In this document: positions 1 through 64,000 of the stretch, one piece after another
How the letters are laid out: every line of letters starts with the position of its first letter
How positions within the stretch are numbered: the stretch's first letter is position 1
Source: Planotetraspora sp. A-T 1434
Lineage (GTDB): Bacteria > Actinomycetota > Actinomycetes > Streptosporangiales > Streptosporangiaceae
Assembly: GCF_025420585.1 (NCBI RefSeq)
Contig: NZ_JAOEGB010000026.1
Location: 61,509-125,508 of the forward strand
DNA length: 64,000 bases
Direction: 5' to 3'
Notes under the pieces: generated by a model
Seen by the model: the letters and a program-made list of their open reading frames with translations, nothing else
Database searches by the model: none
What the model was told of the DNA's origin: nothing
Position numbers and translations under genes: made by a program

Positions 1-194
1 CCGGCGAAGGGCCCGTCTTCCGCGTGGTCGAGCGCTGGGGTGAACACCGGCAACGCCAGGCCGTTGACCTCGGCGTTCGCCACTTCCAGGGCCTGGCGGG
101 CAACGGCCTCGACCTCGTCGGCGGTGACCTCGCCCGCCCTGATCAGATTGCGGAGTCCGACAGCGTCATGCTTCGCGTAGTCGTGAAGTTCCAT
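1..194 (-). CDS. Amidase (amidase-signature family), N-terminal part only
   Basis: The gene runs off the left edge and only the first 64 residues are visible. They read like the N-terminal helices of amidase-signature hydrolases (DAVGLRNLIRAGEVTAEEVE, later a FAG motif where the conserved core begins). The family hydrolyses carboxamides with a Ser-cisSer-Lys triad that lies outside the window. The ATG at 194 has an AGAGGA ribosome site just upstream. Substrate cannot be told. Confidence 0.75.
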   Translation of the reverse strand, partial: MELHDYAKHDAVGLRNLIRAGEVTADEVEAVARQALEVANAEVNGLALPVFTPALDHAEDGPFA

Positions 195-520
195 TTGAAG
201 AGTCCTCTTTCGGCGTCCTCGACGCCAGCACATCGATCACAGGTGGTTCCGTAGTCGGAACCCTTGTCGTCCAGATGGATGAGCAGCGCGTGGTACGCCA
301 AGGCGCTGCTGACGACCGGCAGCCTCAACAGGGCGACGGTCTCTGCGCCGGGGCCTGCGGCTCCGGGGACCATCCCCCCGCTAGTGATCGAGGTGTTACT
401 ACGCTCGGGACATCGAGACCCATGCTGACAGCGGCCGTCTCCCCTGTCGACTGAATTCGAGGTCGCTTCAGCGGGCCGTACGAGATGAAGGCACGGCTGT
501 GGCGCTTCTCCGCGCTCTCT
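195..520. other. Gap without a recognisable gene
   Basis: Apart from the ribosome site of the amidase at its left end I see no convincing gene. A 76-codon open frame (143-373, minus) overlaps the amidase start out of frame and matches no family I know. The gap presumably holds the amidase promoter and the end of the regulator transcript. Confidence 0.4.
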
Positions 521-1495
521 TCAGCCGGCGGCGGAGTCCCCGGCGAGGAGTGCCTCCCCCAGTGGGGTCAGGGTGTGCAGCACAGCGCCGCCGAGGCGGG
601 CGGTCGATACGAGCCCGGCGTTTCGCAGGACCGTGGCGTGCTGGCTGGCGGAGGCCAGGGAGATGCCGACTCGCTCGGCCACGGCGGTGGTCGTCGCCGG
701 ATCACGCAGGCCGGCCAGGACGGCCGCCCGGGTACGGCCGAGCAGAGGGCCCAGGGCGTCGGCCGAGCCGCCGGGGCGCTCTCCGCTGTACATCCGATAC
801 GTCAGCACGGTCGACTGGTCCGGCCTGTACATCACTGTCGGCCCCGGTGCGAAGAACGACGGGATCAGCAGCAGCCCGCGACCGCACAGCGGAATGTCAG
901 CCGTGGACTGCGATGGGACGCGGAGCACCGGCGGCTGCCACACCCAGAGAGGGTTGAGCGTGGTGAGAAAGGCGTCGACCCCTCCGCGGAGCAGGGTCTC
1001 CGCGCGCAGAGAGCGGTCGGCGACGGCGTTGGCCCGCACCTCGGACCAGACCGGTTCGAGGTTTGAGCGGTGACGGACTCGCAGATCGTTCGCCAGGATT
1101 TCCCGGGCTGCCCCAGTGCCCGCCGCGAGTTCCCTGACCAAGCGGCTCGCCCGGGAAGCGGAGGGCAGCCGGCTCAGGTCGTCGGCCAGTTGCGCAGCAG
1201 GTGTCTGGACGGCCATTTCGACGCCTGTCGCGAAGTCATCGGCCGCCGGCTGCAACAGGAAGTCCGGTAGGAAGCGCCCCGGTGGCAGCAGATCGAGGAG
1301 CATCCCTGGTGCGAGGGTCGCATCGATCCTGCGCTCCGTCCCCGGCCGTGATCGCCTCCCGCCCACCGACCCAGTCCGCAGCCGGCGCACGCTGAGCACT
1401 GTCTCCCAGAGGGCGTTCGGCGTCGGCGCCAGCGTGATTTTCCGCAGGTCAGCGTCGGAGAACCAGAGACTGATCACATCGATCGATCCTGGCAC
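521..1495 (-). CDS. ArsR-like winged-helix transcriptional regulator
   Basis: About 324 residues. The C-terminal third has an ArsR-like winged helix (LAGLRDPATTTAVAERVGIS followed by SASQHATVLRNAGLV). The N-terminal two thirds match the long unannotated sensor region of actinobacterial ArsR-like regulators (near the start VISLWFSDADLRK). I chose the GTG at 1495 because GAAAGG lies 8 nt upstream and homologues begin just before the VISLWFSDADL motif. Longer in-frame starts up to 1705 lack a good ribosome site. It may control the amidase downstream on the same strand, but the 326-bp gap makes that uncertain. Confidence 0.7.
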   Translation of the reverse strand: MPGSIDVISLWFSDADLRKITLAPTPNALWETVLSVRRLRTGSVGGRRSRPGTERRIDATLAPGMLLDLLPPGRFLPDFLLQPAADDFATGVEMAVQTPAAQLADDLSRLPSASRASRLVRELAAGTGAAREILANDLRVRHRSNLEPVWSEVRANAVADRSLRAETLLRGGVDAFLTTLNPLWVWQPPVLRVPSQSTADIPLCGRGLLLIPSFFAPGPTVMYRPDQSTVLTYRMYSGERPGGSADALGPLLGRTRAAVLAGLRDPATTTAVAERVGISLASASQHATVLRNAGLVSTARLGGAVLHTLTPLGEALLAGDSAAG

Positions 1496-1690
1496 AGAAA
1501 GGACCTTTCGGCCAGGACTGAAAGGTGTTGTCCGCTGGAATGCGGCCATGTCAGTCTCACTTCGCAGAAAAGGCGGCCGTCGTAGAAGCCCCACGGCGAG
1601 GGCATGGCCGTCCGCCTGTCCCCGCGTTCCTCGAACGCCATATCCGTCCCCATCTGTCGGTATCCCCGATCGATCAAACACAGGAGACTC

Positions 1691-2170
1691 ATGAAATCGA
1701 GACACGGGAAGAGGCTTTTCAGCTCCCTGATATCGGCTGCTGTCGCTTCCGGATTCCTCGTTTTCCTGCAGTCCGCCCCCGCGGCGGCGGCGGACTGCTC
1801 AGGACCGTTCGAAGACGTCTCCACGCCCGTGGCGTCCACGACATTCGCCTGGGATGTCTGCAGCGACGGAGCCGTCCATATCTGGAGCGGCACGCTACGC
1901 GACACGAACTGCGACAACCGGAGCGCGCACCTCAAATTCACCATTCAGAAGAGAGCTAGAACATCGGGAGCCTCCTGGACCTTCATGTCCGGCTCCTCGA
2001 CCTACTCCGTGAACGGCTGCGGCAACTGGGCGACCTACCCGGAGATCATCCTGAAGCGGAGCAGCTCCTCGTACGGGAACTACGACTTCAGAATGGTCAG
2101 CACGATCTGGGCCTGCAGCAGCCTGTCCTGCAGCACCTACTACGACCGCGCGTTCTCGTACTCGTACTAG
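1691..2170 (+). CDS. Small secreted six-cysteine protein (paralogue 1)
   Basis: 159 residues. A Sec signal peptide (Lys/Arg-rich start, hydrophobic core around residues 12-28, cleavage likely after SAPAAAA) precedes a mature domain of about 125 residues with six cysteines. The signature is VCSDGAVHIWSGTLRDTNCD. The next gene encodes a paralogue with the same six cysteines. The ATG at 1691 begins the signal peptide; upstream codons of the open frame are ignored. No domain name recognised; an extracellular disulfide-stabilised protein is likely. Confidence 0.75.
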   Translation: MKSRHGKRLFSSLISAAVASGFLVFLQSAPAAAADCSGPFEDVSTPVASTTFAWDVCSDGAVHIWSGTLRDTNCDNRSAHLKFTIQKRARTSGASWTFMSGSSTYSVNGCGNWATYPEIILKRSSSSYGNYDFRMVSTIWACSSLSCSTYYDRAFSYSY

Positions 2171-2210
2171 ACCCATCCAGCATGTGATCACTCAGGGCAG
2201 GAAATTTAGG

Positions 2211-2663
2211 ATGTCAAGAACTTGGATATACCGGTCGATCGCCGCCGTGGCCGCGTTGGTTTTGTCCGCCACGCTCCTGACGGCGGTAAGCACACCGGCG
2301 AACGCGTACACGTGCTCAGGCGGAAAATCTACGACGCTCAACTCGGACAGCGGCGTCGCCTCCGCCGACGTCACGTTCTATCCGAGCTGCAGCGACGGGA
2401 AGGCGCACTGGAACGGCGTGCTCAGGGACACCAAATGCGACGGCAGGGCCGCTCGCTTCGTCATCAGCACCCCGTACACGCCCTTCGGGCAGGCATGGAG
2501 CAGGGATCACAACAACCCCAACGGGTGCCACACGGGCTCGTCCTTCAGCGGAAGTGACACCCGTCTCGGCTCGAACTGGCACGTAGAGATCGCCGTCGGG
2601 GCGTGCAACTCCCTGACATGCGCCTCCTGGACCATCGGATCTCTCGCGTACAACAGCAATTAG
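2211..2663 (+). CDS. Small secreted six-cysteine protein (paralogue 2)
   Basis: 150 residues with a signal peptide (hydrophobic segment around residues 10-25, cleavage near STPANA) and a mature domain containing SCSDGKAHWNGVLRDTKCD and six cysteines at positions matching the upstream gene. AGGA lies 8 nt before the ATG at 2211. It follows its paralogue after 40 bp, so the pair is probably co-transcribed and ends at the hairpin at 2726. Function unknown. Confidence 0.75.
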   Translation: MSRTWIYRSIAAVAALVLSATLLTAVSTPANAYTCSGGKSTTLNSDSGVASADVTFYPSCSDGKAHWNGVLRDTKCDGRAARFVISTPYTPFGQAWSRDHNNPNGCHTGSSFSGSDTRLGSNWHVEIAVGACNSLTCASWTIGSLAYNSN

Positions 2664-2725
2664 GAAGTGCCCTCAAGCGGAGGACGTCTCGGTGTGGACG
2701 GCTTCCGCAGCGGCTCCGCCCAGCG

Positions 2726-2757
2726 AACCCCGCCTTCCGAGTACGGCAGGCGGGGTT
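2726..2757 (+). terminator. Hairpin terminator after the secreted pair
   Basis: A perfect 9-bp inverted repeat (AACCCCGCC / GGCGGGGTT) with a 14-nt loop lies 60 bp after the second secreted gene and before the convergent oligopeptidase stop. The T-tract is short, so it may act in both directions. Confidence 0.5.
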
Positions 2758-2774
2758 GTGCCGCGTGGCCGTTC

Positions 2775-4901
2775 TCAGTGTGGTTCCACGGCGGTCTCGT
2801 GAAGACTCATTGTTGTTTTTCGCAGTGATAGACCGGTGTATTTTCCGGCGAAGGCCAGGATGTCCGCGCTCAAGGCGCGCTCTTTGCTCGCGGGAGATGC
2901 GGCGTGGGCGGTGTCGGGTTCTCGACGCATAAGAATCGGCCGGTCGCCGCTGGTGGCGTGTTGGAGGGCCGCGCACATTTTGGTGACGTGGGCCTCTCCG
3001 GTCTGCAGATCGGTTACCGCGCCGGTGAGGAGGAATGCGGGATAGGGGGCTCCGGGAGTGATGTTGTGGTAGGGCGAGTATGTGAGTAGCCATTGCAGCT
3101 GTTCGGGTTGGGAAGCGGTACCGAATTCCTCCGTCCATGTGCATCCCAGGCCGAAGTGTTCGTAGCGCACCATGTCACACAGCGGGCCTTCGGCGATGAC
3201 CGCGGCGTACAGATCTGGTCGCTTTGTGGCGGCGGCGGTGACCAGTAGTCCGCCGGCGGATTGGCCGAAGATCGCCAGTTGGTCGCGGGTGGTTCGACCG
3301 GTGTCGATGAGCCAGGCCGCGGCGTCGTTGAAGTCGCTGACCGCGCGGTGTTTGTGTGGTCCACGGCCGGCGTCGTGCCAGTGTTGGCCTTCTTCGCCGC
3401 CTCCGCGTACACAGGCGACCGCGTAGGTGCCGCCGGCGCTGACCCATGCGGCTGCCATGGGGAAGAACCATGGCCGCATCGGCATGCCGAAGCTGCCGTA
3501 GCCGTAAAGGATGGTGGGGCGGGGGCCCTGATGTTCCTCAGCCGGGGTGAACAGGAACAGCGTGATCTCGGTGCCGTCGGCGGCCTGATAGCGAACGCTG
3601 TGGCTGCGGATTTCTGGAGCATGTCCGGCTGTTGTGGCGCCGGTTTCCTGTTCCATCTGCCCGCTCGTGGCGTCGTAGCGATAGATGGTGGGGGGTGTGG
3701 TCGCGTCGCAGTAGCTGAACCATGCGTGACGTCCGTGTGGGATGTTCGAGCGCAGGGATGACACGATGCCCGCGCCGGGAAGTGGCAGACCGGTGAGCGG
3801 CCGGCCACTGGCCAGGTCGTGCAGTGTCAGGGTGGAGGTGCCGTGGCGGGCGCGTGCGACCAGCAAAAGAGGCCGCGAAAGTGCCGGGTCGTCCAGGACC
3901 AGACACTCGTCCAAGGGAGCCTCGGGGTCTTCGGCTACCAGCGTCCGCCATGCGGCCGGGTCGGTATCGTGCCGGTGCGCCACACAGATGCGGCCACACG
4001 GGGCCTGGTGGTCGGTGACCAGCAGCAGATCGTTGTCAGCGAGGAAGCGCGGGAGAACACGGGCGCGTACGGTTTGTCCGTCCACGATCTTGACGAAATG
4101 CGGCGCTTTCGGATCGATGAGCTCGGCCACGTACACATCGTTGTGTGAGGCGGGCCCGACCATCGCAGTGATCGCCAGATAACGGCCGTCGGCGCTGACC
4201 GTGAGCCCGTAATAGTGGTCTGGGGCATCGTCGCCGCCGAACACCACCGCGTCGGCCTGCCAGGGCGATCCGATCCGATGCAACCTCACCCGCCGCTGCA
4301 GACGCATGTCGCCGGAGGCCAGTTCCTCATCGGGAACACGGCTGACGTAGTAGAACGCATCCCCTCCCGGCAGCCAGGCAAGCGAGGTGTTACGGGCGCG
4401 TGGCAACGGCCCGTCCACCGGCTTGCCGGTACGCACGTCCAGCACCACGATGTCGCTGCCGGGCTGCTCGGCGACCTCCATCTGGACAGCCACACGTTCG
4501 CCCTCACGCGAGGGCCACCAGGCATACAGCCCGGTATGGCCGGACGGATCGATCTCTACCGGATCGACCAGCACCCGCCTGTTCCCCTCGGCGTCAACAA
4601 CCAGCAGACGCCGTTGCTCATCCCCACGGAGTTGCTCGGCAAGGAACATGACCGAACCACGCACCGTCGGAGGCTCCGACACACCGAAGGATGACACCTG
4701 ATCCACCAAAGACGCCCACAATTGCTTCTCATGCCATCCGGCGCGATACGCGCGGAAGAGACCATCCTGGGCCGCCGCCCAGTCCCGCACGCGCGCATCA
4801 TTGCCGTCTTCCAACCACCGGTAGGGATCGGAAACCGAAATTCCGAATAGATTCTCCACCACATCACTTCGCCAAGCGGCAGGGTAAAACAATCGCGCCA
4901 C
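2775..4901 (-). CDS. Prolyl oligopeptidase family serine peptidase (S9A)
   Basis: 708 residues, the usual length for S9A. The N-terminal start (DPYRWLED at 25-32) and a beta-propeller of about 350 residues precede an alpha/beta-hydrolase domain (YGYGSFG, then ACVRGGGEEG). The nucleophile is Ser548 in GQSAGG, where the family usually has GGSNGG. The acid is probably Asp631 (VTDLQTG) and the base His666 (DTAHAA); both contexts differ from typical S9A. No signal peptide, so probably cytoplasmic, cleaving short proline-containing peptides. GTG start at 4901 preceded by a G-run ribosome site. Confidence 0.88.
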   Translation of the reverse strand: MARLFYPAAWRSDVVENLFGISVSDPYRWLEDGNDARVRDWAAAQDGLFRAYRAGWHEKQLWASLVDQVSSFGVSEPPTVRGSVMFLAEQLRGDEQRRLLVVDAEGNRRVLVDPVEIDPSGHTGLYAWWPSREGERVAVQMEVAEQPGSDIVVLDVRTGKPVDGPLPRARNTSLAWLPGGDAFYYVSRVPDEELASGDMRLQRRVRLHRIGSPWQADAVVFGGDDAPDHYYGLTVSADGRYLAITAMVGPASHNDVYVAELIDPKAPHFVKIVDGQTVRARVLPRFLADNDLLLVTDHQAPCGRICVAHRHDTDPAAWRTLVAEDPEAPLDECLVLDDPALSRPLLLVARARHGTSTLTLHDLASGRPLTGLPLPGAGIVSSLRSNIPHGRHAWFSYCDATTPPTIYRYDATSGQMEQETGATTAGHAPEIRSHSVRYQAADGTEITLFLFTPAEEHQGPRPTILYGYGSFGMPMRPWFFPMAAAWVSAGGTYAVACVRGGGEEGQHWHDAGRGPHKHRAVSDFNDAAAWLIDTGRTTRDQLAIFGQSAGGLLVTAAATKRPDLYAAVIAEGPLCDMVRYEHFGLGCTWTEEFGTASQPEQLQWLLTYSPYHNITPGAPYPAFLLTGAVTDLQTGEAHVTKMCAALQHATSGDRPILMRREPDTAHAASPASKERALSADILAFAGKYTGLSLRKTTMSLHETAVEPH

Positions 4902-5439
4902 AAACGCCCCCCGAACCTCGTCCCGCTTGCCATAAGGTCGAGGTACCGCGGTCAGTACGCACCGCAGTACCTCGGCTCACTCAGTTACGACTGGCCGCGA
5001 AGAATGTCCGCTTGCCAGCCGCGTACGCCCCCAATGCGGGAAGTCGGAGTGGAATCACGATACGGCAGGTATCCGGTCATGTCAGCCTCCCGGATGTGTC
5101 GTTTCGCCCGGAATGGGCGATCGGACGATGGCTATCCCCGCGCCCGCGATCGATAAACACAGGCGTCGCTTTCAACAGCGAGCTTCAACCCTCATGGACC
5201 CTCGGCACGCGCGGATCGGAGAACCGGCCGGCCACGTTGACTGTCCATCTGCTAACATTCGCGCAAGAGAAGAAGACATACTGAAATGCCATGTGAAGTT
5301 CGATTTCACGCAAAGCAATTGAGAGCCTTCGAGACAAATCCCGGGCTGACGGAGCTTTCACATGCACGCCAGGGAGATCGTCGTATGCTGGCCGACGCGT
5401 CCATCGTGATCACAGCTCTCGCGGTGGCCGCGGCCGTCG
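4902..5439. other. Gap of about 540 bp without a recognisable gene
   Basis: No frame here gives a protein I can relate to a family. It holds the upstream region of the oligopeptidase on one side and, on the other, the lost 5' part of the decayed oxidoreductase. Confidence 0.4.
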
Positions 5440-5823
5440 CCGCGAGACGCCCACACCGCGCGTGAGGGCTTCGACGTCGTCTTCGACACCGTGGGCGGTG
5501 CCACCCTCGACGCGTCCTTTGCCGCCGTGCGCCACTACACCCGCCACGTGGTGAGCGCCCTGGGCTGGGGCACTCACAGCATCGCCCCGCTGTCCTTCCG
5601 CGGCGCGACGTACTCCGGTGTCTTCACCCTGCTGCCGATGCTCACCGGCAGGGGCCGGGAGAACCACGGCGCGATCATGGCCGAGGCGACCGCGCTCGCG
5701 GACAAGGGTCTGCTCAAGCCGCTGGTGGATCCTCGCCGCTTCACGCTCGAGACCGTCGCGAACGCCCACCGCATCGTCGAGATGGGTGACGCGCGCGGCA
5801 AGGTTGTCGTCGATGTCGCCTGA
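5440..5823 (+). pseudogene. 3' remnant of a zinc-type alcohol dehydrogenase / quinone oxidoreductase
   Basis: The frame reads GFDVVFDTVGGATLD, the end of the Rossmann fold of MDR oxidoreductases, and continues to a normal C-terminus (RGKVVVDVA, stop 5821-5823). The frame closes upstream at 5407-5409, and the catalytic N-terminal domain and first part of the Rossmann fold are missing. No ribosome site precedes the internal ATG at 5491. A 5'-truncated gene beside another broken gene. Confidence 0.7.
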
Positions 5824-5992
5824 CGTTCCCGCAGCCCACAGGCGGAGACGGCAGCCGGCGGCTCCCGACGCCCAGGGGTTGGGGCGCCCGCCGACTCGCA
5901 CTCCCATGGGGCCGGAAGCCCGTGGTCAAGCCGTCCTTCGCGTGTTCCATGTGCCCGGTGACCTTCCTCGCCCGGTGGCTGCCCGGACCTCG

Positions 5993-6277
5993 CGCGGTGG
6001 GGTGATCCCCATCGGGACCTACTGCGATGCCTGGAGGGCGGCGCGGGCTCTGGCGCTGGCTCCCGAGCAGGCAGTCTCCCGCTGGCCGCCCGGCCATACG
6101 ACCTGCGCCACGCGGCGGTAAGCCTCTGGCTCAATGCCGGAGTGGCGGCCCCTGACGTGGCCGAGCGGGCAGGGCACGGCGTGGACGTGCTACTGAAGGT
6201 TTACGTGCATCGACGGCGGCACCGAAATCGCCAATCAAAGAATCGCCGCGCACTTACTTAATGATCAGCCAGCGTAG
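5993..6277 (+). pseudogene. C-terminal remnant of a tyrosine recombinase, two frameshifts
   Basis: Three frames must be joined: TYCDAWRAARALAL (to about 6078), then PYDLRHAAVSLWLNAGV...AGHGVDVLLKVY (about 6082-6204), then CIDGGTEIANQRIA (from 6206). This is the end of an actinobacterial phage-type integrase, with the R-H-x-x-R box and the final Tyr still visible. The catalytic N-terminal part is missing. A dead integration scar. Confidence 0.75.
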
Positions 6278-6480
6278 TGGTCCCTCGGGCGCTACATCGT
6301 CACACATTCGAAGTCGTGATCCTCGGGCTGTACAACGCATTCCGCGCGTCGGTCAGGACCACGCTCCGTATGCCAGTGCCTCGTCTAGAAGAGTCCCAAT
6401 CGCGCCACGCAGGCATCCGCGTGTCAGACGGCCTTTGATCGTCTATCCGAAAGAGCTATCAGATCTATAGCCTTGATCGC

Positions 6481-7125
6481 ATGTCCGCTCCCTCCTTAAG
6501 GCTCCATGTTGGCCCGTCCGTCGTGGCGAAGATCGCCATCCCGGCCGCCACGGTTCTCCTCTTCCTCTACCTGGCTACGTTTACGATCATGCTGGTGCGG
6601 TCATCGGCACTCCAGGAAGCCTTGCGCGGACCAGTTATTTGCGAGTTCATTCCCGACGCTCCGCCAAGCCAGCAAGAGAAGATGCGGGACTTACTGGGCT
6701 GCGATACTACGTTTGTGCTCGTCCTGTTCGCGGGCGTTGCAATGATCGGCCTCCTCCCCCTGTTAGCGATGACCTACTTGAGCGTGCAGGTGTTGCGCTT
6801 TCGCGCGGACCTCCTTGGCACGGTGCTCGTCATCCAGGGAGCCATGAGGGCCAAGCGCCTCGACCTTTCCTCAGCGCAGGTGCGGATCGACGCCACAGGC
6901 GTCCGACGAATCCCCTGCCTGCAGATCTTCGAGCCCCCCTCTAGCAGCGGACGGCTCTACCTCCGCGATTTCCGTACCCCGCTGATGCCACCCGATGATC
7001 TTCTGGCCATCGCTCATGCAATCGAGGCCGGCATACGCCCTGAGCCCTTCGCCGACCAAGCGACCCAAACGGCCGTTACTCTCCGTCGCCTGGCCACAGA
7101 TCCACTCACACGCTTGATCGCCTGA
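6481..7125 (+). CDS. Membrane protein of unknown function
   Basis: 214 residues. Two hydrophobic segments (about 18-40 and 75-103) flank a short loop holding two cysteines (ICEF, LLGCD). The C-terminal half is soluble, with alternating polar and hydrophobic residues (RAKRLDLSSAQVRIDATGVRRI, then a PPSSSGRLYLRDFRTP stretch). No family recognised. It stands alone between two recombinase scars. The start is the first ATG; no strong ribosome site. Confidence 0.55.
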   Translation: MSAPSLRLHVGPSVVAKIAIPAATVLLFLYLATFTIMLVRSSALQEALRGPVICEFIPDAPPSQQEKMRDLLGCDTTFVLVLFAGVAMIGLLPLLAMTYLSVQVLRFRADLLGTVLVIQGAMRAKRLDLSSAQVRIDATGVRRIPCLQIFEPPSSSGRLYLRDFRTPLMPPDDLLAIAHAIEAGIRPEPFADQATQTAVTLRRLATDPLTRLIA

Positions 7126-7348
7126 GATCTACCGAGAGTGCGGAAGCCCAGCCCTCCACCCGGACTGCCTGGGTTATGGGTTAACCTGCGGAAACGCCCA
7201 CAAGATCATTCCGCATATATTCCGCGAACAGCGGCCAAGGGCTGCTCAGGGTGGCCTACGGCTGCCAGCCTAGAAACGATCAACGGCACCCGACCAGCGC
7301 AAAGCAGCTGGTCAGACGCCGTTTTAGCTGGTTGAGCGGAGAGCGTGG

Positions 7349-7550
7349 TGTTCTGGTTCAGGACATAGGGGAAACGGGTGTCTCGAGACATGGGAAACCC
7401 CGGTGGAGCATGTCTCCAGAGATAGGAAACACGCGGAGTTAGGACCTACGGGCGGTCGACAGTCGGCCCGTGTCGAAGGCCAAACTCATCATCACGGCAG
7501 TTGTTGTCAAGGGCCGCTCACAGGCAGACCTACGGCGAAGTTGGTAAGCG
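7349..7550 (+). mobile_element. IS481-family left-end remnant
   Basis: Starts with three short related repeats containing GGACATAGGGGAAAC, AGACATGGGAAAC and AGATAGGAAAC, as seen upstream of IS481-type transposases. At 7470 a GTG opens MSKAKLIITAVVVKGRSQAD, the N-terminus of an IS481 transposase, which stops at 7545-7547 after 25 codons where unrelated integrase sequence begins. The rest of the IS is gone. The 220 bp before it (7126-7348) hold no gene I can see. Confidence 0.6.
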
Positions 7551-7759
7551 ATCCGTAAGTCCGCCGGCCTTGGCGACATGCGGTTTCACGATCTTCGCCA
7601 CACCTGCGTGACCCTGCTGTTCAACCTGGGCGTCCCACCCCAGGTCGTCCGCGACATCGTCGGCCACAGTGACATCGAAGTGACCATGACCATCTACGCC
7701 CATGCTCCCTCGACGACAAGCGGACTGCCCTGCGCAAGCTCGGCGACGCCCTCGGATAG
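7551..7759 (+). pseudogene. C-terminal remnant of a second tyrosine recombinase
   Basis: The frame AIRKSAGLGDMRFHDLRHTC...VGHSDIEVTMTIYAH carries the RHxxR box, the second His and the catalytic Tyr of a phage-type integrase. After YAH the frame shifts and continues as LDDKRTALRKLGDALG with a stop at 7757-7759. The 5' part is replaced by the IS481 remnant, which joins directly. Confidence 0.75.
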
Positions 7760-7798
7760 CCAACCGCTAGTTGATGGTCAGCACGCTCGGTGAGGCCG

Positions 7799-8689
7799 TT
7801 ACCGAGCGTGCTTCCATTTGGTCCGATCTCGGAGAACACGAACGTAGTCAAATCCCTGGTCTTCTAGCTGCCGCACAACCCATTGAGCAGCACGATCATC
7901 GGGATCAAGTTCCCGCAAGTGGAATCGGAGGCTCTCGATGGCCTCCCGCTCACGGATCTTCGGCCTCTTGGGGTAGAAATCCTGCGGAAGGTTGTGACAC
8001 ACGTCCGCGATCATGCGCAAGTGCTCCAGATGCTTCAGAGCCTCGTCGGTTTCCCCTGCAGCCAACGCGCGCTTCACGATGTGGCTCACGGCTCGGATTT
8101 CGACGAATCCCCTGGCCATCAAGAGCCTTATGGCCTCCTGTGCCGACCCTCGTTCCAATCCGGCGGGCCGGTCACGCGCTGTCCGCATGTCTTCCAAGAA
8201 CGTGAAGCAGGAGCAGTGGCCTTCACGTCGTTCAACGCAGTGCGTGTGCTTGCAACTGTGGTCGTGCCGGTGATCGCGGGACCACACGTGGAAGTCCCGC
8301 CTTATGCCTCGCGCACGCCGCGCTGTCCGATACTCCTCCCACCGTGACAGCGTCTGGGGAAGCTGCTGGACACGTTCAACAGGTACAGACCTGTGAAGCC
8401 CGCTCTTGATTAGCGCGCCGTCGTCCATCCTGAGGACCATGGCCACAGAAATGCAGCCTTCTACGAGCGCATCCCACGACTTACGTGGCCAGGGGATCAC
8501 GTAGTGGGTTCCACTCGGAGCAAGATGAACAGCCAAAAGTTCAATGGCCTGCGGCTTGGCAGAGCGTGAAGTCTCACGCAGCAACTCGATCATCGTGGCC
8601 GTGTCCACGGCTCGAACTGTCCGAAGCGCCTTTGGTAACACCGTGCCATGGTCTGAATCTTTCGCCACGGGCCAAGGAAGTAGCCACAC
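7799..8689 (-). CDS. Hypothetical protein with a Cys/His-rich centre
   Basis: 296 residues, no family recognised. A central stretch around residues 140-162 (HDHSCKHTHCVERREGHCSC) could bind a metal; the remainder is helical and charged. The GTG at 8689 has GGAAGG 9 nt upstream, which supports this start. It lies downstream of the tRNA terminator on the same strand and so needs its own promoter. Function cannot be inferred. Confidence 0.6.
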   Translation of the reverse strand: MWLLPWPVAKDSDHGTVLPKALRTVRAVDTATMIELLRETSRSAKPQAIELLAVHLAPSGTHYVIPWPRKSWDALVEGCISVAMVLRMDDGALIKSGLHRSVPVERVQQLPQTLSRWEEYRTARRARGIRRDFHVWSRDHRHDHSCKHTHCVERREGHCSCFTFLEDMRTARDRPAGLERGSAQEAIRLLMARGFVEIRAVSHIVKRALAAGETDEALKHLEHLRMIADVCHNLPQDFYPKRPKIREREAIESLRFHLRELDPDDRAAQWVVRQLEDQGFDYVRVLRDRTKWKHAR

Positions 8690-8754
8690 AGGTGTCAGCC
8701 TTCCATGGACGGCCGAGCCGCGAAGGCGCAGCCGTTGCTGTCACTGGAGATCAA

Positions 8755-8787
8755 AAACGCCCCGGAGCGTGATCGCTCGGGGCGTTT
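8755..8787 (-). terminator. Rho-independent terminator of the tRNA cluster
   Basis: Read on the minus strand: stem AAACGCCCC + GAGCG, tetraloop, CGCTC + GGGGCGTTT, followed by T residues. One unpaired base interrupts the stem. It lies 17 nt beyond the 3' end of tRNA-Phe. Confidence 0.8.
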
Positions 8788-8803
8788 GGGCTGTTCAATG
8801 GGG

Positions 8804-8877
8804 TGGTCAGGGGCAGGGTCGAACTGCCGACCTTCCGCTTTTCAGGCGGACGCTCGTACCAACTGAGCTACCTGACC
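8804..8877 (-). tRNA. tRNA-Phe (GAA)
   Basis: Cloverleaf folds with acceptor GGTCAGG/CCTGACC, discriminator A, anticodon loop CTGAAAA (anticodon GAA) on a CCGC/GCGG stem, and a T-arm with GTTCGAC. CCA is not encoded. Last gene of the Glu-Asp-Phe cluster. Confidence 0.95.
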
Positions 8878-8897
8878 TCGGCGGCTGCCGCCGTACG

Positions 8898-8972
8898 CGG
8901 TCCTGACGGGACTTGAACCCGCGACCTCCACCTTGACAGGGTGGCGAGCACTCCAAACTGCTCTACAGGACC
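8898..8972 (-). tRNA. tRNA-Asp (GTC)
   Basis: Acceptor GGTCCTG/CAGGACC, discriminator G, anticodon loop CTGTCAA (GTC) on a CCACC/GGTGG stem, T-arm with GTTCAAG. CCA not encoded. Middle gene of the cluster. Confidence 0.95.
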
Positions 8973-9078
8973 TCTATGTTCGGAAGGTTTCCCTTCCGTG
9001 TTGTTCGGCTCGCCTAGCCTACCAGTTCTTCGGAGGTCTTCGACCTCTCGTTTTCCCGGTGAGCCTGACGCTCCGGAG

Positions 9079-9151
9079 TGCCCCCAACGGGATTCGAACC
9101 CGTGCCGCCGCCTTGAAAGGGCGGTGTCCTAGGCCGCTAGACGATGGGGGC
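9079..9151 (-). tRNA. tRNA-Glu (TTC)
   Basis: Acceptor GCCCCCA with GGGGGC on the 3' side, discriminator A, anticodon loop CTTTCAA (TTC) on a CCGCC/GGCGG stem, T-arm GTTCGAA. CCA not encoded. Its first nucleotide (9151) directly follows the stop codon of the upstream metallophosphoesterase. Confidence 0.95.
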
Positions 9152-10771
9152 TCAGGGATGGTGCCCTGTTCCGTGACGTCTTCCGTCGGAGACCTCTGAA
9201 GCATAGGGGACGTTTGCCCCTGATGCCAAAGCGGTTGGCGACGGTGAGCCTTTGATCGTTCCCGTTGGCTGCGGGACTTTCGTCGACTCCGGGAAAATTG
9301 TACGGCCAGGGTCAGGCTCGATATGACGTTCGCATTGGATCCACTGCTCCCCCAGACCGCCGACCGTGATGTCGTCCCAGGCCTGCAGGCGATGGGTGGA
9401 CTTGCTGAAGTAGAGCACCGAGGCCATGAGAGGCGTGGGCTGGTCCTGTTCGAGGCCGCGGAGGCCGGCGCCGCCCGTTGATCCCTGGACCATCAGTCTG
9501 GTCCCCGTCCGGAGCAGCTCGGTGGACCGCTGGTGCATGTGGCCGGCCAGCACGAGCGCCGTGGACCCGGAGAACCCTCGGCCCACGGTGGGGTCGTGGA
9601 CCGCCACGATGTCGGCGCCGATCTTGTCCGGGGCCGACGTCGACGGCGCTCGCGGCCATTCCGGCGGCGCGAGCTCCACGGAATGGGCGCGGCCGAGGTT
9701 GTAGAGCGCGCGGCTGGAGTCGTCGGACAGCTGGACCGACTTGTCCGGCGTGAACCGGGGGTCGCCGATGCCGTAGATGTTCAGGCCCTTGACCGTCGCG
9801 GCGACGTCGTCCAGCACGATCGCGTTCTTCTGCTTGGCGACCGCCCGCTGGGTGGTCAGGGAGTCGTGGTTGCCCCGGACGAAGACGTACGGCACGCCGA
9901 GGCGGCCGATCTCCTTGACGTACTCGTTCTCGGCCCCGGTGCCATGGTCGCTGATGTCACCGGTGTCGATGATCAGGTTGACCTTGAACTGGTCCTTCAG
10001 CGACTTGATGACGTTCCAGGCCACGGGGTTGATGTGCAGGTCGGAGACGTGCAGCACACGGATGGTGTCCGGGTCGGGGTCGTAGATGGGCAGCGTCGAC
10101 CCGGCCTCGTAGAGCCGTGACACATTTGTCACCAGTTTGGCCAGCTGTCCGCGGTACTCGGAGAACCGGCTCACGATCGACTGGGCGCTCCCGACGAGGG
10201 ACGGCACACCCGTGAGCAGCCCGGTGTAGCGGGGCTCGGAGACCGAGCGCGGATTGAACGTCACGGCCGACAGCCCGCCGAGAAGGACCACCATGACGAG
10301 GGAGCCGGCGCCGGTCCACGCCGCCTTGGAGAGGCGCCGGAAGACCACCAGGCCGGTCAGGAAGCCGGCGACCACCGCGCAGATCAGCGCGCGGATGATG
10401 AGACGGCGCAGGCCGTTGGCCACGTCGCTCTCGATCATCATGGGGAGCCGGTCGGCCCATCGCGGGTTTTTCAGGATCTGCTCGGCCGCGTCGGGATGGA
10501 CGGCCTCGATGTCCAGGCTGAGCCGTACCGGGCTGTTGTGGCTGTTGAAGCTGAGCGTTCCGAGCGGGCGGATGTCCACGACGGTCTCGCCGCTCCAGGA
10601 CGGCTGCAGGGACATCCCGATGTCCGCCGGGCCGACGGGCGTGTCCACGGACGCCCCGAACGCCAGCCCCAGCCACCCTCCTGCCACGGCGGCGAGCACG
10701 ATGGCCAGGGCCCGCGCCGCCCGGCCGCTACCGAACCGCCGGGCGGTCGCCTTCCACCCCGAGATATCCAT
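9152..10771 (-). CDS. Membrane-anchored metallophosphoesterase
   Basis: 539 residues. One N-terminal membrane segment (about 20-40), an extracytoplasmic stretch, two more membrane segments (about 122-143 and 152-170), then a calcineurin-like phosphoesterase domain with all metal motifs: DLHINP, GDISDHG, GNHD, VHDP and GHMHQ. The domain binds two divalent metals and hydrolyses phosphoesters; substrate unknown. The C-terminal 60 residues are Pro/Gly-rich and low in complexity. ATG at 10771 with AGGAAGG upstream. The TetR gene overlaps its start by 44 bp, and the stop codon abuts tRNA-Glu. Confidence 0.88.
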   Translation of the reverse strand: MDISGWKATARRFGSGRAARALAIVLAAVAGGWLGLAFGASVDTPVGPADIGMSLQPSWSGETVVDIRPLGTLSFNSHNSPVRLSLDIEAVHPDAAEQILKNPRWADRLPMMIESDVANGLRRLIIRALICAVVAGFLTGLVVFRRLSKAAWTGAGSLVMVVLLGGLSAVTFNPRSVSEPRYTGLLTGVPSLVGSAQSIVSRFSEYRGQLAKLVTNVSRLYEAGSTLPIYDPDPDTIRVLHVSDLHINPVAWNVIKSLKDQFKVNLIIDTGDISDHGTGAENEYVKEIGRLGVPYVFVRGNHDSLTTQRAVAKQKNAIVLDDVAATVKGLNIYGIGDPRFTPDKSVQLSDDSSRALYNLGRAHSVELAPPEWPRAPSTSAPDKIGADIVAVHDPTVGRGFSGSTALVLAGHMHQRSTELLRTGTRLMVQGSTGGAGLRGLEQDQPTPLMASVLYFSKSTHRLQAWDDITVGGLGEQWIQCERHIEPDPGRTIFPESTKVPQPTGTIKGSPSPTALASGANVPYASEVSDGRRHGTGHHP

Positions 10772-11417
10772 GTCCTTCCTGACTACCCGAAATCGGGACC
10801 AGTCGCGCCCGCATGCCCTCCAGGATCAGGGACAGGCCGTGCTCGAACGAGGCGTCACTCTGGGGGCCGCCGGTCTCGGCCATGACCGCCCGCAGGTTGG
10901 GGTACGGCGCGAGCCCCTCAAGCGCCTCCTCGAAATGGGCGGGAGCACTCAGCCCCCGTTCCCGATCCGCCTGCTCCTCAAGCACGAATCCGCCCAGGAA
11001 GCTCGCGAGCGTGCCCAGACCCCACATGGCGTCGGTGCCGCTGAACCCCGCACGCTGCAGCGACTCCAAGATGAGCTCGACGGCCGCGAGGGTTCCCTGG
11101 CCGGGGTGGGTGCCCGCCGTGAGCCGCGCCACGTCCCGGTGGGAGTTGAAGATCCTCCGCTGGCCCCGGATCCAGTCCCCCAGCCAGCTTTCCCATGACT
11201 CGCCCTCGGCCAGCGGAACAAGCGGGGGAGCCTCCCGGACGCTGATGACCTCGGACATCTCGTCCAGCAGCTCCTGTTTGTTCTTGAAGTGCCAGTAGAG
11301 CGCCGGGGCCTGCACGCCGAGCTCGGCCGCCAGCCGGCGCAACGTCAGCTTGTCGAGCCCCACCTCGTCGAGGAGCCGCAGAGCCGTGCTGACGATCTTG
11401 TCGCGTTCGAGGGCCAC
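10728..11417 (-). CDS. TetR-type repressor of the adjacent ABC pump
   Basis: 229 residues from the GTG at 11417; a TTG at 11441 would add 8 residues but lies inside the operator. The HTH (LTLRRLAAELGVQAPALYWH) closely resembles TetR proper, and the C-terminal domain is of the tetracycline-repressor type. It is divergent from drrAB-like pump genes across a 68-bp region with three TTAAC/GTTAA palindromes, so autoregulation and pump repression released by a small ligand is the likely role. No Shine-Dalgarno is visible, so the message may be leaderless. Its 3' end overlaps the phosphoesterase start. Confidence 0.85.
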   Translation of the reverse strand: MALERDKIVSTALRLLDEVGLDKLTLRRLAAELGVQAPALYWHFKNKQELLDEMSEVISVREAPPLVPLAEGESWESWLGDWIRGQRRIFNSHRDVARLTAGTHPGQGTLAAVELILESLQRAGFSGTDAMWGLGTLASFLGGFVLEEQADRERGLSAPAHFEEALEGLAPYPNLRAVMAETGGPQSDASFEHGLSLILEGMRARLVPISGSQEGHGYLGVEGDRPAVR

Positions 11418-11427
11418 GGTTGACAGC

Positions 11428-11476
11428 TTAACAACGTTCAATGCATGCTTAACGTTGTTAAATTTAACGGCGTTAA
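11428..11476. promoter_or_regulatory. Triple palindromic operator between tetR-like and drrA-like genes
   Basis: Three 13-bp palindromes follow TTAAC-nnn-GTTAA: 11428-11440 (TTAACAACGTTCA, one mismatch), 11449-11461 (TTAACGTTGTTAA, perfect arms) and 11464-11476 (TTAACGGCGTTAA). The first and second are 21 bp apart, two helical turns, and together form an 11-bp perfect inverted repeat. The third sits directly upstream of the pump ribosome site. Confidence 0.75.
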
Positions 11477-11485
11477 GGAGATGGC

Positions 11486-12526
11486 GTGATCTACGCGGAA
11501 GGGATCCGTAAGCGGTACGGCCCGGCCGAGGCGCTGCGCGGAGTAGACCTCGAGGTGCCCGCGGGCACGGTGTGCGGCCTGCTCGGGCCGAACGGCGCGG
11601 GCAAGACGACGATGGTGCGCGTCCTCACCACGCTGCTGCGCCCGGACGGCGGCACGGCCCGGGTGGCCGGCTGCGACGTGGTGCGGGACGCCGACCGCCT
11701 GCGCTATCGCATCGGCCTCGCCGGCCAGCACGCCGCCGTCGACGAGCTGCTCACCGGCCACCGCAACCTCGTCCTCTTCGGCCGGCTCTACCACCTGCCC
11801 CGCCGTACGGCACGGCTGCGGGCGGACGAGCTGCTCGAACGGTTCGGCCTGGCGGACGTGGCGGACCGGCCCGTCAAGACGTACTCCGGCGGGATGCGCC
11901 GCAGGCTCGATCTGGCCGCCAGCCTGATCGTCTCGCCCCCCGTGCTCTTCCTCGACGAGCCGACGACGGTCCTCGACCCCCGGAGCCGGCTGGCCCTGTG
12001 GGACATGCTGCGCGAGCTGGTCTCCGAGGGCACGACCCTGCTTCTGACGACTCAGTACCTCGACGAGGCCGACCACCTGGCCGACCAGATCGTCGTGATC
12101 GACTCCGGGCGGGTCGCGGCCTCCGGCCCCTCGTCGGAGCTCAAGGCGAGGATCGGCGGAGACCGCGTGAGCGTCGTCTTCCGCGAGGCCGCGGACCTGG
12201 CCGAGGGCGTCCAGGTCATTCGCGCGGTCCTTCAAGGCGACCCGGAGCACCGGCTGGGCGACGAGCCGGACGACAGGCTGGAGATCGACCGGGCCGAGCA
12301 CCGGCTGACCCTCCCCGCCGAGCACGGCGCCGCCTCCCTCATCAAGATCGCCGCGGCCCTGGACGGGGCCGGGATCGCCGTCGAGGACCTCGGGCTGCGC
12401 CGGCCCACGCTGGACGAGGTGTTCCTCCAGCTGACCACGCGGCCGGACGCCCCAGAGGGCGGCGGGCCGGACCGGCATGAGGCCGGCGGGCCGACCGGCC
12501 GAGCTGAAGGGATGACCGCCGCATGA
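11486..12526 (+). CDS. ABC exporter ATPase, daunorubicin-resistance (DrrA) type
   Basis: 346 residues. Walker A GPNGAGKTT (about 33-41), signature YSGGMRRR, Walker B LFLDEP followed by TTVLDP, H-loop region TTQYLDEADHLADQ, and the C-terminal DrrA domain. It powers the permease encoded next, with which it overlaps by 4 bp (ATGA). GTG start with AAGGAG 5 nt upstream. Likely drug or metabolite export under the divergent TetR protein. Confidence 0.92.
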   Translation: MIYAEGIRKRYGPAEALRGVDLEVPAGTVCGLLGPNGAGKTTMVRVLTTLLRPDGGTARVAGCDVVRDADRLRYRIGLAGQHAAVDELLTGHRNLVLFGRLYHLPRRTARLRADELLERFGLADVADRPVKTYSGGMRRRLDLAASLIVSPPVLFLDEPTTVLDPRSRLALWDMLRELVSEGTTLLLTTQYLDEADHLADQIVVIDSGRVAASGPSSELKARIGGDRVSVVFREAADLAEGVQVIRAVLQGDPEHRLGDEPDDRLEIDRAEHRLTLPAEHGAASLIKIAAALDGAGIAVEDLGLRRPTLDEVFLQLTTRPDAPEGGGPDRHEAGGPTGRAEGMTAA

Positions 12527-13383
12527 CCGTCCTGGACACGCGAACGCCCGCCGCTCCTCCCGCCGCTCCTCCCTCCACGACGGCCGGCCGGCTGCGCTGG
12601 GTCCTTCTGGACGCCCTGACGATCGCCGGGCGGACCTTCGCCCGGCTGCGGGCGCAACCGGGCGAAATAGTCGGCTTCCTGGTCTTCCCTGTGATCATGA
12701 CCGTGCTGTTCGGGTACGTCTTCGGCAGCGCCATCAGGCTGCCGGGCGGGGGCGACTACCGGAACTACCTCATGCCCGGCATCTTCATGCAGGTCATGGC
12801 GCTGTCCGCGGTCGCGTCCGCCACGGCCGTCGCCGAGGACATGGCTCTCGGCATCATCGACCGCTTCCGGGCGCAGCCCATCGCGCGCAGTGCCGTACTG
12901 GCGGGAAGGAGCGTCGCGGATCTGTCGATGCACCTGCTCACGCTGGCGTCGATGGCGGTCTGCGGCGTCCTCATCGCCGGATGGCGCCCGCACGGGACGC
13001 CTCTGGAGGCTCTCGCGGGCTTCGGGCTGCTGGCGCTGTTCGGGTACGCGATGATCTGGGTGGGCACCTATATCGGGCTATTCGTGAAGAACGGGGCGCA
13101 GGCCGACGCGGCCACATTCGGGTGGCTGTTTCCGATGACATTTCTGGCGAACGCGTTCGTCCCGCTCGAAGGGCTCCCAGGCTGGCTGCGGCCGATCGCG
13201 GACTGGAACCCGATGAGCGCGGTCGTCTCCGCCGCCCGCCTGCTCTTCGGCAACCCCGGCTCGGCGGCCGCGTCCTGGCCGCTCCGGCACCCGGTGATCG
13301 CGACGCTCTGCTGGTCGCTGTTGATCCTGGCGGTCTTCGTGCCGCTTGCCGTACGGCGGTATCGGACGGCCACCTCACGGTGA
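12523..13383 (+). CDS. ABC-2 type permease (DrrB-like)
   Basis: 286 residues, six predicted membrane segments, and the DrrB-type pattern FPVIMTVLFGYVFGSAI, then YLMPGIFMQ and DRFRAQPIARSAVL. Partner of the preceding ATPase, with start and stop overlapping. The first 25 residues are an Ala/Pro-rich cytoplasmic tail. Confidence 0.92.
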   Translation: MTVLDTRTPAAPPAAPPSTTAGRLRWVLLDALTIAGRTFARLRAQPGEIVGFLVFPVIMTVLFGYVFGSAIRLPGGGDYRNYLMPGIFMQVMALSAVASATAVAEDMALGIIDRFRAQPIARSAVLAGRSVADLSMHLLTLASMAVCGVLIAGWRPHGTPLEALAGFGLLALFGYAMIWVGTYIGLFVKNGAQADAATFGWLFPMTFLANAFVPLEGLPGWLRPIADWNPMSAVVSAARLLFGNPGSAAASWPLRHPVIATLCWSLLILAVFVPLAVRRYRTATSR

Positions 13384-13395
13384 CACGATGAGGGG

Positions 13396-13737
13396 GTGAT
13401 CGACGTCCCGCTGAAGAGGTTCGAGGAGCTCGTGGCCGAGGCGCTGGACACGATCCCGCCGGAGCTCGCCAAGGTCATGGACAACGTCGTGGTGGTCGTC
13501 GTGGACGACCCGCCCGAGCCCGAGCTCCTGGGGCTCTACACCGGCATCCCGCTCACCGAGCGCGGTGACTGGTATTCGGGGGTCCTGCCGGACCGGATCG
13601 AGATCTACCGCAATCCCACGCTGGAGATCTGCGATACCGAGGAAGACGTGGTCGAAGAGGTACGGATCACCGTCGTCCACGAGATCGCCCACCATTTCGG
13701 CATCGACGACGAGAGACTTCACGAACTCGGGTGGTAA
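13396..13737 (+). CDS. Zincin-like metallopeptidase family protein
   Basis: 113 residues ending in HEIAHHFGIDDERLHELGW, which holds the HExxH zinc site of the small actinobacterial metallopeptidase family. A G-rich ribosome site precedes the GTG at 13396. It starts 12 bp after the pump permease, so read-through is possible, but the family is widespread and not tied to pumps. Substrate unknown; no signal peptide, so cytoplasmic. Confidence 0.82.
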   Translation: MIDVPLKRFEELVAEALDTIPPELAKVMDNVVVVVVDDPPEPELLGLYTGIPLTERGDWYSGVLPDRIEIYRNPTLEICDTEEDVVEEVRITVVHEIAHHFGIDDERLHELGW

Positions 13738-13886
13738 TCGCAGGGTTGCAAAGCGTCGAAACAGCGGGCACTGTAAGTAACATATTGGCGACGGTCTGTC
13801 AGGCGACGGTTTCGTCAGACGCAGTCCGGCAAGCACAGCCCACCAAGTCGTACGCGCAGCAACCCCGGCAAGCCCAGCGGAGTCAC

Positions 13887-15176
13887 ATGGCGGCCACGAA
13901 GCCCAGCCGGCTATCAGGGAGGCACCGCCGTCCACCCGAGGGCCGAATCACATACGGCGAAGTCGTCGCCATCAGGGAGTTCCGCGCGCTGTGGCTCGGG
14001 CAGGGCATGTCGCTGCTCGGCGACCAGCTCGCGCAGGTGGCTCTGGCCGTGCTCGTCTACAGCCGGACCCACTCGGCGCTGGCCACGGCCGCTGTCTACG
14101 CACTGACCTACCTGCCGCCGATCATCGGCGGACCCCTGCTGGCCGGTCTCGCCGACCGCTATCCCCGCAGGCGGGTCATGCTCTACTGCGACCTCCTCCG
14201 GGCGGCACTGCTGGCTCTGATGGCCGTGCCAGGCATGCCGTTCTCGGCGCTGTGCGCGCTGGTCTTCTGCGTCGTGCTGCTCAGCGCGCCGTTCTCGGCC
14301 GCCCGCGCCGCGCTGCTGCCGGAGGTGCTCGAAGGCGATCGGTACGTCGTGGGGTCGGCCATCCAGAACGTCACCAACCAGGCCGTCCAGATGCTCGGCT
14401 TCGCCGCGGGTGGGGCCGTCATCGCCGGCCTGGGGCCGTACCGCGCGCTCGCGCTGGACTCGGCGACGTTCCTGGGGTCGGCCCTGGTGATCATCTCAGG
14501 GGTACGGCGGCGCCCGGCGTCGTTGCGCGCCGACGGAGCCCGGCTGTCGATGTGGACCATGACGAGGGCGGGCGCACGGCTCGTCTTCGGCGACCGGCGG
14601 CTGCGCACTCTCGTGCTCTTCGCCTGGCTCTGCGGCTTCTACGTGCTTCCCGAAGGGATCGCCGTGCCGTACGCCGCGAGACTCGGCGGCGGGGCGCTGC
14701 CCGTTCCGGTGATCACCGGACTGCTGATGGCGGCGATGCCGACGGGGACCGTGGCCGGCGCGTTCTTCTTCAGCCGGTTCGTCACCCCGTCGGGGCGGCT
14801 GCACGGGATGGGGTGGCTGTCCATGCTCACCTGCGCACCGCTGATCGTGTGCGCGATGCGGCCGCCGCTGGAGGGCGTGATCGCGCTCTGGGTGCTGTCC
14901 GGAATCGGCGGCGCCTACCAGCTCGCCGCGAACGCCGCGTTCGTCCAGTGCGTCCCGCCCGCGGGACGCGCCCAGGCCTTCGGACTCGTCCAGTCGGGGC
15001 TGCTGGCCGCCCAGGGGATCGGCATCCTCATCGGAGGCGTGGCCGCGCAGAAGCTCGGTCCAGAGCCCGTGGTCGCCCTGGCCGGAGCGGCCGGGCTTTC
15101 GGTCGCGGCCGTGCTGGCCATGCTCTGGACCGAGTCTCGTACGGAGATCATCGCCAAGGTCCGGGCCGCCGCCTGA
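13887..15176 (+). CDS. MFS transporter
   Basis: 429 residues with about 10-12 membrane segments and the first-loop motif GPLLAGLADRYPRRRVMLY typical of the drug-exporter-like MFS group. I start at the ATG at 13887 (GCGGAG upstream), just before the basic cytoplasmic N-terminus; the open frame further upstream has no MFS sequence. Substrate unknown. Convergent with the pspC-like gene, the stops being 1 bp apart. Confidence 0.85.
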   Translation: MAATKPSRLSGRHRRPPEGRITYGEVVAIREFRALWLGQGMSLLGDQLAQVALAVLVYSRTHSALATAAVYALTYLPPIIGGPLLAGLADRYPRRRVMLYCDLLRAALLALMAVPGMPFSALCALVFCVVLLSAPFSAARAALLPEVLEGDRYVVGSAIQNVTNQAVQMLGFAAGGAVIAGLGPYRALALDSATFLGSALVIISGVRRRPASLRADGARLSMWTMTRAGARLVFGDRRLRTLVLFAWLCGFYVLPEGIAVPYAARLGGGALPVPVITGLLMAAMPTGTVAGAFFFSRFVTPSGRLHGMGWLSMLTCAPLIVCAMRPPLEGVIALWVLSGIGGAYQLAANAAFVQCVPPAGRAQAFGLVQSGLLAAQGIGILIGGVAAQKLGPEPVVALAGAAGLSVAAVLAMLWTESRTEIIAKVRAAA

Positions 15177-15177
15177 C

Positions 15178-15630
15178 TCAGGCCTGCGGCTTGTCCTCGG
15201 GCTTGACCTCGGGGCCGTTGTCTGGGGTGGGGGTCGGAGCAGGGGTCGGGGTGGAAGCCGGGGCCTGGCCGTACGGGTGGCTCTCGTAACCGGCGGGCTG
15301 CCGGCCGTAGGGGGCCGGGTCGGCGGGCCGCTTCCAGGTGCTCTGCGCGTGGTCCCACCTGGCCTTGGCGTCCTGCCAGACGTGACCGTCCTTGTTGTTG
15401 TTGATGAGGTCCTGGGCGATGGAGGTGGGCTTGCCGTCCTCGGGGAGCAGGAGCCACGCCACGGCGTACACGCCGGCTCCGAGGCCACCGAAGAAGGTGG
15501 CGACGGCGAAGGCGAGGCGCAGGATGTTCGGGTCGACGCCGATGTACTCGCCGACGCCGGAGCAGACTCCTGCGATGATCTTGCCGTTCCGGGTGCGGCG
15601 GAGCTGCTTCACTGAACCGTTGGTGTGCAT
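15178..15630 (-). CDS. PspC-domain membrane protein
   Basis: 150 residues. The PspC domain (NGKIIAGVCSGVGEYIGVDP followed by a hydrophobic helix ending in AVAWLLLPED) occupies residues 12-67. The remainder is a hydrophilic tail ending in Pro/Thr-Pro repeats. GGAGG lies 10 nt before the ATG at 15630 but only 1 nt before the ATG at 15639, so I prefer the inner start. PspC proteins sense envelope stress; nothing else of a psp operon is present. Confidence 0.85.
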   Translation of the reverse strand: MHTNGSVKQLRRTRNGKIIAGVCSGVGEYIGVDPNILRLAFAVATFFGGLGAGVYAVAWLLLPEDGKPTSIAQDLINNNKDGHVWQDAKARWDHAQSTWKRPADPAPYGRQPAGYESHPYGQAPASTPTPAPTPTPDNGPEVKPEDKPQA

Positions 15631-15725
15631 CTCGTTCATGCCTCCACACTGCCCTTTTCGCGGCCCTCGGCACATCGGGATTCCCCCTGGCCGGACCCGG
15701 AGTAGGCCCCTATACGCTGACCTTC

Positions 15726-16883
15726 ATGGACGACCTCCTCAACCTCGACGACCAGCTCACCGATGAACAGCGCATGGTCAGGGACGCCGTCAGGGGCTTC
15801 GTCTCCCGCCAGGTCCTCCCCCGCGTGGGCGACTGGTTCGAGGAGGGCGTCTTCCCCGCCCGTGAGCTCGCCCCCGCGCTCGGCTCACTCGGCGTGCTGG
15901 GCATGCACCTCGACGGGTACGGCTGCGCCGGGCTCGACGCCATCTCGTACGGCGTGGCCTGCCGGGAGCTGGAGGCCGGCGACTCGGGACTGCGGTCGTT
16001 CGTGTCCGTGCAGGGATCGCTCGCCATGTTCCCGATCTGGAAGTACGGCTCGGACGAGCAGAAGGAGGAGTGGCTGCCCGCGATGGCCGCCGGCGACGCG
16101 ATCGGGTGCTTCGGCCTGACCGAGCCCGACCACGGCTCCGACCCGGCCGGCATGCGCACCACCGCCAAGCAGGACCCCTCGGGCGACTGGACCCTCAACG
16201 GCGCCAAGATGTGGATCACCAACGGCTCGATCGCCGACGTGGCCGTGGTGTGGGCGCAGACCGACTCGGGCATCCGCGGCTTCGTCGTCCCGACGTCGAC
16301 ACCGGGATTCTCGGCACCGGAGATCCACCGGAAGATGTCCCTCCGGGCGTCCGTCACCTCCTCGCTCTACTTCGACGACGTACGGCTTCCCGCGTCAGCC
16401 GTACTGCCGGGCGTGACCGGTCTGAAGGGCCCGCTCTCATGCCTTTCCGAGGCCCGGTTCGGGATCCTGTGGGGCGTCGTGGGCGCGGCCCGCGCGTGCC
16501 TGGAGGCCGCGGTGGAGTACGCCACGACCCGCGTCCAGTTCGGCAAGCCGATCGGCGCCTTCCAGCTCACGCAGGAGAAGCTGGCCTGGATGGCCGTCTC
16601 TCTGGGGCAGGCTGGGTTGACCGCGCTGCATCTGGGGCGTTTGAAGGACGCCGGCACGCTGCAGCCCCGGCAGGTCAGCTTCGGCAAGCTGGCCAACGTG
16701 CGGGCGGCTCTGGACATCGCCCGCCAGGCCCGTTCTGTGCTCGGGGCGAACGGCGTGACGCTGGAATATCCGGTCATCCGGCACATGAACAACCTGGAGT
16801 CAGTGCTGACATATGAGGGCACTCAGGAGATCCACACCTTGGTGCTGGGCGAAGCCCTCACCGGCCTCCCGGCGTACCGCTGA
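15726..16883 (+). CDS. Acyl-CoA dehydrogenase, glutaryl-CoA dehydrogenase-like
   Basis: 385 residues, full length. Family motifs are GCFGLTEPDHGSDP and MWITNGSIADVAVVWA (FAD and substrate binding), YATTRVQFGKPIGAFQ, and the C-terminal TYEGTQEIHTLVLG. The Glu in YEGT is the catalytic base of the glutaryl-CoA dehydrogenase subgroup. FAD-dependent alpha,beta-oxidation of an acyl-CoA, perhaps with decarboxylation as in lysine and tryptophan breakdown. The last protein gene before the tRNA-Lys island array, and likely core genome. Confidence 0.88.
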   Translation: MDDLLNLDDQLTDEQRMVRDAVRGFVSRQVLPRVGDWFEEGVFPARELAPALGSLGVLGMHLDGYGCAGLDAISYGVACRELEAGDSGLRSFVSVQGSLAMFPIWKYGSDEQKEEWLPAMAAGDAIGCFGLTEPDHGSDPAGMRTTAKQDPSGDWTLNGAKMWITNGSIADVAVVWAQTDSGIRGFVVPTSTPGFSAPEIHRKMSLRASVTSSLYFDDVRLPASAVLPGVTGLKGPLSCLSEARFGILWGVVGAARACLEAAVEYATTRVQFGKPIGAFQLTQEKLAWMAVSLGQAGLTALHLGRLKDAGTLQPRQVSFGKLANVRAALDIARQARSVLGANGVTLEYPVIRHMNNLESVLTYEGTQEIHTLVLGEALTGLPAYR

Positions 16884-17086
16884 CGCGATCTCCGGTCTTC
16901 GGCCGGGGCGGCTTGCTGAGGGTTTCGGGCCGCGACGCGGTTCGAGGGCGGGATCTCCGGGGATGTGGTGTCGGGTACGGCTCTCGCGGCCGGCTGCCCT
17001 GCAGACGGGTTCCGTCGCCGGATATCGTGATCGCGTCGAAGTGCGTCGCCGAAGGCGCGGTAGTCTCTGTACCCTGCATCTAGCAA

Positions 17087-17161
17087 GGGGTGCTAGCTCA
17101 ATGGCAGAGCTGCGGACTTTTAATCCGTAGGTTCAGGGTTCGAGTCCCTGGCGCCCCACCA
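17087..17161 (+). tRNA. tRNA-Lys (TTT), integration site of the island array
   Basis: Acceptor GGGGTGC/GCGCCCC, anticodon loop CTTTTAA (TTT) on a GCGGA/TCCGT stem, T-arm GTTCGAG, and genome-encoded CCA (17159-17161). Its 3' 45 bp (17117-17161, anticodon loop to CCA) recur at 24194, 32867, 38941 and 41968, so this is the reconstituted tRNA gene and the left attachment site of island 1. Confidence 0.96.
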
Positions 17162-17197
17162 GCGAAAACAGTCCTGCAATCGTGATCGTTAAGGGCT

Positions 17198-17225
17198 GTT
17201 GACGGCTACGGTTGACGGCAACGTC
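17198..17225 (+). promoter_or_regulatory. Left arm-type repeats of island 1
   Basis: Two copies of TTGACGGC(T/A)AC with starts 13 bp apart, between the tRNA end and the integrase stop. The same pair with the same 13-bp spacing and orientation occurs inside the right end (24085-24112). This is the arrangement expected of integrase arm-binding sites. Confidence 0.6.
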
Positions 17226-18479
17226 CTACGCGAGTCCCCCGAGCGCCTTTTCCAGCTTGTCGAGCGCGGTCGCCTGGTGCTCGGGCAGCACGTGGGCGTA
17301 GGTGTTCATGGTCAGGACGATCGTGCTGTGGCCGAGGATCTCCATGATGGTCCGGGTGTCCACTCCCTGTGCGAGCAGGATCGTCGCGCAAGTGTGCCGG
17401 AGGTCGTGCAGCCGTACCCGCCGGATGCCTGCCGCGTCGCACACGGCCCGGAAGTGCCGGTAGAGGTTCTCCGGCTCGATGGCGGTCCCGATGTGCGTCG
17501 TGAAGACCAGGCCGTGCGGGTTGTTCCAGGCCGATCCGGCCGCCAGACGCTCCGCGGCTTGCTCGGCCCTGTGCTCCTTGAGGACCTTCACCAGGTTCTC
17601 CGGGAGCCGGATCGTACGACGAGAGCGCTGCGTCTTGAGCGGCACGAGCTTGAGCCCCTCGCCCTTCTGCCGCTGGAGTGCCTGCCGGACGCGGAGCACG
17701 CCGTTGTCCAGGTCGACGTCATCCCAGCGGAGCCCGAGCGCCTCGCCACGCCGGAGGCCGACGCCCAGAGCCACCGCGTACACCGCGTAGAACCGGCCCT
17801 TGCGCGCCTGCCGGAGGAACTGCTTGGCCTCGTCGAGGGTGAGCGCCTGGATCTCCGGCCTCTCGACCGTGCCCAGTTGGACGTTCTTCGCGACATTGCG
17901 CAGCACCAGATCTTCGCGGACCGCCTGAGCGAGCGCGGCCCGGAGCAGGGCGTGAAGGTACTGGACCGTCCGGGACGACAGCACCTTGTTGCAGCACTTC
18001 CCGATCGCGCAGCATCGCTGCTGCTTCGCCGGGTCCTTGTGCCGCTTCGGACGTTTGGCGTCGTGCCCCTGGAGACAGCACTGGCACGTCTTGGCGACCT
18101 TCACGAGCCACGTCCGGATGTCCTGAGCCGTGAGCTTCTTGAGCTGCTTCTTGCCGAGCCCGGGGATCAGGTACAGCCGCACGTACGTCTCGTAACTCCG
18201 GTAGGTGGACGACCGGACCTTCGGCTTGGCGACCTGTTCGAGCCAGTACGTCAGGTAGTCGCCGAGGCTGAGCGTGGTCGTCTCCACGGGGACGCCCTTA
18301 CGAGCGTTGGCGAGAGCTTCGGTGAGCTTGGCGTTGGCCTCCTCCCACGTCTTGCCGTACACCCGGAACCGCTTCCGGGTGCCGTCGAGGCCTTCCAGGT
18401 AGGCCGCGCCCTCCCAGCGGCCATCCTTGCGCTGGTAGACGCTGCCAGCGCCGTTCGGTTGCTTCGTGCGTCTGGGCAT
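17226..18479 (-). CDS. int: Tyrosine-recombinase integrase of island 1
   Basis: 417 residues. AP2-like N-terminal arm-binding region (GSVYQRKDGRWEGAAYLEG), SAM-like core-binding domain, then the catalytic domain with Arg243 (GLRRGE), HDLRHTC, LGHSTI and Tyr394 (NTYAHV), all intact. A Cys-rich insertion at about 132-163 (CQCC, later CC and CC) interrupts the core-binding domain. It integrates the element into tRNA-Lys. The start ATG overlaps the xis stop (TGATG). The gene is adjacent to the attachment site, as usual. Confidence 0.93.
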   Translation of the reverse strand: MPRRTKQPNGAGSVYQRKDGRWEGAAYLEGLDGTRKRFRVYGKTWEEANAKLTEALANARKGVPVETTTLSLGDYLTYWLEQVAKPKVRSSTYRSYETYVRLYLIPGLGKKQLKKLTAQDIRTWLVKVAKTCQCCLQGHDAKRPKRHKDPAKQQRCCAIGKCCNKVLSSRTVQYLHALLRAALAQAVREDLVLRNVAKNVQLGTVERPEIQALTLDEAKQFLRQARKGRFYAVYAVALGVGLRRGEALGLRWDDVDLDNGVLRVRQALQRQKGEGLKLVPLKTQRSRRTIRLPENLVKVLKEHRAEQAAERLAAGSAWNNPHGLVFTTHIGTAIEPENLYRHFRAVCDAAGIRRVRLHDLRHTCATILLAQGVDTRTIMEILGHSTIVLTMNTYAHVLPEHQATALDKLEKALGGLA

Positions 18480-18658
18480 CAGGAAGCCTCCTTCATCAGT
18501 CGGGCGACGAGATCGTCTATGGCGGATCTGGGGATGCGGCGACGGTGGCCGATGAGGAACGAGGCCAGTTCGCCGGAGCGGAGAAGGTCGTAGAGAGTGG
18601 ATCTGCCGATCTTTAGGAGTTGTGCGGCCTCCTCCACCGTCAGGAAGTCATCCGCCAA
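18479..18658 (-). CDS. xis: Excisionase, MerR-like HTH
   Basis: 59 residues: DDFLTVEEAAQLLKIGRSTL followed by YDLLRSGELASFLIGHRRRIP is the excisionase/DNA-binding fold of AICE Xis proteins. The TTG at 18658 is chosen because GAGGAGG lies 6 nt upstream and the family starts just before VEEAA; longer readings only translate the rep gene out of frame. It overlaps rep by 11 bp upstream and int by 1 nt downstream, so all three are translationally coupled. Confidence 0.88.
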   Translation of the reverse strand: MADDFLTVEEAAQLLKIGRSTLYDLLRSGELASFLIGHRRRIPRSAIDDLVARLMKEAS

Positions 18659-20153
18659 GCCGGTCCTCCTCGCGCTCGGCGGCAATGGCCCGTGCGGTCT
18701 CCACCCGCTGCCGGATGTGCTCGGCGAGGATGGCTTCTCCGGGGGTGTAGCCGATGCCGGCGAACCGCCAGTGACCGAGCACGAGGGTGGTCGCGTCCCC
18801 CACGGCCGGAAGGCCGTACTTCTCCCGTGCCTCCGTCGCGCGGTGCATGGCGCGCTCGCCGCGAATCCTCGTGAGCGTGGTGGAGTAGTCACGGCTCTTG
18901 GTGGAGAAGTGGCCCCGGAAGCCGAGCATGTGAGCCCAGGGCCGCAGCCGTAGGTCGGCGAACTCCGGACGGTCGCCGAGGTCCCAGCACTCGCGGATCA
19001 TGCGCCGGGCGTGCTCGGTTACGGGCAGGGCGTCCAGGTGCAGGCCCTCTCTGAGGCCGGTTCCCTGGCAGCGCCGACAGGTGGCGAACCGGTCACGCCC
19101 CCGGCCACTACACGCCGGGCAGGCCAACCGGTGATCGATCGTCCCGGAGGCTTCCGCGCCTTTGGTGGCGTACTTGGCGATGTAGCTCGCCACGGCGCGC
19201 TCACTGAGGCCCTCCGCAGCGCCGCCGAGGACGATGGGCCGGATGTCGAGCTGATCGCCCCATCGGAGGTCCCACCGTCCGAGGGCGCTTGGCGCAGTGG
19301 TGACCCGAACCCGCTTGACCGCTGGCGGAATGGCGCGGCAGAGCAGCGAGTGGTCCGCCCATTCGGGAGGTGCCTCCTGTGCACCGCCAGGACCATCCAG
19401 GCGGATCACGGCGTGGAAGTGGACGAGTCCCCGGCGCTGATACTCCGCCACCTTGGCGAAGGAGACCCGGACGAACTGCGCGAAGGCCCTCCGGCTCAGG
19501 CCCGCCTGACTGGCCAGCTCTCGCCGGATCTCCAGCGTGAAGCGGTGCCACAGCGCCCCGACGTGCGCCTGCCAGAGGACCGCGCCCCGGTAGTCGTAGC
19601 ACCCGGGGCAGATCGGTTGTCCGAGCTGTTCGTCTTTCGGCTCGTGCCGGATGTGGCAGCCGACCGGCCGCCCGTGTTCGCAGGTTTCGTCTCGGCTGCG
19701 TGGACGGCAGGGGCGGGACGTGCCGTCCTTCTCCCTGCGGGTGTGGACCGGGCCGAACGACGGAGCGGTGAGCGTGACGAAGACCCGGGGGTGTGCACTG
19801 ACCTCAGCGGGGACGCCCTTTCCTCCCGACAGCCCGGCCCTGACGAGCTGGAAGGTATCCGCCTCGTAGAGCTGCGAGCAGGCCCGGCAGACCGACGACC
19901 GGCGATTGCCGCAGGCGACGAGCAGCCGCCCGTACGGCTCATCCGCCGTGCGATAGGTGTGCAGGACCTCTCCGGTGTCCGCGTGAACGACGAGAGACTC
20001 CCCCGTCAGGTGCACCGGATTGGCACATCCTCCGGTAGCCGCGACCATCGTCCGCCAGCGGTCATGGCCTGGGTCGTTCATCAGAGGTGCAAGATCGAGC
20101 AGCCATTCAGGCTGCTCACGTGGGGTGTGGTGCTGTTCCTCCTTGCTGTACAT
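18648..20153 (-). CDS. Replication initiator, RepSA (pSAM2) family
   Basis: 501 residues. Motifs fit rolling-circle initiators of actinomycete integrative elements: VHFHAVIRLD holds the metal-binding His-x-His and SYIAKYATKG the catalytic-Tyr/Lys helix. Zinc-finger-like clusters occur at the N-terminus (CGNRRSSVCRACSQ) and centre (CPACSGRGRDRFATCRRCQG). The ATG at 20153 has GGAGG at ideal spacing; earlier in-frame codons are upstream sequence. It would nick a double-strand origin and replicate the excised circle. Confidence 0.85.
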   Translation of the reverse strand: MYSKEEQHHTPREQPEWLLDLAPLMNDPGHDRWRTMVAATGGCANPVHLTGESLVVHADTGEVLHTYRTADEPYGRLLVACGNRRSSVCRACSQLYEADTFQLVRAGLSGGKGVPAEVSAHPRVFVTLTAPSFGPVHTRREKDGTSRPCRPRSRDETCEHGRPVGCHIRHEPKDEQLGQPICPGCYDYRGAVLWQAHVGALWHRFTLEIRRELASQAGLSRRAFAQFVRVSFAKVAEYQRRGLVHFHAVIRLDGPGGAQEAPPEWADHSLLCRAIPPAVKRVRVTTAPSALGRWDLRWGDQLDIRPIVLGGAAEGLSERAVASYIAKYATKGAEASGTIDHRLACPACSGRGRDRFATCRRCQGTGLREGLHLDALPVTEHARRMIRECWDLGDRPEFADLRLRPWAHMLGFRGHFSTKSRDYSTTLTRIRGERAMHRATEAREKYGLPAVGDATTLVLGHWRFAGIGYTPGEAILAEHIRQRVETARAIAAEREEDRLGG

Positions 20154-20194
20154 GCGACCTCCTCTCTCCCGAGGTGACCTAGACGTAGTCCAAG

Positions 20195-20242
20195 ACGTGC
20201 TACGTGGTTGCTCACGTGGACATGTTAGCCAATACGTGCTAC
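20195..20242. promoter_or_regulatory. Repeated ACGTGCTAC motifs between rep and gntR
   Basis: ACGTGCTAC occurs at 20195-20203 and 20234-20242 in the 132-bp divergent region, with a related CACGTGG between them. GntR/KorSA-type regulators bind direct or inverted repeats in this position, so these are candidate operators for the divergent regulator. The spacing of 39 bp is close to four helical turns. Confidence 0.45.
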
Positions 20243-20285
20243 CTCTTGTAAAGACATCAGCGACGAGAAGGAGGGACAACGGCAC

Positions 20286-21128
20286 ATGGCCGAGGAGAAG
20301 GAAGCCGCCCGCTGGCGGATCATCGCCGACCTCTTGCGGAACGACGTGCTGGAAGACCACTACCAGCCCGGCCAGGCCCTACCGGGAGAGGCGTTCCTCG
20401 CCAGCGAGTACGCCACCTCTCGGCCGACCATCCGCAAGGCCATCGCTCAGCTCGCCGGAGAGGGACTGCTGACCGTCGCCCACGGCCGCGGCACATTCGT
20501 CCGCCCGACCCCCGACCGCCGCCTGATCCTCACTGGCTGGCCGGACCACGAGGACCTGCTGAACCCGGCCTACGACCCCGCCAAGCAAGGATGGGAACAC
20601 GTCACCGTCCCCAGCGAAGCCGAACGCGCCCAGAGCAAGGTCACGCCGAACTCGGCGCTGTTCATGACCGCCGAGGGCAGCCGAGCCGACATCCTGGCGG
20701 TACGCCGGGGAACGATGGTCGTCTACCGCTACGCCTACTGGCAGCACACCAAGACCCGCGCCCGCATCCATCTGTCCTCGTACGTGCTCGCCGACCAGGT
20801 CGCGACGATCAGAGGCGAAGGCTCAGGCCGGGAGATCGAATCCCACGTGGAGCCCGAGGACTACTACGCCCACTTGGAGAGGCAGCACGGGCCGCTGCGC
20901 TGGACCACCTCCGTCCACGCCCGGATGCCGTACGGAGAGACCTACGAGGATCTCGGCATGGAGCCGATCGGCACGCCCCTGCTGGTCGTGCGCCGGGTCA
21001 TGCTCAGCCAGCACGGCCGCCCGCTGGAGTTCACCGAGATCGAAGCCCCAGGCGACCGCTTCGAGGCCGCATCCGTCAGCGACCACCACACCGCCGAACC
21101 AGGAGGACTCGCGGCCCTTCGGGTGTAG
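20286..21128 (+). CDS. GntR/HutC-family regulator with UTRA domain (KorSA-like)
   Basis: 280 residues. The N-terminal winged helix (LPGEAFLASEYATSRPTIRK then AIAQLAGEGLLTVAHGRGTFV) and C-terminal UTRA sensor domain (about 110-260) match the KorSA type of pSAM2-like elements, which represses excision and replication genes. Divergent from rep. It starts with ATG after a GAAGGAGGG ribosome site. Nearly all of the 3' UTR is GC-rich repeat sequence. Confidence 0.85.
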   Translation: MAEEKEAARWRIIADLLRNDVLEDHYQPGQALPGEAFLASEYATSRPTIRKAIAQLAGEGLLTVAHGRGTFVRPTPDRRLILTGWPDHEDLLNPAYDPAKQGWEHVTVPSEAERAQSKVTPNSALFMTAEGSRADILAVRRGTMVVYRYAYWQHTKTRARIHLSSYVLADQVATIRGEGSGREIESHVEPEDYYAHLERQHGPLRWTTSVHARMPYGETYEDLGMEPIGTPLLVVRRVMLSQHGRPLEFTEIEAPGDRFEAASVSDHHTAEPGGLAALRV

Positions 21129-21156
21129 TGGGCTCAAAGTTTCTTTACTGGTTCAA

Positions 21157-21255
21157 GGCGACGGCGCTGCGCGCCGCCGCTGGCGGCCCCACGCCCGCCC
21201 ACCGTCCGGGCGTTCGGCTCTCCGGCCGGTCCCGGACGTCGGCGGCTCGGGCCGC
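21157..21255 (+). repeat. GC-rich palindromic repeat, family A, copy 1 (diverged)
   Basis: Begins TCAAGGCGACGGCGCTGCGC and ends GGCTCGGGCCGCC, containing GGCCGGTCCCGG. The same order of blocks is found at 31458-31553 and 40453-40549, where the two copies are nearly identical to each other. Confidence 0.5.
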
Positions 21256-21431
21256 CCCCGCCGCAGGAGCACCCCGCTGTACCGACCGAACCCGCCGATC
21301 ACACGCGCGCCGTCGCCCACCGCTCCGCCGCCGGCCCAACCGCTACGCGGCCCTTCGGGCGCCTACGGCATTGCGCCGGCCGCTACGCTCCCCGGCTTCA
21401 GGTACAGGGGCGACGAGGGCTGAGCATCATG

Positions 21432-21545
21432 CGCCTCCGGCGGGGGCACTCCGGCCCCGAGGTGATCGCCGGGCACGAGCACGGGCCGTAGGTAGCGGGG
21501 GCTGATCGCCTCGCCCACCGTCGCCCAGGCAGAGCCCAGCAGACC
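21432..21545 (+). repeat. Dispersed repeat, family B, copy 1
   Basis: Begins CGCCTCCGGCGGGGGCACTC and continues through a TGATCGCC block, a GGCCGTAGGTAGCGGGGGCT block and GCCCACCGTCG. The same blocks in the same order occur at 41041-41165, and the first part at 63448-63520. Confidence 0.5.
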
Positions 21546-21712
21546 GGCTCCTACGGCGCAAGCCCCGCCGTGCGGGCAGGACAACCAGCGAATACGGAAG
21601 GTCACCGGGTACAGGTACACGCGAGGCCGGGCTTGCCCCTCCGTCCCCGGCCCGCTGCCGCTTCGCGGTGGGACGACGGCGTACGAGGCGATCAGGGCTC
21701 TTACTTGACAGT

Positions 21713-22879
21713 TTATCGCTTTTTAGTCTTTGGTTTAGGCTTAACAAGCTCCCAGGGTTGATCCGAAGTAAGAACTCCCCCGTTGTATACGACCGGATAG
21801 ATATCCTCTGGCTCATCATTACCATCACCGATATATGCCGTAACTCGGAACGGCATACCGTGATCGTCTACGATTTCCTTGAAAACACGGCCATTATCCA
21901 GGACGGATATTTGAATCCGGAACTCGCAGTAACGATTGTCTGCCGTGTTTACATGGAGCTTAAAGACCTCTTCCTCGTTATGCTTCAACAAGATCGTTCT
22001 GTCGGCGAAGTAGTCACCCGTCAACTCTCCGTTTCTATGGAGGTTACGCGCCTTGACATAGCGTTCATTGAGATCAAACCCCAGGCCGATTACTTCAGCA
22101 GAACCCGCGCTTGGCGAGTTGAAAAATGTTCCCCGCAGCGCACTACTACAGTGAGGCAAGGCACGCATTCCAATGATCCGGACTTGAGTTTTACGAGCCC
22201 CTTGCAATACCAATTTGATGGTGATGTCTCCTAGCGTCACGCCACCATGACTCCGGAACCATCTGATCTCGGAATATGGATAGTCTTGCGATGATTCCGT
22301 GCGGTTCAACCCGGCTAACTCTCGTGCAGAGAGAATCGCAGGCTGCGCGAATACCCAGTAATCCGTTTCCTCCTCATGAGGCTCCACTCGTACAAGCTCG
22401 ACGCGGACAGGATCTCCAAGAGGAGACGGTGAGGGTGTGGGGCTGGGGGACTTGGACCTGGGAAGATCCGGAGATGCGGAAATACTGCTGGAGGAGTTTG
22501 AGGGTACGGCAGCTTGCGCGCGAGTTGCACTAGGGACTACAGCGAGGTTGGGGCCATCACCCTTGTCAAAGGGTACAGCCGCCGCAGCTAGGGCAAAACC
22601 GAATATCGCGGCCGCCCCCATTGCATACCTCGTAGCCCTTTCCGGGGAATAGTTACTGAAAAGAACGATAAGACAGCCAGCGGCCATGGCAATAGCTGAC
22701 GGAATTACCGACACGCCCGGATGTCCTCCCAGACCTATATAGAGATAGGACCCAGCACCCCCTAATGTGATAACCAAGCCAAGTACCGTGAGGACGATCC
22801 TCTTTTTGGACCACACACGTGCATGCTTGCGCGGCGCTATGCGCCGAGTCGCGTCCGGACGTGGAATCTCGTCCGACAT
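21713..22879 (-). CDS. Membrane-anchored protein of unknown function, lower GC
   Basis: 388 residues. A basic N-terminus, three hydrophobic segments (about 27-50, 58-76 and 86-101), a Ser/Pro-rich linker (SKSPSPTPSPSP, about 140-153) and a C-terminal domain of about 230 residues rich in beta-strand patterns. GGAGGGGGC precedes the ATG. The DNA is visibly AT-richer than its neighbours, suggesting a foreign source. No family recognised; possibly a surface protein carried as island cargo. Confidence 0.65.
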   Translation of the reverse strand: MSDEIPRPDATRRIAPRKHARVWSKKRIVLTVLGLVITLGGAGSYLYIGLGGHPGVSVIPSAIAMAAGCLIVLFSNYSPERATRYAMGAAAIFGFALAAAAVPFDKGDGPNLAVVPSATRAQAAVPSNSSSSISASPDLPRSKSPSPTPSPSPLGDPVRVELVRVEPHEEETDYWVFAQPAILSARELAGLNRTESSQDYPYSEIRWFRSHGGVTLGDITIKLVLQGARKTQVRIIGMRALPHCSSALRGTFFNSPSAGSAEVIGLGFDLNERYVKARNLHRNGELTGDYFADRTILLKHNEEEVFKLHVNTADNRYCEFRIQISVLDNGRVFKEIVDDHGMPFRVTAYIGDGNDEPEDIYPVVYNGGVLTSDQPWELVKPKPKTKKR

Positions 22880-23090
22880 ATACGCCCCCTCCTCACAGCC
22901 CAGACAAAATACGAAGGGTCAGAGCGACACTTGATAGATGGGACGCCTGTTGGGGTTCGAGGGACTGCATGGCACATGTATCAACTTGGTAAACATAGTG
23001 TCACCCAAAGTGAGGCAAACGCAACCAGGCGACAATGACGGCCAGGCTCACTTTCGGAAGAACTAAATTCACTTTTAGTGCTGGTTGTAT

Positions 23091-23411
23091 TTAGCGTGCA
23101 GTGCCAGTCAAGACCCTGCTCCACCAAAGGCTGGCCTCGCTCCACCCGCCGGCATAGGCGTGCTTGGGCGGTTGAGACTGGATGACCTTGTGAATTAGGT
23201 AGATCCAGCCACAGGAGATCAGCTCGTAGAGCACGGCTTGGCAGTCGCAGGTGTAGTCCACGACGCGGTATGGCCCGCGAGGCTGAGAGACCCAGAGCAG
23301 CTTCTCCGGCTCGGGTACAGCGCAGCGGAGGTGCGGCGAGAGACCTGGGCAATCGGACTCCTCCATCAGGTCCGCCGGGTCATGGAGGAGGCCCCGCAGT
23401 TTCGCGTCCAC
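23091..23411 (-). CDS. Small hypothetical protein, AICE-associated
   Basis: About 106 residues. DYTCDCQAVLYELISCGWIY and the C-terminal WSRVLTGTAR resemble a small uncharacterised protein common beside short GntR genes in actinobacterial elements (inference from memory of the pattern). GTG at 23411, 10 bp after the upstream stop, is preferred; an ATG at 23366 is possible. Probably co-transcribed with the 23422-23700 gene. Confidence 0.5.
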   Translation of the reverse strand: MDAKLRGLLHDPADLMEESDCPGLSPHLRCAVPEPEKLLWVSQPRGPYRVVDYTCDCQAVLYELISCGWIYLIHKVIQSQPPKHAYAGGWSEASLWWSRVLTGTAR

Positions 23412-23421
23412 GTGGTGCCGC

Positions 23422-23700
23422 TCAGTGCGAGCTGTCCCGAGAGACAAGGCACCGCGCTTCGCTGTTGGGCAGAGCGCTAGCCAGGGCGGCTTGCCGGCGA
23501 AGCTCCGCGGCCAGTTGGCCGACGTCATCGCCGTCGATGGTCTGGCACAGGCCGCGGTTGTAGTCCTCGTTCGTCAGGCGACAGTTGCGTGTGGCCCACA
23601 GGCGTCCCGCCGAGCTTCGCCAGATGCTCCAGCCGGGAAACGCCTCCCGCAAGCTGCTCACGGTCAGGACAGGGACACTCGCCGCCTTCTCGCCGCTCAC
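23422..23700 (-). CDS. Small hypothetical protein next to short GntR regulator
   Basis: 92 residues. LREAFPGWSIWRSSAGRLWA is a recurrent motif of small actinomycete proteins of unknown role found next to GntR regulators. The GTG at 23700 has GGAGGAG 6 nt upstream, which decides the start. Divergent from the GntR gene at 23813, with a 16-bp palindrome between them. Confidence 0.65.
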   Translation of the reverse strand: MSGEKAASVPVLTVSSLREAFPGWSIWRSSAGRLWATRNCRLTNEDYNRGLCQTIDGDDVGQLAAELRRQAALASALPNSEARCLVSRDSSH

Positions 23701-23753
23701 TTCGCTCTCCTCCCACAGGCCCGTAAGCTGCATCGTAGGCAAAGAAAGCTATG

Positions 23754-23769
23754 GCACGCTATAGCGTGC
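23754..23769. promoter_or_regulatory. Perfect 16-bp palindrome GCACGCTATAGCGTGC
   Basis: Lies midway between the divergent small gene (start 23700) and the short GntR gene (start 23813). Perfect dyad symmetry makes it the likely operator of the GntR protein, and a CGTATAGTG half-like site follows at about 23784. Confidence 0.65.
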
Positions 23770-23812
23770 TGTCAATCGCCACGGCGTATAGTGGCTTCCT
23801 ACCGTTGCTCGC

Positions 23813-24064
23813 GTGGTGGAGTTCAAGGCCAATCAGCCCAGGTGGCGGCAGGTCTACGAGATCATCAAGAGTCGTATCGCCTCCGGCGAGTACAAGCCTG
23901 GCGAGCGCATCCCATCACTCGTCGCCCTGATCGAAGAGTTCGGCATCGCGAACGCCACCGGCCAGAAGGTCATGCGGGCACTCAGGGCAGACGGCCTGAT
24001 CCACACCGAGCCCGGCATGGGCAGCTTCGTTACCGCTCCTGAAGATCGGGACAAGGCGGAGTGA
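23813..24064 (+). CDS. Short GntR-family winged-helix regulator
   Basis: 83 residues, DNA-binding domain only: RWRQVYEIIKSRIASGEYKP, ALIEEFGIANATGQKVMRAL, GMGSFVTAP. No effector domain, typical of small GntR proteins in actinobacterial elements. GTG start. It probably acts on the palindrome upstream and represses the divergent small genes. The stop lies 20 bp before the right arm repeats. Confidence 0.82.
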   Translation: MVEFKANQPRWRQVYEIIKSRIASGEYKPGERIPSLVALIEEFGIANATGQKVMRALRADGLIHTEPGMGSFVTAPEDRDKAE

Positions 24065-24084
24065 CCAGGTCCGGAGGCGCGTGA

Positions 24085-24112
24085 ACTGACGGCAACCGTT
24101 GACGGCAACGTC
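24085..24112 (+). promoter_or_regulatory. Right arm-type repeats of island 1
   Basis: TGACGGCAAC at 24087 and 24100, 13 bp apart, the second followed by GTC exactly as at the left end (17213-17225). Same orientation as the left pair. Confidence 0.6.
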
Positions 24113-24193
24113 GCCACACGCCTCCGGACACGGCTGGACGCCCCTGGACGCTTAGCCCCAGATCAGAGGCCATGCGCCCAGGGCGTCGATCAG

Positions 24194-24236
24194 CTTTTAA
24201 TCCGTAGGTTCAGGGTTCGAGTCCCTGGCGCCCCAC
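24194..24236 (+). repeat. tRNA-Lys att copy B (43 bp, perfect)
   Basis: Identical to 17117-17159 of tRNA-Lys, from the anticodon loop to CCAC. Without a 5' half it cannot form a tRNA. Right end of island 1 and left end of the next island. Confidence 0.92.
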
Positions 24237-24304
24237 ACTCACACCCCTTCCGACCTGCGATTTCTCGATCGAGACGGCCTCGCGACGAGAAGTTGATCTC
24301 GTAT

Positions 24305-24324
24305 GGTTGCTCGATGTTTGCTCG
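24305..24324 (+). promoter_or_regulatory. Arm-type repeats at the left end of island 2
   Basis: GTTGCTCG (24306) and TTTGCTCG (24317), 11 bp apart. The roughly 90 bp between att copy B and this pair are nearly identical by eye to the sequence after att copy E (42013-42100). Confidence 0.5.
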
Positions 24325-24484
24325 CGTGTTGCCCGCCATGACACCTAACCAGCGGACTTCAGGGTGGACTTGGCCACGGAGACTCGACAACCAGCGGGCG
24401 AAAAATCCGTAGGGCTGGAAGGACTGCTCGACCCCAGCCAGGGTGTGACAACCGATCACAGAGCGGTCTGACGCTAGCCGACCG

Positions 24485-24577
24485 TTATCCTGGGACGGGC
24501 TTGGGCGGCATGGCAACGTCGCTCCCCACGACCACCAGGCGCCAACCGGCCTCATGCAACTCCTGGGAACGCATCAT
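24485..24577 (-). CDS. 30-residue peptide gene with a strong ribosome site
   Basis: Encodes MMRSQELHEAGWRLVVVGSD and ends in VAMPPKPVPG. AAGGAGGGG lies 3 nt before the double ATG. A TTGACA hexamer at 24717-24712 could be a -35 box, though no -10 box is well spaced from it. Charged N-terminal half, then a hydrophobic VVV and a Pro-rich tail. Not recognised. It faces away from the MFS gene at 25019. It could be a ribosomal peptide precursor, a leader peptide or a small regulator; I cannot tell which. Confidence 0.45.
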   Translation of the reverse strand: MMRSQELHEAGWRLVVVGSDVAMPPKPVPG

Positions 24578-25018
24578 TACCCCTCCTTGGATTTGGCTGT
24601 ACGGGGAGAATTTCGCGATTCGCGGGACACAGGGGCGGTTGCGACTCAAGGGCCCTGTCGGCGGGTTCAGACCGACTCCACCCGTTAAGGCAACTATTAA
24701 TCTTCCGCGAATGTCAAGGATTATTTGAAATATCACAGCGCGTGACGCGTGCTCGTGAGTTCGCAAATTAGGCCATGACGAAAAAGCCGCTGCGGCCCGG
24801 CCGTAGCGTCATGACATTTACGGCCCTCACTACGGAAAGTGACGTTTGCGAGTGGGAGCGCCGGGCACCAGGGACGCGAGCGGTACGGCAATAGGTCTGT
24901 GACCTGGCTCGATCCTGCTCACATATTCTGATGGAGCATAACCGTTTGAGGCCCGAGAGGGCCGGGCAGTCACCTTCAGCAGGCCACCGCCCGCCTCTGG
25001 TCAGGAGCGACCGGCACC
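24578..25018. other. AT-rich intergenic region between peptide gene and MFS gene
   Basis: Contains the likely minus-strand promoter of the peptide gene and an inverted repeat CATGACG (24774) / CGTCATG (24807) enclosing a second GCCGCTGCGGC dyad. No further gene seen. Confidence 0.4.
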
Positions 25019-26248
25019 GTGACTCAGCGACAAGGAGAACGTGCGACAGCCGAGAAATACATCGTCCGGCGATTTCTCCAGAGCGAAGGCGCCTCCGCGT
25101 TCGGAGACGGGCTGTGGTTCAGTATGTGGGCCATCTACCTGACCGCCATTCAGGGAATTCCACCCACACAAATGGGTCTGGCGATGGGCCTCGGCGGCGC
25201 TCTCGGGCTTCTGCTGGCACTACCTGTGGGAGCACTCGCGGACCGGCTCGGGGCCCGGGAAATTCTGCTCGCCGTCACCATGTTACGGGCCGCATTCTCA
25301 TTCGTTTTCGTCGTGGTCGGCAATTTCTGGACGCTGCTGGTAGTGGCGGCTCTCTTCGTCTCGATGGAGACCGCCGCCAAGGGCGTCAAGGTCACCGCGA
25401 TCCACCATCTGATGCCTCCGGACCGGCGGCTGACGGTGCTCGCACAGACGAGAGTCGTTCAGCACTTGCTCTACGCGGCCGGTGCGGGCGCCGCCGCCTG
25501 GGTCCTGTCGACCACGACCGCATGGCCCTATCACGGCGCGGTGGTCGTCAACGGCCTTACCTTCATCGTGGCGGCGGCCATCATGGTCGGGCTGCCGCGG
25601 GTGCCTCCCGTTCCCGCCGGGCGAAGGGCGGCCGGGACGGCGGCAGTCCGGGACCTGCCCTATGTCGCGATCATGTCGAGCACCGCGATCCTCGCTCTGT
25701 GCTGGGCGTTGCTGTCGAGCGGCCTGCCGCTCTGGCTCCAGCGGGAAAGCGCGGCACCGGTGTGGATCGCTCCTCTGGCGGTGCTGGCCAGCTCGTTGAT
25801 GATCGCGCTCTTCCAGGTGCGGGTGACCCGGAACGGCGGACGACTGGTGGGTGCGGTGCGATCATCTTGGCGGTCCGGTTTCGCCTTGGCGGCCTGCTGT
25901 CTGGTGTTCGCAGCCGCGGCCTGGCCGGCCAACCCGTGGCTGGCCGCTGCGGTGGTCGTGATCGGCCTAGGACTGCACGTGGTCGGCGAGTTGTACTACG
26001 TCGCGGCCCGCTGGGGCCTGTCCCTGAAACTCATGGCCAAGGACGCCGAGGGCCAGTACCAATCCGTGACGGCGACCACCGAAGGCGCTGTGGTGGCTCT
26101 CGGACCGGCCATCGTAACGACCCTCGTCACTGGAGCCCACACCGCCGGATGGGTGCTTCTGGCGGTCCTGTTCCTCACCTGCTCACTTCCGGTGGCGCCG
26201 CTGTGCCGCCGCCTGCTGCGCCAGACAGCCCGCCGACCGGCACTCTGA
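25019..26248 (+). CDS. MFS transporter
   Basis: 409 residues, about 11-12 membrane segments, loop motif PVGALADRLGAREILLAVT. Resembles macrolide-exporter-like MFS proteins of actinomycetes. GTG at 25019 is the start; the GTG is close to an upstream GAGCGACCGG stretch but no strong ribosome site is seen. The overlapping long frame from 24931 is a shadow. Possibly paired with the small peptide gene on the other strand. Substrate unknown. Confidence 0.82.
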   Translation: MTQRQGERATAEKYIVRRFLQSEGASAFGDGLWFSMWAIYLTAIQGIPPTQMGLAMGLGGALGLLLALPVGALADRLGAREILLAVTMLRAAFSFVFVVVGNFWTLLVVAALFVSMETAAKGVKVTAIHHLMPPDRRLTVLAQTRVVQHLLYAAGAGAAAWVLSTTTAWPYHGAVVVNGLTFIVAAAIMVGLPRVPPVPAGRRAAGTAAVRDLPYVAIMSSTAILALCWALLSSGLPLWLQRESAAPVWIAPLAVLASSLMIALFQVRVTRNGGRLVGAVRSSWRSGFALAACCLVFAAAAWPANPWLAAAVVVIGLGLHVVGELYYVAARWGLSLKLMAKDAEGQYQSVTATTEGAVVALGPAIVTTLVTGAHTAGWVLLAVLFLTCSLPVAPLCRRLLRQTARRPAL

Positions 26249-26421
26249 GTGCTAAACAGTGCGCACAACGGACGGGGTCCGATCGTTAGGGGACCGTCCC
26301 GAGGGGCACGTGGGGAAGATGCGTGATGAACCGAACCGGCGAGACCCTGCCGGGCTGACATGACCGATCTGCGGCCCAGCGATCCCGCCGAACCCGTGTG
26401 GGTGCCAAGAACTCGGCCGTC

Positions 26422-27123
26422 CTATGCGACCTGCGCGTATTCGTGGATCAGCCCACCGAGACGGTCACGTCGGATGACCTTGATATCTCCCTGAGCAGGG
26501 TCAGGAAGGGCTCGTAACGGAGCGTCCTGGCCCAGGGAGCGATGCGGGCGATGCTCATTGAAGTGGGTCTCGTAGGTCGCCAGCACGCGCCGTAAGTGGC
26601 GGGCGTTGACGATGAGGATCCGATCGGGGAGTTCGCGGCGCAGGCCGCCGATCCAGCGTTCGGCGAACGCGTTGGCCCGCGGAGCGCGAGGTGGCGTCTT
26701 GAGGATGCGGATGCCCTCGGCCGTGAAGACGTCGTCGAACATCGCGGTGAACTTCGTATCCCGATCGCGGATGAGGAACCTGAACTCCTTCGCCCTGTCC
26801 CCCATCTCGATCACCAGGCTCCTGGCCTGCTGCGCAACCCACGACCCGGTCGGATGCCCGGTGACGCCGAGGACGTGCACCCGGCGGGTCCTGAGCTCCA
26901 TGACCACCAGGCAATACAGGCGCTTGAACAGCACGGTGTCGCAGTGGAAGAAGTCGCATACCAAGATCCCCGTAGCTTGAGCGCGCAGGAACTCACTCCA
27001 GATCGGTCCCGCGCGCCGTGGCGCTGAGTCGATCTCCGCATCCTTCGACCTCTGCGAGCGACCCAGCAGCATCAGCCAACCCGCGAGTCGAACCAAGATC
27101 AGATAAACCAGCCGCAACGCCAT
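26422..27123 (-). pseudogene. IS3-type rve transposase with an internal in-frame deletion
   Basis: The N-terminal 32 residues (MALRLVYLILVRLAGWLMLL to SKDAEI) match the start and residues 33-233 the catalytic half of a common actinobacterial rve transposase, but the roughly 100 residues normally between them, including the HTH, are missing without breaking the frame. The catalytic D-D-E is kept (CDFFH, RDRDTKFT, FAERWIGG). Lacking DNA binding, it is probably inactive. A matching C-terminal tail recurs at 38579. Confidence 0.75.
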
Positions 27124-27192
27124 GGAAAGTGATCATGCCCGTCAGAACTGAAATCCCAAACCCCAGGTCAGCACCAACGGCCGAGTTTCGGG

Positions 27193-27534
27193 CACCCACA
27201 CGCAGGGTGCGGGAGACGTACGAGCGGGCGCTCGGCCCCGGAGCGCGCCGAGTCCGTGCCGCTGCTTTCGCTCGGCCTGATCAGCCCGCGTGACGTGGAC
27301 CTGCGAGTGGGGGAGCTGTCGGTCGGCCAGCGCCGCCGGCTCGCTCTGGCGCTGCTGGTGGCCGATCCCACCGGGGGTGCTCCTGCTCGACGAACCCACC
27401 AACCACCTCTCACCCCGCCTCAGCGACGAGCTGGAGGAAGCCCTGGGCACTGGCGGGCCCGGGGGATCGTGATCGCCAGCCACGACCGATGGTTGCGCTC
27501 CCGCTGGCAGAGTCGCCACATCCACCTGCCGTGA
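27193..27534 (+). pseudogene. 3' remnant of an ABC-F ATPase, frameshifted
   Basis: Pieces in successive frames read TYERAL, then PLLSLGLISPRDVDLRVGEL and SVGQRRRLALALLVAD (signature), VLLLDEPTNHLSPRLSDELE (Walker B), and RGIVIASHDRWLRSRW (switch His). At least three frameshifts (near 27245, 27368 and 27455) separate them. ABC-F proteins protect ribosomes from antibiotics or act in translation; this copy is dead. Confidence 0.78.
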
Positions 27535-27586
27535 ACCTCCCACGCAACCATCACGGCGGGGGATGTAGACCATGGCTGTCGGTTGA

Positions 27587-28453
27587 TCAGGGGGAGAGGC
27601 TCCCGCTCGGTTGCCCGGCCGCCCACGAAGTGAGGATGCGCAGCGCGTCGTCCGATGGCGAACCGGGCTCGGCGGTGAGGACCATGAGGCGCTGTCCCGA
27701 GCCGTCGGGACTGCTCCACGTGTCGCAGTCGAGGGTGAGATCGCCGACCAGCCGATGCCGGTAGCGCTTGGTGCCGTAGGCGGCGTTGTTGACGCGATGC
27801 TCTGCCCACCACGTACGGAAGTCGGCGTCTCTCACGGACAGCTCGCCGACGAGCCGGGCGAGTTCCGGGTCGGAGGGAGTGGCCGCGGACTCCATGCGCA
27901 GAGCGGCGACGGCGTCGCGGGCGTCGTGCTCCCACTCCAGGTGCATGTTCCGGACGACCGGGTCGCAGAACAAGAGATACAGGTAGTTGCGCCGGTCCGC
28001 GGGAAGCTGCGAGAAGTCGGTGTACAAGGCGGCGGCGCCGGCGTTCCACTCAAGGATGTCCAGCCGTTTGCTCAACACGATGGCGGGGGTCGCGGTGAGC
28101 TGGTCGAGCAGGCGCCGCATGGCGGGTCGCACGCGTTGCGCGGGCCGGCGCCTGCGAGGCCGGGCGTCGGTCTTGCCGGCCAGTTGATACAGGTACCGCT
28201 GCTGGTCCTCGTCGAGGCGCAGTGCGCGGGCCAGTGTGGCGAGCACCGAAGTGGACGCTCGGACACGGCCCTGCTCCAGCCGTGTGTAGTAGTCGACGCT
28301 GATCGCGGCGAGCTGAGCGACCTCCTCACGGCGGAGCCCCGCGACCTTGCGCCGAGAGTCCTGCTCGGGCAGGCCGAGGTCCTCCGGGGCCAGTTGTGCC
28401 CGGCGGGCTCTCAGGAAGGCGCCGAGTTCGCCGGGGCCGGATGTGCTGGTCAT
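27587..28453 (-). CDS. MmyB-like XRE transcriptional regulator
   Basis: 288 residues. XRE HTH (SRRKVAGLRREEVAQLAAIS then VDYYTRLEQGR) and the C-terminal MmyB ligand-binding domain (residues about 110-280; RRNYLYLLFCDP, then a FRTWWAEH motif). Start at ATG 28453 or ATG 28462; GGAGG sits only 2 nt from the first, so a leaderless start at 28462 is possible. Divergent from the hydrolase gene, with a 39-bp palindrome between. Such regulators usually control a neighbouring oxidoreductase or hydrolase. Confidence 0.85.
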   Translation of the reverse strand: MTSTSGPGELGAFLRARRAQLAPEDLGLPEQDSRRKVAGLRREEVAQLAAISVDYYTRLEQGRVRASTSVLATLARALRLDEDQQRYLYQLAGKTDARPRRRRPAQRVRPAMRRLLDQLTATPAIVLSKRLDILEWNAGAAALYTDFSQLPADRRNYLYLLFCDPVVRNMHLEWEHDARDAVAALRMESAATPSDPELARLVGELSVRDADFRTWWAEHRVNNAAYGTKRYRHRLVGDLTLDCDTWSSPDGSGQRLMVLTAEPGSPSDDALRILTSWAAGQPSGSLSP

Positions 28454-28550
28454 GACCTCCATTGTGCGGGCCTGGGTGGCGAGGGTGAGGGGGCAGGTTT
28501 TTTCCCGGGCAAGGACTCGCCGCTTTTGCCTGTCGAGGGACGCGACGACT

Positions 28551-28589
28551 GTGGACACGTGCCCGGCACCGTGCCGGGCACGTGTCCAC
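28551..28589. promoter_or_regulatory. Perfect 39-bp palindrome upstream of the hydrolase
   Basis: Arms of 19 bp (GTGGACACGTGCCCGGCAC and its exact complement) around a single central base. It lies 15 bp before the hydrolase ATG, and its right arm ends just before the GGAGAA ribosome site. It may be an operator for the MmyB-type regulator, or it could fold in mRNA and hide the ribosome site. Confidence 0.7.
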
Positions 28590-28604
28590 TGGACGGAGAA
28601 TCCC

Positions 28605-29531
28605 ATGGCGAAGATCGACATCACCTTCCGCAGCGCCGGTATCCCGCTCGCCGGCCATCTCCATCTTCCCGACATCCCGGCCAAGGGGCCGCGTCCGGCA
28701 ATCGTCGTCGGACACCCCGGCACCGGCGTGAAGGAGCAGGCCGCCGGCCTCTACGCCCGCCACCTGGCCGAAAGGGGGTTCGTTGCGCTCGCCTACGATG
28801 CGGCCTACCAGGGCGAGAGCGGCGGCGAACCTCGCGGCCTGGAGGACCCCGCTCAGCGCGTCGAGGACCTCAAGGCTGCGGTCTCCTTCCTGACCAGCCG
28901 CGGCGACGTCAATCCGGACCGCATCGGCGTGCTCGGCATCTGCGCCTCGGGCGGCTACGCTCTCGCGGCCACCGCGGGCGACCGCCGCGTGAAGGCCGTC
29001 GCCACCGTCAGCGCCGTCGACGTCGCCCGTCAGTTCCGCCTGGGGGCCGACGGCGCGCAGGACCCTGGCGTGTTCCTCGGCATGCTGGACGCCGCGTCCC
29101 ACGCCCGCACCGTCGAGGCCCGGGGCGAGGAACCGCCGGTGCTGACCCTCTTCCCCGACACCGCCGAGAAGGCCTATGCGCTCGGCGGCGAGCACGGCGC
29201 CGAGGGCTTCGAGTACTACCGCACCGAACGTGGCAGGCACCCCCGCTCAGCGGGCTTCCTCACCTGGAACAGCATCGACAAGATGGCGGCCTTCGACGCC
29301 TTCGCGCCGATCTCGCTGATCGGGCGGCGGCCGCTACTCATGATCGTCGGCACCCGCGCCGTCACCTCCTGGATGAGCATCGAAGCCTTCCAGCGCGCCA
29401 CCGGCCCCAAGGAGATCTACTGGATCGACGGCGCCAGCCACGTCGACCTCTACGACAGGAAGAAGTACGTGGATCTCGCCGTCGAAAGGATCGCCGGGTT
29501 CTTCGGCGAGAACCTGGGCCGGGCGGTCTAG
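28605..29531 (+). CDS. Alpha/beta hydrolase
   Basis: 308 residues, complete. Nucleophile Ser in GICASGG, oxyanion region VVGHPGTGVKEQ, and C-terminal His in GASHVDLYD. The usual acid position after strand 7 (LLMIVGTRAVTSW) shows no obvious Asp/Glu. Related to dienelactone-hydrolase-like YcjY proteins. GGAGAA 5 nt before the ATG at 28605. Likely regulated by the divergent MmyB-type protein. Substrate unknown. Confidence 0.85.
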   Translation: MAKIDITFRSAGIPLAGHLHLPDIPAKGPRPAIVVGHPGTGVKEQAAGLYARHLAERGFVALAYDAAYQGESGGEPRGLEDPAQRVEDLKAAVSFLTSRGDVNPDRIGVLGICASGGYALAATAGDRRVKAVATVSAVDVARQFRLGADGAQDPGVFLGMLDAASHARTVEARGEEPPVLTLFPDTAEKAYALGGEHGAEGFEYYRTERGRHPRSAGFLTWNSIDKMAAFDAFAPISLIGRRPLLMIVGTRAVTSWMSIEAFQRATGPKEIYWIDGASHVDLYDRKKYVDLAVERIAGFFGENLGRAV

Positions 29532-29769
29532 ACGCATGGCCGGGTTCGCGTGCGGCGGCGGTCCAAGTGCCGGGAGGCCGGGGGCGATACCGATCCAGAA
29601 CGCACCAGGGTCCCCAGGTGGTCGTCTCACCATGCACGGCATGCCTGCTTCGGCATCGCGATCCCGGTCGCCGCGGTGGACAGGTCGATGCTGCGGCCGC
29701 CGTCGTCCGGCAGCGGCAGGGCGCGGCTGGATGATGCCGCGATGCCATGCAGCGGCCGGCGTCCGTCCG

Positions 29770-29946
29770 TCACGCCGCGGCGATGCTCTTGCCCCGCACC
29801 GCGACTCACGTGTGGTGAAGGACGAGGAAGCCCCAGTTTGGAAACTCCAGCCGCAACCGTTGCAGCTCGCGAGAGATGACCTGCTGGACATCCGATGCCG
29901 AGCCCACGACTGAGCCCACCAGGCCGGATTGCATGTTCCCGGCCAT
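29770..29946 (-). pseudogene. Small gene after the ATP-binding protein, interrupted by a stop
   Basis: ATG at 29946 overlaps the preceding stop (TGATG). The frame reads ...ELQRLRLEFPNWGFLVLHHT, then TGA (29808-29806), then VAVRGKSIAAA and a second TGA (29772-29770). The continuation after the first stop looks like the natural end of a small actinomycete protein that follows anti-sigma-like ATPases, so I read the first TGA as a nonsense mutation. If it is not, a 46-residue protein is made. Confidence 0.5.
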
Positions 29947-30377
29947 CACGCGGTCCGTACGCCGCCGCACGTCAAGGCGAGTTGCGCCCAGACCGCGTGC
30001 CCGCTGACCGCGTCGCCCCTCACCCCGCACTGTGCGGCGAGCCGCCGCACCCCACGCAGGCCGTGCCCGTGCTCACTGACTTCCTGCCCCGGCCTCCTGG
30101 CCTGAACGGCAGGTGTTCCTCCGCCTCCGCGGTCGTAGACGGTGATGCGGGCTTCATGGATTCCGCGCAGCACCTCCATCACGAAGAACCTGCCCGGCAG
30201 GCCCGAGCGCGAATACAGCACGGCGTTGGCGGCCAATTCAGCCGTGACCCACTCGGCCTCCTCGGCCGGCGGGGCGGTGTTCGTAGTCGCGGACCAGCCT
30301 GCGGTGCACATCACCAAAGTGGAGAAAGGCCTTGCAGCACGGCCCGACCATGCCGCCCGCGAACTACTCGGCGACAT
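29946..30377 (-). CDS. ATP-binding protein, anti-sigma-factor-like (HATPase_c)
   Basis: 143 residues. WVTAELAANAVLYSRSGLPG (N-box), ITVYDRGGGG (G1) and EVSEHGHGLRGVRRLAAQ (G2) are those of the serine-kinase-type regulatory ATPases abundant in actinomycetes. The N-terminal 45 residues do not match the family, whereas another frame there reads VHRRLVRDYEH as expected, so an early frameshift is possible. Starts 5 bp after the cutA stop. Confidence 0.6.
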   Translation of the reverse strand: MSPSSSRAAWSGRAARPFSTLVMCTAGWSATTNTAPPAEEAEWVTAELAANAVLYSRSGLPGRFFVMEVLRGIHEARITVYDRGGGGTPAVQARRPGQEVSEHGHGLRGVRRLAAQCGVRGDAVSGHAVWAQLALTCGGVRTA

Positions 30378-30382
30378 CCGCT

Positions 30383-30724
30383 CTACTCGCCGCGGTCTGG
30401 GTCCGTCTCCCGCCTGATCCACTCCAAGTAGTCCCGCGTCCCCTGAGCGATCGGAACCGCGAGGATCTCCGGGACCTCGTACGAGTGCAGTTCGCGCACG
30501 CAGGTCGCGAGGTCGTCGAAGCGTTCAGCGGTTGTCCTCATAAGCAACAACCACTCCTCTGCATGCTGGACCTCACCGGCCCACCAGTAGGTAGAGGAGA
30601 TTGGCGCGACCACCTGAGCACACGCCGCCAGACGTCGAGCAACGATCTCCGAAGAGATCCGGTCAGCCTCGTCCCGACTGCTTGCAGTGACATGCACCTC
30701 GATCGCGGAAGCTACTCCGGCCAT
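30383..30724 (-). CDS. cutA: CutA1 divalent-cation tolerance protein
   Basis: 113 residues, full length. IEVHVTASSRDEADRISSEI, RRLAACAQVV, STYWWAGEVQHAEEWLLLMR and EVPEILAVPI are the CutA signatures; the family forms ferredoxin-like trimers of unsettled function. The GTG or ATG start region is compact, and the gene is followed at once by the ATP-binding protein gene. Confidence 0.93.
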   Translation of the reverse strand: MAGVASAIEVHVTASSRDEADRISSEIVARRLAACAQVVAPISSTYWWAGEVQHAEEWLLLMRTTAERFDDLATCVRELHSYEVPEILAVPIAQGTRDYLEWIRRETDPDRGE

Positions 30725-30772
30725 TCCACCACTCCGTAGACCTCAAGGGCCGCAGCCGTAGCCATCTTGGCA

Positions 30773-31264
30773 TCACGCTTCACGAAGGCGCATGGCGGTG
30801 GTCGAAGCGCCCCGGAGAAAGTCGTTGATCTCTCGCTGCTGGGCCGCGTCGAATGCCCTCTTCGGGATGATGACGGCAAACCGCTGGTGCGTGTGGAGCA
30901 GCCAGAACTCCCGGGTTTCGCGGATCTTCAGGAATGAGGCCCATGATCTTATGGAGGTGTACAGGGCCGTCTTCACGTGGTAGGCCTCGTTCGTCAGGCG
31001 GACCGCCGTGGGAACGCAGAACTGTGGGGCTTGAAGGCGGGCTGTCCGGGCGACCTGCCAGATCGCCGAGGGCCCGCAGAGAAGCCCGCAGGCGAGCAGG
31101 AATGTGCCGAATCCGGCATCCCCGCTGGTCACCCTCATGAGTCCCACCGCCGCCAGCACAGGGGTCATCATCCAGATAATGATCAACCGCTGTCGGCCGA
31201 TGATCGCGCCCATGGCGCGCTTGAACTCGTCTCGGGTCAGCTCGTAGTCGCCGCTGATGTCCAT
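30773..31264 (-). CDS. YcxB-like membrane protein
   Basis: 163 residues. Two adjacent hydrophobic segments (about 26-45 and 50-70) follow a cytoplasmic start (YELTRDEFKRAM), and the C-terminal part (SWASFLKIRETREFWLLHTH, IIPKRAF) is the YcxB-like C-terminal domain. ATG at 31264 with GGAAAG 8 nt upstream. Function of the family unknown. Confidence 0.75.
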   Translation of the reverse strand: MDISGDYELTRDEFKRAMGAIIGRQRLIIIWMMTPVLAAVGLMRVTSGDAGFGTFLLACGLLCGPSAIWQVARTARLQAPQFCVPTAVRLTNEAYHVKTALYTSIRSWASFLKIRETREFWLLHTHQRFAVIIPKRAFDAAQQREINDFLRGASTTAMRLREA

Positions 31265-31625
31265 GGGACCATCTTTCCGATCAAGCAACCCCGACGCCAT
31301 GGGCCCGGCCTCCCTGACGCGCGACGCCCGCAAACGACGCACGCCAGAGTGACCGGCAACGGCACCTGTCGCCCATGTCTTGGAACTGGAGTGTGAACTG
31401 GAGTGTCAAGCATGTCTCGGGACAGGACATCGGAATAGCGCCTGCCATAAGAATCAAGGGCGGCGCTCCGCGCCGCCTCGCGGCCCTGCGGCCGCTCGGC
31501 GGCCGGGCATGCGGCCTGGGGGCCGGTCCCGGCCGCCGGCAGCTCGGGCCGCCTGCCGTTACGCCACCGCCGGGCACCAAAGCGTTCTGCCGCACAGGGC
31601 GCCGGACCGCCATCCGGACCGCAGG
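31265..31625. other. Intergenic region with repeat family A
   Basis: 361 bp without a gene. Holds the second copy of the GC-rich family A repeat (31458-31553), a short tandem duplication of GAACTGGAGTGT (31383-31406), and a TGTCTCGGGACAGGACAT stretch reminiscent of IS481-type ends. Confidence 0.4.
31458..31553 (+). repeat. GC-rich palindromic repeat, family A, copy 2
   Basis: Blocks GGCGGCGCTCCGCGCCGCC, GCTCGGCGGCCGGGCATGCG, GGGGGCCGGTCCCGGCCGCC and AGCTCGGGCCGCC in that order, nearly identical to 40453-40549. Several blocks are self-complementary and would form hairpins. Confidence 0.7.
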
Positions 31626-32642
31626 TCAGTCCCGGCTGGATTTGAGATAGCCGGTCAGATAGGTCAACGACGCGGCAATGTCCTCACCGAGGCCGTGCGG
31701 CCGGCGCAACTCGTCGACGAAGATGGCGATGTCGGCGAGCCGCCACCAGAGAGGATAGAGAGCGAGGCCGGCCGGTGTGACGGTCCGGCCGGTGGCCCGG
31801 CTGTAGCGAGCGAGTACGTCGTCCACGTCGCCGTCCGGGTCTTCGCCGAGCATGCGGGCGAGGGCGGGGGTGAGCATCCACAGGTCCCGTTCCGGGGGAG
31901 CGATCTGCATGGTGCCCCAGTCGATGAGCCGGAGTCCAGCCGGGGTGCGCATGACGTTGCCGGGGTGCGGTTCGCCGTGCGTGACCACCCACAGCGCCAC
32001 GGTGTTTCGTACCTGGTCGACCCGCCGGTCGAAGTCGGCGAGCAATCGTTGCACTTGCCCGGCATGGACGGACAGCAGCTTGCGGGCTCGCTCGGCATAA
32101 GGCCCGCCGGTCCAATTCCGATCGAGGTCCTGCAGCGCCTCCTCCAGCTTGTCCCGACCGGGCAGCACCAGGTCAGCCCGTGATGCGGTGTCCGCCACGA
32201 TCGGGGTTGCCTCGTGCAGCTCGGCCAACAGGTCGATTACCTCGACACGGTCCTCGGGCCGGTGCGAGCCGAAGTGCCCGGCGGCGCCCGCCACCATTGG
32301 AAACACCGACAGGGCGTACCGCGAGGTTAGGCGCCAGACCGCAGCGTCGGTCGCGGTCGGGATCGGCGCGAGGACGAAGTCGAGTCCCGCGTCCCGGCGC
32401 AGTGCCAGGGCGGCACCGAACGACTGGCCGAGCCGGTCGAACGCGCCATCACGAGCAACGTCCTCCACGCCGAGGTCATCGACCTTGACGAACCACGCTG
32501 TCCCATGCTGGTCCACCACGGACCAGTGGTAACTGCCTGCGCCCACTGGCAGGTACTCAACCGAGCGGGGCTCAATGCCCCAGCCCTCGGTCAGTGCCAT
32601 CATTAGCTCGGCCTCTGCCAGACCCGCCGGTCTGTCCCTCAT
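31626..32642 (-). CDS. Aminoglycoside-phosphotransferase-fold kinase
   Basis: 338 residues. Brenner-type motif THGEPHPGNV (catalytic position Glu instead of the usual Asp) and the metal-binding DWGT in RLIDWGTMQIAPPERDLWML. N-terminal lobe YLPVGAGSYHWSV...WFVKVDD. Closest in pattern to spectinomycin-type APH(9) and related actinomycete kinases; resistance or a metabolic kinase are both possible. ATG at 32642 follows GCAGGA. Last gene before att copy C. Confidence 0.78.
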   Translation of the reverse strand: MRDRPAGLAEAELMMALTEGWGIEPRSVEYLPVGAGSYHWSVVDQHGTAWFVKVDDLGVEDVARDGAFDRLGQSFGAALALRRDAGLDFVLAPIPTATDAAVWRLTSRYALSVFPMVAGAAGHFGSHRPEDRVEVIDLLAELHEATPIVADTASRADLVLPGRDKLEEALQDLDRNWTGGPYAERARKLLSVHAGQVQRLLADFDRRVDQVRNTVALWVVTHGEPHPGNVMRTPAGLRLIDWGTMQIAPPERDLWMLTPALARMLGEDPDGDVDDVLARYSRATGRTVTPAGLALYPLWWRLADIAIFVDELRRPHGLGEDIAASLTYLTGYLKSSRD

Positions 32643-32866
32643 ACGCCGGTATCCTGCCTCACTTGCCGCAGGGCTGCAGATCATTTTAGGGAGGGCTCCT
32701 GAGGCCTTCTGACGGCAATACGGTTTGCTCTCTCCTCGTCGCTTATGCCTCCGGCGAGGGCCTCGGCTCCACTCCGGTAGCCCGTCCTCCTCGCTGCCCA
32801 AGTGTCCCGGCCGTTCCCGCCGAGTCAAGGGCGCCTACGGCGTCGAATGAACAATGCTCATCCGAG

Positions 32867-32911
32867 CTCTTAATCCGTAGGTTCAGGGTTCGAGTCCCTG
32901 GCGCCCCACCA
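32867..32911 (+). repeat. tRNA-Lys att copy C (45 bp, one mismatch)
   Basis: Matches 17117-17161 including CCA, with T to C at the third position. Separates islands 2 and 3. Confidence 0.9.
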
Positions 32912-33406
32912 CTCCGCACCCCACTGACCTGGGGTTTCTCGGCAAAGATGCACCTTGCCGGAGCGGTTGATCTCGTTTGGCCGCTCGTTGTCCGCTGGCG
33001 GGCACCGACCGGGCGCACGGTAGATCGTATAGACGCCCTCCGTGAGGCCAGACCTCACAGACCAGCAACAGAAGACCACAACTTGCTGCGGCGTGGCGTC
33101 GGCGGCCATGTCAGCACGGCAACGGCGTGGTGTCAGCGCTTCCGGCGATCGTTGATGCCATGAACAGATCAGCAACCTCTTCCTCACGGTCGCGGGCACT
33201 CCCGCCGCGTCCAACAGCGATCGAGCTCCCCGGCGGGCTGACGCAGCCGGTCTTCCCCTGAGAGATGGCGGACTCGCTCACGAACAGCGACCAGGCCGCT
33301 CACACCTACAGGCCGTGCACAGCTATTCGGTGTTGCTAGGTACTAGTACTCAGTGTTACTTTGTACCGGTAGCTAGCGACACCAAGTAGCTGAAGGGAGA
33401 TGTTCC
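32912..33406. other. Left end of island 3 and upstream region of padR1
   Basis: The first 150 bp align loosely with the sequence after att copies B and E, with a degenerate arm pair (GCCGCTCG at 32980 and TCCGCTGG at 32991, again 11 bp apart). No gene is seen. The right part holds the padR operator region. Confidence 0.45.
33327..33383. promoter_or_regulatory. padR1 operator: inverted repeat GGTGTTGCTAG / CTAGCGACACC
   Basis: An 11-bp inverted repeat with one mismatch encloses a TACTAGTA palindrome. It ends about 24 bp before the padR1 ATG, as expected for an autoregulated PadR gene that also drives the genes behind it. Confidence 0.55.
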
Positions 33407-33736
33407 ATGGGCAAGCAGCTGACGGAGATGCTCAAAGGAACGCTCGAGGGCATCGTCCTGGCACTTCTGTCCGGCCGGCCCGCATACGGCTACGAGATCA
33501 CAGCCTGGCTGCGCGACCAGGGCTTCACCGACGTCGCCGAAGGCACCATCTACGCGCTGCTGGTCAGGATCGAGCAGCGCGGATTCGTCGACGTGGAGAA
33601 GGTCCGGTCCGAGAAGGGACCGCCCCGCAAGGTCTACTCCCTCAACGCTCAGGGGCGGGAGTACCTCGAAGAGTTCTGGAAGACCTGGAGCTTCCTGGCC
33701 GCAAGGCTCGAACAGCTCCGCGAAGGAGGCAAGTAG
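33407..33736 (+). CDS. PadR-family regulator (padR1)
   Basis: 109 residues, winged helix: GIVLALLSGRPAYGYEITAW, EGTIYALLVRIEQRGFVDVE, GPPRKVYSLNAQGREYLEEF. The short subfamily that precedes DUF1048 and ABC genes. AAGGGAGA upstream of the ATG. The DUF1048 gene follows after 2 bp. Probably a ligand-released repressor of this operon, including the ABC exporter. Confidence 0.88.
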   Translation: MGKQLTEMLKGTLEGIVLALLSGRPAYGYEITAWLRDQGFTDVAEGTIYALLVRIEQRGFVDVEKVRSEKGPPRKVYSLNAQGREYLEEFWKTWSFLAARLEQLREGGK

Positions 33737-33738
33737 AC

Positions 33739-34155
33739 ATGACCACAGAGTCGAACGAGCCGAAGAGCCGCTACCTGCAGCACCTGGAGATCATCACCGG
33801 GCCGCTGGAGGACAAGAAGCGCTGGCGGCAGTACAAGGCCCGCGTCAAGCAACTCCCCGAGAACTACCGCATCGCGGTCGAAGCGCTGGAGCGCTACCTC
33901 ATGCACTTCGGGCCAGCCGACGGCGCCGGCGCGATGGCGATGTACGGCGACCTGGCCGAGCTGTTCGAACAGAGCGCGGCCGACGGAACCCCGATCCGCG
34001 ACATCTTCGGCGACGACCCGGTGGAGTTCGCCGAGGCGTTCATGGCCAACTACCCCCTCGGACAGTACCGGGCCCGGGAACGGCATCGGTTCGCCAGTGC
34101 CATTGAACGCGCCGCCGGCGAGAACCCCGACAGAGAAGACAGGACTAAGCGATGA
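33739..34155 (+). CDS. DUF1048 protein, PadR-associated
   Basis: 138 residues, helical. KKRWRQYKARVKQLPENYRI followed by AVEALERYLMHFGPADG is the DUF1048 core, commonly encoded next to PadR genes; molecular role unknown. GAAGGAGG lies inside the end of padR1. Overlaps the ABC ATPase gene by 4 bp (ATGA), so the operon is translationally coupled. Confidence 0.85.
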   Translation: MTTESNEPKSRYLQHLEIITGPLEDKKRWRQYKARVKQLPENYRIAVEALERYLMHFGPADGAGAMAMYGDLAELFEQSAADGTPIRDIFGDDPVEFAEAFMANYPLGQYRARERHRFASAIERAAGENPDREDRTKR

Positions 34156-34916
34156 CGACACAGCAAGCCGCGGCGATCCAGGTGCACGGCCTGGAGAAGT
34201 CGTACAAGGAACTCAAGGTGCTGCGCGGCGTTGACTTCACCGTGGCGCGCGGCAGCATCTTCGCCCTGCTCGGCTCCAACGGAGCGGGCAAGACCACCGC
34301 CGTGAAGATCCTGTCCACGCTACTCAAGGCCGACGCCGGCACCGTACGCGTGAACGGCTTCGACGTCGCCACCCAGGCCACCGACGTACGCGAGTCGATC
34401 AGCCTCACCGGACAGTTCGCCGCCGTCGACGAGATCCTCAGTGGTCGGGAGAACCTGGTGCTGGTCGCCCGGTTGAGGCACCTCAGAAACCCCGGCAAGG
34501 TCGCCGACGACCTGCTCGCCGGCTTCTCGTTGACCGACGCGGGCGCCCGGAAGGTGTCGACGTACTCCGGCGGCATGCGCCGCCGCCTCGACATCGCGAT
34601 GAGCCTCATCGGCAACCCGCCGGTCATCTTCCTGGACGAACCGACCACCGGGCTCGACCCTCAGGCGCGCTTAGAGGTGTGGCAGGCCGTCAAGGAGCTC
34701 GCCGAGAACGGCACCACGGTGCTGCTCACTACGCAATACCTGGACGAGGCCGAACACCTCGCCGACCGGATCGCGATTCTGCACGAGGGCCGGATCATCG
34801 TCAACGGCACCCTCACCGAGCTCAAGCAGCTCCTCCCGCCCGCCAAGGTCGAGTACGTCGAGAAGCAGCCGACCCTCGAGGACGTCTTCCTCACCCTCGT
34901 CGGCGCGAAGGGATAA
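34152..34916 (+). CDS. ABC exporter ATPase, DrrA type
   Basis: 254 residues. Walker A GSNGAGKTT (the usual Pro is Ser), signature YSGGMRRR, Walker B VIFLDEPTTGLDP, H-loop TTQYLDEAEHLADR. It lacks the long C-terminal extension seen in the 11486 gene. Pairs with the permease that follows after 7 bp. Confidence 0.93.
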   Translation: MTTQQAAAIQVHGLEKSYKELKVLRGVDFTVARGSIFALLGSNGAGKTTAVKILSTLLKADAGTVRVNGFDVATQATDVRESISLTGQFAAVDEILSGRENLVLVARLRHLRNPGKVADDLLAGFSLTDAGARKVSTYSGGMRRRLDIAMSLIGNPPVIFLDEPTTGLDPQARLEVWQAVKELAENGTTVLLTTQYLDEAEHLADRIAILHEGRIIVNGTLTELKQLLPPAKVEYVEKQPTLEDVFLTLVGAKG

Positions 34917-34923
34917 GGAAACC

Positions 34924-35691
34924 ATGATGAGCAAGCATTTCTTCGGCGATACCACTGTCCTGCTGGGACGCTCCCTGCGCCACATCACCCGCAGCCCCGA
35001 CACCATCATCACGACCGCGATCATGCCGATCGCCATGATGCTGATGTTCGTCTACGTCTTCGGCGGCGCGATCAACACCGGATCGGGCTCGTCGTACGTG
35101 AACTACATGCTGCCCGGCATCCTGCTCATCACGGTCGCCTCGGGCATCGCCTACACCGCGTACCGGCTGTTCATGGACATGAAGGGCGGCATCTTCGAGC
35201 GCTTCCAGTCGATGCCGACGGCGCGGTCGTCGGTGCTGTGGGCGCACGTGCTGACCTCGCTGGCCGCCAATCTGGTCTCGCTCGTGGTCGTGATGCTCGT
35301 GGCTCTGCTCATGGGCTTTCGCTCGGGGGCGGGCGTGCTGGCCTGGCTGTCGGTCGGCGGAATCCTGATCCTGTTCACCCTGGCGCTGACCTGGATCGCC
35401 GTCATCCCCGGCCTGTCGGCCAAGACCATGGAGGGCGCGAGCGCATTCTCCTACCCGCTCATCTTCCTGCCGTTCCTCAGCTCGGCGTTCGTGCCCACCG
35501 ACACCATGCCCACCGTGGTGCGCGTCTTCGCCGAGAACCAGCCCGTGACCTCCATCGTCAACGCCATCCGCAACCTGTTCGCCGAGCAGCCGGTCGGCAA
35601 CGACATCTGGATCGCCCTGGCCTGGTGCATCGGCATCCTCGTCGTCTCGTACGTCTTCGCCATGAACACCTACCGCCGCAAGATCTCCTAG
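34924..35691 (+). CDS. ABC-2 type permease
   Basis: 255 residues, six membrane segments. TTAIMPIAMMLMFVYVFGGA, YMLPGILLITVASGIAYTAY and GIFERFQSMPTARSSVLWAH mark the DrrB-like family. AAGGAAACC precedes the ATG. Partner of the upstream ATPase; likely drug or metabolite export under padR1. Confidence 0.92.
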   Translation: MMSKHFFGDTTVLLGRSLRHITRSPDTIITTAIMPIAMMLMFVYVFGGAINTGSGSSYVNYMLPGILLITVASGIAYTAYRLFMDMKGGIFERFQSMPTARSSVLWAHVLTSLAANLVSLVVVMLVALLMGFRSGAGVLAWLSVGGILILFTLALTWIAVIPGLSAKTMEGASAFSYPLIFLPFLSSAFVPTDTMPTVVRVFAENQPVTSIVNAIRNLFAEQPVGNDIWIALAWCIGILVVSYVFAMNTYRRKIS

Positions 35692-35952
35692 CGAGCAGCG
35701 CGGTTGCCCTGAAGAGAACAGTGCTTCCTCGACTCGTCTCGCGCCGCCAGTCGGAAGCTTCCAGGGGATTCGCGCGAGATGAGCACCGGGCTGTGAGCGG
35801 GACCGATCCCGACCCGTGCGGTCCCCGCTGCTCCATACCCGTGAGAGTGACGGACGGTCTCCACCATGGGCCGGAGCATGTAGCTCGCCGTCCTTCCCTG
35901 CCGCACCCTTCAAGCTCACGCAACACGTACTACCGCGAGACTAGGAAAGGTC

Positions 35953-37161
35953 ATGACTGAATCCCTCCACACCGTCACGCCGATGCCCGCCGAACGCCAG
36001 TCCGGATGTCCCTTCGACCCGCCCAAGGAACTGGTCGAGGCCCGCGAGCACGGCCCGATCAGCCGCTTCCCCTTCCCCGACGGGCACCAGGGCTGGCTGG
36101 TCACCGGCTACGACCTGGTCCGCTCGATCCTGGCCGACCCCCGGTTCAGCTCCCGCAAGGAGTTCATGAGCCACCACCCGACCATCGACTACGGCGACAT
36201 CGAGGTCCCCCCGGCGCCGCCCGGCGAGTTCCTGCTCATGGACGAGCCGCAGCACAGCCGCTACCGCAAGCCCCTGGTCGGCAGGTTCACCGTACGGCGC
36301 ATGCGGCTGCTCACCGAGCGCGTCGAGCAGATCACCGCCGAACACCTGAACGCCATGGAGAAGGCCGGCCCGGGCGCCGATCTGGTGACCGCGTTCGCCA
36401 AGCCCATCCCGGCCATCGTCATCTGCGAGCTGCTGGGCGTGCCGTACGAGGACCGGGGCCGCTTCCAGGAGAACATCGACAAGTTCCTCGGCGGCGAGGC
36501 CAGTGACGAAGAGCTGATCGCCGCCTACCTCGCCACCCAGCAGTACCTCGCCGAGCTGGTGGCCGCCAAGCGCGCCAACCCGACTGACGACGTGCTCACC
36601 GACCTGCTCGACAGCGACCTGACCGACGAGGAGCTGCAGGGCGTGGCCCTGATCCTGCTGTCGGCCGGCTTCGACACCACCGCCAACATGCTGGCCCTCG
36701 GCACCTTCGCCCTGTTGGAGAACCCGGACCAGCTCGCCGCCCTGCGCGCCGACCGCGCCCTCGTCGATCAGGCCGTGGAAGAGCTGCTGCGGTACCTGTC
36801 CGTCGCCAAGCAGTTCTACCGGGTCGCGCTGGAGGACGTTGAACTGGCCGGCCATACCGTCAAGGCGGGCACGACGGTCATCCTGTCCCTCAACACCGCC
36901 AACCGCGACCCCGACCGCTTCCCCAACCCCCACACCCTCGACCTGCGCAGGCAGGACGGCGGACACCTCGCCTTCAGCCACGGCATCCACCAGTGCCTGG
37001 GCCAGCAGCTCGCCCGCGTCGAGATGCGCGTCGCGCTCCCCGCGCTCCTCAACCGCTTCCCCACCCTGCGCCTGGCCGTACCCGCCGAAGAGGTTCCCCT
37101 GCGCCCGGAGATCGCCGACATCTACGGCGTCAAGAGGCTCCCGGTCACCTGGGACGCGTAA
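35953..37161 (+). CDS. Cytochrome P450 (bacterial class I, CYP105/107-like)
   Basis: 402 residues. I-helix AGFDTTAN (normally AGxxTT), K-helix ExxR in EELLRYL, haem loop FSHGIHQCLGQ with Cys348 as ligand. Needs a ferredoxin and reductase, neither encoded nearby. AGGAAAGG lies upstream of the ATG. It follows the exporter after 261 bp, so it may have its own promoter. Hydroxylation of a small hydrophobic molecule, perhaps the exporter's substrate or a toxic drug, is inference. Confidence 0.93.
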   Translation: MTESLHTVTPMPAERQSGCPFDPPKELVEAREHGPISRFPFPDGHQGWLVTGYDLVRSILADPRFSSRKEFMSHHPTIDYGDIEVPPAPPGEFLLMDEPQHSRYRKPLVGRFTVRRMRLLTERVEQITAEHLNAMEKAGPGADLVTAFAKPIPAIVICELLGVPYEDRGRFQENIDKFLGGEASDEELIAAYLATQQYLAELVAAKRANPTDDVLTDLLDSDLTDEELQGVALILLSAGFDTTANMLALGTFALLENPDQLAALRADRALVDQAVEELLRYLSVAKQFYRVALEDVELAGHTVKAGTTVILSLNTANRDPDRFPNPHTLDLRRQDGGHLAFSHGIHQCLGQQLARVEMRVALPALLNRFPTLRLAVPAEEVPLRPEIADIYGVKRLPVTWDA

Positions 37162-37254
37162 CCACGAACCGCTTGGCCTGGGGCTACAGCGCCTACCCGG
37201 GGCAGGCAGTCGGCCTGGCCACGAACTGAGGCAGGTCAGCGCCCACCGCACCAC

Positions 37255-37296
37255 TACTCTGTGGTACGGCATAGCACTACCCAGTAGCACAGAGTA
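37255..37296. promoter_or_regulatory. padR2 operator: inverted repeat TACTCTGTG / CACAGAGTA
   Basis: Perfect 9-bp arms with a 24-nt spacer, ending 24 bp before the padR2 start codon. TACTAG occurs next to the right arm and also in the padR1 operator, so the two regulators may recognise related sites. Confidence 0.6.
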
Positions 37297-37320
37297 CTAG
37301 GGGACGGAAGAGGACCCACT

Positions 37321-37647
37321 TTGGAAAACCTGACGGAGATGCTGAAGGGCACGCTCGAGGGTTGCGTGCTCGAAATCATCGGTAGCGAGCAGACCTACGG
37401 GTACGCCATCACACGTCGGCTGAACGAACTCGGCTTCGCGGACGTCGTCGAGGGGACGGTTTACACCATCCTGCTGCGACTGGAGAAGAACGGGCTCGTC
37501 CAGGTGACGAAACGACCGTCCGAACACGGCCCGCCGCGCAAGTTCTACGCGCTCAACGACGCGGGGCGCGAAGAACTCGCGACGTTCTGGGCGAAATGGG
37601 AGTACATCACATCGCGGATCGACAAGCTCAAGGAGGGTGGAAGATGA
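37321..37647 (+). CDS. PadR-family regulator (padR2)
   Basis: 108 residues, clear paralogue of padR1 (LTEMLKGTLEGCVLEIIGSE, EGTVYTILLRLEKNGLVQVT, GPPRKFYALNDAGREELATF). TTG start supported by AGAGGA upstream. Overlaps the next gene by 4 bp. Confidence 0.87.
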   Translation: MENLTEMLKGTLEGCVLEIIGSEQTYGYAITRRLNELGFADVVEGTVYTILLRLEKNGLVQVTKRPSEHGPPRKFYALNDAGREELATFWAKWEYITSRIDKLKEGGR

Positions 37648-38000
37648 ACTTCTGGGAGACCATTACAGGCAGCGATCTCACCAGGGATTGGAAGGCGTTC
37701 GAAGCCCGTGCCGAGGCATTGCCGGCCGACTACCGGGCGGCGTGGGAAGAGATCAAGGGTCATCTTTTTCCCTACGGGGACTTCACAGGTCGAAACTTGA
37801 TGCCGATTCTCGACGGTGCTCTGGGGCTGCTCGAAGAGACGGCGTCCGACGGGCAGAGCATTCACGAGGTGCTGGGTGACGACATCCCGGGCTTTTGCGC
37901 GGCACTGGCCGGCGGAGCGGGCGCTCGAAGCTTTCGCGACCGGTGGCGCGAGCAGGTGAACAAGAACGTCGCAAAAAAATTGGGCCGACTAGGAGGCTGA
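37644..38000 (+). CDS. DUF1048 protein 2
   Basis: 118 residues. DWKAFEARAEALPADYRAAW and the C-terminal DIPGFCAALAGGAG match DUF1048, more diverged than the copies at 33739 and 38002. ATG overlaps the padR2 stop (ATGA), with GGAGGGTGG upstream. Confidence 0.8.
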   Translation: MNFWETITGSDLTRDWKAFEARAEALPADYRAAWEEIKGHLFPYGDFTGRNLMPILDGALGLLEETASDGQSIHEVLGDDIPGFCAALAGGAGARSFRDRWREQVNKNVAKKLGRLGG

Positions 38001-38001
38001 C

Positions 38002-38328
38002 GTGGGCATCCAAGACATCATCGAGGGCAAGAAGCAGTGGCGGGCGCACATGGCCCGCGTCAAGGCGCTCCCGCCGGACTACCAGATCGTCTACAAGGAG
38101 ATTCAGCGCTACTTCTTCAAGGTCGGACCGGTCGGACTGGCTGACGGGTCCCTGCTCTCGGGGATCGTCGATTTCTTCGAGGAGGGCGTCGGGGCCGGCA
38201 AGGGAGTCCTGGAACTCATCGGCAACGACGTCGCCGCCTTCTGCGACGACCTGATCAAGGACTCGCGCACCTACTCCGACATCTATCAGGAGTCCATAAG
38301 CGGGAAACCCGGTACGGCCGAGAAGTAA
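38002..38328 (+). CDS. DUF1048 protein 3
   Basis: 108 residues. KKQWRAHMARVKALPPDYQI and YKEIQRYFFKVGPVGLADG are typical of DUF1048. GTG start, 1 bp after the previous stop, with AGGAGG upstream. With padR2 and the second DUF1048 it forms a PadR-DUF1048-DUF1048 operon without a transporter. Confidence 0.85.
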   Translation: MGIQDIIEGKKQWRAHMARVKALPPDYQIVYKEIQRYFFKVGPVGLADGSLLSGIVDFFEEGVGAGKGVLELIGNDVAAFCDDLIKDSRTYSDIYQESISGKPGTAEK

Positions 38329-38578
38329 CACGTTTCCCCCCAAAAAACACCGGCGGACGCCTTGACCACTGGGATGTCGTTGTCGTGCCACGATTTCGTC
38401 CTGTACTGGAAAGTCTCTTGCTGATCATGAGACACATGTGGGTCACATCTGGGTCATTCGGTCACGCCGCCACCTTTCGTGCTTTTCGGGCGGTCTTGCG
38501 GGCCCTGGCCAGGACCACCCGTGCGATCGCCTGCGCGGACTGGTGATCCTGCGGGTGCCGATTAATCGTCCGTCCAGG

Positions 38579-38645
38579 TCAAGCCACATGTTGGTATTCC
38601 CTGAGAACGCCACCGAGTCGATCATGTTGGCGGATGTTAAGGCGC
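38579..38645 (-). pseudogene. C-terminal tail of an IS3-type transposase
   Basis: Encodes RLNIRQHDRLGGVLREYQHV + stop, like the tail of the 26422 transposase (VIRRDRLGGLIHEYAQV). Nothing upstream continues the match. The roughly 250 bp between the last DUF1048 gene and this scar show no gene. Confidence 0.6.
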
Positions 38646-38803
38646 GCTATCCGGCTTGGCCACTGCTCGGACCGGGGTGGCGAGTGCATAGGGCGCGGCG
38701 GCGCGGGCCGATCCGGCAAGCCGATCCGCTCCCCCTTCGCGACACAAACACCGGGAGACAAAGTCGTATATTCGCGGTCGAATTCAATGGTCAAGGACGT
38801 GTG

Positions 38804-38822
38804 GTTGCTCGGCGGTTGCTCG
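38804..38822 (+). promoter_or_regulatory. Arm-type repeats at the right end of island 3
   Basis: GTTGCTCG at 38804 and 38815, 11 bp apart, followed by CGTG; same pair, spacing and strand as at 24306. Confidence 0.5.
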
Positions 38823-38940
38823 CGTGTACGGGATACGGCACGGCACACAGCGTCAACACCCGACAGGTTGGTGTGGACAATGGCGGACAGAATGACAGAA
38901 GGCGGCGCACCGCGGCACTGGCCGGCATGCGTCAATGGCG

Positions 38941-38985
38941 CTTTTAATCCGTAGGTTCAGGGTTCGAGTCCCTGGCGCCCCACCA
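38941..38985 (+). repeat. tRNA-Lys att copy D (45 bp, perfect)
   Basis: Identical to 17117-17161. Right end of island 3 and left end of island 4. Confidence 0.92.
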
Positions 38986-39034
38986 CTAACGAACTGGGCA
39001 GACTCCCGAATGATGATCGTTCGGAAGCCTGCCC

Positions 39035-39053
39035 GGTTGCATTTCTGGTTGCA
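39035..39053 (+). promoter_or_regulatory. Left arm-type repeats of island 4
   Basis: GGTTGCA at 39035 and 39047, 12 bp apart, just inside att copy D and before the integrase stop. Confidence 0.55.
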
Positions 39054-39070
39054 GTTGTGCATTCGTCGGT

Positions 39071-40427
39071 TCAGTCGTCCCACAGCGCCCGGCCCATTCT
39101 CGCCATGGCGTCGCCGGCCAGGTTCTCCGTGACATGGGTGTAGCGCTTCGTCGTGGTGAGCTGGGAGTGCCCGAGGATCACCTGAACCACTCGCATGTCT
39201 ATCCCCTGCTCCAGGAGGAGGGTGGCCGCCGTGTGCCGGGCGTCGTGGACCCTGGCGTCCTTGTCGACCTCGGCCAGCCGGAGAAGTTCCTTCCACTCCT
39301 CCCAGTCCTGCCGCGCCTCAATCGGGCTACCGTCCGGCTCGCACCAGACGAGATCCCGGTCCTGCCACTTCTCCCCCGCCGCCGCACGTTCGGCCTCCTG
39401 AGCTTCGCGGTGGAGCTTGAGGAGCGGGATCAACGGCGGAGGAAGCGGCACGACCAGCTTGCTCTTGCCCTTGGGTTTCACGAAGGCCCATCCGCCGACG
39501 CGCTGGGGGCATGACGGCGCGTGTTTGGTGCAGTCCGGCGTGCAGAACTTCGGGCACTTGCCGCCGCGCCGATCGCAGGAGGCCGGGCACCGTTGCTTGA
39601 CGCAGGTGTGCCGCCGCCCCGACTTGCGCTTCGCCTTGGGGCAGTCGGCCGGGCAGGGGTATCGGTGGAGGTCAGCGCCGCAGGCGTGCGGATCTTCACA
39701 GCCATGCCGGTAACGCTGATGCTTGATCTGCCAGAAGATCCGAAGCTGTCCCCTCCTCAGGTCCACGTACTTCCACCGCAGACCGAGCGCCTCACATTGC
39801 CGAAGACCCAGCGCGAGCGCCACCGACCACCGCGTGCCGTTCCGGCGATCCTTGGCAACGTCGAGGATGTCCCGCGCTTCGTCCTCCGACAGCGGCTCTA
39901 TCTCGACCTCTTCCCCGTTGGGCGCGTCGATCAGGCCGCATACGTTGCGAGCGATGATCTCCCGCCGTACGGCAAGCTTGATCGCCCGCGACAGGATGCG
40001 ATGGATCTGCAAGATGGTGTTCGGCCGGAGGTCCTGCTTGTTCAACCAGCCATAGAAGGCGTCCCAAGTGCTCCGGCCGGAGCCGGTCGAGCCGATGGGC
40101 ACCAAGCCGCGGAATGATCCAATGCTCGACCTTGGGCCGGTAGGTGCTGACGAGCGTTTCCTGACTGACATTCAGCGGCGCGATCTCGTCGAGATAGATC
40201 CGCATCCACTCTCTGACGGTGGGCACCTTTCCCGGCTTGTCGATCTTCCCCGAGTCACGCGACTTCTCCAGCTCTTGGACCTTGCGCGTGACCTCCGCTT
40301 CAGTCTTGCCGGTGCGGTGCCGACGATCGGGCGTGCCGTCGTCCTTGACGCCCATCGTGACCCAGCCATGCCACTTACCGTCTTTGCCGAAATAGATCGA
40401 GGATCGACCGTTCGGCTTACGGGACAT
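39071..40427 (-). pseudogene. Tyrosine-recombinase integrase of island 4, one frameshift
   Basis: ATG at 40427 (AAAGGGCGG upstream) opens MSRKPNGRSSIYFGKDGKWH and runs to DRLRPEHL. One extra base in the C-run at 40063-40065 then shifts the frame, which resumes as [16 protein letters not shown] and continues to the stop at 39071. Catalytic residues are present after the shift ([31 protein letters not shown]). A Cys-rich insertion with about 11 cysteines lies between the first Arg and the HxxR box. A sequencing error would make it an intact 450-residue protein. Confidence 0.85.
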
Positions 40428-40452
40428 CACGCCGCCCTTTCCGGCATCAAGT

Positions 40453-40549
40453 CGGCGGCGCTGCGCGCCGCCTCGCGGCCCGTCGCCCGCTCGGCGGCCG
40501 GGCATGCGGCCTGGGGGCCGGTCCCGGCCGCCGGCAGCTTGGGCCGCCC
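40453..40549 (+). repeat. GC-rich palindromic repeat, family A, copy 3
   Basis: Directly upstream of the island 4 integrase. Nearly identical to 31458-31553 across about 95 bp; both are preceded by ATCAAG. Confidence 0.7.
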
Positions 40550-40595
40550 GCCGTACTCCGCCTGCACATGCCAGCACCGCATCATCGCGACCGGT

Positions 40596-40979
40596 TCACC
40601 GTGCTCGGGTCAAGAGGTACGTTTGCCAGCGATCGTCGAGTTCGCCGATCTTCTTGCGCAGCACGCGCGCATCCCTCGCTTGGAGGACATGGATGACGGC
40701 GTCCAGGAACTCGTAAAGCTCCAGAGGATCTGGACAGCAGAGCATCTCCCCGCACGACTGCGCTGGATCGAAGCGGCGATCCCAGGGGTCCCGCAAGAAC
40801 AACAACCAGGCGCGCAATGCTTCTGCCGCGGTCCCCGGCCAGTAGCGCTCACGCTCCAGATGAGCGACTGCGAAACAACCCCTCCGGGACAAACCGGAGA
40901 TGACCTCGGGCTGAGCGCCGGTTACCTGCTTGGGGCGCGGAGCACCGGCCCGAACCTGCGCCGGGCGTCTACGCGCCAC
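40596..40979 (-). CDS. Small hypothetical protein upstream of the integrase
   Basis: 127 residues. The C-terminal part (GEMLCCPDPLELYEFLDAVI, then ARDARVLRKKIGELDDRW) looks like a small uncharacterised actinomycete protein seen near integrases. GTG at 40979 has GAAAGGA immediately upstream. The N-terminal 30 residues are basic and weakly supported. Function unknown. Confidence 0.55.
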   Translation of the reverse strand: MARRRPAQVRAGAPRPKQVTGAQPEVISGLSRRGCFAVAHLERERYWPGTAAEALRAWLLFLRDPWDRRFDPAQSCGEMLCCPDPLELYEFLDAVIHVLQARDARVLRKKIGELDDRWQTYLLTRAR

Positions 40980-41040
40980 GGTCCTTTCGCTTGATCGACA
41001 TGGACACCATCTTGTCACGCACTGGACTCCAGACAAGACC

Positions 41041-41165
41041 TCGCCTCCGGCGGGGGCGCTCCGGCTCCGGGGTGATCACCAGAGGCATGCTCACCATGCC
41101 TGGCCGTAGCTGGCTGAGGTAGGGGCCTGATCACCCCGCCCACCATCGACCCCGGGACAAGCCGA
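41041..41165 (+). repeat. Dispersed repeat, family B, copy 2
   Basis: Begins CGCCTCCGGCGGGGGCGCTC; then a TGATCACC block, a GGCCGTAGCTGGCTGAGGTA block and GCCCACCATCGAC. Parallels 21432-21545, and the first part 63448-63520. Confidence 0.5.
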
Positions 41166-41274
41166 GCAGACCAAGGCCGCCGGGTCCAGGTCGTTCGTCC
41201 GGTAGGGCGCTCCACCTGGTCCCGGCGGCCTTGGCCCGCTTCCCCTTCGGGCGGGTCGACGGCAGACGGGGTGA

Positions 41275-41604
41275 TCAGGAAGGCGGAGGTGTGCACGGGC
41301 GCGAGGGAGATTCGCCCGCAGCTACCTGCGTAGCCCACAAGCGCAGTTCACCGATGACGCTGGCCAAGCGATCATCGTCAGCCGCCCCAGCCGGCGCCCA
41401 GGGCTGAGTCCGCAGCTCACACTCCCCATCGAGATCGGACCACAGCCACTGAAACGAGTCTCTGATCTCAAGCTCACGAGGGTCCGATGCCGCAAACAGT
41501 CCCCAGAGATCTTCAACCAGCTTGGGCAGCGGTATCCGGCCCGAGGCGTACAGGTCGAGGTATTCGACCATGCGGCCGATCAGCGCTCGCTGGTAGTCCT
41601 CCAT
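41275..41604 (-). CDS. Small hypothetical protein
   Basis: 109 residues. DYQRALIGRMVEYLDLYASG, PKLVEDLWGLF and FQWLWSDLDGECELRTQPW suggest a small helical cytoplasmic protein of a type often found as orphan immunity-like genes. ATG at 41604; a TTG at 41631 is possible. No family named. Confidence 0.6.
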   Translation of the reverse strand: MEDYQRALIGRMVEYLDLYASGRIPLPKLVEDLWGLFAASDPRELEIRDSFQWLWSDLDGECELRTQPWAPAGAADDDRLASVIGELRLWATQVAAGESPSRPCTPPPS

Positions 41605-41967
41605 GGGGTTACATTCTTGATCGTCGTACAATTAGCGTGCAATTAGACAGGGGAACGAGGGGGTAGCTACGGTCACTCGTGACCGGTCCTATGCGCAGGT
41701 CAGCCACCCTACGGCCCGTGATCAATGCAATTCCCAAGCTGACAGCCTGTTCTTTCCCCACAGCCCTTACGATCGCCTTGCTGTGGCTGATCGCTGTACA
41801 TGGTTGGGGGCGATCGACGGTCCGGGGCTTCGTCCCTCAGCCCCGGCCCAACGGAACGTCGTTGGTTGCACTTCAGGTTGCAGTACGGGACCGTCCCTAG
41901 GGGTCCTAGATAGACCGCACAAACCTGCTGACCTGCATTGAACTGTCCTGAACCATGATCGGTTGAG
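41605..41967. other. Right end region of island 4
   Basis: 363 bp without a gene. Contains GGTTGCA arm repeats at 41864 and 41876 (12 bp apart, same strand as the left pair) and then att copy E. Confidence 0.5.
41864..41882 (+). promoter_or_regulatory. Right arm-type repeats of island 4
   Basis: GGTTGCA twice, 12 bp apart, each followed by an AC/GT-rich trinucleotide as at 39035. About 85 bp before att copy E. Confidence 0.55.
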
Positions 41968-42012
41968 CTTTTAATCCGTAGGTTCAGGGTTCGAGTCCCC
42001 GGTGCCCCACCA
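41968..42012 (+). repeat. tRNA-Lys att copy E (45 bp, two mismatches)
   Basis: Matches 17117-17161 except CCTGGCG reads CCCGGTG. End of the recognisable att series. Confidence 0.88.
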
Positions 42013-42471
42013 CTCGCACCCGTTCTGACCTGCGATTTCTCGATCGAGACGGCATCGCGGCGAGAAGTTGATCTCGTTTGGTTGCTCGTTGTTTGCTCGC
42101 GGGCACGGATCCGGCACACCGTAGATCGTTTAGTAGCCGGATATCGATTCAGACCCACCAGACGACCAAGAGAAGACCACGGCAGAAGACCTGAGCGAGG
42201 AGAAGTGGCAGAAGCGGTCACCGACGCCGACCGGCGGGCCCTCCCCCGTTGTTCTGGACCCATGTGAACCCCTACGGCCGATTCGAGCTCGACATTAACA
42301 ACCAGCTCGACCTGGCCCTCGAGACGGCGGTGTCTGGCCTGCGTCCCGCGCCGGACACGGACGCCGGGCAGCCGACCGCGGACCGTACGGCCGGATCGGC
42401 ATCATAAGGTGTCGGCGGGGCCGGGGGCCGGAAGCCGTCAGTGTTGAGGCGTTCCCGGCGGTGGGTGGGCG
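42013..42471. other. Left end of a further island-type segment
   Basis: No gene. The first 90 bp are nearly identical to those after att copy B, including a GTTGCTCG / TTTGCTCG arm pair (42081 and 42092). I find no matching right end in the window, so this segment is truncated or ends with an att copy I cannot recognise. Confidence 0.5.
42141..42191 (+). repeat. Direct repeat flanking the decayed regulator/oxidoreductase pair, copy 1
   Basis: Contains CAGACGACCAAGAGAAGACC, repeated at 44291-44311 with similar flanks (44276-44325). A weaker version occurs after att copy C (about 33056-33085). Confidence 0.6.
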
Positions 42472-43327
42472 TCATTGGGTTGCTCGCGGACCTGAGAGCT
42501 TCACTGTGGGATGCGCGTCACCGCTGTCCGCGCCCAGGCCCGCGAGAAGGCGCAGCCCGTCCTCGGCGGGACTGCCGGCAGCCGCGGACAGCACCAGCAG
42601 TTCCATGCCTGATTCGTCCGGCAGTGCGAAGTTCTCCTGGTGTAGTTCCAGCAGTCCGACCAGCGGGTGCCGGTACGCCTTGCGTCCATGTGTGCGGGCG
42701 TGCACGTCCGCGCGGGCCCAGAGGCTGCGGAAGCGCTCGCTGCCCATCGCGAGCTCGCCGATGAGCGAGGCCAGGCGGGGTCCTCGGGGTATTTGCCGGC
42801 GGCCAGGCGCAGGTGCCCGACCACGTCGAGGGTGCATTGCTCCCAGTCCATGTAAAGGCCGTGCTCGGCCTCCTCAAGGAAGATGTGCCGGGCGGTGTTC
42901 AGGCCGGGCATCGGCCGGCCGAAGAGAAGCCCGGCGAGGCGGTTCCCGGCGAGCACGTCCATGCGGTGGTCCATGATCAGCGCGGGTGCCTCGGCGACCA
43001 GGTCGAGGACGCGCAGCAGCTCCGGTCGTATCCGCCCGCCCGGCGCCTTCGCGCGCCGGCGGCGCTGCCGGGCGAGCCGGTCAAGGTGCCCGCGTTCGGT
43101 CTCGTCGAGGCCGAGGGCGCGGGCGAGCGCGTCGAGGACCTGCTCGGAGGGCTGGGTCGCACGGCCTGCTCCAGGCGTACGTAGTAGTCGACGCTGACTC
43201 CGGACAGGTGTGCGACCTCTTCGCGGCGCAGCCCTTTGACCCGACGGCGGTTGTCGGTGGGGATGCCGACGGCCGCCGGGGCGACCCGGGAACGCCGGGT
43301 CCGCAGGAAGCCCGCGAGATCGTCCAT
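42472..43327 (-). pseudogene. MmyB-like XRE regulator, two frameshifts
   Basis: Start MDDLAGFLRTRRSRVAPAAV and RRVKGLRREEVAHLSGVSVD are in one frame. The next part (VLDALARALGLDETERGHLD to LRLAAGKYPEDP) is in a second, and the end (RLASLIGELAMGSERFRSLW to the stop at 42472) in a third. Joined, they give a complete regulator homologous to the one at 27587. Divergent from the broken oxidoreductase. Confidence 0.82.
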
Positions 43328-43465
43328 GCCCCCAGTATGGCCTCGGTGGTGCCGGTGAAGGTGGTCCTGCCATTACCAGGAAGTCCCGTCTGATGGAAGA
43401 AGCGTCCCTGAATGCCGGGCGCCGTGGCGCCCAGGATCGAACACAACCGATCCGAAGGAGTTTCC

Positions 43466-44245
43466 ATGAAGACGCTGATCGTCTACGCCCACCCGGAGCC
43501 GAAGTCGCTCAACAGCTCGCTGAAGGACCACGCGGTGTGCACATTGGAGACCGCCGGGCACGAGGCACGGGTGACCGATCTGTACGCGATGCACTGGAAG
43601 GCGGTCGTGGACGCGGAGGACTTCGGCCCCAACGCATCAAATCCGCTGCACGTCGCCCACGACTCCGGCCGGGCCTTCGACGCCGGGACGCTCACCCCGG
43701 ACATACTCGCCGAGCAGGAGAAATTGCTGTGGGCCGACACGATCATCATGCAGTTCCCGATGTGGTGGTACACGATGCCCGCGATCCTCAAAGGCTGGGT
43801 GGAGCGGGTGTTCACCTTCAACTTCGCGTACGGCGTCGGTGAGCACACCGACGCCAGGTTCGGCGATCGTTTCGGAGAAGGCACCCTCGTGGGCAGGAAG
43901 GCTTTGCTGTCGGTGACCACCGGTGCCCCGGAGCCGCATTACGCCCCCCGGGGGGATCCAGGGCCCCATCGATGATCTACTGTTCCCGATTCAGCACGGC
44001 ATCTTCAGGTATGCGGGCGTCGAGGTGCTGCCGCCGTTCGTGGTGTTCGGTGTCGGCCGAATGACCAGCGAGGACTACCCAGACGTCGCCAAGGCATGGG
44101 AGCAGCGCCTGCTCACCCTTGAGTCGACTGAGCCGATCCCGTTCCGCCGCAGAACTTCGGCGATTACGAGATGCCCGCGCTGCATCTGAAGGAGGGACTG
44201 GAGCCCGCGGGCCGCACGGGTTTCGGGCTGCACGTGCGCGGCTAA
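43466..44245 (+). pseudogene. NAD(P)H dehydrogenase (quinone), two frameshifts
   Basis: MKTLIVYAHPEPKSLNSSLK and QFPMWWYTMPAILKGWVERV show the flavodoxin-like NQO fold. An extra G in the run near 43945 shifts the frame (continuing GPIDDLLFPIQHGIFRYAGV), and a lost base near 44147 shifts it again (FGDYEMPALHLKEGLEP). Stop at 44243-44245. AAGGAG upstream of the ATG is intact. Confidence 0.85.
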
Positions 44246-44275
44246 CCGCCGACGGTGGACAGGACGAGCTGGGGC

Positions 44276-44325
44276 GTATCGAATCAGACCCCAGACGACC
44301 AAGAGAAGACCATGGCGGAAGACCC
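44276..44325 (+). repeat. Direct repeat, copy 2
   Basis: Counterpart of 42141-42191, differing at a few positions and lacking a short insertion. The two copies bracket the regulator/oxidoreductase pseudogene pair. Confidence 0.6.
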
Positions 44326-44521
44326 CTAGGGGATTGATCCAACGCGAGACCAAAGATCGCTAGATGGAGGCGTCGTACTTCGAGCGGTGAAAACGCGCAC
44401 GGCGCGTCAACGTTTCGATGAGCCGAGGCGCGTGGTTGTGCTGTCGAATTCCGCGAAGCATCTGCTTAGACTTCGACGACCTGGCCGGACAGCCGATTCA
44501 CATAGAGGGAACGCGGGACCG

Positions 44522-46525
44522 ATGACAGGCGATCGTGCGGTGGAATACTTCCTTTCTTGCTATCTCAGTGCCCCCGGAGACCTGGCGATCCTGGCGCCCC
44601 GACATGATCACGGCGTGGCTCTGTGGCGGCGGTCCGGCGACACGGTTGAGCTGGCCAGATTCTGGGAGGTCGAGCGGGTCAGCGGCCAGAAGCATCACGG
44701 CTGGCCGCTGTTCACGGTGGACAGGGCGAGCGCATTCCTCGACGGACTGCTCGCCGACGAGGGGCTGAGCCTGCGCGACATGCGTCACGTCTGGGGGACT
44801 CCAGGCCTGCCGGGGCACGCCGACATCGAGGTCCCGGCCGGCTCAGGCGCCTTCCCGGTGCACAGCCTCGCGCATTTGTTCAGCGGACTGCTCATGGACA
44901 CGAAGCTGTTCAAGAACGAGACGATCATCGCTATGGCGATGGATGGCGCCCCGGACGCGGTTCTCGACACACACAGCCCCACGCATTGGTATGCGGGGGC
45001 CGTTTCGGATCGCGGCAGGCTCACCTTCCTGCCGATAGAGTCGCCCGGGCCGCTCTACGCCGCGGCTTCGACGATGTTCGGCATGGAGCCGGGCTCCCTC
45101 ATGGCGCTCGCTTCGGCGTGCCGTACGGCCATAAGTTTCGACATCGTCGACGCGGTTGCCGCGATCGAACTGTTCGGCGGGCGTAACGCGCCATGGGCTG
45201 AAGCGTTCGGGCTCGTCGAAACCCTGATCAGCCGGGCGGAGGCCGAACTGGCCGATGACAATCTCGACGACCGGTTCACCCGCGAGGAAAATCTCCGAAG
45301 CGCGGTCATGAAGCATGTCCAGCGGGCCTGCGACCTGATCGCCATCCGCAACGTCGAACGCTTGAGCGCGGCCGGACAGGTGCGCACCCAGGACTGCTAC
45401 CTCTCCACGAGCGGGGGTTTCGCGCTCAATTGCCCGACCAACACCTTGCTGCTCGATACGTTCGGCTTCCGGGGACTGCTGACCCCGCCCGTCGCCAACG
45501 ATTCCGGCCAGGCGCTCGGCCTCGGGATGCTCGCCCTGCACGGCATCGGCGCGCTCGACGAGGCTGATTTCTCCGTGACCTCGGGCTACTACGGCGCGCC
45601 GCTGAGGGATGTCGACGAGGCCCTGCAGGAGTTCGCCCCCTGGGTCGAGACGGTCACGGACTTCGACGCCGAGCAGTTCGTCGCCGACGTCACCGATTCC
45701 GTCATCGTGTGGGTGGACGGATCAGCGGAGATCGGGCCTCGGGCGCTGGGCCATCGGAGCCTGCTCGGCGATCCGCGGTCGATGAGGGTGCGAGACCTGC
45801 TCAACAAGTACAAGCAGCGCCAGTGGTGGCGGCCGGTCGCCCCGATCGTGCTGGCGGACCATTCCAGCCAGTGGTTCGAATCGACGAGGCCCTCCCCCTT
45901 CATGCTGGAAGCCGTCAAGGTACGCGAAGAGGTGCGTGACCGGGTCCCGGCGATCGTCCACCTGGACGGCTCGGCACGCCACCAGACGTTGACCTCCGAG
46001 GTGGACCCGCTCCTGTATCGGGCCATCGACGCGTTCCACGCGCGAACGGGAGTCCCCATTCTGTGCAACACATCGCTCAACGACAAGAATGAGCCCATTG
46101 TCGACAACGCCGCCCAGGCTCTGACGTTCTGCGTCAACAAGGGGATAGAGGTCGCCTATCTGGCCGGCCGGAGGGTGGCGCTGCGCCGGCAGAGCGAGGA
46201 ACTGGTCCCACCGGGTCAGCCACGTCAGCGGGCGGTCCACTATTTCGCGGGGCAGGAGCCCCTCCGCGACGCCATCTGGCGGAAATGGCTGGACCAGGGC
46301 TACACCGAAGGCGGCGTCTTCCTGCTGTCCTGGTCGCCAGGACTCAGGCTCACCGCCACGCCGAAGGCCTCCATGATCAACAGGTTGGCCGATCATCACA
46401 TGGCACGCGACCGGAACTTCGCCAGCCTTGTGCGGACCTTCCGCCGCGACGGCGGCCCCGGTTCCTCCTTCATCGAGGAGCCCGGCGATCTCCCACGGCC
46501 CTTCGTCCTCGCGTTCCGCGCCTGA
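44522..46525 (+). CDS. Carbamoyltransferase (NodU/TobZ-like)
   Basis: 667 residues. The N-terminal Kae1-like part carries VHSLAHLFSG in place of the usual His-rich HxxxH metal motif. The C-terminal domain is canonical (EIGPRALGHRSLLGDPR, RQWWRPVAPIVL, TGVPILCNTSLNDKNEPIVD). The family transfers carbamoyl from carbamoyl phosphate, via the adenylate, to a hydroxyl of a sugar or natural product. ATG at 44522 (GCGGGA upstream) is preferred to a GTG at 44387. Neighbours are broken biosynthetic regulators, so it may be the last intact gene of a lost pathway. Confidence 0.85.
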   Translation: MTGDRAVEYFLSCYLSAPGDLAILAPRHDHGVALWRRSGDTVELARFWEVERVSGQKHHGWPLFTVDRASAFLDGLLADEGLSLRDMRHVWGTPGLPGHADIEVPAGSGAFPVHSLAHLFSGLLMDTKLFKNETIIAMAMDGAPDAVLDTHSPTHWYAGAVSDRGRLTFLPIESPGPLYAAASTMFGMEPGSLMALASACRTAISFDIVDAVAAIELFGGRNAPWAEAFGLVETLISRAEAELADDNLDDRFTREENLRSAVMKHVQRACDLIAIRNVERLSAAGQVRTQDCYLSTSGGFALNCPTNTLLLDTFGFRGLLTPPVANDSGQALGLGMLALHGIGALDEADFSVTSGYYGAPLRDVDEALQEFAPWVETVTDFDAEQFVADVTDSVIVWVDGSAEIGPRALGHRSLLGDPRSMRVRDLLNKYKQRQWWRPVAPIVLADHSSQWFESTRPSPFMLEAVKVREEVRDRVPAIVHLDGSARHQTLTSEVDPLLYRAIDAFHARTGVPILCNTSLNDKNEPIVDNAAQALTFCVNKGIEVAYLAGRRVALRRQSEELVPPGQPRQRAVHYFAGQEPLRDAIWRKWLDQGYTEGGVFLLSWSPGLRLTATPKASMINRLADHHMARDRNFASLVRTFRRDGGPGSSFIEEPGDLPRPFVLAFRA

Positions 46526-46569
46526 GCCCGCCTCCGGGGCATGACCCGGCGTTCGGGCCGGCCGTCGAT

Positions 46570-46980
46570 CTCCTTGCGCCGCGACCAGTGGCGGGGAGAT
46601 CGCCGAAGCCGCGGGCATCGCCGTCTCCACGGCCAGGGATGTCAGGGAGCGGCCCCGCCTGGGTCAGGATCTCGTGCCACAGAAGCTGCGCGGCGCCACG
46701 CCGACCCGCCCGAGGACAAGCTCTCGCCGAGGATCTCCTCCGTGGAGATCCTCGGCAGGCTCAACCGGGATCCGTCGCTGCGTTTCACCGACACCGGGCG
46801 GAGCCTGCTGCGGTTGCTCGACGCCATCCGGATGTGGATGGTCAGTACCGACGGGTGGACCCGGTCGTCAATGGCGCCCCGCCCCACCGCGCGGAGTGCC
46901 TCGCGCAGGTCGCCCGCATGTGCGCCGATGTGTGGCTGCACTTCGCGGATGAAGTGGAAGCACAGGGGGCCAAACCGCCT
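46570..46980 (+). pseudogene. StrR-like (ParB/HTH) pathway regulator, 3' remnant
   Basis: Fragments in different frames read EIAEAAGIAVSTARDVRERP (HTH), then SSVEILGRLNRDPSLRFTDT with LLRLLDAIRMW, then ECLAQVARMCADVWLHFADE. In order they match the C-terminal half of StrR/NovG-type activators of antibiotic pathways. The ParB-like N-terminus is missing and two or more frameshifts are present. Confidence 0.65.
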
Positions 46981-47027
46981 AGGGTCCCCGGCCGGCGAGA
47001 CGGTGATGATCGTGGTCAACCCGCCTT

Positions 47028-47795
47028 CTACCGGCCACCTCGCAGGGCGTTCGCATAGCAGTGACCGGCGAGCACGGCCTCAGCCCTGGCCCCGAGATCG
47101 AGCTTGTTCAGAATCCGGTAGACGTGGCTGCGCACCGTCGTTTCCCGTATGCGCAGTTTCCGGGCGATGGCGGAATTACTGAGGCCGTCCCCCAGAGCTT
47201 GGAAGACCTCGAGCTCACGCCCGGTCAGCATTCGCTCGATGGTGACGATCGGCACCGGCATCAGGCTGATCTGGGTGGCCACCCAGCCGACGAGGACATC
47301 GGCGATGGCCGGAGACAGGAAGGCATCGCCCCGGCTCACGCCGAGGACGGCGTCGGCCAGATCCCGGTGGCTGTTGTCACGATCGACGAAACCGCGGACG
47401 GCGCAGGTTATGGCCTTGCGGAGCATGGCGGGGTCATCCGGCCGGAGCACCCCCACGACCCCGGCCACGCTGGGCCCGGTGGCGGGGAAGATCTTGGCGA
47501 TGTCGGGGAGAAGCTGATCCAGGGACTCTCCGCCAGCGACCAGCACGAAAGGGCCGCTGTGCGCCGCAACCTGACGGACCGAGCCGAATTCACTGATGAT
47601 CTCGACCCGCGCATCACGCTCCAGGATCGACCGCAGCCCGGCACGGAGCAGGGGATCACCGTCGAGGATCGCCAGGCGAGCCGGTGACGTGGGCGCCGAA
47701 GGCGGCGATGCCAGATCTCTGTCCCAGACCACGGTGATCGAATCGCTCCTCTGGTGTGGAGTTGGCAGATCATTCTCCGTCGTACGAGGTGACAT
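47028..47795 (-). CDS. LuxR-type response regulator without the phosphate-accepting Asp
   Basis: 255 residues. C-terminal LuxR HTH (LTGRELEVFQALGDGLSNSA followed by IARKLRIRETTVRSHVYRIL). The N-terminal receiver-like domain keeps the first acidic patch (LAILDGDPLLRAGLRSIL), but the strand that normally ends in the phosphorylated Asp reads FVLVAGGES. It is likely phosphorylation-independent. The start overlaps the upstream fragment gene by 26 bp. No kinase gene nearby. Confidence 0.78.
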   Translation of the reverse strand: MSPRTTENDLPTPHQRSDSITVVWDRDLASPPSAPTSPARLAILDGDPLLRAGLRSILERDARVEIISEFGSVRQVAAHSGPFVLVAGGESLDQLLPDIAKIFPATGPSVAGVVGVLRPDDPAMLRKAITCAVRGFVDRDNSHRDLADAVLGVSRGDAFLSPAIADVLVGWVATQISLMPVPIVTIERMLTGRELEVFQALGDGLSNSAIARKLRIRETTVRSHVYRILNKLDLGARAEAVLAGHCYANALRGGR

Positions 47796-48054
47796 GGTCC
47801 GGGCCGTGCTCAGCGAAGGCGGCGACGGCTCGGCGGTGGTCGGCTGTCCGCATCAGGCGGGCGGCCATCGCCGGCGCCATCTCGTCCGGTCGGGTGACCC
47901 CGCCGATGCGGAAGCCGTACAGGATCTCGCGGAAGCCGAAGAACCGGCGGAACATCCTGACCTTGTCCGGGTGGAGCTCCATCCGTTCGGCGATCTCGTC
48001 GAGTGACTTGCGGCCGGGCGGGAGATACCCGGCGACGGTGTGCAGGACGGTCAT
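47770..48054 (-). pseudogene. N-terminal fragment of a ketosynthase-III-like (thiolase-fold) gene
   Basis: 94 residues from the ATG at 48054. AGYLPPGRKSLDEIAERMEL followed by VRMFRRFFGFREIL resembles the first helix and strand of FabH-like acyltransferase/ketosynthase proteins of natural-product clusters. The catalytic Cys region never appears and the frame ends at 47770. Identification rests on pattern only; an unrelated short protein is possible. Confidence 0.4.
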
Positions 48055-48495
48055 GACCCACCATCCTCGCTCGTGGTCGTGTCGTGTGGAGGGCTGCGTC
48101 GTGTAGCCGCGTTGTGTAAGGGCAGCATGGCGAACCGGCCCGGGTCCGTTGAAGGCCACGCGGGCGGTCGTCGACGCGGCCGTCCTGCTATGCCCGAAGG
48201 GGTACCCGGGATCTCCTTGTCACGATCGCTTCCCGGCAGCAGCCGTAGGAACACGAAGACGGTCGTCGGTGAGGTAGATCCAGACGCAGCAGCACGACAG
48301 ATCATCATGCCGCGGCGGCGTAGACCTCACGACTCCGAGACTCGAGGTATGTGATCACCAGCCAGCGCTCTGGCCTGCGCGTGATGGGTTTGCCCTCGTT
48401 GCCCGTTACCCCGCATCAAGGTCGGAACGCCATCCGAATACCTTCGCCGCAAATCACGCGGCTGGGCCCGCTACCTCGTCCCGGTGTCTCGGCCC
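48055..48495. other. Gap of about 440 bp without a recognisable gene
   Basis: Open frames here have no family resemblance and no good ribosome sites. It may contain the 5' region of the fragment gene above. Confidence 0.35.
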
Positions 48496-48789
48496 TTAAT
48501 CTGCCAAGGTGAAGAAACGCCTCAGTTCGGCCGCCACGACCTCCGGACGGCCGGCAGGGTTTCGCTTGCTGGCATCTCCCGACGCATCATGATCGAGCCC
48601 AGGGAACTCGATCCGCTCGACGTTAGGAATGATCTTCTCCAGGCCGGACAGTGCAGGCTTGAGGGAGCCGTGCAGCAGCACGATGCCCGGGCCGTGTCCG
48701 ATGGTGTGGTAGGCGATGCGGGTGCCGTCGTCAGAGGTGACGAAACCTGTGGTGAGTTCTGCCGCCTGGGGCTGTTCATGAGTGGTCAT
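48496..48789 (-). pseudogene. Alpha/beta hydrolase with an internal in-frame deletion
   Basis: The first 42 residues (FVTSDDGTRIAYHTIGHGPG, IVLLHGS) are the normal start and residues 43-97 (IIPNVERIEFPGLDHDASGD, PEVVAAELRRFF) the normal end of a small alpha/beta hydrolase. The roughly 150 residues between, with the nucleophile, are missing. AAGGA is intact before the ATG at 48789. Divergent from padR at 48885. Confidence 0.7.
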
Positions 48790-48825
48790 CGCAAGTCCTT
48801 CGAGCGCTGTGTGGCCGATGGTGAG

Positions 48826-48844
48826 ATAGTGTCAGTGACACTAT
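48826..48844. promoter_or_regulatory. PadR operator: perfect 19-bp palindrome
   Basis: ATAGTGTCA-G-TGACACTAT, 41 bp before the padR ATG and 37 bp before the divergent hydrolase remnant. Position and symmetry fit autoregulation plus control of the (now broken) hydrolase. Confidence 0.7.
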
Positions 48845-48884
48845 ATTCTTGGTCGACTAGTTTCACTGTCGATAGCATCGGGAC

Positions 48885-49490
48885 ATGACAACTCCTCGTA
48901 GCCGCTCACCGCTCGCTCTGACCGTCCTCGCTCTGTTGCAGTACAAACCGTTGCACCCGTACGGCATCCAGCGGCTGATCAAGCAGTGGGGTAAGGACAA
49001 GGTGGTCAACGTGGGCCAGCGAACGAGCCTCTACCGGACGATCGACCGCCTCACCGCAGCCGGCCTGATCAAGGTGCGAGAGACAGAGCGCGACCAGGCA
49101 TATCCGGAGAGGACGGTGTATGAGATCACCGACACGGGACGCACTGTTGCCCGCGAGTGGCTGGTGGACATGCTGGCCACGCTCAAGCAGGAGTTCCCCG
49201 AGTTCCCCGCGGCGTTGTCCCACCTGCTGATGCTCGCCCCTCAAGAGATACGCGACGCCCTTGAGCGGCGCGTCAGAACGCTCGACGAAGCGTTGGCCGC
49301 ACTGGACGGCGACCTGAGCGCCGAAACCCGGCACGGCCTTCCCCGTATCGCCTTGCTCGAGGACGAGTATCTGCGCGTTGTCATGGCTGCTGAATTGCAG
49401 TGGCTTCGGTCGGTGGTCGACGATCTGCGTAGCGGCAGCCTGACCTGGTCGGCCGCTGACATGTTGGCCTTTGCTGAGAGCCCCGAGTGA
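48885..49490 (+). CDS. PadR-family regulator, long form
   Basis: 201 residues. N-terminal winged helix (LTVLALLQYKPLHPYGIQRL, TSLYRTIDRLTAAGLIKVRE) and the C-terminal dimerisation helix domain found in AphA/Vir-type PadR proteins (about 95-195). ATG at 48885, probably leaderless or with a weak site. Divergent from the deleted hydrolase across a 19-bp palindrome. Confidence 0.87.
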   Translation: MTTPRSRSPLALTVLALLQYKPLHPYGIQRLIKQWGKDKVVNVGQRTSLYRTIDRLTAAGLIKVRETERDQAYPERTVYEITDTGRTVAREWLVDMLATLKQEFPEFPAALSHLLMLAPQEIRDALERRVRTLDEALAALDGDLSAETRHGLPRIALLEDEYLRVVMAAELQWLRSVVDDLRSGSLTWSAADMLAFAESPE

Positions 49491-49555
49491 AGATCCTCGG
49501 CGGCTGTGCATCTCGAGTCGGCGATCCGCCGTGGAGGTTCGCCAGGCCGGCACCC

Positions 49556-49784
49556 ATGACGGCGGAGGAGCGCGGCGCGGCCCTCATTGCGCGTCTGCAG
49601 GAGATGTGGGATGAGGGGGCCCAGGGACTTCTCCTCCGGAGACTTCAAGCCATTGTGGGAGTCGACGGACATCTCCCGCGCCTGGGTTCAGAAGAAGCTC
49701 AAGCAGCTGGCCGAGGCGGGCGTGCTGGGGGGCTACGACGATGAGGCGCAGCGCTACCTGACGCCGGAGCGGCGGGAGGTGTGA
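49556..49784 (+). pseudogene. Small winged-helix-like gene, one frameshift
   Basis: MTAEERGAALIARLQEMWDE is in one frame; after a G-run near 49611-49617 the sense continues in another frame as DFSSGDFKPLWESTDISRAW and VQKKLKQLAEAGVLGGYDDE. Together they suggest a small DNA-binding protein. Low complexity of evidence; a sequencing error is possible. Confidence 0.45.
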
Positions 49785-49790
49785 TGATCG

Positions 49791-49896
49791 CGTGGCACCC
49801 TCCAGGGAGCCGCGGTTGAGGGGTTGGGGGGAGGGTTACAGGTCAGACGGGGTGCCACGGTGCGTGGCACCTCCGTGGCAGGGCGGGCGTGGCACC
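49791..49896. repeat. Cluster of CGTGGCACC repeats
   Basis: CGTGGCACC occurs at 49791, 49863 and 49888, and its complement at 49851. The 49851 and 49863 copies form a perfect 21-bp palindrome. The flanking 250 bp contain no gene. Confidence 0.55.
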
Positions 49897-50035
49897 GTGG
49901 CCGCAAGATCAAGAAGCGGTTCGCGCGCATCCCACGCGCAGCCGTACGCGCGAGGCGCCTCGCACAGCTTCCTTGTGAGCCGAGCAGACTGGTCGGTGGC
50001 TGTCAGGGACTCGAACCCTGGACGCCAGCGAGAGG

Positions 50036-50302
50036 TCACCTTTTGGAGCTGCGGCTGACGCCTTTGGCGATTTGAGAGACGCGCGGCTGGGAGATCCCGA
50101 GCTTCTCGGCGGTATCGGCGAGGGACAGCGTCTGCCGCATGGTCAGGACGGCGTCTTGGCGGACGGCGCGTAGCTCGGCCTGGATGTCGGGCATGGCATC
50201 TAGGACGTCGCTGACGGCGCGGGCACGGGCGACGGGGTCGGGGATGGCGGCGAGAGTGGCTATGACGTCGCGGATTGCGGCGTTTCCGGTGATCTCGGTC
50301 AT
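50036..50302 (-). CDS. Small HTH protein
   Basis: 88 residues. Helical N-terminus followed by SLADTAEKLGISQPRVSQIA near the C-terminus, an HTH of the sigma-region-4/XRE kind, with a basic tail. No antitoxin partner is obvious. It lies behind the XRE gene on the same strand, 93 bp away. Confidence 0.6.
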   Translation of the reverse strand: MTEITGNAAIRDVIATLAAIPDPVARARAVSDVLDAMPDIQAELRAVRQDAVLTMRQTLSLADTAEKLGISQPRVSQIAKGVSRSSKR

Positions 50303-50395
50303 GACTTAAGGGTACCCCTCACGAGTATTTAGGGGTGCCCTTGACGGGCATCTCGGCTACCACATCGCGTACTGCCGGAGCGTCCACGAGGTGGC

Positions 50396-50671
50396 TCATC
50401 GCACTGCCCCGACGCGTTCCTCGGACCGTTCCTGAACGCAGACCTCGGCGAGGACGTCAAGGGATACGCCCAGGGCGGAAGCCAGAGCCGCGATGGTGAA
50501 GAACGCCGGAGTCGGCACGCGGCCGGTCTCAATCTTGCGCAAGGTTTCCACCGACAAGCCGGCGGCAGCGGCGATCTCGGCCATACTGCGTCCCCCTCTG
50601 GCCTGGCGAAGGAGACCGCCGAGGCGGTGGCCGCGTTGATGGTCAAGCTCGGTCAGCGGTGGTCGAACCAT
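50396..50671 (-). CDS. XRE-family regulator divergent from map
   Basis: 91 residues. HTH in SMAEIAAAAGLSVETLRKIE, then VPTPAFFTIAALASALGVSL. ATG at 50671. Divergent from the methionine aminopeptidase gene across 78 bp with two tandem AATACCGG repeats, so it probably represses both genes. Confidence 0.82.
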   Translation of the reverse strand: MVRPPLTELDHQRGHRLGGLLRQARGGRSMAEIAAAAGLSVETLRKIETGRVPTPAFFTIAALASALGVSLDVLAEVCVQERSEERVGAVR

Positions 50672-50699
50672 GTCCACGATCCTAGCGCACCGTGATACT

Positions 50700-50726
50700 A
50701 ATACCGGTATAACAATACCGGGATAA
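50700..50726. promoter_or_regulatory. Tandem operator repeats between XRE gene and map
   Basis: AATACCGGTATAA (50700-50712, containing the ATACCGGTAT palindrome) and AATACCGGGATAA (50714-50726), 14 bp apart. Likely binding sites of the XRE protein. Confidence 0.65.
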
Positions 50727-50749
50727 GTATTGGATCCGGGAGGCAGCAC

Positions 50750-51532
50750 ATGGTGGAGATCAAGACCGAGGCCGAGTTGAGTGCCATGCGGGAGGCCGGC
50801 CGTGTCGTCGCGCACGCCCTCGCCGCGATACAGGAGCTGGCCGCGCCGGGGGTCACACTGACAGATCTCGACGAGGCGGCCGCGGCGGTCATCCGCCAGG
50901 AAGGGGCGACGCCCGCGTTCCTGCACTACAAACCGGGCTTCGCACCGACGCCGTTCCCCGCGGTCATCTGCACGTCCGTCAACGATGTGATCGTGCATGG
51001 CATACCCAACGGGTACCGGCTGAGAAGAGGCGATCTGCTCAGCGTCGACTGCGGGGCCTACCTCGACGGCTGGGCCGGAGACGCCGCGACCACCTTCGTC
51101 ATCGGCGAGCCGGCTGGTGATGCCGCCGACCCTGCCGATCTGGCGCTCGTCGAGGCGGCTCGGGCGGCGCTGAGCGCGGCGGTCGCGGTCGCGGTCCCGG
51201 GCGGACGGCTGGGCGACCTCGGGCATGCCATCGCTCGAGTGGGCAGGGCGGCGGGGTACGGCATCATGGCCGACTTCGGCGGCCACGGCATCGGCCGCCG
51301 CATGCACGAAGACCCCCACGTGCCGAACGAAGCTCGGCCGGGGCGTGGAATGGTCCTGCGGCCCGGACTGGTGCTGGCGATTGAGCCGATGTTCATCGCG
51401 GGCGGCGCCGACCGCTACCGGACCGCCCCGGACGGCTGGGCCCTGCACACCTCGGACGGCAGCCGGGCCGCCCACATGGAACACACCGTGGCGGTGACAG
51501 ACGACGGCCCCCGCCTTCTCACCGTGCCATGA
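50750..51532 (+). CDS. map: Methionine aminopeptidase, type I
   Basis: 260 residues. Metal ligands and active-site residues are in place: His in NDVIVHGIP, Asp in SVDCGAYLDGWAGDAATTF, His in GGHGIGRRMHEDPHVPN, Glu in AIEPMF and HMEHTVAV. GGGAGG before the ATG. Removes initiator Met from new proteins. Not in a ribosomal operon but controlled by its own XRE gene, so probably an extra copy. Such copies can give resistance to inhibitors or act conditionally. Confidence 0.92.
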   Translation: MVEIKTEAELSAMREAGRVVAHALAAIQELAAPGVTLTDLDEAAAAVIRQEGATPAFLHYKPGFAPTPFPAVICTSVNDVIVHGIPNGYRLRRGDLLSVDCGAYLDGWAGDAATTFVIGEPAGDAADPADLALVEAARAALSAAVAVAVPGGRLGDLGHAIARVGRAAGYGIMADFGGHGIGRRMHEDPHVPNEARPGRGMVLRPGLVLAIEPMFIAGGADRYRTAPDGWALHTSDGSRAAHMEHTVAVTDDGPRLLTVP

Positions 51533-51636
51533 AGGCTGCCATCAACACCCGGCCATCAACACCAGGGCCGATGCGTTCTCAGTCGGTGAGACAGAGTAGC
51601 TGAAGGCCGATCCGGCGGGGCCGGACCATGCCTACC

Positions 51637-51819
51637 TCAGTCCGGGATGCTGAAGGTATGGGACCAGACGAACCGCGACGCAGCGTGGACACCACGCGCG
51701 TACTCGACCACACGGCCGCCAGCCGTACGGGTCACCCGGTGCGGCTCGACCACGGGCTCGCCGGCGGGCAACTCCAGGAGCACGGCCTCGTGAGCGGTCG
51801 GCATGCGCGCCGGAAACTC
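51637..51819 (-). pseudogene. C-terminal remnant of a GntR/UTRA regulator
   Basis: Sixty-one codons reading PARMPTAHEAVLLELPAGEP, GRVVEYARGVHAASRFVWSH and the stop at 51637-51639, the usual end of a UTRA domain. The DNA-binding part is missing. Confidence 0.7.
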
Positions 51820-51940
51820 TCTACACCACCCCCTCGCCGGAGCAGTACGCCGCCGCCGTCCAGAAGTACACCGGCTGGTCGCCGACCTGCTGCTCGGCCG
51901 GTGGAAGTGCGCCGACGGCTGTGGAGCAGGAGGAGGTTGA
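51819..51940 (+). pseudogene. Remnant of a small unknown gene, frameshifted
   Basis: LYTTPSPEQYAAAVQKYT, then a frameshift, then RLVADLLLGRWKCADGCGAG to TGA at 51938-51940. Protein-like but not recognised. It directly abuts the GntR remnant on the other strand. The 270 bp up to the ABC locus show no gene. Confidence 0.35.
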
Positions 51941-52213
51941 TGGCCACCAGATCAGGGGCCAGGGGAAAACCCACCCCCCCCCCCGCGTCGGGTCACGATC
52001 CACTGAAGGGTTTTGCGTGCGGTTCCATTTTATTACCGTGACGAGCCAGCCGATGCCGGCTAGCAGCTTACCGCGATATAAGCGCTGAGGACTTCGCCGA
52101 ACCCTTCAACGAAGGCGTCCCATATACAGACCCCACCGGGGCAGACCCCAGCGTGTCGGCGAGTCGATGGTGATCGGCGCCGAGGGTCCGGTCATGGTTG
52201 TCTTCTTTGTTAG

Positions 52214-54211
52214 TCAGCTCTTCAGGCCTGACTGAACTTCCGTCAGTGCGGTTGGTGAAATATGGCAGCGGATCTTGTGCCCGTTGCCCGTTTGCCGCCA
52301 CGGAGGCGCCTCGGTGTCGCAGATTGATCCGATTTTGCGTGGGCAGCGGGATGCGAATCGGCAGCCCGGCTGATCGGCGGACGGTGGTGGCATCGGGCCG
52401 GTAAGGCGTATGCGGCTGACTTGTTCCGAGGAAGATCGCAGGCGCGGGATCGCCGACACGAGGGCCTCCGTGTAGGGATGGTGCGGGGCGGCGAACACGT
52501 CGGCGGCGTCACCCACTTCGACGAGCCAGCCCAGGTACATGACGCCTATCCGGTCGGCGAGGAAACGCACTACCGCCAGGTCGTGGGAGATGAAGACATA
52601 GCTGGCGTCGCTCGTTCGCCGGGACTCCACGAGCAAGCTCAGGATCGAGGCTTGGACGGACACGTCGAGTGCGGAGACGGGCTCGTCGAGGAGAACGACG
52701 TCGGGGCTTCCGGCGAACGCGCGGCCGATCGCGACTCGCTGCTTTTGCCCACCGGACAGCCGCGTCGTCTTGGACTCCACCTGCGCCTGATCCAGGCGGA
52801 CGCGCCGTGCCAGTTCGAGGACCGTGGTGGCGCTGCCGAGTTTTTTGATGGCACGCTGCAAAATGAAGCGCACGCTGTGTCGGGGGTTGAGCGTGCTGTC
52901 GGGGCTCTGGAACACCATTTGGATCGCGCGTTTCACGTCGCGCGGGCGTCGGGACAGGCGGCGGGGAACGTCGCGTCCGCGCAACAGGATCTGGCCTGCG
53001 GTCGGCTCGACGAGGCCGGCGACAATGCGGGCCAGTGTCGTTTTCCCGCTTCCCGATTCGCCGACGAGGCCGAAAATCTCTCTTTCGCGGATTTCCAGGG
53101 AGAGATCGTGAACGACGGTGGTCTTCTTGTAGGTCTTGGTGACATTGCGCAGTTGTAAGACCTCAGGGCGCCGCTCGGTGACGGGGAACTCGTCGCCCGG
53201 TTCGGTCAGCGGTAGTGGCGATGCGTCGTCCGCGTGGTAGCAGCGCACCGTGCGGCCCTCGCCAAGAGCGATGAAAGGCGGTTCCTCGGCAAGGCAGTCG
53301 GATTGGGCCAGTGGGCACCGTTCCGCGAAGCGGCACCCTTGTGTCACCGTATCCAGGCTCGGCGGTGCACCAGGTATCGGGCGTAGGTAGCGAGTGCCCT
53401 TCGCATCGCCGAATCGCGGGATCGACGCGACCAGTGCGCGCGTGTAGGGATGCTTCGGCGCATGAAGCACCTCCGTTGCTGTGCCTTGTTCGACGACTCG
53501 CCCGGAGTAGAGGATTGTGACCCGGTCGCAGATCCGCGCGACCAGCCCGAGATTGTGACTGATGAGCAGGATGGCGGTGTTCGACTGGCTTCGGATGGTG
53601 CCGATGAGGTCGACGATTTCGGCTTCGACGGTCGCATCCAGCGCGGTTGTGGGTTCGTCGAGGATGAGCAGTTTGGGGTTTGCGGCCAGCGCCATCGCGA
53701 TGACGACTCGTTGCTGCTGCCCGCCGGAGAGCTCATGGGGGTATCGGCGTGCCAGATGTTCCGGTTCGGGCAGGAGAACGCTGCGCAGCATCTCGACGGC
53801 TTGCGAGCGCGCTTCGTCCCCGGCAGCTGAGGTGTGGAACCTGAAGACCTCGGCGATCTGGTCTCCGACCCGCATGGACGGGTTGAGAGCCGAGCCGGCC
53901 TCTTGATACACGATGGCGACGTTGTTGCCGCGTTCGTGCGTGAGTGCGGCGTGGCTGAGCTGCGTCATCTCGACGTCGCCGATTCTGATGGTGCCGCTCG
54001 TGATACGGCCGTTGTCGGGGAGGTAGCGCAGCAACGAGAAAGCAAGCGTGCTCTTGCCCGACCCCGACTCGCCGACGATGCCAAGTGCTTCTCCTGGGCG
54101 GACATCGAGCGACACGTCACGAAGAACGGGGCAGGACTCGCCTCGAACCATGTATGCGACATTGAGGTCCATAACGGACAGCAGTGGCGGTTCTTGTGTC
54201 GCGGTGGTCAC
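52214..54211 (-). CDS. Fused double ATPase of a peptide/nickel-type ABC importer
   Basis: 665 residues, two complete ATPase halves (DppD- and DppF-like). Walker A GESGSGKST and GESGSGKTT, signatures LSGGQQQR and LSGGQKQR, Walker B LLILDEP and VVLLDEP. Each half ends in the oligopeptide-transporter Cys motif (CRFAERCPLAQSDC, CRFASRCPRKIGSIC). The GTG at 54211 overlaps the permease stop (GTGA). Energises uptake by the two permeases. Confidence 0.93.
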   Translation of the reverse strand: MTTATQEPPLLSVMDLNVAYMVRGESCPVLRDVSLDVRPGEALGIVGESGSGKSTLAFSLLRYLPDNGRITSGTIRIGDVEMTQLSHAALTHERGNNVAIVYQEAGSALNPSMRVGDQIAEVFRFHTSAAGDEARSQAVEMLRSVLLPEPEHLARRYPHELSGGQQQRVVIAMALAANPKLLILDEPTTALDATVEAEIVDLIGTIRSQSNTAILLISHNLGLVARICDRVTILYSGRVVEQGTATEVLHAPKHPYTRALVASIPRFGDAKGTRYLRPIPGAPPSLDTVTQGCRFAERCPLAQSDCLAEEPPFIALGEGRTVRCYHADDASPLPLTEPGDEFPVTERRPEVLQLRNVTKTYKKTTVVHDLSLEIREREIFGLVGESGSGKTTLARIVAGLVEPTAGQILLRGRDVPRRLSRRPRDVKRAIQMVFQSPDSTLNPRHSVRFILQRAIKKLGSATTVLELARRVRLDQAQVESKTTRLSGGQKQRVAIGRAFAGSPDVVLLDEPVSALDVSVQASILSLLVESRRTSDASYVFISHDLAVVRFLADRIGVMYLGWLVEVGDAADVFAAPHHPYTEALVSAIPRLRSSSEQVSRIRLTGPMPPPSADQPGCRFASRCPRKIGSICDTEAPPWRQTGNGHKIRCHISPTALTEVQSGLKS

Positions 54212-55143
54212 TTGAATGCCTTCCTGAGTCCGTCGGCTGCGAGGTTCACGCCGACGATGAACGTGGCGAGGGCGATGGCTGGGGCCAGCAGCGCCCACGG
54301 TGATATTTCGATGTAGGCGCGTTGTTCGGAGATCGTTCGACCCCAGTCGGGCGAGGGCGGTTGCAGGCCGAGGCCGAGGAACGACAAGGTCGCCGCCGTG
54401 AACACCGCATATCCCAGGCGGATCGTGGCTTCGACCAGGATCGGGCTGGTGACGTTGGGCAGCACCTCGATCACCATCGAGTAGAAGCCGCGTTCGCCGC
54501 GCATCCGGGCTGCTTCGACGTAGCCCTTCTGGACTTCGTCACCCACCGAACCGCGGACGGTCCTCGCGATCTGCGGGACGAAGAAGACGGCGATGAGGAT
54601 GATGACGTTCAGCAACGATGACCCGAGAATGCCCAGCACCAGCACCGCGACGATGAGCGTGGGAATCGCCATCAGTACGTCGACGGCCCGCATCACGAAG
54701 ATGTCCACGATGCCGCCGTAATAGCCGGCGACCAGACCGAGGAGTGCGCCGAAGATGACGGCCAGGACGGTCGCGGCCGGAGCGATGAGGAGCACGGTCT
54801 GTGCGCCCGCGAGCACCCTCGACAGCACGTCGCGGCCGAGATTGTCGGTGCCCAGCAGATGAGTCGAACTGGGCGGCTCGAACGAGTGGAACGGGTCGAC
54901 CGCCTGCGGATCGTGCGGGACGACGAGCTGCCAGGCAACGCCGACGAAGACCCAGAACAAAACGATCACGGCGCCAGAGATGAAGGTGGGGGACGTCGAC
55001 AGGGTCTTGATGATGTAACGGCGGTTGCGTCGTGTGCGGTTCGCCTTGGCGTCGGCCGGGGATTCTGGCGGGCCGGGATCGTGCGGCGTCTTCCCGTTCG
55101 GCTCCGGCGCGAGGGTCTGGCGGGTGGTGGGCTGGTCGGTCAC
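54208..55143 (-). CDS. ABC importer permease 2 (DppC-like)
   Basis: 311 residues, six membrane segments. STHLLGTDNLGRDVLSRVLA (family motif), EAA loop EAARMRGERGFYSMVIEVLP. A long hydrophilic N-terminus of about 45 residues. GTG start overlaps the upstream permease stop by 4 bp. Confidence 0.93.
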   Translation of the reverse strand: MTDQPTTRQTLAPEPNGKTPHDPGPPESPADAKANRTRRNRRYIIKTLSTSPTFISGAVIVLFWVFVGVAWQLVVPHDPQAVDPFHSFEPPSSTHLLGTDNLGRDVLSRVLAGAQTVLLIAPAATVLAVIFGALLGLVAGYYGGIVDIFVMRAVDVLMAIPTLIVAVLVLGILGSSLLNVIILIAVFFVPQIARTVRGSVGDEVQKGYVEAARMRGERGFYSMVIEVLPNVTSPILVEATIRLGYAVFTAATLSFLGLGLQPPSPDWGRTISEQRAYIEISPWALLAPAIALATFIVGVNLAADGLRKAFK

Positions 55144-56093
55144 CGGGAGCCTCCGAGGCGGATCCGCGGCACGAGCACCGCGAAGAGCACGTCTGCCAGC
55201 AGATTGGCCAGCATGATGATCAGGCCGAGGGTAAGGGTCGCGGCTTGCACGACGGTGATGTCGTGGCCGGTCGCGGAATCGAGCAGGAGCTTGCCAATAC
55301 CGGGATAGTTGAACAGGGCTTCGACGACGATGAGGCCGCCGACCAGGTACGTGACCTGACCGGCGATCACGGCGACGGTCGGCGGTAGCGCGTTGCGCGT
55401 GACATGGCTGACAACGATGCGGCGCCGCGGCAGCCCCTTGAGAATGGCGGTGCGATAGTACGGCTGCGCGAGTACGTCGATCGTTCCCGCTCGCGCCATC
55501 CGGGCGATATAGCCGAACAGGACGAACGCGAGCGGTATGGCGGGCAAGATCAGGTATTCCAACCGCACGCCGAAGCTCGAACCCGGCGGGGCCACAGCTG
55601 TGACCGGGAGCCAGTGCAAGCCGATGGCGAAGATCGACAACAGGACGACGCCGGAGACGAACTCCGGGATGACGGTGAGCGATACGCCACCGATGGAGAC
55701 AAACCTGTCAAGCGGTCCGGCTTCTTTGAGCCCTGCCGCGATGCCCGCGATCACCGAGATCGGGACGATGGTCACGAACGCAACGGCGGCGAGCAGCAGC
55801 GAGTCGCCCAGTCGGCCCATGATCAGGCCGAAGACCGGCTCCTGGAGCAACTGCGACTGTCCCCAGTCGCCGGTGACGAATCCCTTGAGCCAGGAGAAGA
55901 ACCGGGTCCACAGCGGCTGGTCGGCGCCCAGTTTGTGATTCAGGATGGCGACCTGGTCAGCGGTCGCGTGGGGCCCGAGGATGGTTTGGGCGAGGTTGCC
56001 GGGAAGAACCTGACACAACACGAACACCAGCAGGGAGACCACCAGTAGTGTCAGTGCGATCTGGCCGACCCGGCTCAGCAGATAGTTGCGCAT
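55140..56093 (-). CDS. ABC importer permease 1 (DppB-like)
   Basis: 317 residues, six membrane segments. The N-terminus (RVGQIALTLLVVSLLVFVLC) and the EAA-like loop TAILKGLPRRRIVVSHVTRN are of the binding-protein-dependent peptide type. Starts 25 bp after the lipoprotein gene. Confidence 0.93.
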   Translation of the reverse strand: MRNYLLSRVGQIALTLLVVSLLVFVLCQVLPGNLAQTILGPHATADQVAILNHKLGADQPLWTRFFSWLKGFVTGDWGQSQLLQEPVFGLIMGRLGDSLLLAAVAFVTIVPISVIAGIAAGLKEAGPLDRFVSIGGVSLTVIPEFVSGVVLLSIFAIGLHWLPVTAVAPPGSSFGVRLEYLILPAIPLAFVLFGYIARMARAGTIDVLAQPYYRTAILKGLPRRRIVVSHVTRNALPPTVAVIAGQVTYLVGGLIVVEALFNYPGIGKLLLDSATGHDITVVQAATLTLGLIIMLANLLADVLFAVLVPRIRLGGSR

Positions 56094-56118
56094 TGTTTCC
56101 CGGCACCTCGTCCGTGTG

Positions 56119-57729
56119 TTAGTGGCTGATCCAGGCGGAGGTCAGCACGATGTTCCCGATTGGCGAGGGCGTGATCCCGTGCACGTTCTTGTTGGTGGCC
56201 TGGGTGAAGTCCTGGAAGAACGCGACGACGACGGGGACCTGATCGTGAAGGATCTTCGCTGCCTGGGTCGCGATCTGCTGACGCTTGGCGGGATCGATGG
56301 TCGCGTCGTATTGGGCCAGCAGCGCGTCGAACTGGGGGTTGGAGAAGCGGGAGGAGTTCCACACACCCTTCGTGATCAGCGAAGCCTCGATCAGCTGCTC
56401 GGGGACCGGGCGCGTTCCCCAGGTCACAATGGTGAACGGCTCCTGCAGCCAGGGGGTGTTCGACCCAGTTCCGTAAAAGGCGTTCGAGGACAGCTGTTTG
56501 ATGTCGATGTTGATTCCGGCCGGTGCGCAGTTCTGTTTGATGAGCGCGGCATAGTCTGGGACGCCGGGTTCGTCGTCGATCGTGAGGGTCGCGGTGAAGC
56601 CATGCGGGTATCCGGCCTGAGCGAGAAGGGTCTTCGCCTGGTCGATGTCACGGGTGCGCTGTGGGATGCCCTGCGGCTGAATCGAGTAGATCTGTGACCA
56701 GAGGTGGTCGTTGGCGATCGTTCCCTTGCCTTGTGTGACTCCCTGCAGCGCTCCCTGGCGGTCGATACAAAGCGCGACCGCCTGACGGACACGCACATCG
56801 TTGAACGGCTTCTGCGTGACCTGCATGTTCAGCGCCAGGTAACCCGCCGACGGGCCGGCGATCACGTTCACACTCGGGTTCCGGTACAGGGAGCTGTCGA
56901 CGTCGATCGCCATGTCCACGGCCCCGCCGGTCAGGGCGAGCGCCTCAGCCTTCGGGTCGGAATAGTAGGTGACGTCGATCTGTGCCAGATACGGCTTCTG
57001 TCCCCAGTAGTCGTTGCGCAACTTCAGGGACGCGCGCTGCGCCGCCTGATAGTTGGTGAGCGTGTACGGGCCGGTGCCGACCGGATTCTTCAGCCAGTCG
57101 CCGGAGTAGTTCGCGGGCAGAATCACGGTGTTGAAGTTCGCCGGTGACACCAGATAGGGAAAGTCCGCATACGGGCGGTCCAAATGGAACACGACCGTGT
57201 CGTCACCGGCTGCCTCCACCTTGCCTTGGCCCAGGGTGCCCTCGAAGTTCGTCAAGGCACCGGAGCTGTTCTTCGGATCGAGCACCCGGTTGAACGAGGC
57301 GACGACATCCTGGGCGGTCATCGGCTGGCCGGTGTTGAACTTCACCCCCTGGCGGAGGGTGAAGGTCCAATTCTGCGCCTTCGCGTCACTCGTCCAGCTG
57401 GCCGCAAGCTGCGGCTCGAGCGTCGACTTGGACCCCACCACGTTGACCAGATACTGCGCCACCTGCTGCACCACGATGATCGACGACCCGTCCGCCATCG
57501 TGATCGGGTCGACCGCGGTCGACGGCTTGACCGCGCCGACCCGGAGTGTCCCGCCGGAAACCGGCGTGGAGCCTCCGGATGAGCCGGGTCCTCCACCGGC
57601 ACCACTACAGCCCGCAAGAGCGAGCGCGGCAACGGCGATCGCGCCCACAGCAGCGCGCACGCCGTACCGAGGTCGCCGGCGTCGCGCCGCGGGCGAGACT
57701 GCCTCTGGGGTTTGGGGTTGCTGGTTCAC
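56119..57729 (-). CDS. Substrate-binding lipoprotein of the ABC importer (SBP family 5)
   Basis: 536 residues. A twin-Arg-like basic N-terminus, hydrophobic stretch and lipobox LAGC (Cys about residue 41), a Gly/Ser linker, then the SBP_bac_5 fold (PQLAASWTSDAKAQNWTFTL, GTGPYTLTNYQAAQRASLKL). GTG at 57729 with GAGGAG 4 nt upstream; longer frames cross the promoter. The family binds peptides, nickel, opines or glycosides, so substrate cannot be read from it. Divergent from iclR. Confidence 0.92.
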   Translation of the reverse strand: MNQQPQTPEAVSPAARRRRPRYGVRAAVGAIAVAALALAGCSGAGGGPGSSGGSTPVSGGTLRVGAVKPSTAVDPITMADGSSIIVVQQVAQYLVNVVGSKSTLEPQLAASWTSDAKAQNWTFTLRQGVKFNTGQPMTAQDVVASFNRVLDPKNSSGALTNFEGTLGQGKVEAAGDDTVVFHLDRPYADFPYLVSPANFNTVILPANYSGDWLKNPVGTGPYTLTNYQAAQRASLKLRNDYWGQKPYLAQIDVTYYSDPKAEALALTGGAVDMAIDVDSSLYRNPSVNVIAGPSAGYLALNMQVTQKPFNDVRVRQAVALCIDRQGALQGVTQGKGTIANDHLWSQIYSIQPQGIPQRTRDIDQAKTLLAQAGYPHGFTATLTIDDEPGVPDYAALIKQNCAPAGINIDIKQLSSNAFYGTGSNTPWLQEPFTIVTWGTRPVPEQLIEASLITKGVWNSSRFSNPQFDALLAQYDATIDPAKRQQIATQAAKILHDQVPVVVAFFQDFTQATNKNVHGITPSPIGNIVLTSAWISH

Positions 57730-57844
57730 ATTTCTCCTCGCTGAGGCAGTAGAGGTTGTTGTGTCCAGTCCGTGCCGCTGGGTGCACAACGAACCTGGTA
57801 CGGGCGTCCACGTCCCCCGGTGATGCATCGAAGGCTAGCCTGGG

Positions 57845-57861
57845 CTACCGTTGCGCGGTAG
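57845..57861. promoter_or_regulatory. Candidate IclR operator CTACCG-N5-CGGTAG
   Basis: A 6-bp inverted repeat with a 5-bp spacer in the 195-bp divergent region, followed by a further CGGTAG at 57876. Suits control of both the importer and the catabolic genes by the IclR protein. Confidence 0.55.
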
Positions 57862-57924
57862 GTTATGCCACAGAGCGGTAGCAAGCAAGCAGATGACGGT
57901 ATAACCGATTCAGAGGACGGATTA

Positions 57925-58608
57925 ATGACAAAAGACGCGGATCCGGGCATTCGCACCCTGGACCGAAGCTTGAGCTTGCTCAGCTTTGTGGTGAACGCCG
58001 AGACTCCGCAGACTCTCGCCGAGGTCGCAGCACAATCGGGCCTACCGTTGAGTACGGTAGCGCGGCTGCTGAAAGGCCTGGAGGCGGCGAACTTCATCGA
58101 TCGCGACTCCAGCGGGCGCTACATCACAGGGTTGGCGTTCCTGCGTCTCGCCGCCGTTGCGATCAACTCCTCGCCCTGGCTGCGTATCGCGGAGCGCCAC
58201 CTGCGCGGGCTCGCGTCGTCCACAGGTGAGTCCGCCTACATGGCCGTGCTGGACGAGACCGGAGAGAACGCCGTCTATGTGCTACGTGCGCCCAGCCCGA
58301 ACCCCATCCGTCACTGGACCTCCTCGGGCCGCCCCGAACCCGTCGACGGCACCGCCATGGGTGCCGCTCTACTCAGCAACGCCGGCCCCGAGGGTTACGT
58401 CGCCGTCGAAGGCGCGGTCACGCCCGATGTCACTGCGATCGCTGCGCCGTTGTACGGATCCGACGGTAGCGTCCGCGCCGCCATCGCCGTCATCGGCCCG
58501 AGCTACCGGATCGCGCCCGAGCGGGTGACCGTTCTCGGGGCCGCCGTCAAAGAACTCGCCGACCTTCTTTCCAAGGACGTGGACCGTTTGGTCCATCAAG
58601 GCGTCTAA
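57925..58608 (+). CDS. IclR-family transcriptional regulator
   Basis: 227 residues. Winged helix (LAEVAAQSGLPLSTVARLLK) and the IclR effector domain (WLRIAERHLRGLASSTGESA to the C-terminus). ATG at 57925 has GAGGA 7 nt upstream; an ATG at 57865 would lie in the operator region. IclR proteins respond to small catabolic substrates. Divergent from the importer and followed after 31 bp by the hydrolase/kinase/lyase genes. Confidence 0.9.
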   Translation: MTKDADPGIRTLDRSLSLLSFVVNAETPQTLAEVAAQSGLPLSTVARLLKGLEAANFIDRDSSGRYITGLAFLRLAAVAINSSPWLRIAERHLRGLASSTGESAYMAVLDETGENAVYVLRAPSPNPIRHWTSSGRPEPVDGTAMGAALLSNAGPEGYVAVEGAVTPDVTAIAAPLYGSDGSVRAAIAVIGPSYRIAPERVTVLGAAVKELADLLSKDVDRLVHQGV

Positions 58609-58639
58609 CCGACACGAACCGGATAGGACCGATCACCGT

Positions 58640-59695
58640 ATGTCTAGCCTCCCTCCCGCCCCCGGCGCCTCGCTCACGCAGCCCAAAGTCGACGCGCTGC
58701 GTGAGCGCGCGCACGCCACGCTGGCAGGCCTGGCCATCGGCGACGCGCTTGGCATGCCCACGCAGATGCTGCCGCGCAAGACCGTGGTTCGCCTGTTCCC
58801 CACGTTGACCGGGTTCGAGCCGGGCCCCCAGGAAAACCCGATCAGCCCGGGGCGACCGGCCGGCGAGTACACCGACGACACACAGCAGGCGTTGATGCTG
58901 GCACAGCTGCTCGTCGAAGGCCACGGCCGCATCGACGCCCACCGCTTCGTCGAGATGCTGGCCGCCTGGGCCAAGGAGGCCGAGATGAACGGGACCGAGC
59001 AGCTCGGCCCATCATCCCGCAAGGCGATCGACGCCATCCTGAACGGTGCGGCCATCGACGATGCCGGCAGCTACGGCGCCACAAACGGTGCTTCGATGCG
59101 CATCGCTCCCATCGGCATCGCCTTCCACGCCGACGACCTCGAGACCTTGATCGACCAGGTGCAGGAAGCATGTGCGCCGACACACAACACCGGCGTCGCC
59201 ATCGCCGGCGCGTCAGCGGTGGCCGCCGCCATCTCCTGCCGCCTGGAAGGGCACTCCTTCGATGAGGCGCTGCAGGTCGCACTGGCCGCGGCCGAAGCCG
59301 GCGCGGAGCGGGGCCACCACTTCAACGGCTCCGATGTCGGAGAACGGATCAAGTGGGCCATCGACTACGTCGCCGACCTCACCGTCGATCAGGTCATCGA
59401 CCGCGTGTCTCGGCTTGTCGGCACAGGCGTGCAAACTCAGGAGACGGTCGCCGCGGCCTTCGCACTCGCCTCCCGATGGCCGAACGACCCCTGGCAGGCT
59501 TGCCTCGCCGCCGCCCAACTCGGCGGCGACACCGACACCGTCAGCGCGATCACCGGTGCGATCGTCGGCGCCGGTGTGACTCCAGAGGCGTTCCCCGACG
59601 GCTCTCTCGCCCAGGTGGAGACAGTCAACAACATGAATCTGCGGAAGGTGTCCGACTCTCTCGTGGATCTCCGCCTCGCAACCGCGAACCGATGA
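58640..59695 (+). CDS. ADP-ribosylglycohydrolase-family enzyme
   Basis: 351 residues. Metal and substrate motifs of the ARH/DraG fold are all present: GLAIGDALG (32-40), EYTDDTQQ with T78-D79-D80-T81, NGASMRIAPIG, and GGDTDT (295-300). The family cleaves N- or O-glycosidic bonds of ADP-ribose or simpler ribosides using two Mg ions. Next to an importer and a sugar kinase, a catabolic glycosidase for an imported riboside is more likely than a protein-modification role (inference). The stop overlaps the kinase start. Confidence 0.88.
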   Translation: MSSLPPAPGASLTQPKVDALRERAHATLAGLAIGDALGMPTQMLPRKTVVRLFPTLTGFEPGPQENPISPGRPAGEYTDDTQQALMLAQLLVEGHGRIDAHRFVEMLAAWAKEAEMNGTEQLGPSSRKAIDAILNGAAIDDAGSYGATNGASMRIAPIGIAFHADDLETLIDQVQEACAPTHNTGVAIAGASAVAAAISCRLEGHSFDEALQVALAAAEAGAERGHHFNGSDVGERIKWAIDYVADLTVDQVIDRVSRLVGTGVQTQETVAAAFALASRWPNDPWQACLAAAQLGGDTDTVSAITGAIVGAGVTPEAFPDGSLAQVETVNNMNLRKVSDSLVDLRLATANR

Positions 59696-60684
59696 CGACC
59701 ACCGCGACGTTTCCGTCCTTCCCGATCAGCAGACTCGTCCGGGTCGGCAGTGCGATCGTGGACATCCTGCTCTACGTCGGCCACTTGCCCACACGGGGCG
59801 GCGACGTCATCTCCTCCAGTTACCTGCACGCCACAGGAGCCGGATTCAACGTACTCGTTGGCGCGCGGCGCCTCGGCCTGCCCGCCGCGTACGGCGGCTT
59901 GATCGGCGACGGCCCGCACGGAGTGAAGATCGCCGCCGACATGGACGCGGCCGGTATTCACCGGCTTCTTCCGGTTCGTTGTGGCCAAGACAGCGGCTTC
60001 TGCGTCGGTTTCGTCGAGCCCGACGGGGAGAGAACCTTCGCCACGATGCCCGGTGTGGACGCCACCATCGGGACCGACGATCTCGCTATGTTGCCGATCG
60101 AGGCCGGCGACGCCGTCTGCGTGTCCGGCTACGACCTCTGCTATCCCGTGTCGGGCGAGTCGATAGCCTCGTGGGTCGGAACCCTCCCGCCGACCACGTT
60201 CCTTGTCTTCGACCCGGGCCCGCTCGTGTCCAGCATCCCCCGGGACCGGTTGTCCCGCATCCTCAACCGGGTCGACATCGTGAGCGCGAACATGGTCGAA
60301 GCAGCAGCCCTCACCGGGCTCGACGAGCCGGCTGCCGCCGCGGTAGCGCTGGCAGCACGAGGCGTCGCGGTTATCGTCCGTGCCGGCGCAAGCGGTGCCT
60401 GGATCGCCTCCGGAACCGAGGTCGCCCACGCGCCGGCCCGGAGGACAACCGTTGTGGACACCACCGGGGCCGGCGACTCGCACCTTGCGGCGCTCGTCGC
60501 CCGTCTCGCGATCGGAGATGACCTTTACCGAGCCGCCCATTGGGCCAACGTTGCCGCGTCCCTCAACGTCGAGCGACGCGGCCCCAGTGCCAAGCCCACC
60601 ATGAACGAGATCGTCGACACGGCAACCCGGACGCCAGAATTCACCTGGCTGATCGCCGGCCGAAGGGATCAACCGCTGTCATGA
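59692..60684 (+). CDS. PfkB-family carbohydrate kinase
   Basis: 330 residues. N-terminal GSAIVDILLYVGHLPTRGGD, Gly-rich ATGAGFNVLVGARRLG and the C-terminal DTTGAGDSH with catalytic Asp262. Phosphorylates a sugar or nucleoside with ATP. Coupled to the preceding gene by ATGA and to the following gene by ATGA. The likely substrate is the sugar freed by the upstream glycohydrolase (inference). Confidence 0.92.
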   Translation: MTTTATFPSFPISRLVRVGSAIVDILLYVGHLPTRGGDVISSSYLHATGAGFNVLVGARRLGLPAAYGGLIGDGPHGVKIAADMDAAGIHRLLPVRCGQDSGFCVGFVEPDGERTFATMPGVDATIGTDDLAMLPIEAGDAVCVSGYDLCYPVSGESIASWVGTLPPTTFLVFDPGPLVSSIPRDRLSRILNRVDIVSANMVEAAALTGLDEPAAAAVALAARGVAVIVRAGASGAWIASGTEVAHAPARRTTVVDTTGAGDSHLAALVARLAIGDDLYRAAHWANVAASLNVERRGPSAKPTMNEIVDTATRTPEFTWLIAGRRDQPLS

Positions 60685-61484
60685 TCCACACGTACGACAG
60701 GCCCGCGTACTGGCTGGAGCAACTCGTCCATCGCCCACAGCGGCGCCTCGACATCTGCGTACAGGTCTTCGCCTCGGCGATCGCCGCCTACAGGGCACCC
60801 TATGAGGCGTATGACCCGGACCTGGCACAAGTGTGGCCGGACCCGTACTCGCGGCCGGTACTCGAAAGCCTGTCGAGCTTGCTACCCCGGATAAGTGAAG
60901 CGGAGTTCAGCTATCAGGCCCCGGTGAGCTTCCGCGTCGTGCCCCGTGTCCTCATGAGCGCCAATCGCCTGGTATCCCGCGCATCCACGCTCGCGACCTC
61001 GATCGGGGCCCCGACGCGGCCTGTGCCGCCCTCGATGGTGACTCCTGTCCTGGACCAATATGTTGCCCTGTGGGCAGACCTCGCCCTGCTCGCCGACAAG
61101 ATGCATGCCGCCTTGCCGCGTAAGGGCGGCAGCCCGTCTCCGCTGCTGCACGAATCCGCCCTCGCCGTCGACCAAGCCCGCGGCCGGGCCCGCCGTACCC
61201 CCATGGTCCTGCACTACCGCTCCGAGTCCATCCTCCCCGACATCCCCGACGCGAAAGCTCAGGCGGCGCACGCCGCCGAAGCCGCGGGCCGGGACGCCGG
61301 CAGAGCGTTCGCCTGCCTCGCGATCGGGGCCCTCGCCGCAGCCGGCACCAACGATCGCGCGAACCCGTTGCAGTCGCTCCACGACCGAGTGCGGGCTCTC
61401 CTGAAGCGCTCCAACCAAGTTGAGGCTGCCCGTGAGCTCGCGGACGATTTCGAGTCCGAGATATCGCAACCGGAGGAAGCGTGA
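60681..61484 (+). CDS. Unknown protein coupled to kinase and lyase-like genes
   Basis: 267 residues, mostly helical, Ala/Arg-rich, no signal peptide or membrane segment. No family recognised. A YEAYDPDLAQVWPDPYSRPV stretch near the N-terminus and an Ala-rich helix (residues 195-225) stand out. Both ends overlap neighbours by 4 bp (ATGA and GTGA), so it is made with them in stoichiometric coupling, perhaps as a partner of the lyase-like protein. Confidence 0.65.
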   Translation: MIHTYDRPAYWLEQLVHRPQRRLDICVQVFASAIAAYRAPYEAYDPDLAQVWPDPYSRPVLESLSSLLPRISEAEFSYQAPVSFRVVPRVLMSANRLVSRASTLATSIGAPTRPVPPSMVTPVLDQYVALWADLALLADKMHAALPRKGGSPSPLLHESALAVDQARGRARRTPMVLHYRSESILPDIPDAKAQAAHAAEAAGRDAGRAFACLAIGALAAAGTNDRANPLQSLHDRVRALLKRSNQVEAARELADDFESEISQPEEA

Positions 61485-62977
61485 CCCTCACCCTGCGCGG
61501 CAAGCAGAGCTTCTCCCTGGAGTCCTTCGAGGCGGTAGCGTTCCATGGAGAGTCCGTCACGCTCAGCGAAGAAGCGCGGCAGTCGATCACCCGGGGCCAC
61601 GAGGCCTTCCAACGCTTCCTGGAGCAGAACGCAGGGAAGTTCATCTACAGCGTCACCAGCGGCAGCGGACCCGACGCCAAGAAGCAGTACTCCCTCGACG
61701 AGGCCCGTGCCCGGCTGGCGACGCAACCGTGGGCCAAGCTGTCCTTCGGAGGCCCCGACCTTCCCAGCTATGTGTCCCGCGGCACGATCTTCTGCCAGCT
61801 CGCGATCCTGATCGAAGGCCACACCGCGATGGACCCCCGCAAGGCGGAAGCCATCGCGCGAATGCTCGACGGCGACGTTCCCAGCCTGCCCGAGCGAGGA
61901 CTCACCGCCGGCGGCGAGCTGATGTCGCTGTTCACCTTGTTCGGCCACCTCACCCTCCAACCCGATGACGGGCTCGGAGCGGGCAACGGCGATAACGGAT
62001 CTCCCCTGAGCGCAGCGATGGCGGCCTGTGCCGCGATCTTGTCACCGCGCCGGCTCGCCTTCGTGGAGCGAGTCCTGGCCCTGCTGCTCACCGCGCTCGG
62101 CTGCACCGATCTCGCCGCGGCCGCGGCCACACAGAGGCACTGGGATGACGCGGACGAAACGGGCGCGCGGCGATTCGCCGAACTGGGCGGTGAGCCGTCC
62201 GGGCCCAATTCGCCGTCCGCGCTTGAACTGTTCGCTTCCGTCTTCTATCTCGTGAGTGCCGCACGACGCGCCGTCGCCAACCTTCAGGAGATCGCTGAAC
62301 TGTGCATGCACGAGCGCGGTTCCAACCCCTCGTATCTGCCCCCGTCCCCCCGTCACCCGTTCGGGCGCGTGATTTCGCACGGCGGGTACCACAACGCGCT
62401 TGTCGCACCAGCGCTCGACGAGATGGCCACTGCATGGACCAACCTGGGATCGATGCTGCACCTGTTGATCATCCGGGCTCATCAAGGGTGGGCGTCGGGA
62501 CTGCCCGACAGGCTTCTTCCGCCCGGAACCAACTACGTGACCGGGAGTTCCACAACATATCTTGAATACGTACCCAATGACTTCGTCGCTGAGATGCAAC
62601 GTCTCGCCCAGCCCACTCTTCTTAATCCGTGGGAGCTGGCGGCATCCACACAGGACGACGTCGGCATCCCCGCTCCACTTGCGTTCAGAATGGAGCGCCA
62701 GGTCGCCGCCTGCTTTGACGCAACCGTGGTCACCGCCGCCGTCACGGCCTCTCAAGCACTGTCATTGGGCAATACGCCTCTGGAGCGCGAACAGGGTGCG
62801 CTGCTTGATGCAATCCGAAAGCTGTTTCCCGTGGTATCCAGCCTACGCAATCTCGGCGACGAGCAAGCGAAAGCACTGGCATCGATGTCGGCCGCCATCG
62901 AAACGGGCGAAGGCCCGCTGGCGCCCTACACCATCCGGCCAACCACACCCTCAGGCTCCCTGACATCCGATCGCTAA
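61481..62977 (+). CDS. Histidine/phenylalanine ammonia-lyase-fold protein lacking the MIO serine
   Basis: 498 residues. The fold follows aromatic amino acid lyases: Tyr56 in YSVTSGSG (normally YGVNTGFG), the cofactor loop RGLTAGGEL at 139-147 (normally GSVGASGDL), and QDD at 391-393 before the long C-terminal helices (normally QED). The self-cyclising Ala-Ser-Gly reads Ala143-Gly144-Gly145 with one residue fewer, so the MIO electrophile should not form. It may be a lyase using another mechanism, a binding protein, or a dead copy; its place in a tight operon argues against decay. Confidence 0.8.
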   Translation: MTLTLRGKQSFSLESFEAVAFHGESVTLSEEARQSITRGHEAFQRFLEQNAGKFIYSVTSGSGPDAKKQYSLDEARARLATQPWAKLSFGGPDLPSYVSRGTIFCQLAILIEGHTAMDPRKAEAIARMLDGDVPSLPERGLTAGGELMSLFTLFGHLTLQPDDGLGAGNGDNGSPLSAAMAACAAILSPRRLAFVERVLALLLTALGCTDLAAAAATQRHWDDADETGARRFAELGGEPSGPNSPSALELFASVFYLVSAARRAVANLQEIAELCMHERGSNPSYLPPSPRHPFGRVISHGGYHNALVAPALDEMATAWTNLGSMLHLLIIRAHQGWASGLPDRLLPPGTNYVTGSSTTYLEYVPNDFVAEMQRLAQPTLLNPWELAASTQDDVGIPAPLAFRMERQVAACFDATVVTAAVTASQALSLGNTPLEREQGALLDAIRKLFPVVSSLRNLGDEQAKALASMSAAIETGEGPLAPYTIRPTTPSGSLTSDR

Positions 62978-63129
62978 CCCCCTCGAGAAGCACGCGGTTG
63001 TCCGCGATGATCGGCCGACCCGGCCGGCTGCTCGTTGATCGCAGCGCCGCCGTACCCGGCAGCGCACTCGGCGCCACCTGAGCACCTGCACTCATGAGCA
63101 GCCACCGATGCTCGTGGAGGGTAGTGACC

Positions 63130-63480
63130 ATGCGACCCCTGCGAGCACTGACCCGCTACGTCTCCCGATACGAGCGCGGAACTTTCGCCGCGTCGATCGT
63201 CGGCCCGTACGTGCTGATCGTCATCGCCGCGACCGTCTACGTGGAGATCGCCACACGTCAGCCGGGCAGCCAAGGTTTGGAAGCGCTCGTGCTGTTCGCG
63301 GTCACCTCTCCGACCTCGGAACTTCTCATGTTCCTGCCGCTCGGCTCATTGCCTGACCCGTTGTTCTCCCTGCTGATATTCACCGCCGCCGGACTGTTTC
63401 AGGCGTGGCTTCTCTGGCTGATTGCACGCGGACGCAGGAAGAACAAGGCCTCCGGCGGGGGCACTCCGGCTCCGGGATGA
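63130..63480 (+). CDS. Small membrane protein, SCO4225-like
   Basis: 116 residues with three hydrophobic segments (about 19-38, 50-70 and 78-101) and a basic C-terminus. VTSPTSELLMFLPLGSL between segments resembles actinomycete SCO4225-type membrane proteins (pattern memory). GGAGGG lies upstream of the ATG at 63130. The last codons (ASGGGTPAPG) come from a family B repeat, so the natural C-terminus may have been replaced. Confidence 0.65.
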   Translation: MRPLRALTRYVSRYERGTFAASIVGPYVLIVIAATVYVEIATRQPGSQGLEALVLFAVTSPTSELLMFLPLGSLPDPLFSLLIFTAAGLFQAWLLWLIARGRRKNKASGGGTPAPG

Positions 63481-63520
63481 TCAAGACCTGTCTCTGAAGG
63501 GCCGCTGGGTGGCTGAGGTG
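63448..63520 (+). repeat. Dispersed repeat, family B, copy 3 (partial)
   Basis: GCCTCCGGCGGGGGCACTCC, a TGATCAAG block and GCTGGGTGGCTGAGGTGGG parallel 41041-41125. It overlaps the end of the membrane-protein gene. Confidence 0.45.
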
Positions 63521-63587
63521 GGCCGGAGGTGGAGGCGTCCGCAGTATGCGCATGGATTGTCGCCCCTCCCTTCGTTACCGTGGTGAC

Positions 63588-63839
63588 GTGACTCTCCCTG
63601 TCGGCGGACCGGATCGGTCACCGGGTAGCGAGCCCGGCGACTTCTGGACGGGCTGGTGGACGTTCATAGGAGGCCCGCTCCTGATCATTCTCGGAGGGCA
63701 TGACCTGATTACGAGCGGCGGCAGCTTGTGGGGCTATGTGTCCAGTTTCACGCTCTTGATCGCCGGAGCTGTTCTTTGGCTGGAGCACGCGAAGATCGTA
63801 TGGGCGCACGTTCAGAAGTCCCGCCGACCTGACCGTTGA
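63588..63839 (+). CDS. Small membrane protein of unknown function
   Basis: 83 residues from the GTG at 63588 (an ATG at 63546 is possible). Two hydrophobic segments: FIGGPLLIILGGHDLITSGG and GYVSSFTLLIAGAVLWLEHA. Not recognised; no clear ribosome site. Confidence 0.45.
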   Translation: MTLPVGGPDRSPGSEPGDFWTGWWTFIGGPLLIILGGHDLITSGGSLWGYVSSFTLLIAGAVLWLEHAKIVWAHVQKSRRPDR

Positions 63840-63945
63840 TCGCGAACTTTACGTCAGCTTCACCGCAGCGTGTCGGACCCGCGCCGGAAGACGACCACCT
63901 TCCTTCCGACGCGGACCGACACCCGCAGGTCGCGCGTGGGGACCG

Positions 63946-64000
63946 TCAGACTTCTTCGACGCTGCTCGGCTCGCGCCGGGACAGGTCGATGCCGAGCTCC
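63946..64000 (-). CDS. C-terminal end of a gene entering from the right
   Basis: The last 17 codons read ELGIDLSRREPSSVEEV and stop at 63948-63946. Too short to identify. The 106 bp between this stop and the membrane-protein stop hold no gene. Confidence 0.3.
   Translation of the reverse strand, partial: ELGIDLSRREPSSVEEV

Follow-up and report, generated by a model that had tools for sequence, protein, structure and literature searches.

The window, a 64,000-nucleotide stretch of the Planotetraspora sp. A-T 1434 genome, contains five plus-strand genes that face an ABC importer on the opposite strand:

52214-54298, minus strand: importer ATPase that seems to join two ATPase domains in one chain (named by eye; homologues at the related loci L001 and L002)
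54208-55143, minus strand: importer permease 2 (open reading frame named by eye; homologues at L001 and L002)
55140-56093, minus strand: importer permease 1 (open reading frame named by eye; homologue at L002)
56119-57828, minus strand: importer substrate-binding protein (SBP), SBP_bac_5 (Pfam and NCBIfam)
57865-58608, plus strand: IclR-family regulator (Pfam and NCBIfam), with an alternative in-frame ATG start at 57925
58640-59695, plus strand: ARH/DraG-family glycohydrolase (PF03747; Pfam ADP_ribosyl_GH, E 1.4e-61) with the motifs YTDDT and GGDTDT
59692-60684, plus strand: PfkB (ribokinase-type) sugar kinase (PF00294; Pfam E 2.7e-40; NCBIfam) with a GAGDS motif
60681-61484, plus strand: putative small lyase-fold subunit, 267 aa, comprising the helical core of histidine ammonia-lyase (HAL) only
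61481-62977, plus strand: putative large lyase-fold subunit, 498 aa, MIO-less (Pfam Lyase_aromatic, PF00221, E 5.9e-30)

The open reading frame coordinates bear out the initial annotation of four plus-strand genes (58640-62977) joined by three 4-bp overlaps, which read ATGA between the ARH and PfkB genes, ATGA between the PfkB and small lyase-fold genes, and GTGA between the small and large lyase-fold genes. Its IclR, ARH, PfkB and lyase-fold assignments likewise agree with Pfam and NCBIfam, and GC content by codon position is of coding type in all five plus-strand genes (third-position GC 0.77-0.85). The importer is of the Dpp/Nik type, as judged from the Pfam and NCBIfam matches of the SBP, which was the one importer gene run against Pfam, and by eye for the ATPase and permeases. 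Operon and importer together form a plausible catabolic cluster.

The product of 60681-61484, initially described as an unknown protein, proved to be a second, truncated lyase-fold protein. An unrelated identity is ruled out by its seven non-orthologous matches, which are PF00221 proteins, and by its fold, which is that of HAL; its Pfam score lies under the cut-off, and NCBIfam likewise assigns it no family above threshold. A confident structure model of the small protein retains the HAL core, and the protein lacks the N-terminal domain (HAL residues 1-192) and the Phe329-His330 loop. The large protein is assigned to PF00221 by both Pfam and structure, with an AF2 model of pLDDT 89.1 and pTM 0.91.

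Division of the catalytic residues

The following sites, numbered as in P. putida HAL where HAL residues are named, distinguish the two lyase-fold proteins:

60915-60935, plus strand: QAPVSFR, codons 79-85 of the small subunit, equivalent to HAL Gln277...Arg283 and the sole catalytic motif kept there
61646-61648, plus strand: Tyr56 of the large subunit, equivalent to the catalytic Tyr53 of HAL, kept
61907-61915, plus strand: Ala143-Gly144-Gly145 of the large subunit, where HAL has the Ala-Ser-Gly that forms MIO; the loop matches that of ergothionase in length and is shorter than the HAL loop by one residue
62195-62240, plus strand: expected Gln277-Arg283 site of the large subunit, motif lost (SPSALELFASVF; alignment register unsure)

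The large protein retains Tyr53, Asn195, Asn313-Pro314, Tyr329-His330 and Gln413-Asp-Asp and has lost Gln277, Ser281 and Arg283. The small protein retains Gln277-x-Pro-Val-Ser-x-Arg283 plus an Asp aligned at position 415, and no other tabulated position. All site residues are found in neither polypeptide, the large one lacking Gln277 and Arg283 and the small one the rest, and on alignment the two HAL-fold proteins complement each other, having retained different parts of a single set of catalytic residues.

The large protein had been called MIO-less from the outset, and rightly so, as Ala-Gly-Gly stands in place of the Ala-Ser-Gly from which MIO ammonia-lyases and aminomutases form their cofactor, in a loop shorter by one residue. 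This catalytic loop comprises 16 residues in 152 of the 153 family rows that have it and 15 in the other (compared columns, duplicates included); over the same columns it comprises 17 residues in HAL and 16 in ergothionase. Ergothionase (ergothioneine trimethylamine-lyase, 6s7j), described as lacking MIO (PMC13405746), is also the best Foldseek match of the large subunit (E 3.5e-17, 17% identity), practically tied with aminomutases and ammonia-lyases, which come next with E-values a few times higher. Both proteins share the HAL fold, the short loop and the lack of MIO. However, ergothionase carries Tyr, Gln and Arg on one polypeptide, whereas the window's pair divides them between chains. The pair also shares PF00221 and its fold with histidine, phenylalanine and tyrosine ammonia-lyases and aminomutases, and the Tyr53, Asn195, Gln277 and Arg283 positions of the MIO enzymes are recognisable across it. 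Unlike these enzymes it has no Ala-Ser-Gly, and it would comprise two unlike subunits, whereas HAL and phenylalanine ammonia-lyase (PAL) are described as homotetramers (PMC11432326, PMC12737037). Because of the short loop without Ala-Ser-Gly and the likeness to ergothionase, we do not file the family under MIO enzymes, and by analogy it may work like ergothionase.

Related loci and residue loss across the family

Two residue sets were compared across relatives, set 1 comprising Tyr53, Asn195, Asn313, Pro314 and the aromatic residue at 329, and set 2 comprising Gln277 and Arg283. A genome scan with strict patterns, which limited the yield, recovered three related loci in MAGs of Actinomycetes (L001), Acidimicrobiales (L002) and Gammaproteobacteria (L003). 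Each carries a tandem pair of full-length lyase-fold genes (484-506 aa) that share a 4-bp overlap, so that the lyase-fold genes overlap at all four pair loci read, the window included. The a gene comes first in the window, L001 and L002, and the b-clade gene first in L003. Importer genes related to those of the window adjoin the pair in L001 and L002 (SBP 32-33% and ATPase 46-47% identical), and none was seen beside the L003 pair. The a proteins of L001 and L002 have lost Tyr53, Asn195, Asn313-Pro314 and Phe329-His330 and keep Gln277...Arg283; their b proteins keep the first set and Arg283 and have lost Gln277. Both lyase-fold proteins of L003 are intact.

Four members for which no second copy was available show no loss at the set positions (L036, L037 and the plasmid loci of Rhizobium jaguaris, L039, and R. 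tropici, L040, the latter being the two Rhizobium records of a plasmid search); each is the sole match within its own genome or plasmid record, with L037 ending at a contig end. Three further pairs, presumed to be neighbours from contigs of equal length (P0009/P0033, P0003/P0044 and P0039/P0141), are likewise intact at these positions, with Phe for His330 in P0033. A fourth, P0017/P0099, paired in the same way, has lost Arg283 in both proteins and Gln277 also in P0017, which speaks against a simple rule of complementary loss.

The lyase pair looks rare. The small protein has matches in 2 of 100 relatives, namely the own genome and one weak match, and the large protein in two of the 341 genomes searched within the family (E 1e-12) and two of the 396 searched across the phylum (E 1e-20), own genome included. 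A search with P0105 in three genomes of the class of genome G651 gave one match, and scans of IMG/VR found no relative. Within partial literature coverage, no report of a heteromeric pair of this kind among MIO-less relatives was found by title or abstract.

The small gene could be a decaying, non-catalytic remnant of a duplicated lyase gene, with the large protein working alone or having lost its function. The missing N-terminal domain and the very long branch of the small protein (2.9-3.5 in the trees) fit such a remnant, as does its faster change between two strains: Planotetraspora sp. GP83 keeps the split form with proteins 94% (small) and 98-99% (large) identical to those of the window, encoded on contigs of equal length and differing at 15 of 267 positions in the small protein and at 11 of 498 in the large one, 8 of these at residue 475 or beyond. 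Yet the small frame is open and of the same length in both strains, none of the 15 differences affects the Gln-Arg motif that the large protein has lost, the start and stop overlap with neighbouring genes, and GC by codon position is like theirs. As the confident HAL-core model and the milder complementary loss in L001 and L002 also speak against decay, we consider a remnant unlikely. Because of the very long branch, the small protein is taken as an orthologue of the a genes by its place in the gene order and by its residue pattern.

The family was widened by a profile search (120 of 129 matches listed) and comprises 149 rows, 136 of which were counted as full length or as the window's small protein, with both window proteins included. 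Left out before this count were 5 outgroup or distant rows, 6 duplicates and 13 partial rows; rows almost identical to one another, such as L001b and P0010, stayed in. Rows that have lost at least two of the five set-1 positions form class 1, and rows that have lost Gln277 and/or Arg283 form class 2. On this basis 98 rows are intact, 3 carry one set-1 change, 21 belong to class 1 (including P0016, which may be a sequence error), 14 to class 2 and none to both. The sets were picked after the first loci had been seen, and those loci are included in the 136 rows, so that loss of the class-defining positions follows by construction; the informative part lies in the positions retained by each class and in its further losses.

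This was compared over the 30 columns whose residue is shared by at least 97% of the 98 intact rows. With the window's small protein set aside, class 1 (20 rows) keeps Gln277, Val280, Ser281 and Arg283 in 20/20 and additionally loses Phe42 and Gly60. Class 2 keeps Tyr53, Asn195, Asn313, Pro314, Phe42 and Gly60 in 14/14, with Val280 kept in 2 rows, Ser281 in 11 and Arg283 in 4; these 4, in which Gln277 is lost, include the b proteins of L001 and L002. Gly54 is partly lost in both classes. On a 151-row tree (143 rows labelled) the state changes at least five times for class 1 and at least six times for class 2. A class-2 clade (P0107-P0110 and P0115), a class-1 clade of 11 rows (P0130-P0140) and the intact P0105 form a 17-row group that looks like a candidate second independent split, known from protein sequences alone.

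The same counts bear on whether the two genes might encode separate homomeric proteins, each with a new function, whose complementary losses are coincidental. Such coincidence would be compatible with the few loss events on the tree (11 changes), with a naive 2x2 association of losses at a Fisher p of 0.08 and with the Arg283 kept in four class-2 rows. The association test is not strong because events are few, and the weight rests instead on the full retention of each half by the opposite class. This retention, together with the overlap of the lyase genes at every pair locus read and the intact state of all four members without a second copy, makes coincidence quite unlikely in our view.

Proposed enzyme and pathway

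From their residue patterns, the products of 60681-61484 and 61481-62977 are likely to be obligate partners in a single MIO-independent lyase of mixed subunits. In plant PAL, each site takes its Gln-Tyr-Arg motif from another chain than its catalytic Tyr, and its Phe and Glu from a third; complete plant PAL isoenzymes can form mixed tetramers. If the pair forms a HAL-like tetramer, in which three chains contribute to each site, an assembly of two large with two small subunits would contain two complete composite sites and two empty, dead ones, provided that the PAL chain assignment holds; in that case the two lost sets are just what a 2+2 assembly of this kind would permit. The small subunit would supply the Gln/Arg motif, which anchors the substrate carboxylate in HAL, and the large subunit the remaining kept positions. 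HAL is described as a homotetramer with each of four sites built by three monomers (PMC11432326, PMC9002059). Activity of Geobacillus kaustophilus HAL is reported to be abolished when Tyr52, His82, Asn194 or Glu411 is changed and lowered when Gln274, Arg280 or Phe325 is changed, and Gln274 is proposed to fix the positions of Arg280 and Tyr52 (PMC11432326).

In addition to the lyase genes, the locus encodes an ARH glycohydrolase and a PfkB kinase that belong to a conserved module. The window's ARH is a PF03747 protein with both Asp/Thr motifs (the DD and GGDTDT motifs are intact), whose residues in YTDDT and GGDTDT we take to be metal ligands, and its PfkB is a PF00294 protein with an intact GAGD motif; the NCBIfam equivalog cut-offs for DraG and Tri1 were not reached by the ARH. 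Among 296 genomes of the class, 13 (own included) encode an ARH at E ≤1e-40. Nine of the 12 other loci are more than 40% identical, and all nine have a PfkB gene on the same strand, side by side with the ARH gene in seven (one cut by a contig end) and separated by one permease gene in two. A purine/cytosine-type permease occurs in 3/9 (two by Pfam, L029 by eye). Among the three more distant loci, L035 has a weak partial PfkB match joined to ARH, L033 a weak PfkB-like gene approximately 5 kb off, and L034 no PfkB in the stretch fetched. The window resembles the YegTUV-type module of E. coli in its ARH (YegU) next to a sugar kinase (YegV), but has a Dpp/Nik-type ABC importer and IclR instead of the nucleoside-type permease YegT and GntR. 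The function of E. coli yegTUV is given as not known (PMC10819704).

The initial annotation had joined all four genes in a single pathway, and had named a failure of their homologues to stay together elsewhere as grounds for refuting it. The ARH-PfkB part stands, as a conserved module with intact motifs. A conserved four-gene cluster is not supported, as ARH, PfkB and the lyase pair were seen together in the window's genome only: in the stretches fetched, neither ARH nor PfkB was found at the other lyase-pair loci (0/3), nor a lyase-fold gene at the other ARH loci (0/12).

Genes beside the lyase-fold relatives point tentatively to N-methyl or betaine compounds. L002 encodes sarcosine-oxidase-type proteins, a formaldehyde-activating-enzyme-type protein and a HAL/ergothionase-type gene with a short loop, whose best PDB match is T. 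cruzi HAL, with ergothionase second. L001 encodes an amine-oxidase-like flavoprotein and a hydantoinase that also matches ergothioneine-utilisation ErtD models, all below NCBIfam cut-offs, and L003 encodes ectoine hydrolase/creatinase-type enzymes. Furthermore, a glycine-betaine-type ABC importer lies directly behind the R. jaguaris lyase-fold gene; none was seen in the corresponding place in R. tropici.

For the window itself, these observations suggest a glycosylated nitrogen compound as a possible substrate. After uptake by the importer, an N- or O-glycosidic bond would be cleaved by ARH and the released sugar phosphorylated by PfkB, and the heteromeric lyase would act on the rest by eliminating a good leaving group, like the MIO-less ergothionase; the linkage of importer, ARH, PfkB and lyase in one pathway is the weakest step. 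The pathway first proposed, in which an amino-acid or imidazole compound bearing ribose or another sugar is imported and the lyase takes the aglycone, would be compatible with a heteromeric lyase and fits the tight overlaps, the single regulator, the facing importer and the conserved ARH-PfkB module. As the full gene set was seen in the window's genome only and the relatives' neighbours hint at N-methyl or betaine catabolism instead, we regard it as possible but somewhat doubtful.

Taken as a whole, the locus is best explained by a complementary heteromeric, MIO-free lyase that would catalyse an elimination and operate with the importer, ARH and PfkB, a reading to which we assign a probability of about 0.7. 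Chances appear evenly balanced for the broader hypothesis that a large soil-bacterial MIO-less family repeatedly became obligate heterotetramers through complementary half-site loss after duplication and eliminates amines from betaine-like compounds, with the window as an extreme end point in which a 267-residue core lends Gln/Arg and the reaction is coupled to a module that cleaves glycosides.

What is new here is a MIO-free, probably heteromeric lyase whose catalytic residues are divided between two proteins, and other members of its family show signs of such a split. If true, one active site has been genetically split over two unlike subunits, and more than once, which would provide a clean natural case of gene duplication turning a complex obligatory. 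Genes labelled 'histidine ammonia-lyase' or 'hypothetical protein' would thereby gain a testable function, and the locus would point to a family of MIO-free lyases comparable to ergothionase.

Residue patterns in the lyase-fold family

The complementary loss of catalytic residues has an exception, as Arg283 is gone from both P0017 and P0099, two family proteins that are likely partners, each listed with a contig of length 6546. Serine occupies position 143 in 12 family rows, including the intact member L036 and P0021, P0022 and P0027, and in the Ser143 rows inspected it lies in a Gly-Ser-Gly motif within the short loop. The genome of the window encodes a further lyase-fold protein (G000:C74:27403-28917; identity 27-31%), which is perhaps its ordinary HutH.

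ARH-PfkB modules and the operon flank

Immediately 3' of the operon lies one further gene:

63094-63480, same strand as the operon: small membrane protein of the DUF7942/SCO4225 family

In three other genomes (L024, L029 and L031), an ARH-PfkB module is accompanied by a cytosine/purine/allantoin-type permease, identified through Pfam for L024 and L031 and by visual inspection for L029. L024 also carries a GntR regulator, as L031 apparently does, and the modules are reminiscent of yegTUV. A distant ARH frame (L035:3767-5299) contains a weak PfkB-like stretch (E 3e-6) immediately before the ARH part and is perhaps a fused kinase-hydrolase.

Neighbours of lyase-fold genes in other genomes

Two MAGs and one plasmid provided the following regions:

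L002:3-8538 (Acidimicrobiales MAG): gene set 5' of the complementary pair
L001:3284-8386 (Actinomycetes MAG): third, intact lyase-fold gene close to the complementary pair
L039:12001-17037 (Rhizobium jaguaris plasmid): MIO-less lyase-fold gene; immediately behind it, a glycine-betaine-type ABC importer with an OpuAC domain

The L002 set encodes sarcosine-oxidase-type proteins, a formaldehyde-activating-enzyme-type protein, a zinc alcohol dehydrogenase, a cysteine dioxygenase-rhodanese protein and a HAL/ergothionase-type protein with the short loop. The L001 region also contains a hydantoinase gene and an FAD amine-oxidase-like gene. The glycine-betaine-type importer is absent at the corresponding place beside the R. 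tropici relative (L040); in R. jaguaris, the adjoining importer hints at quaternary-ammonium substrates.
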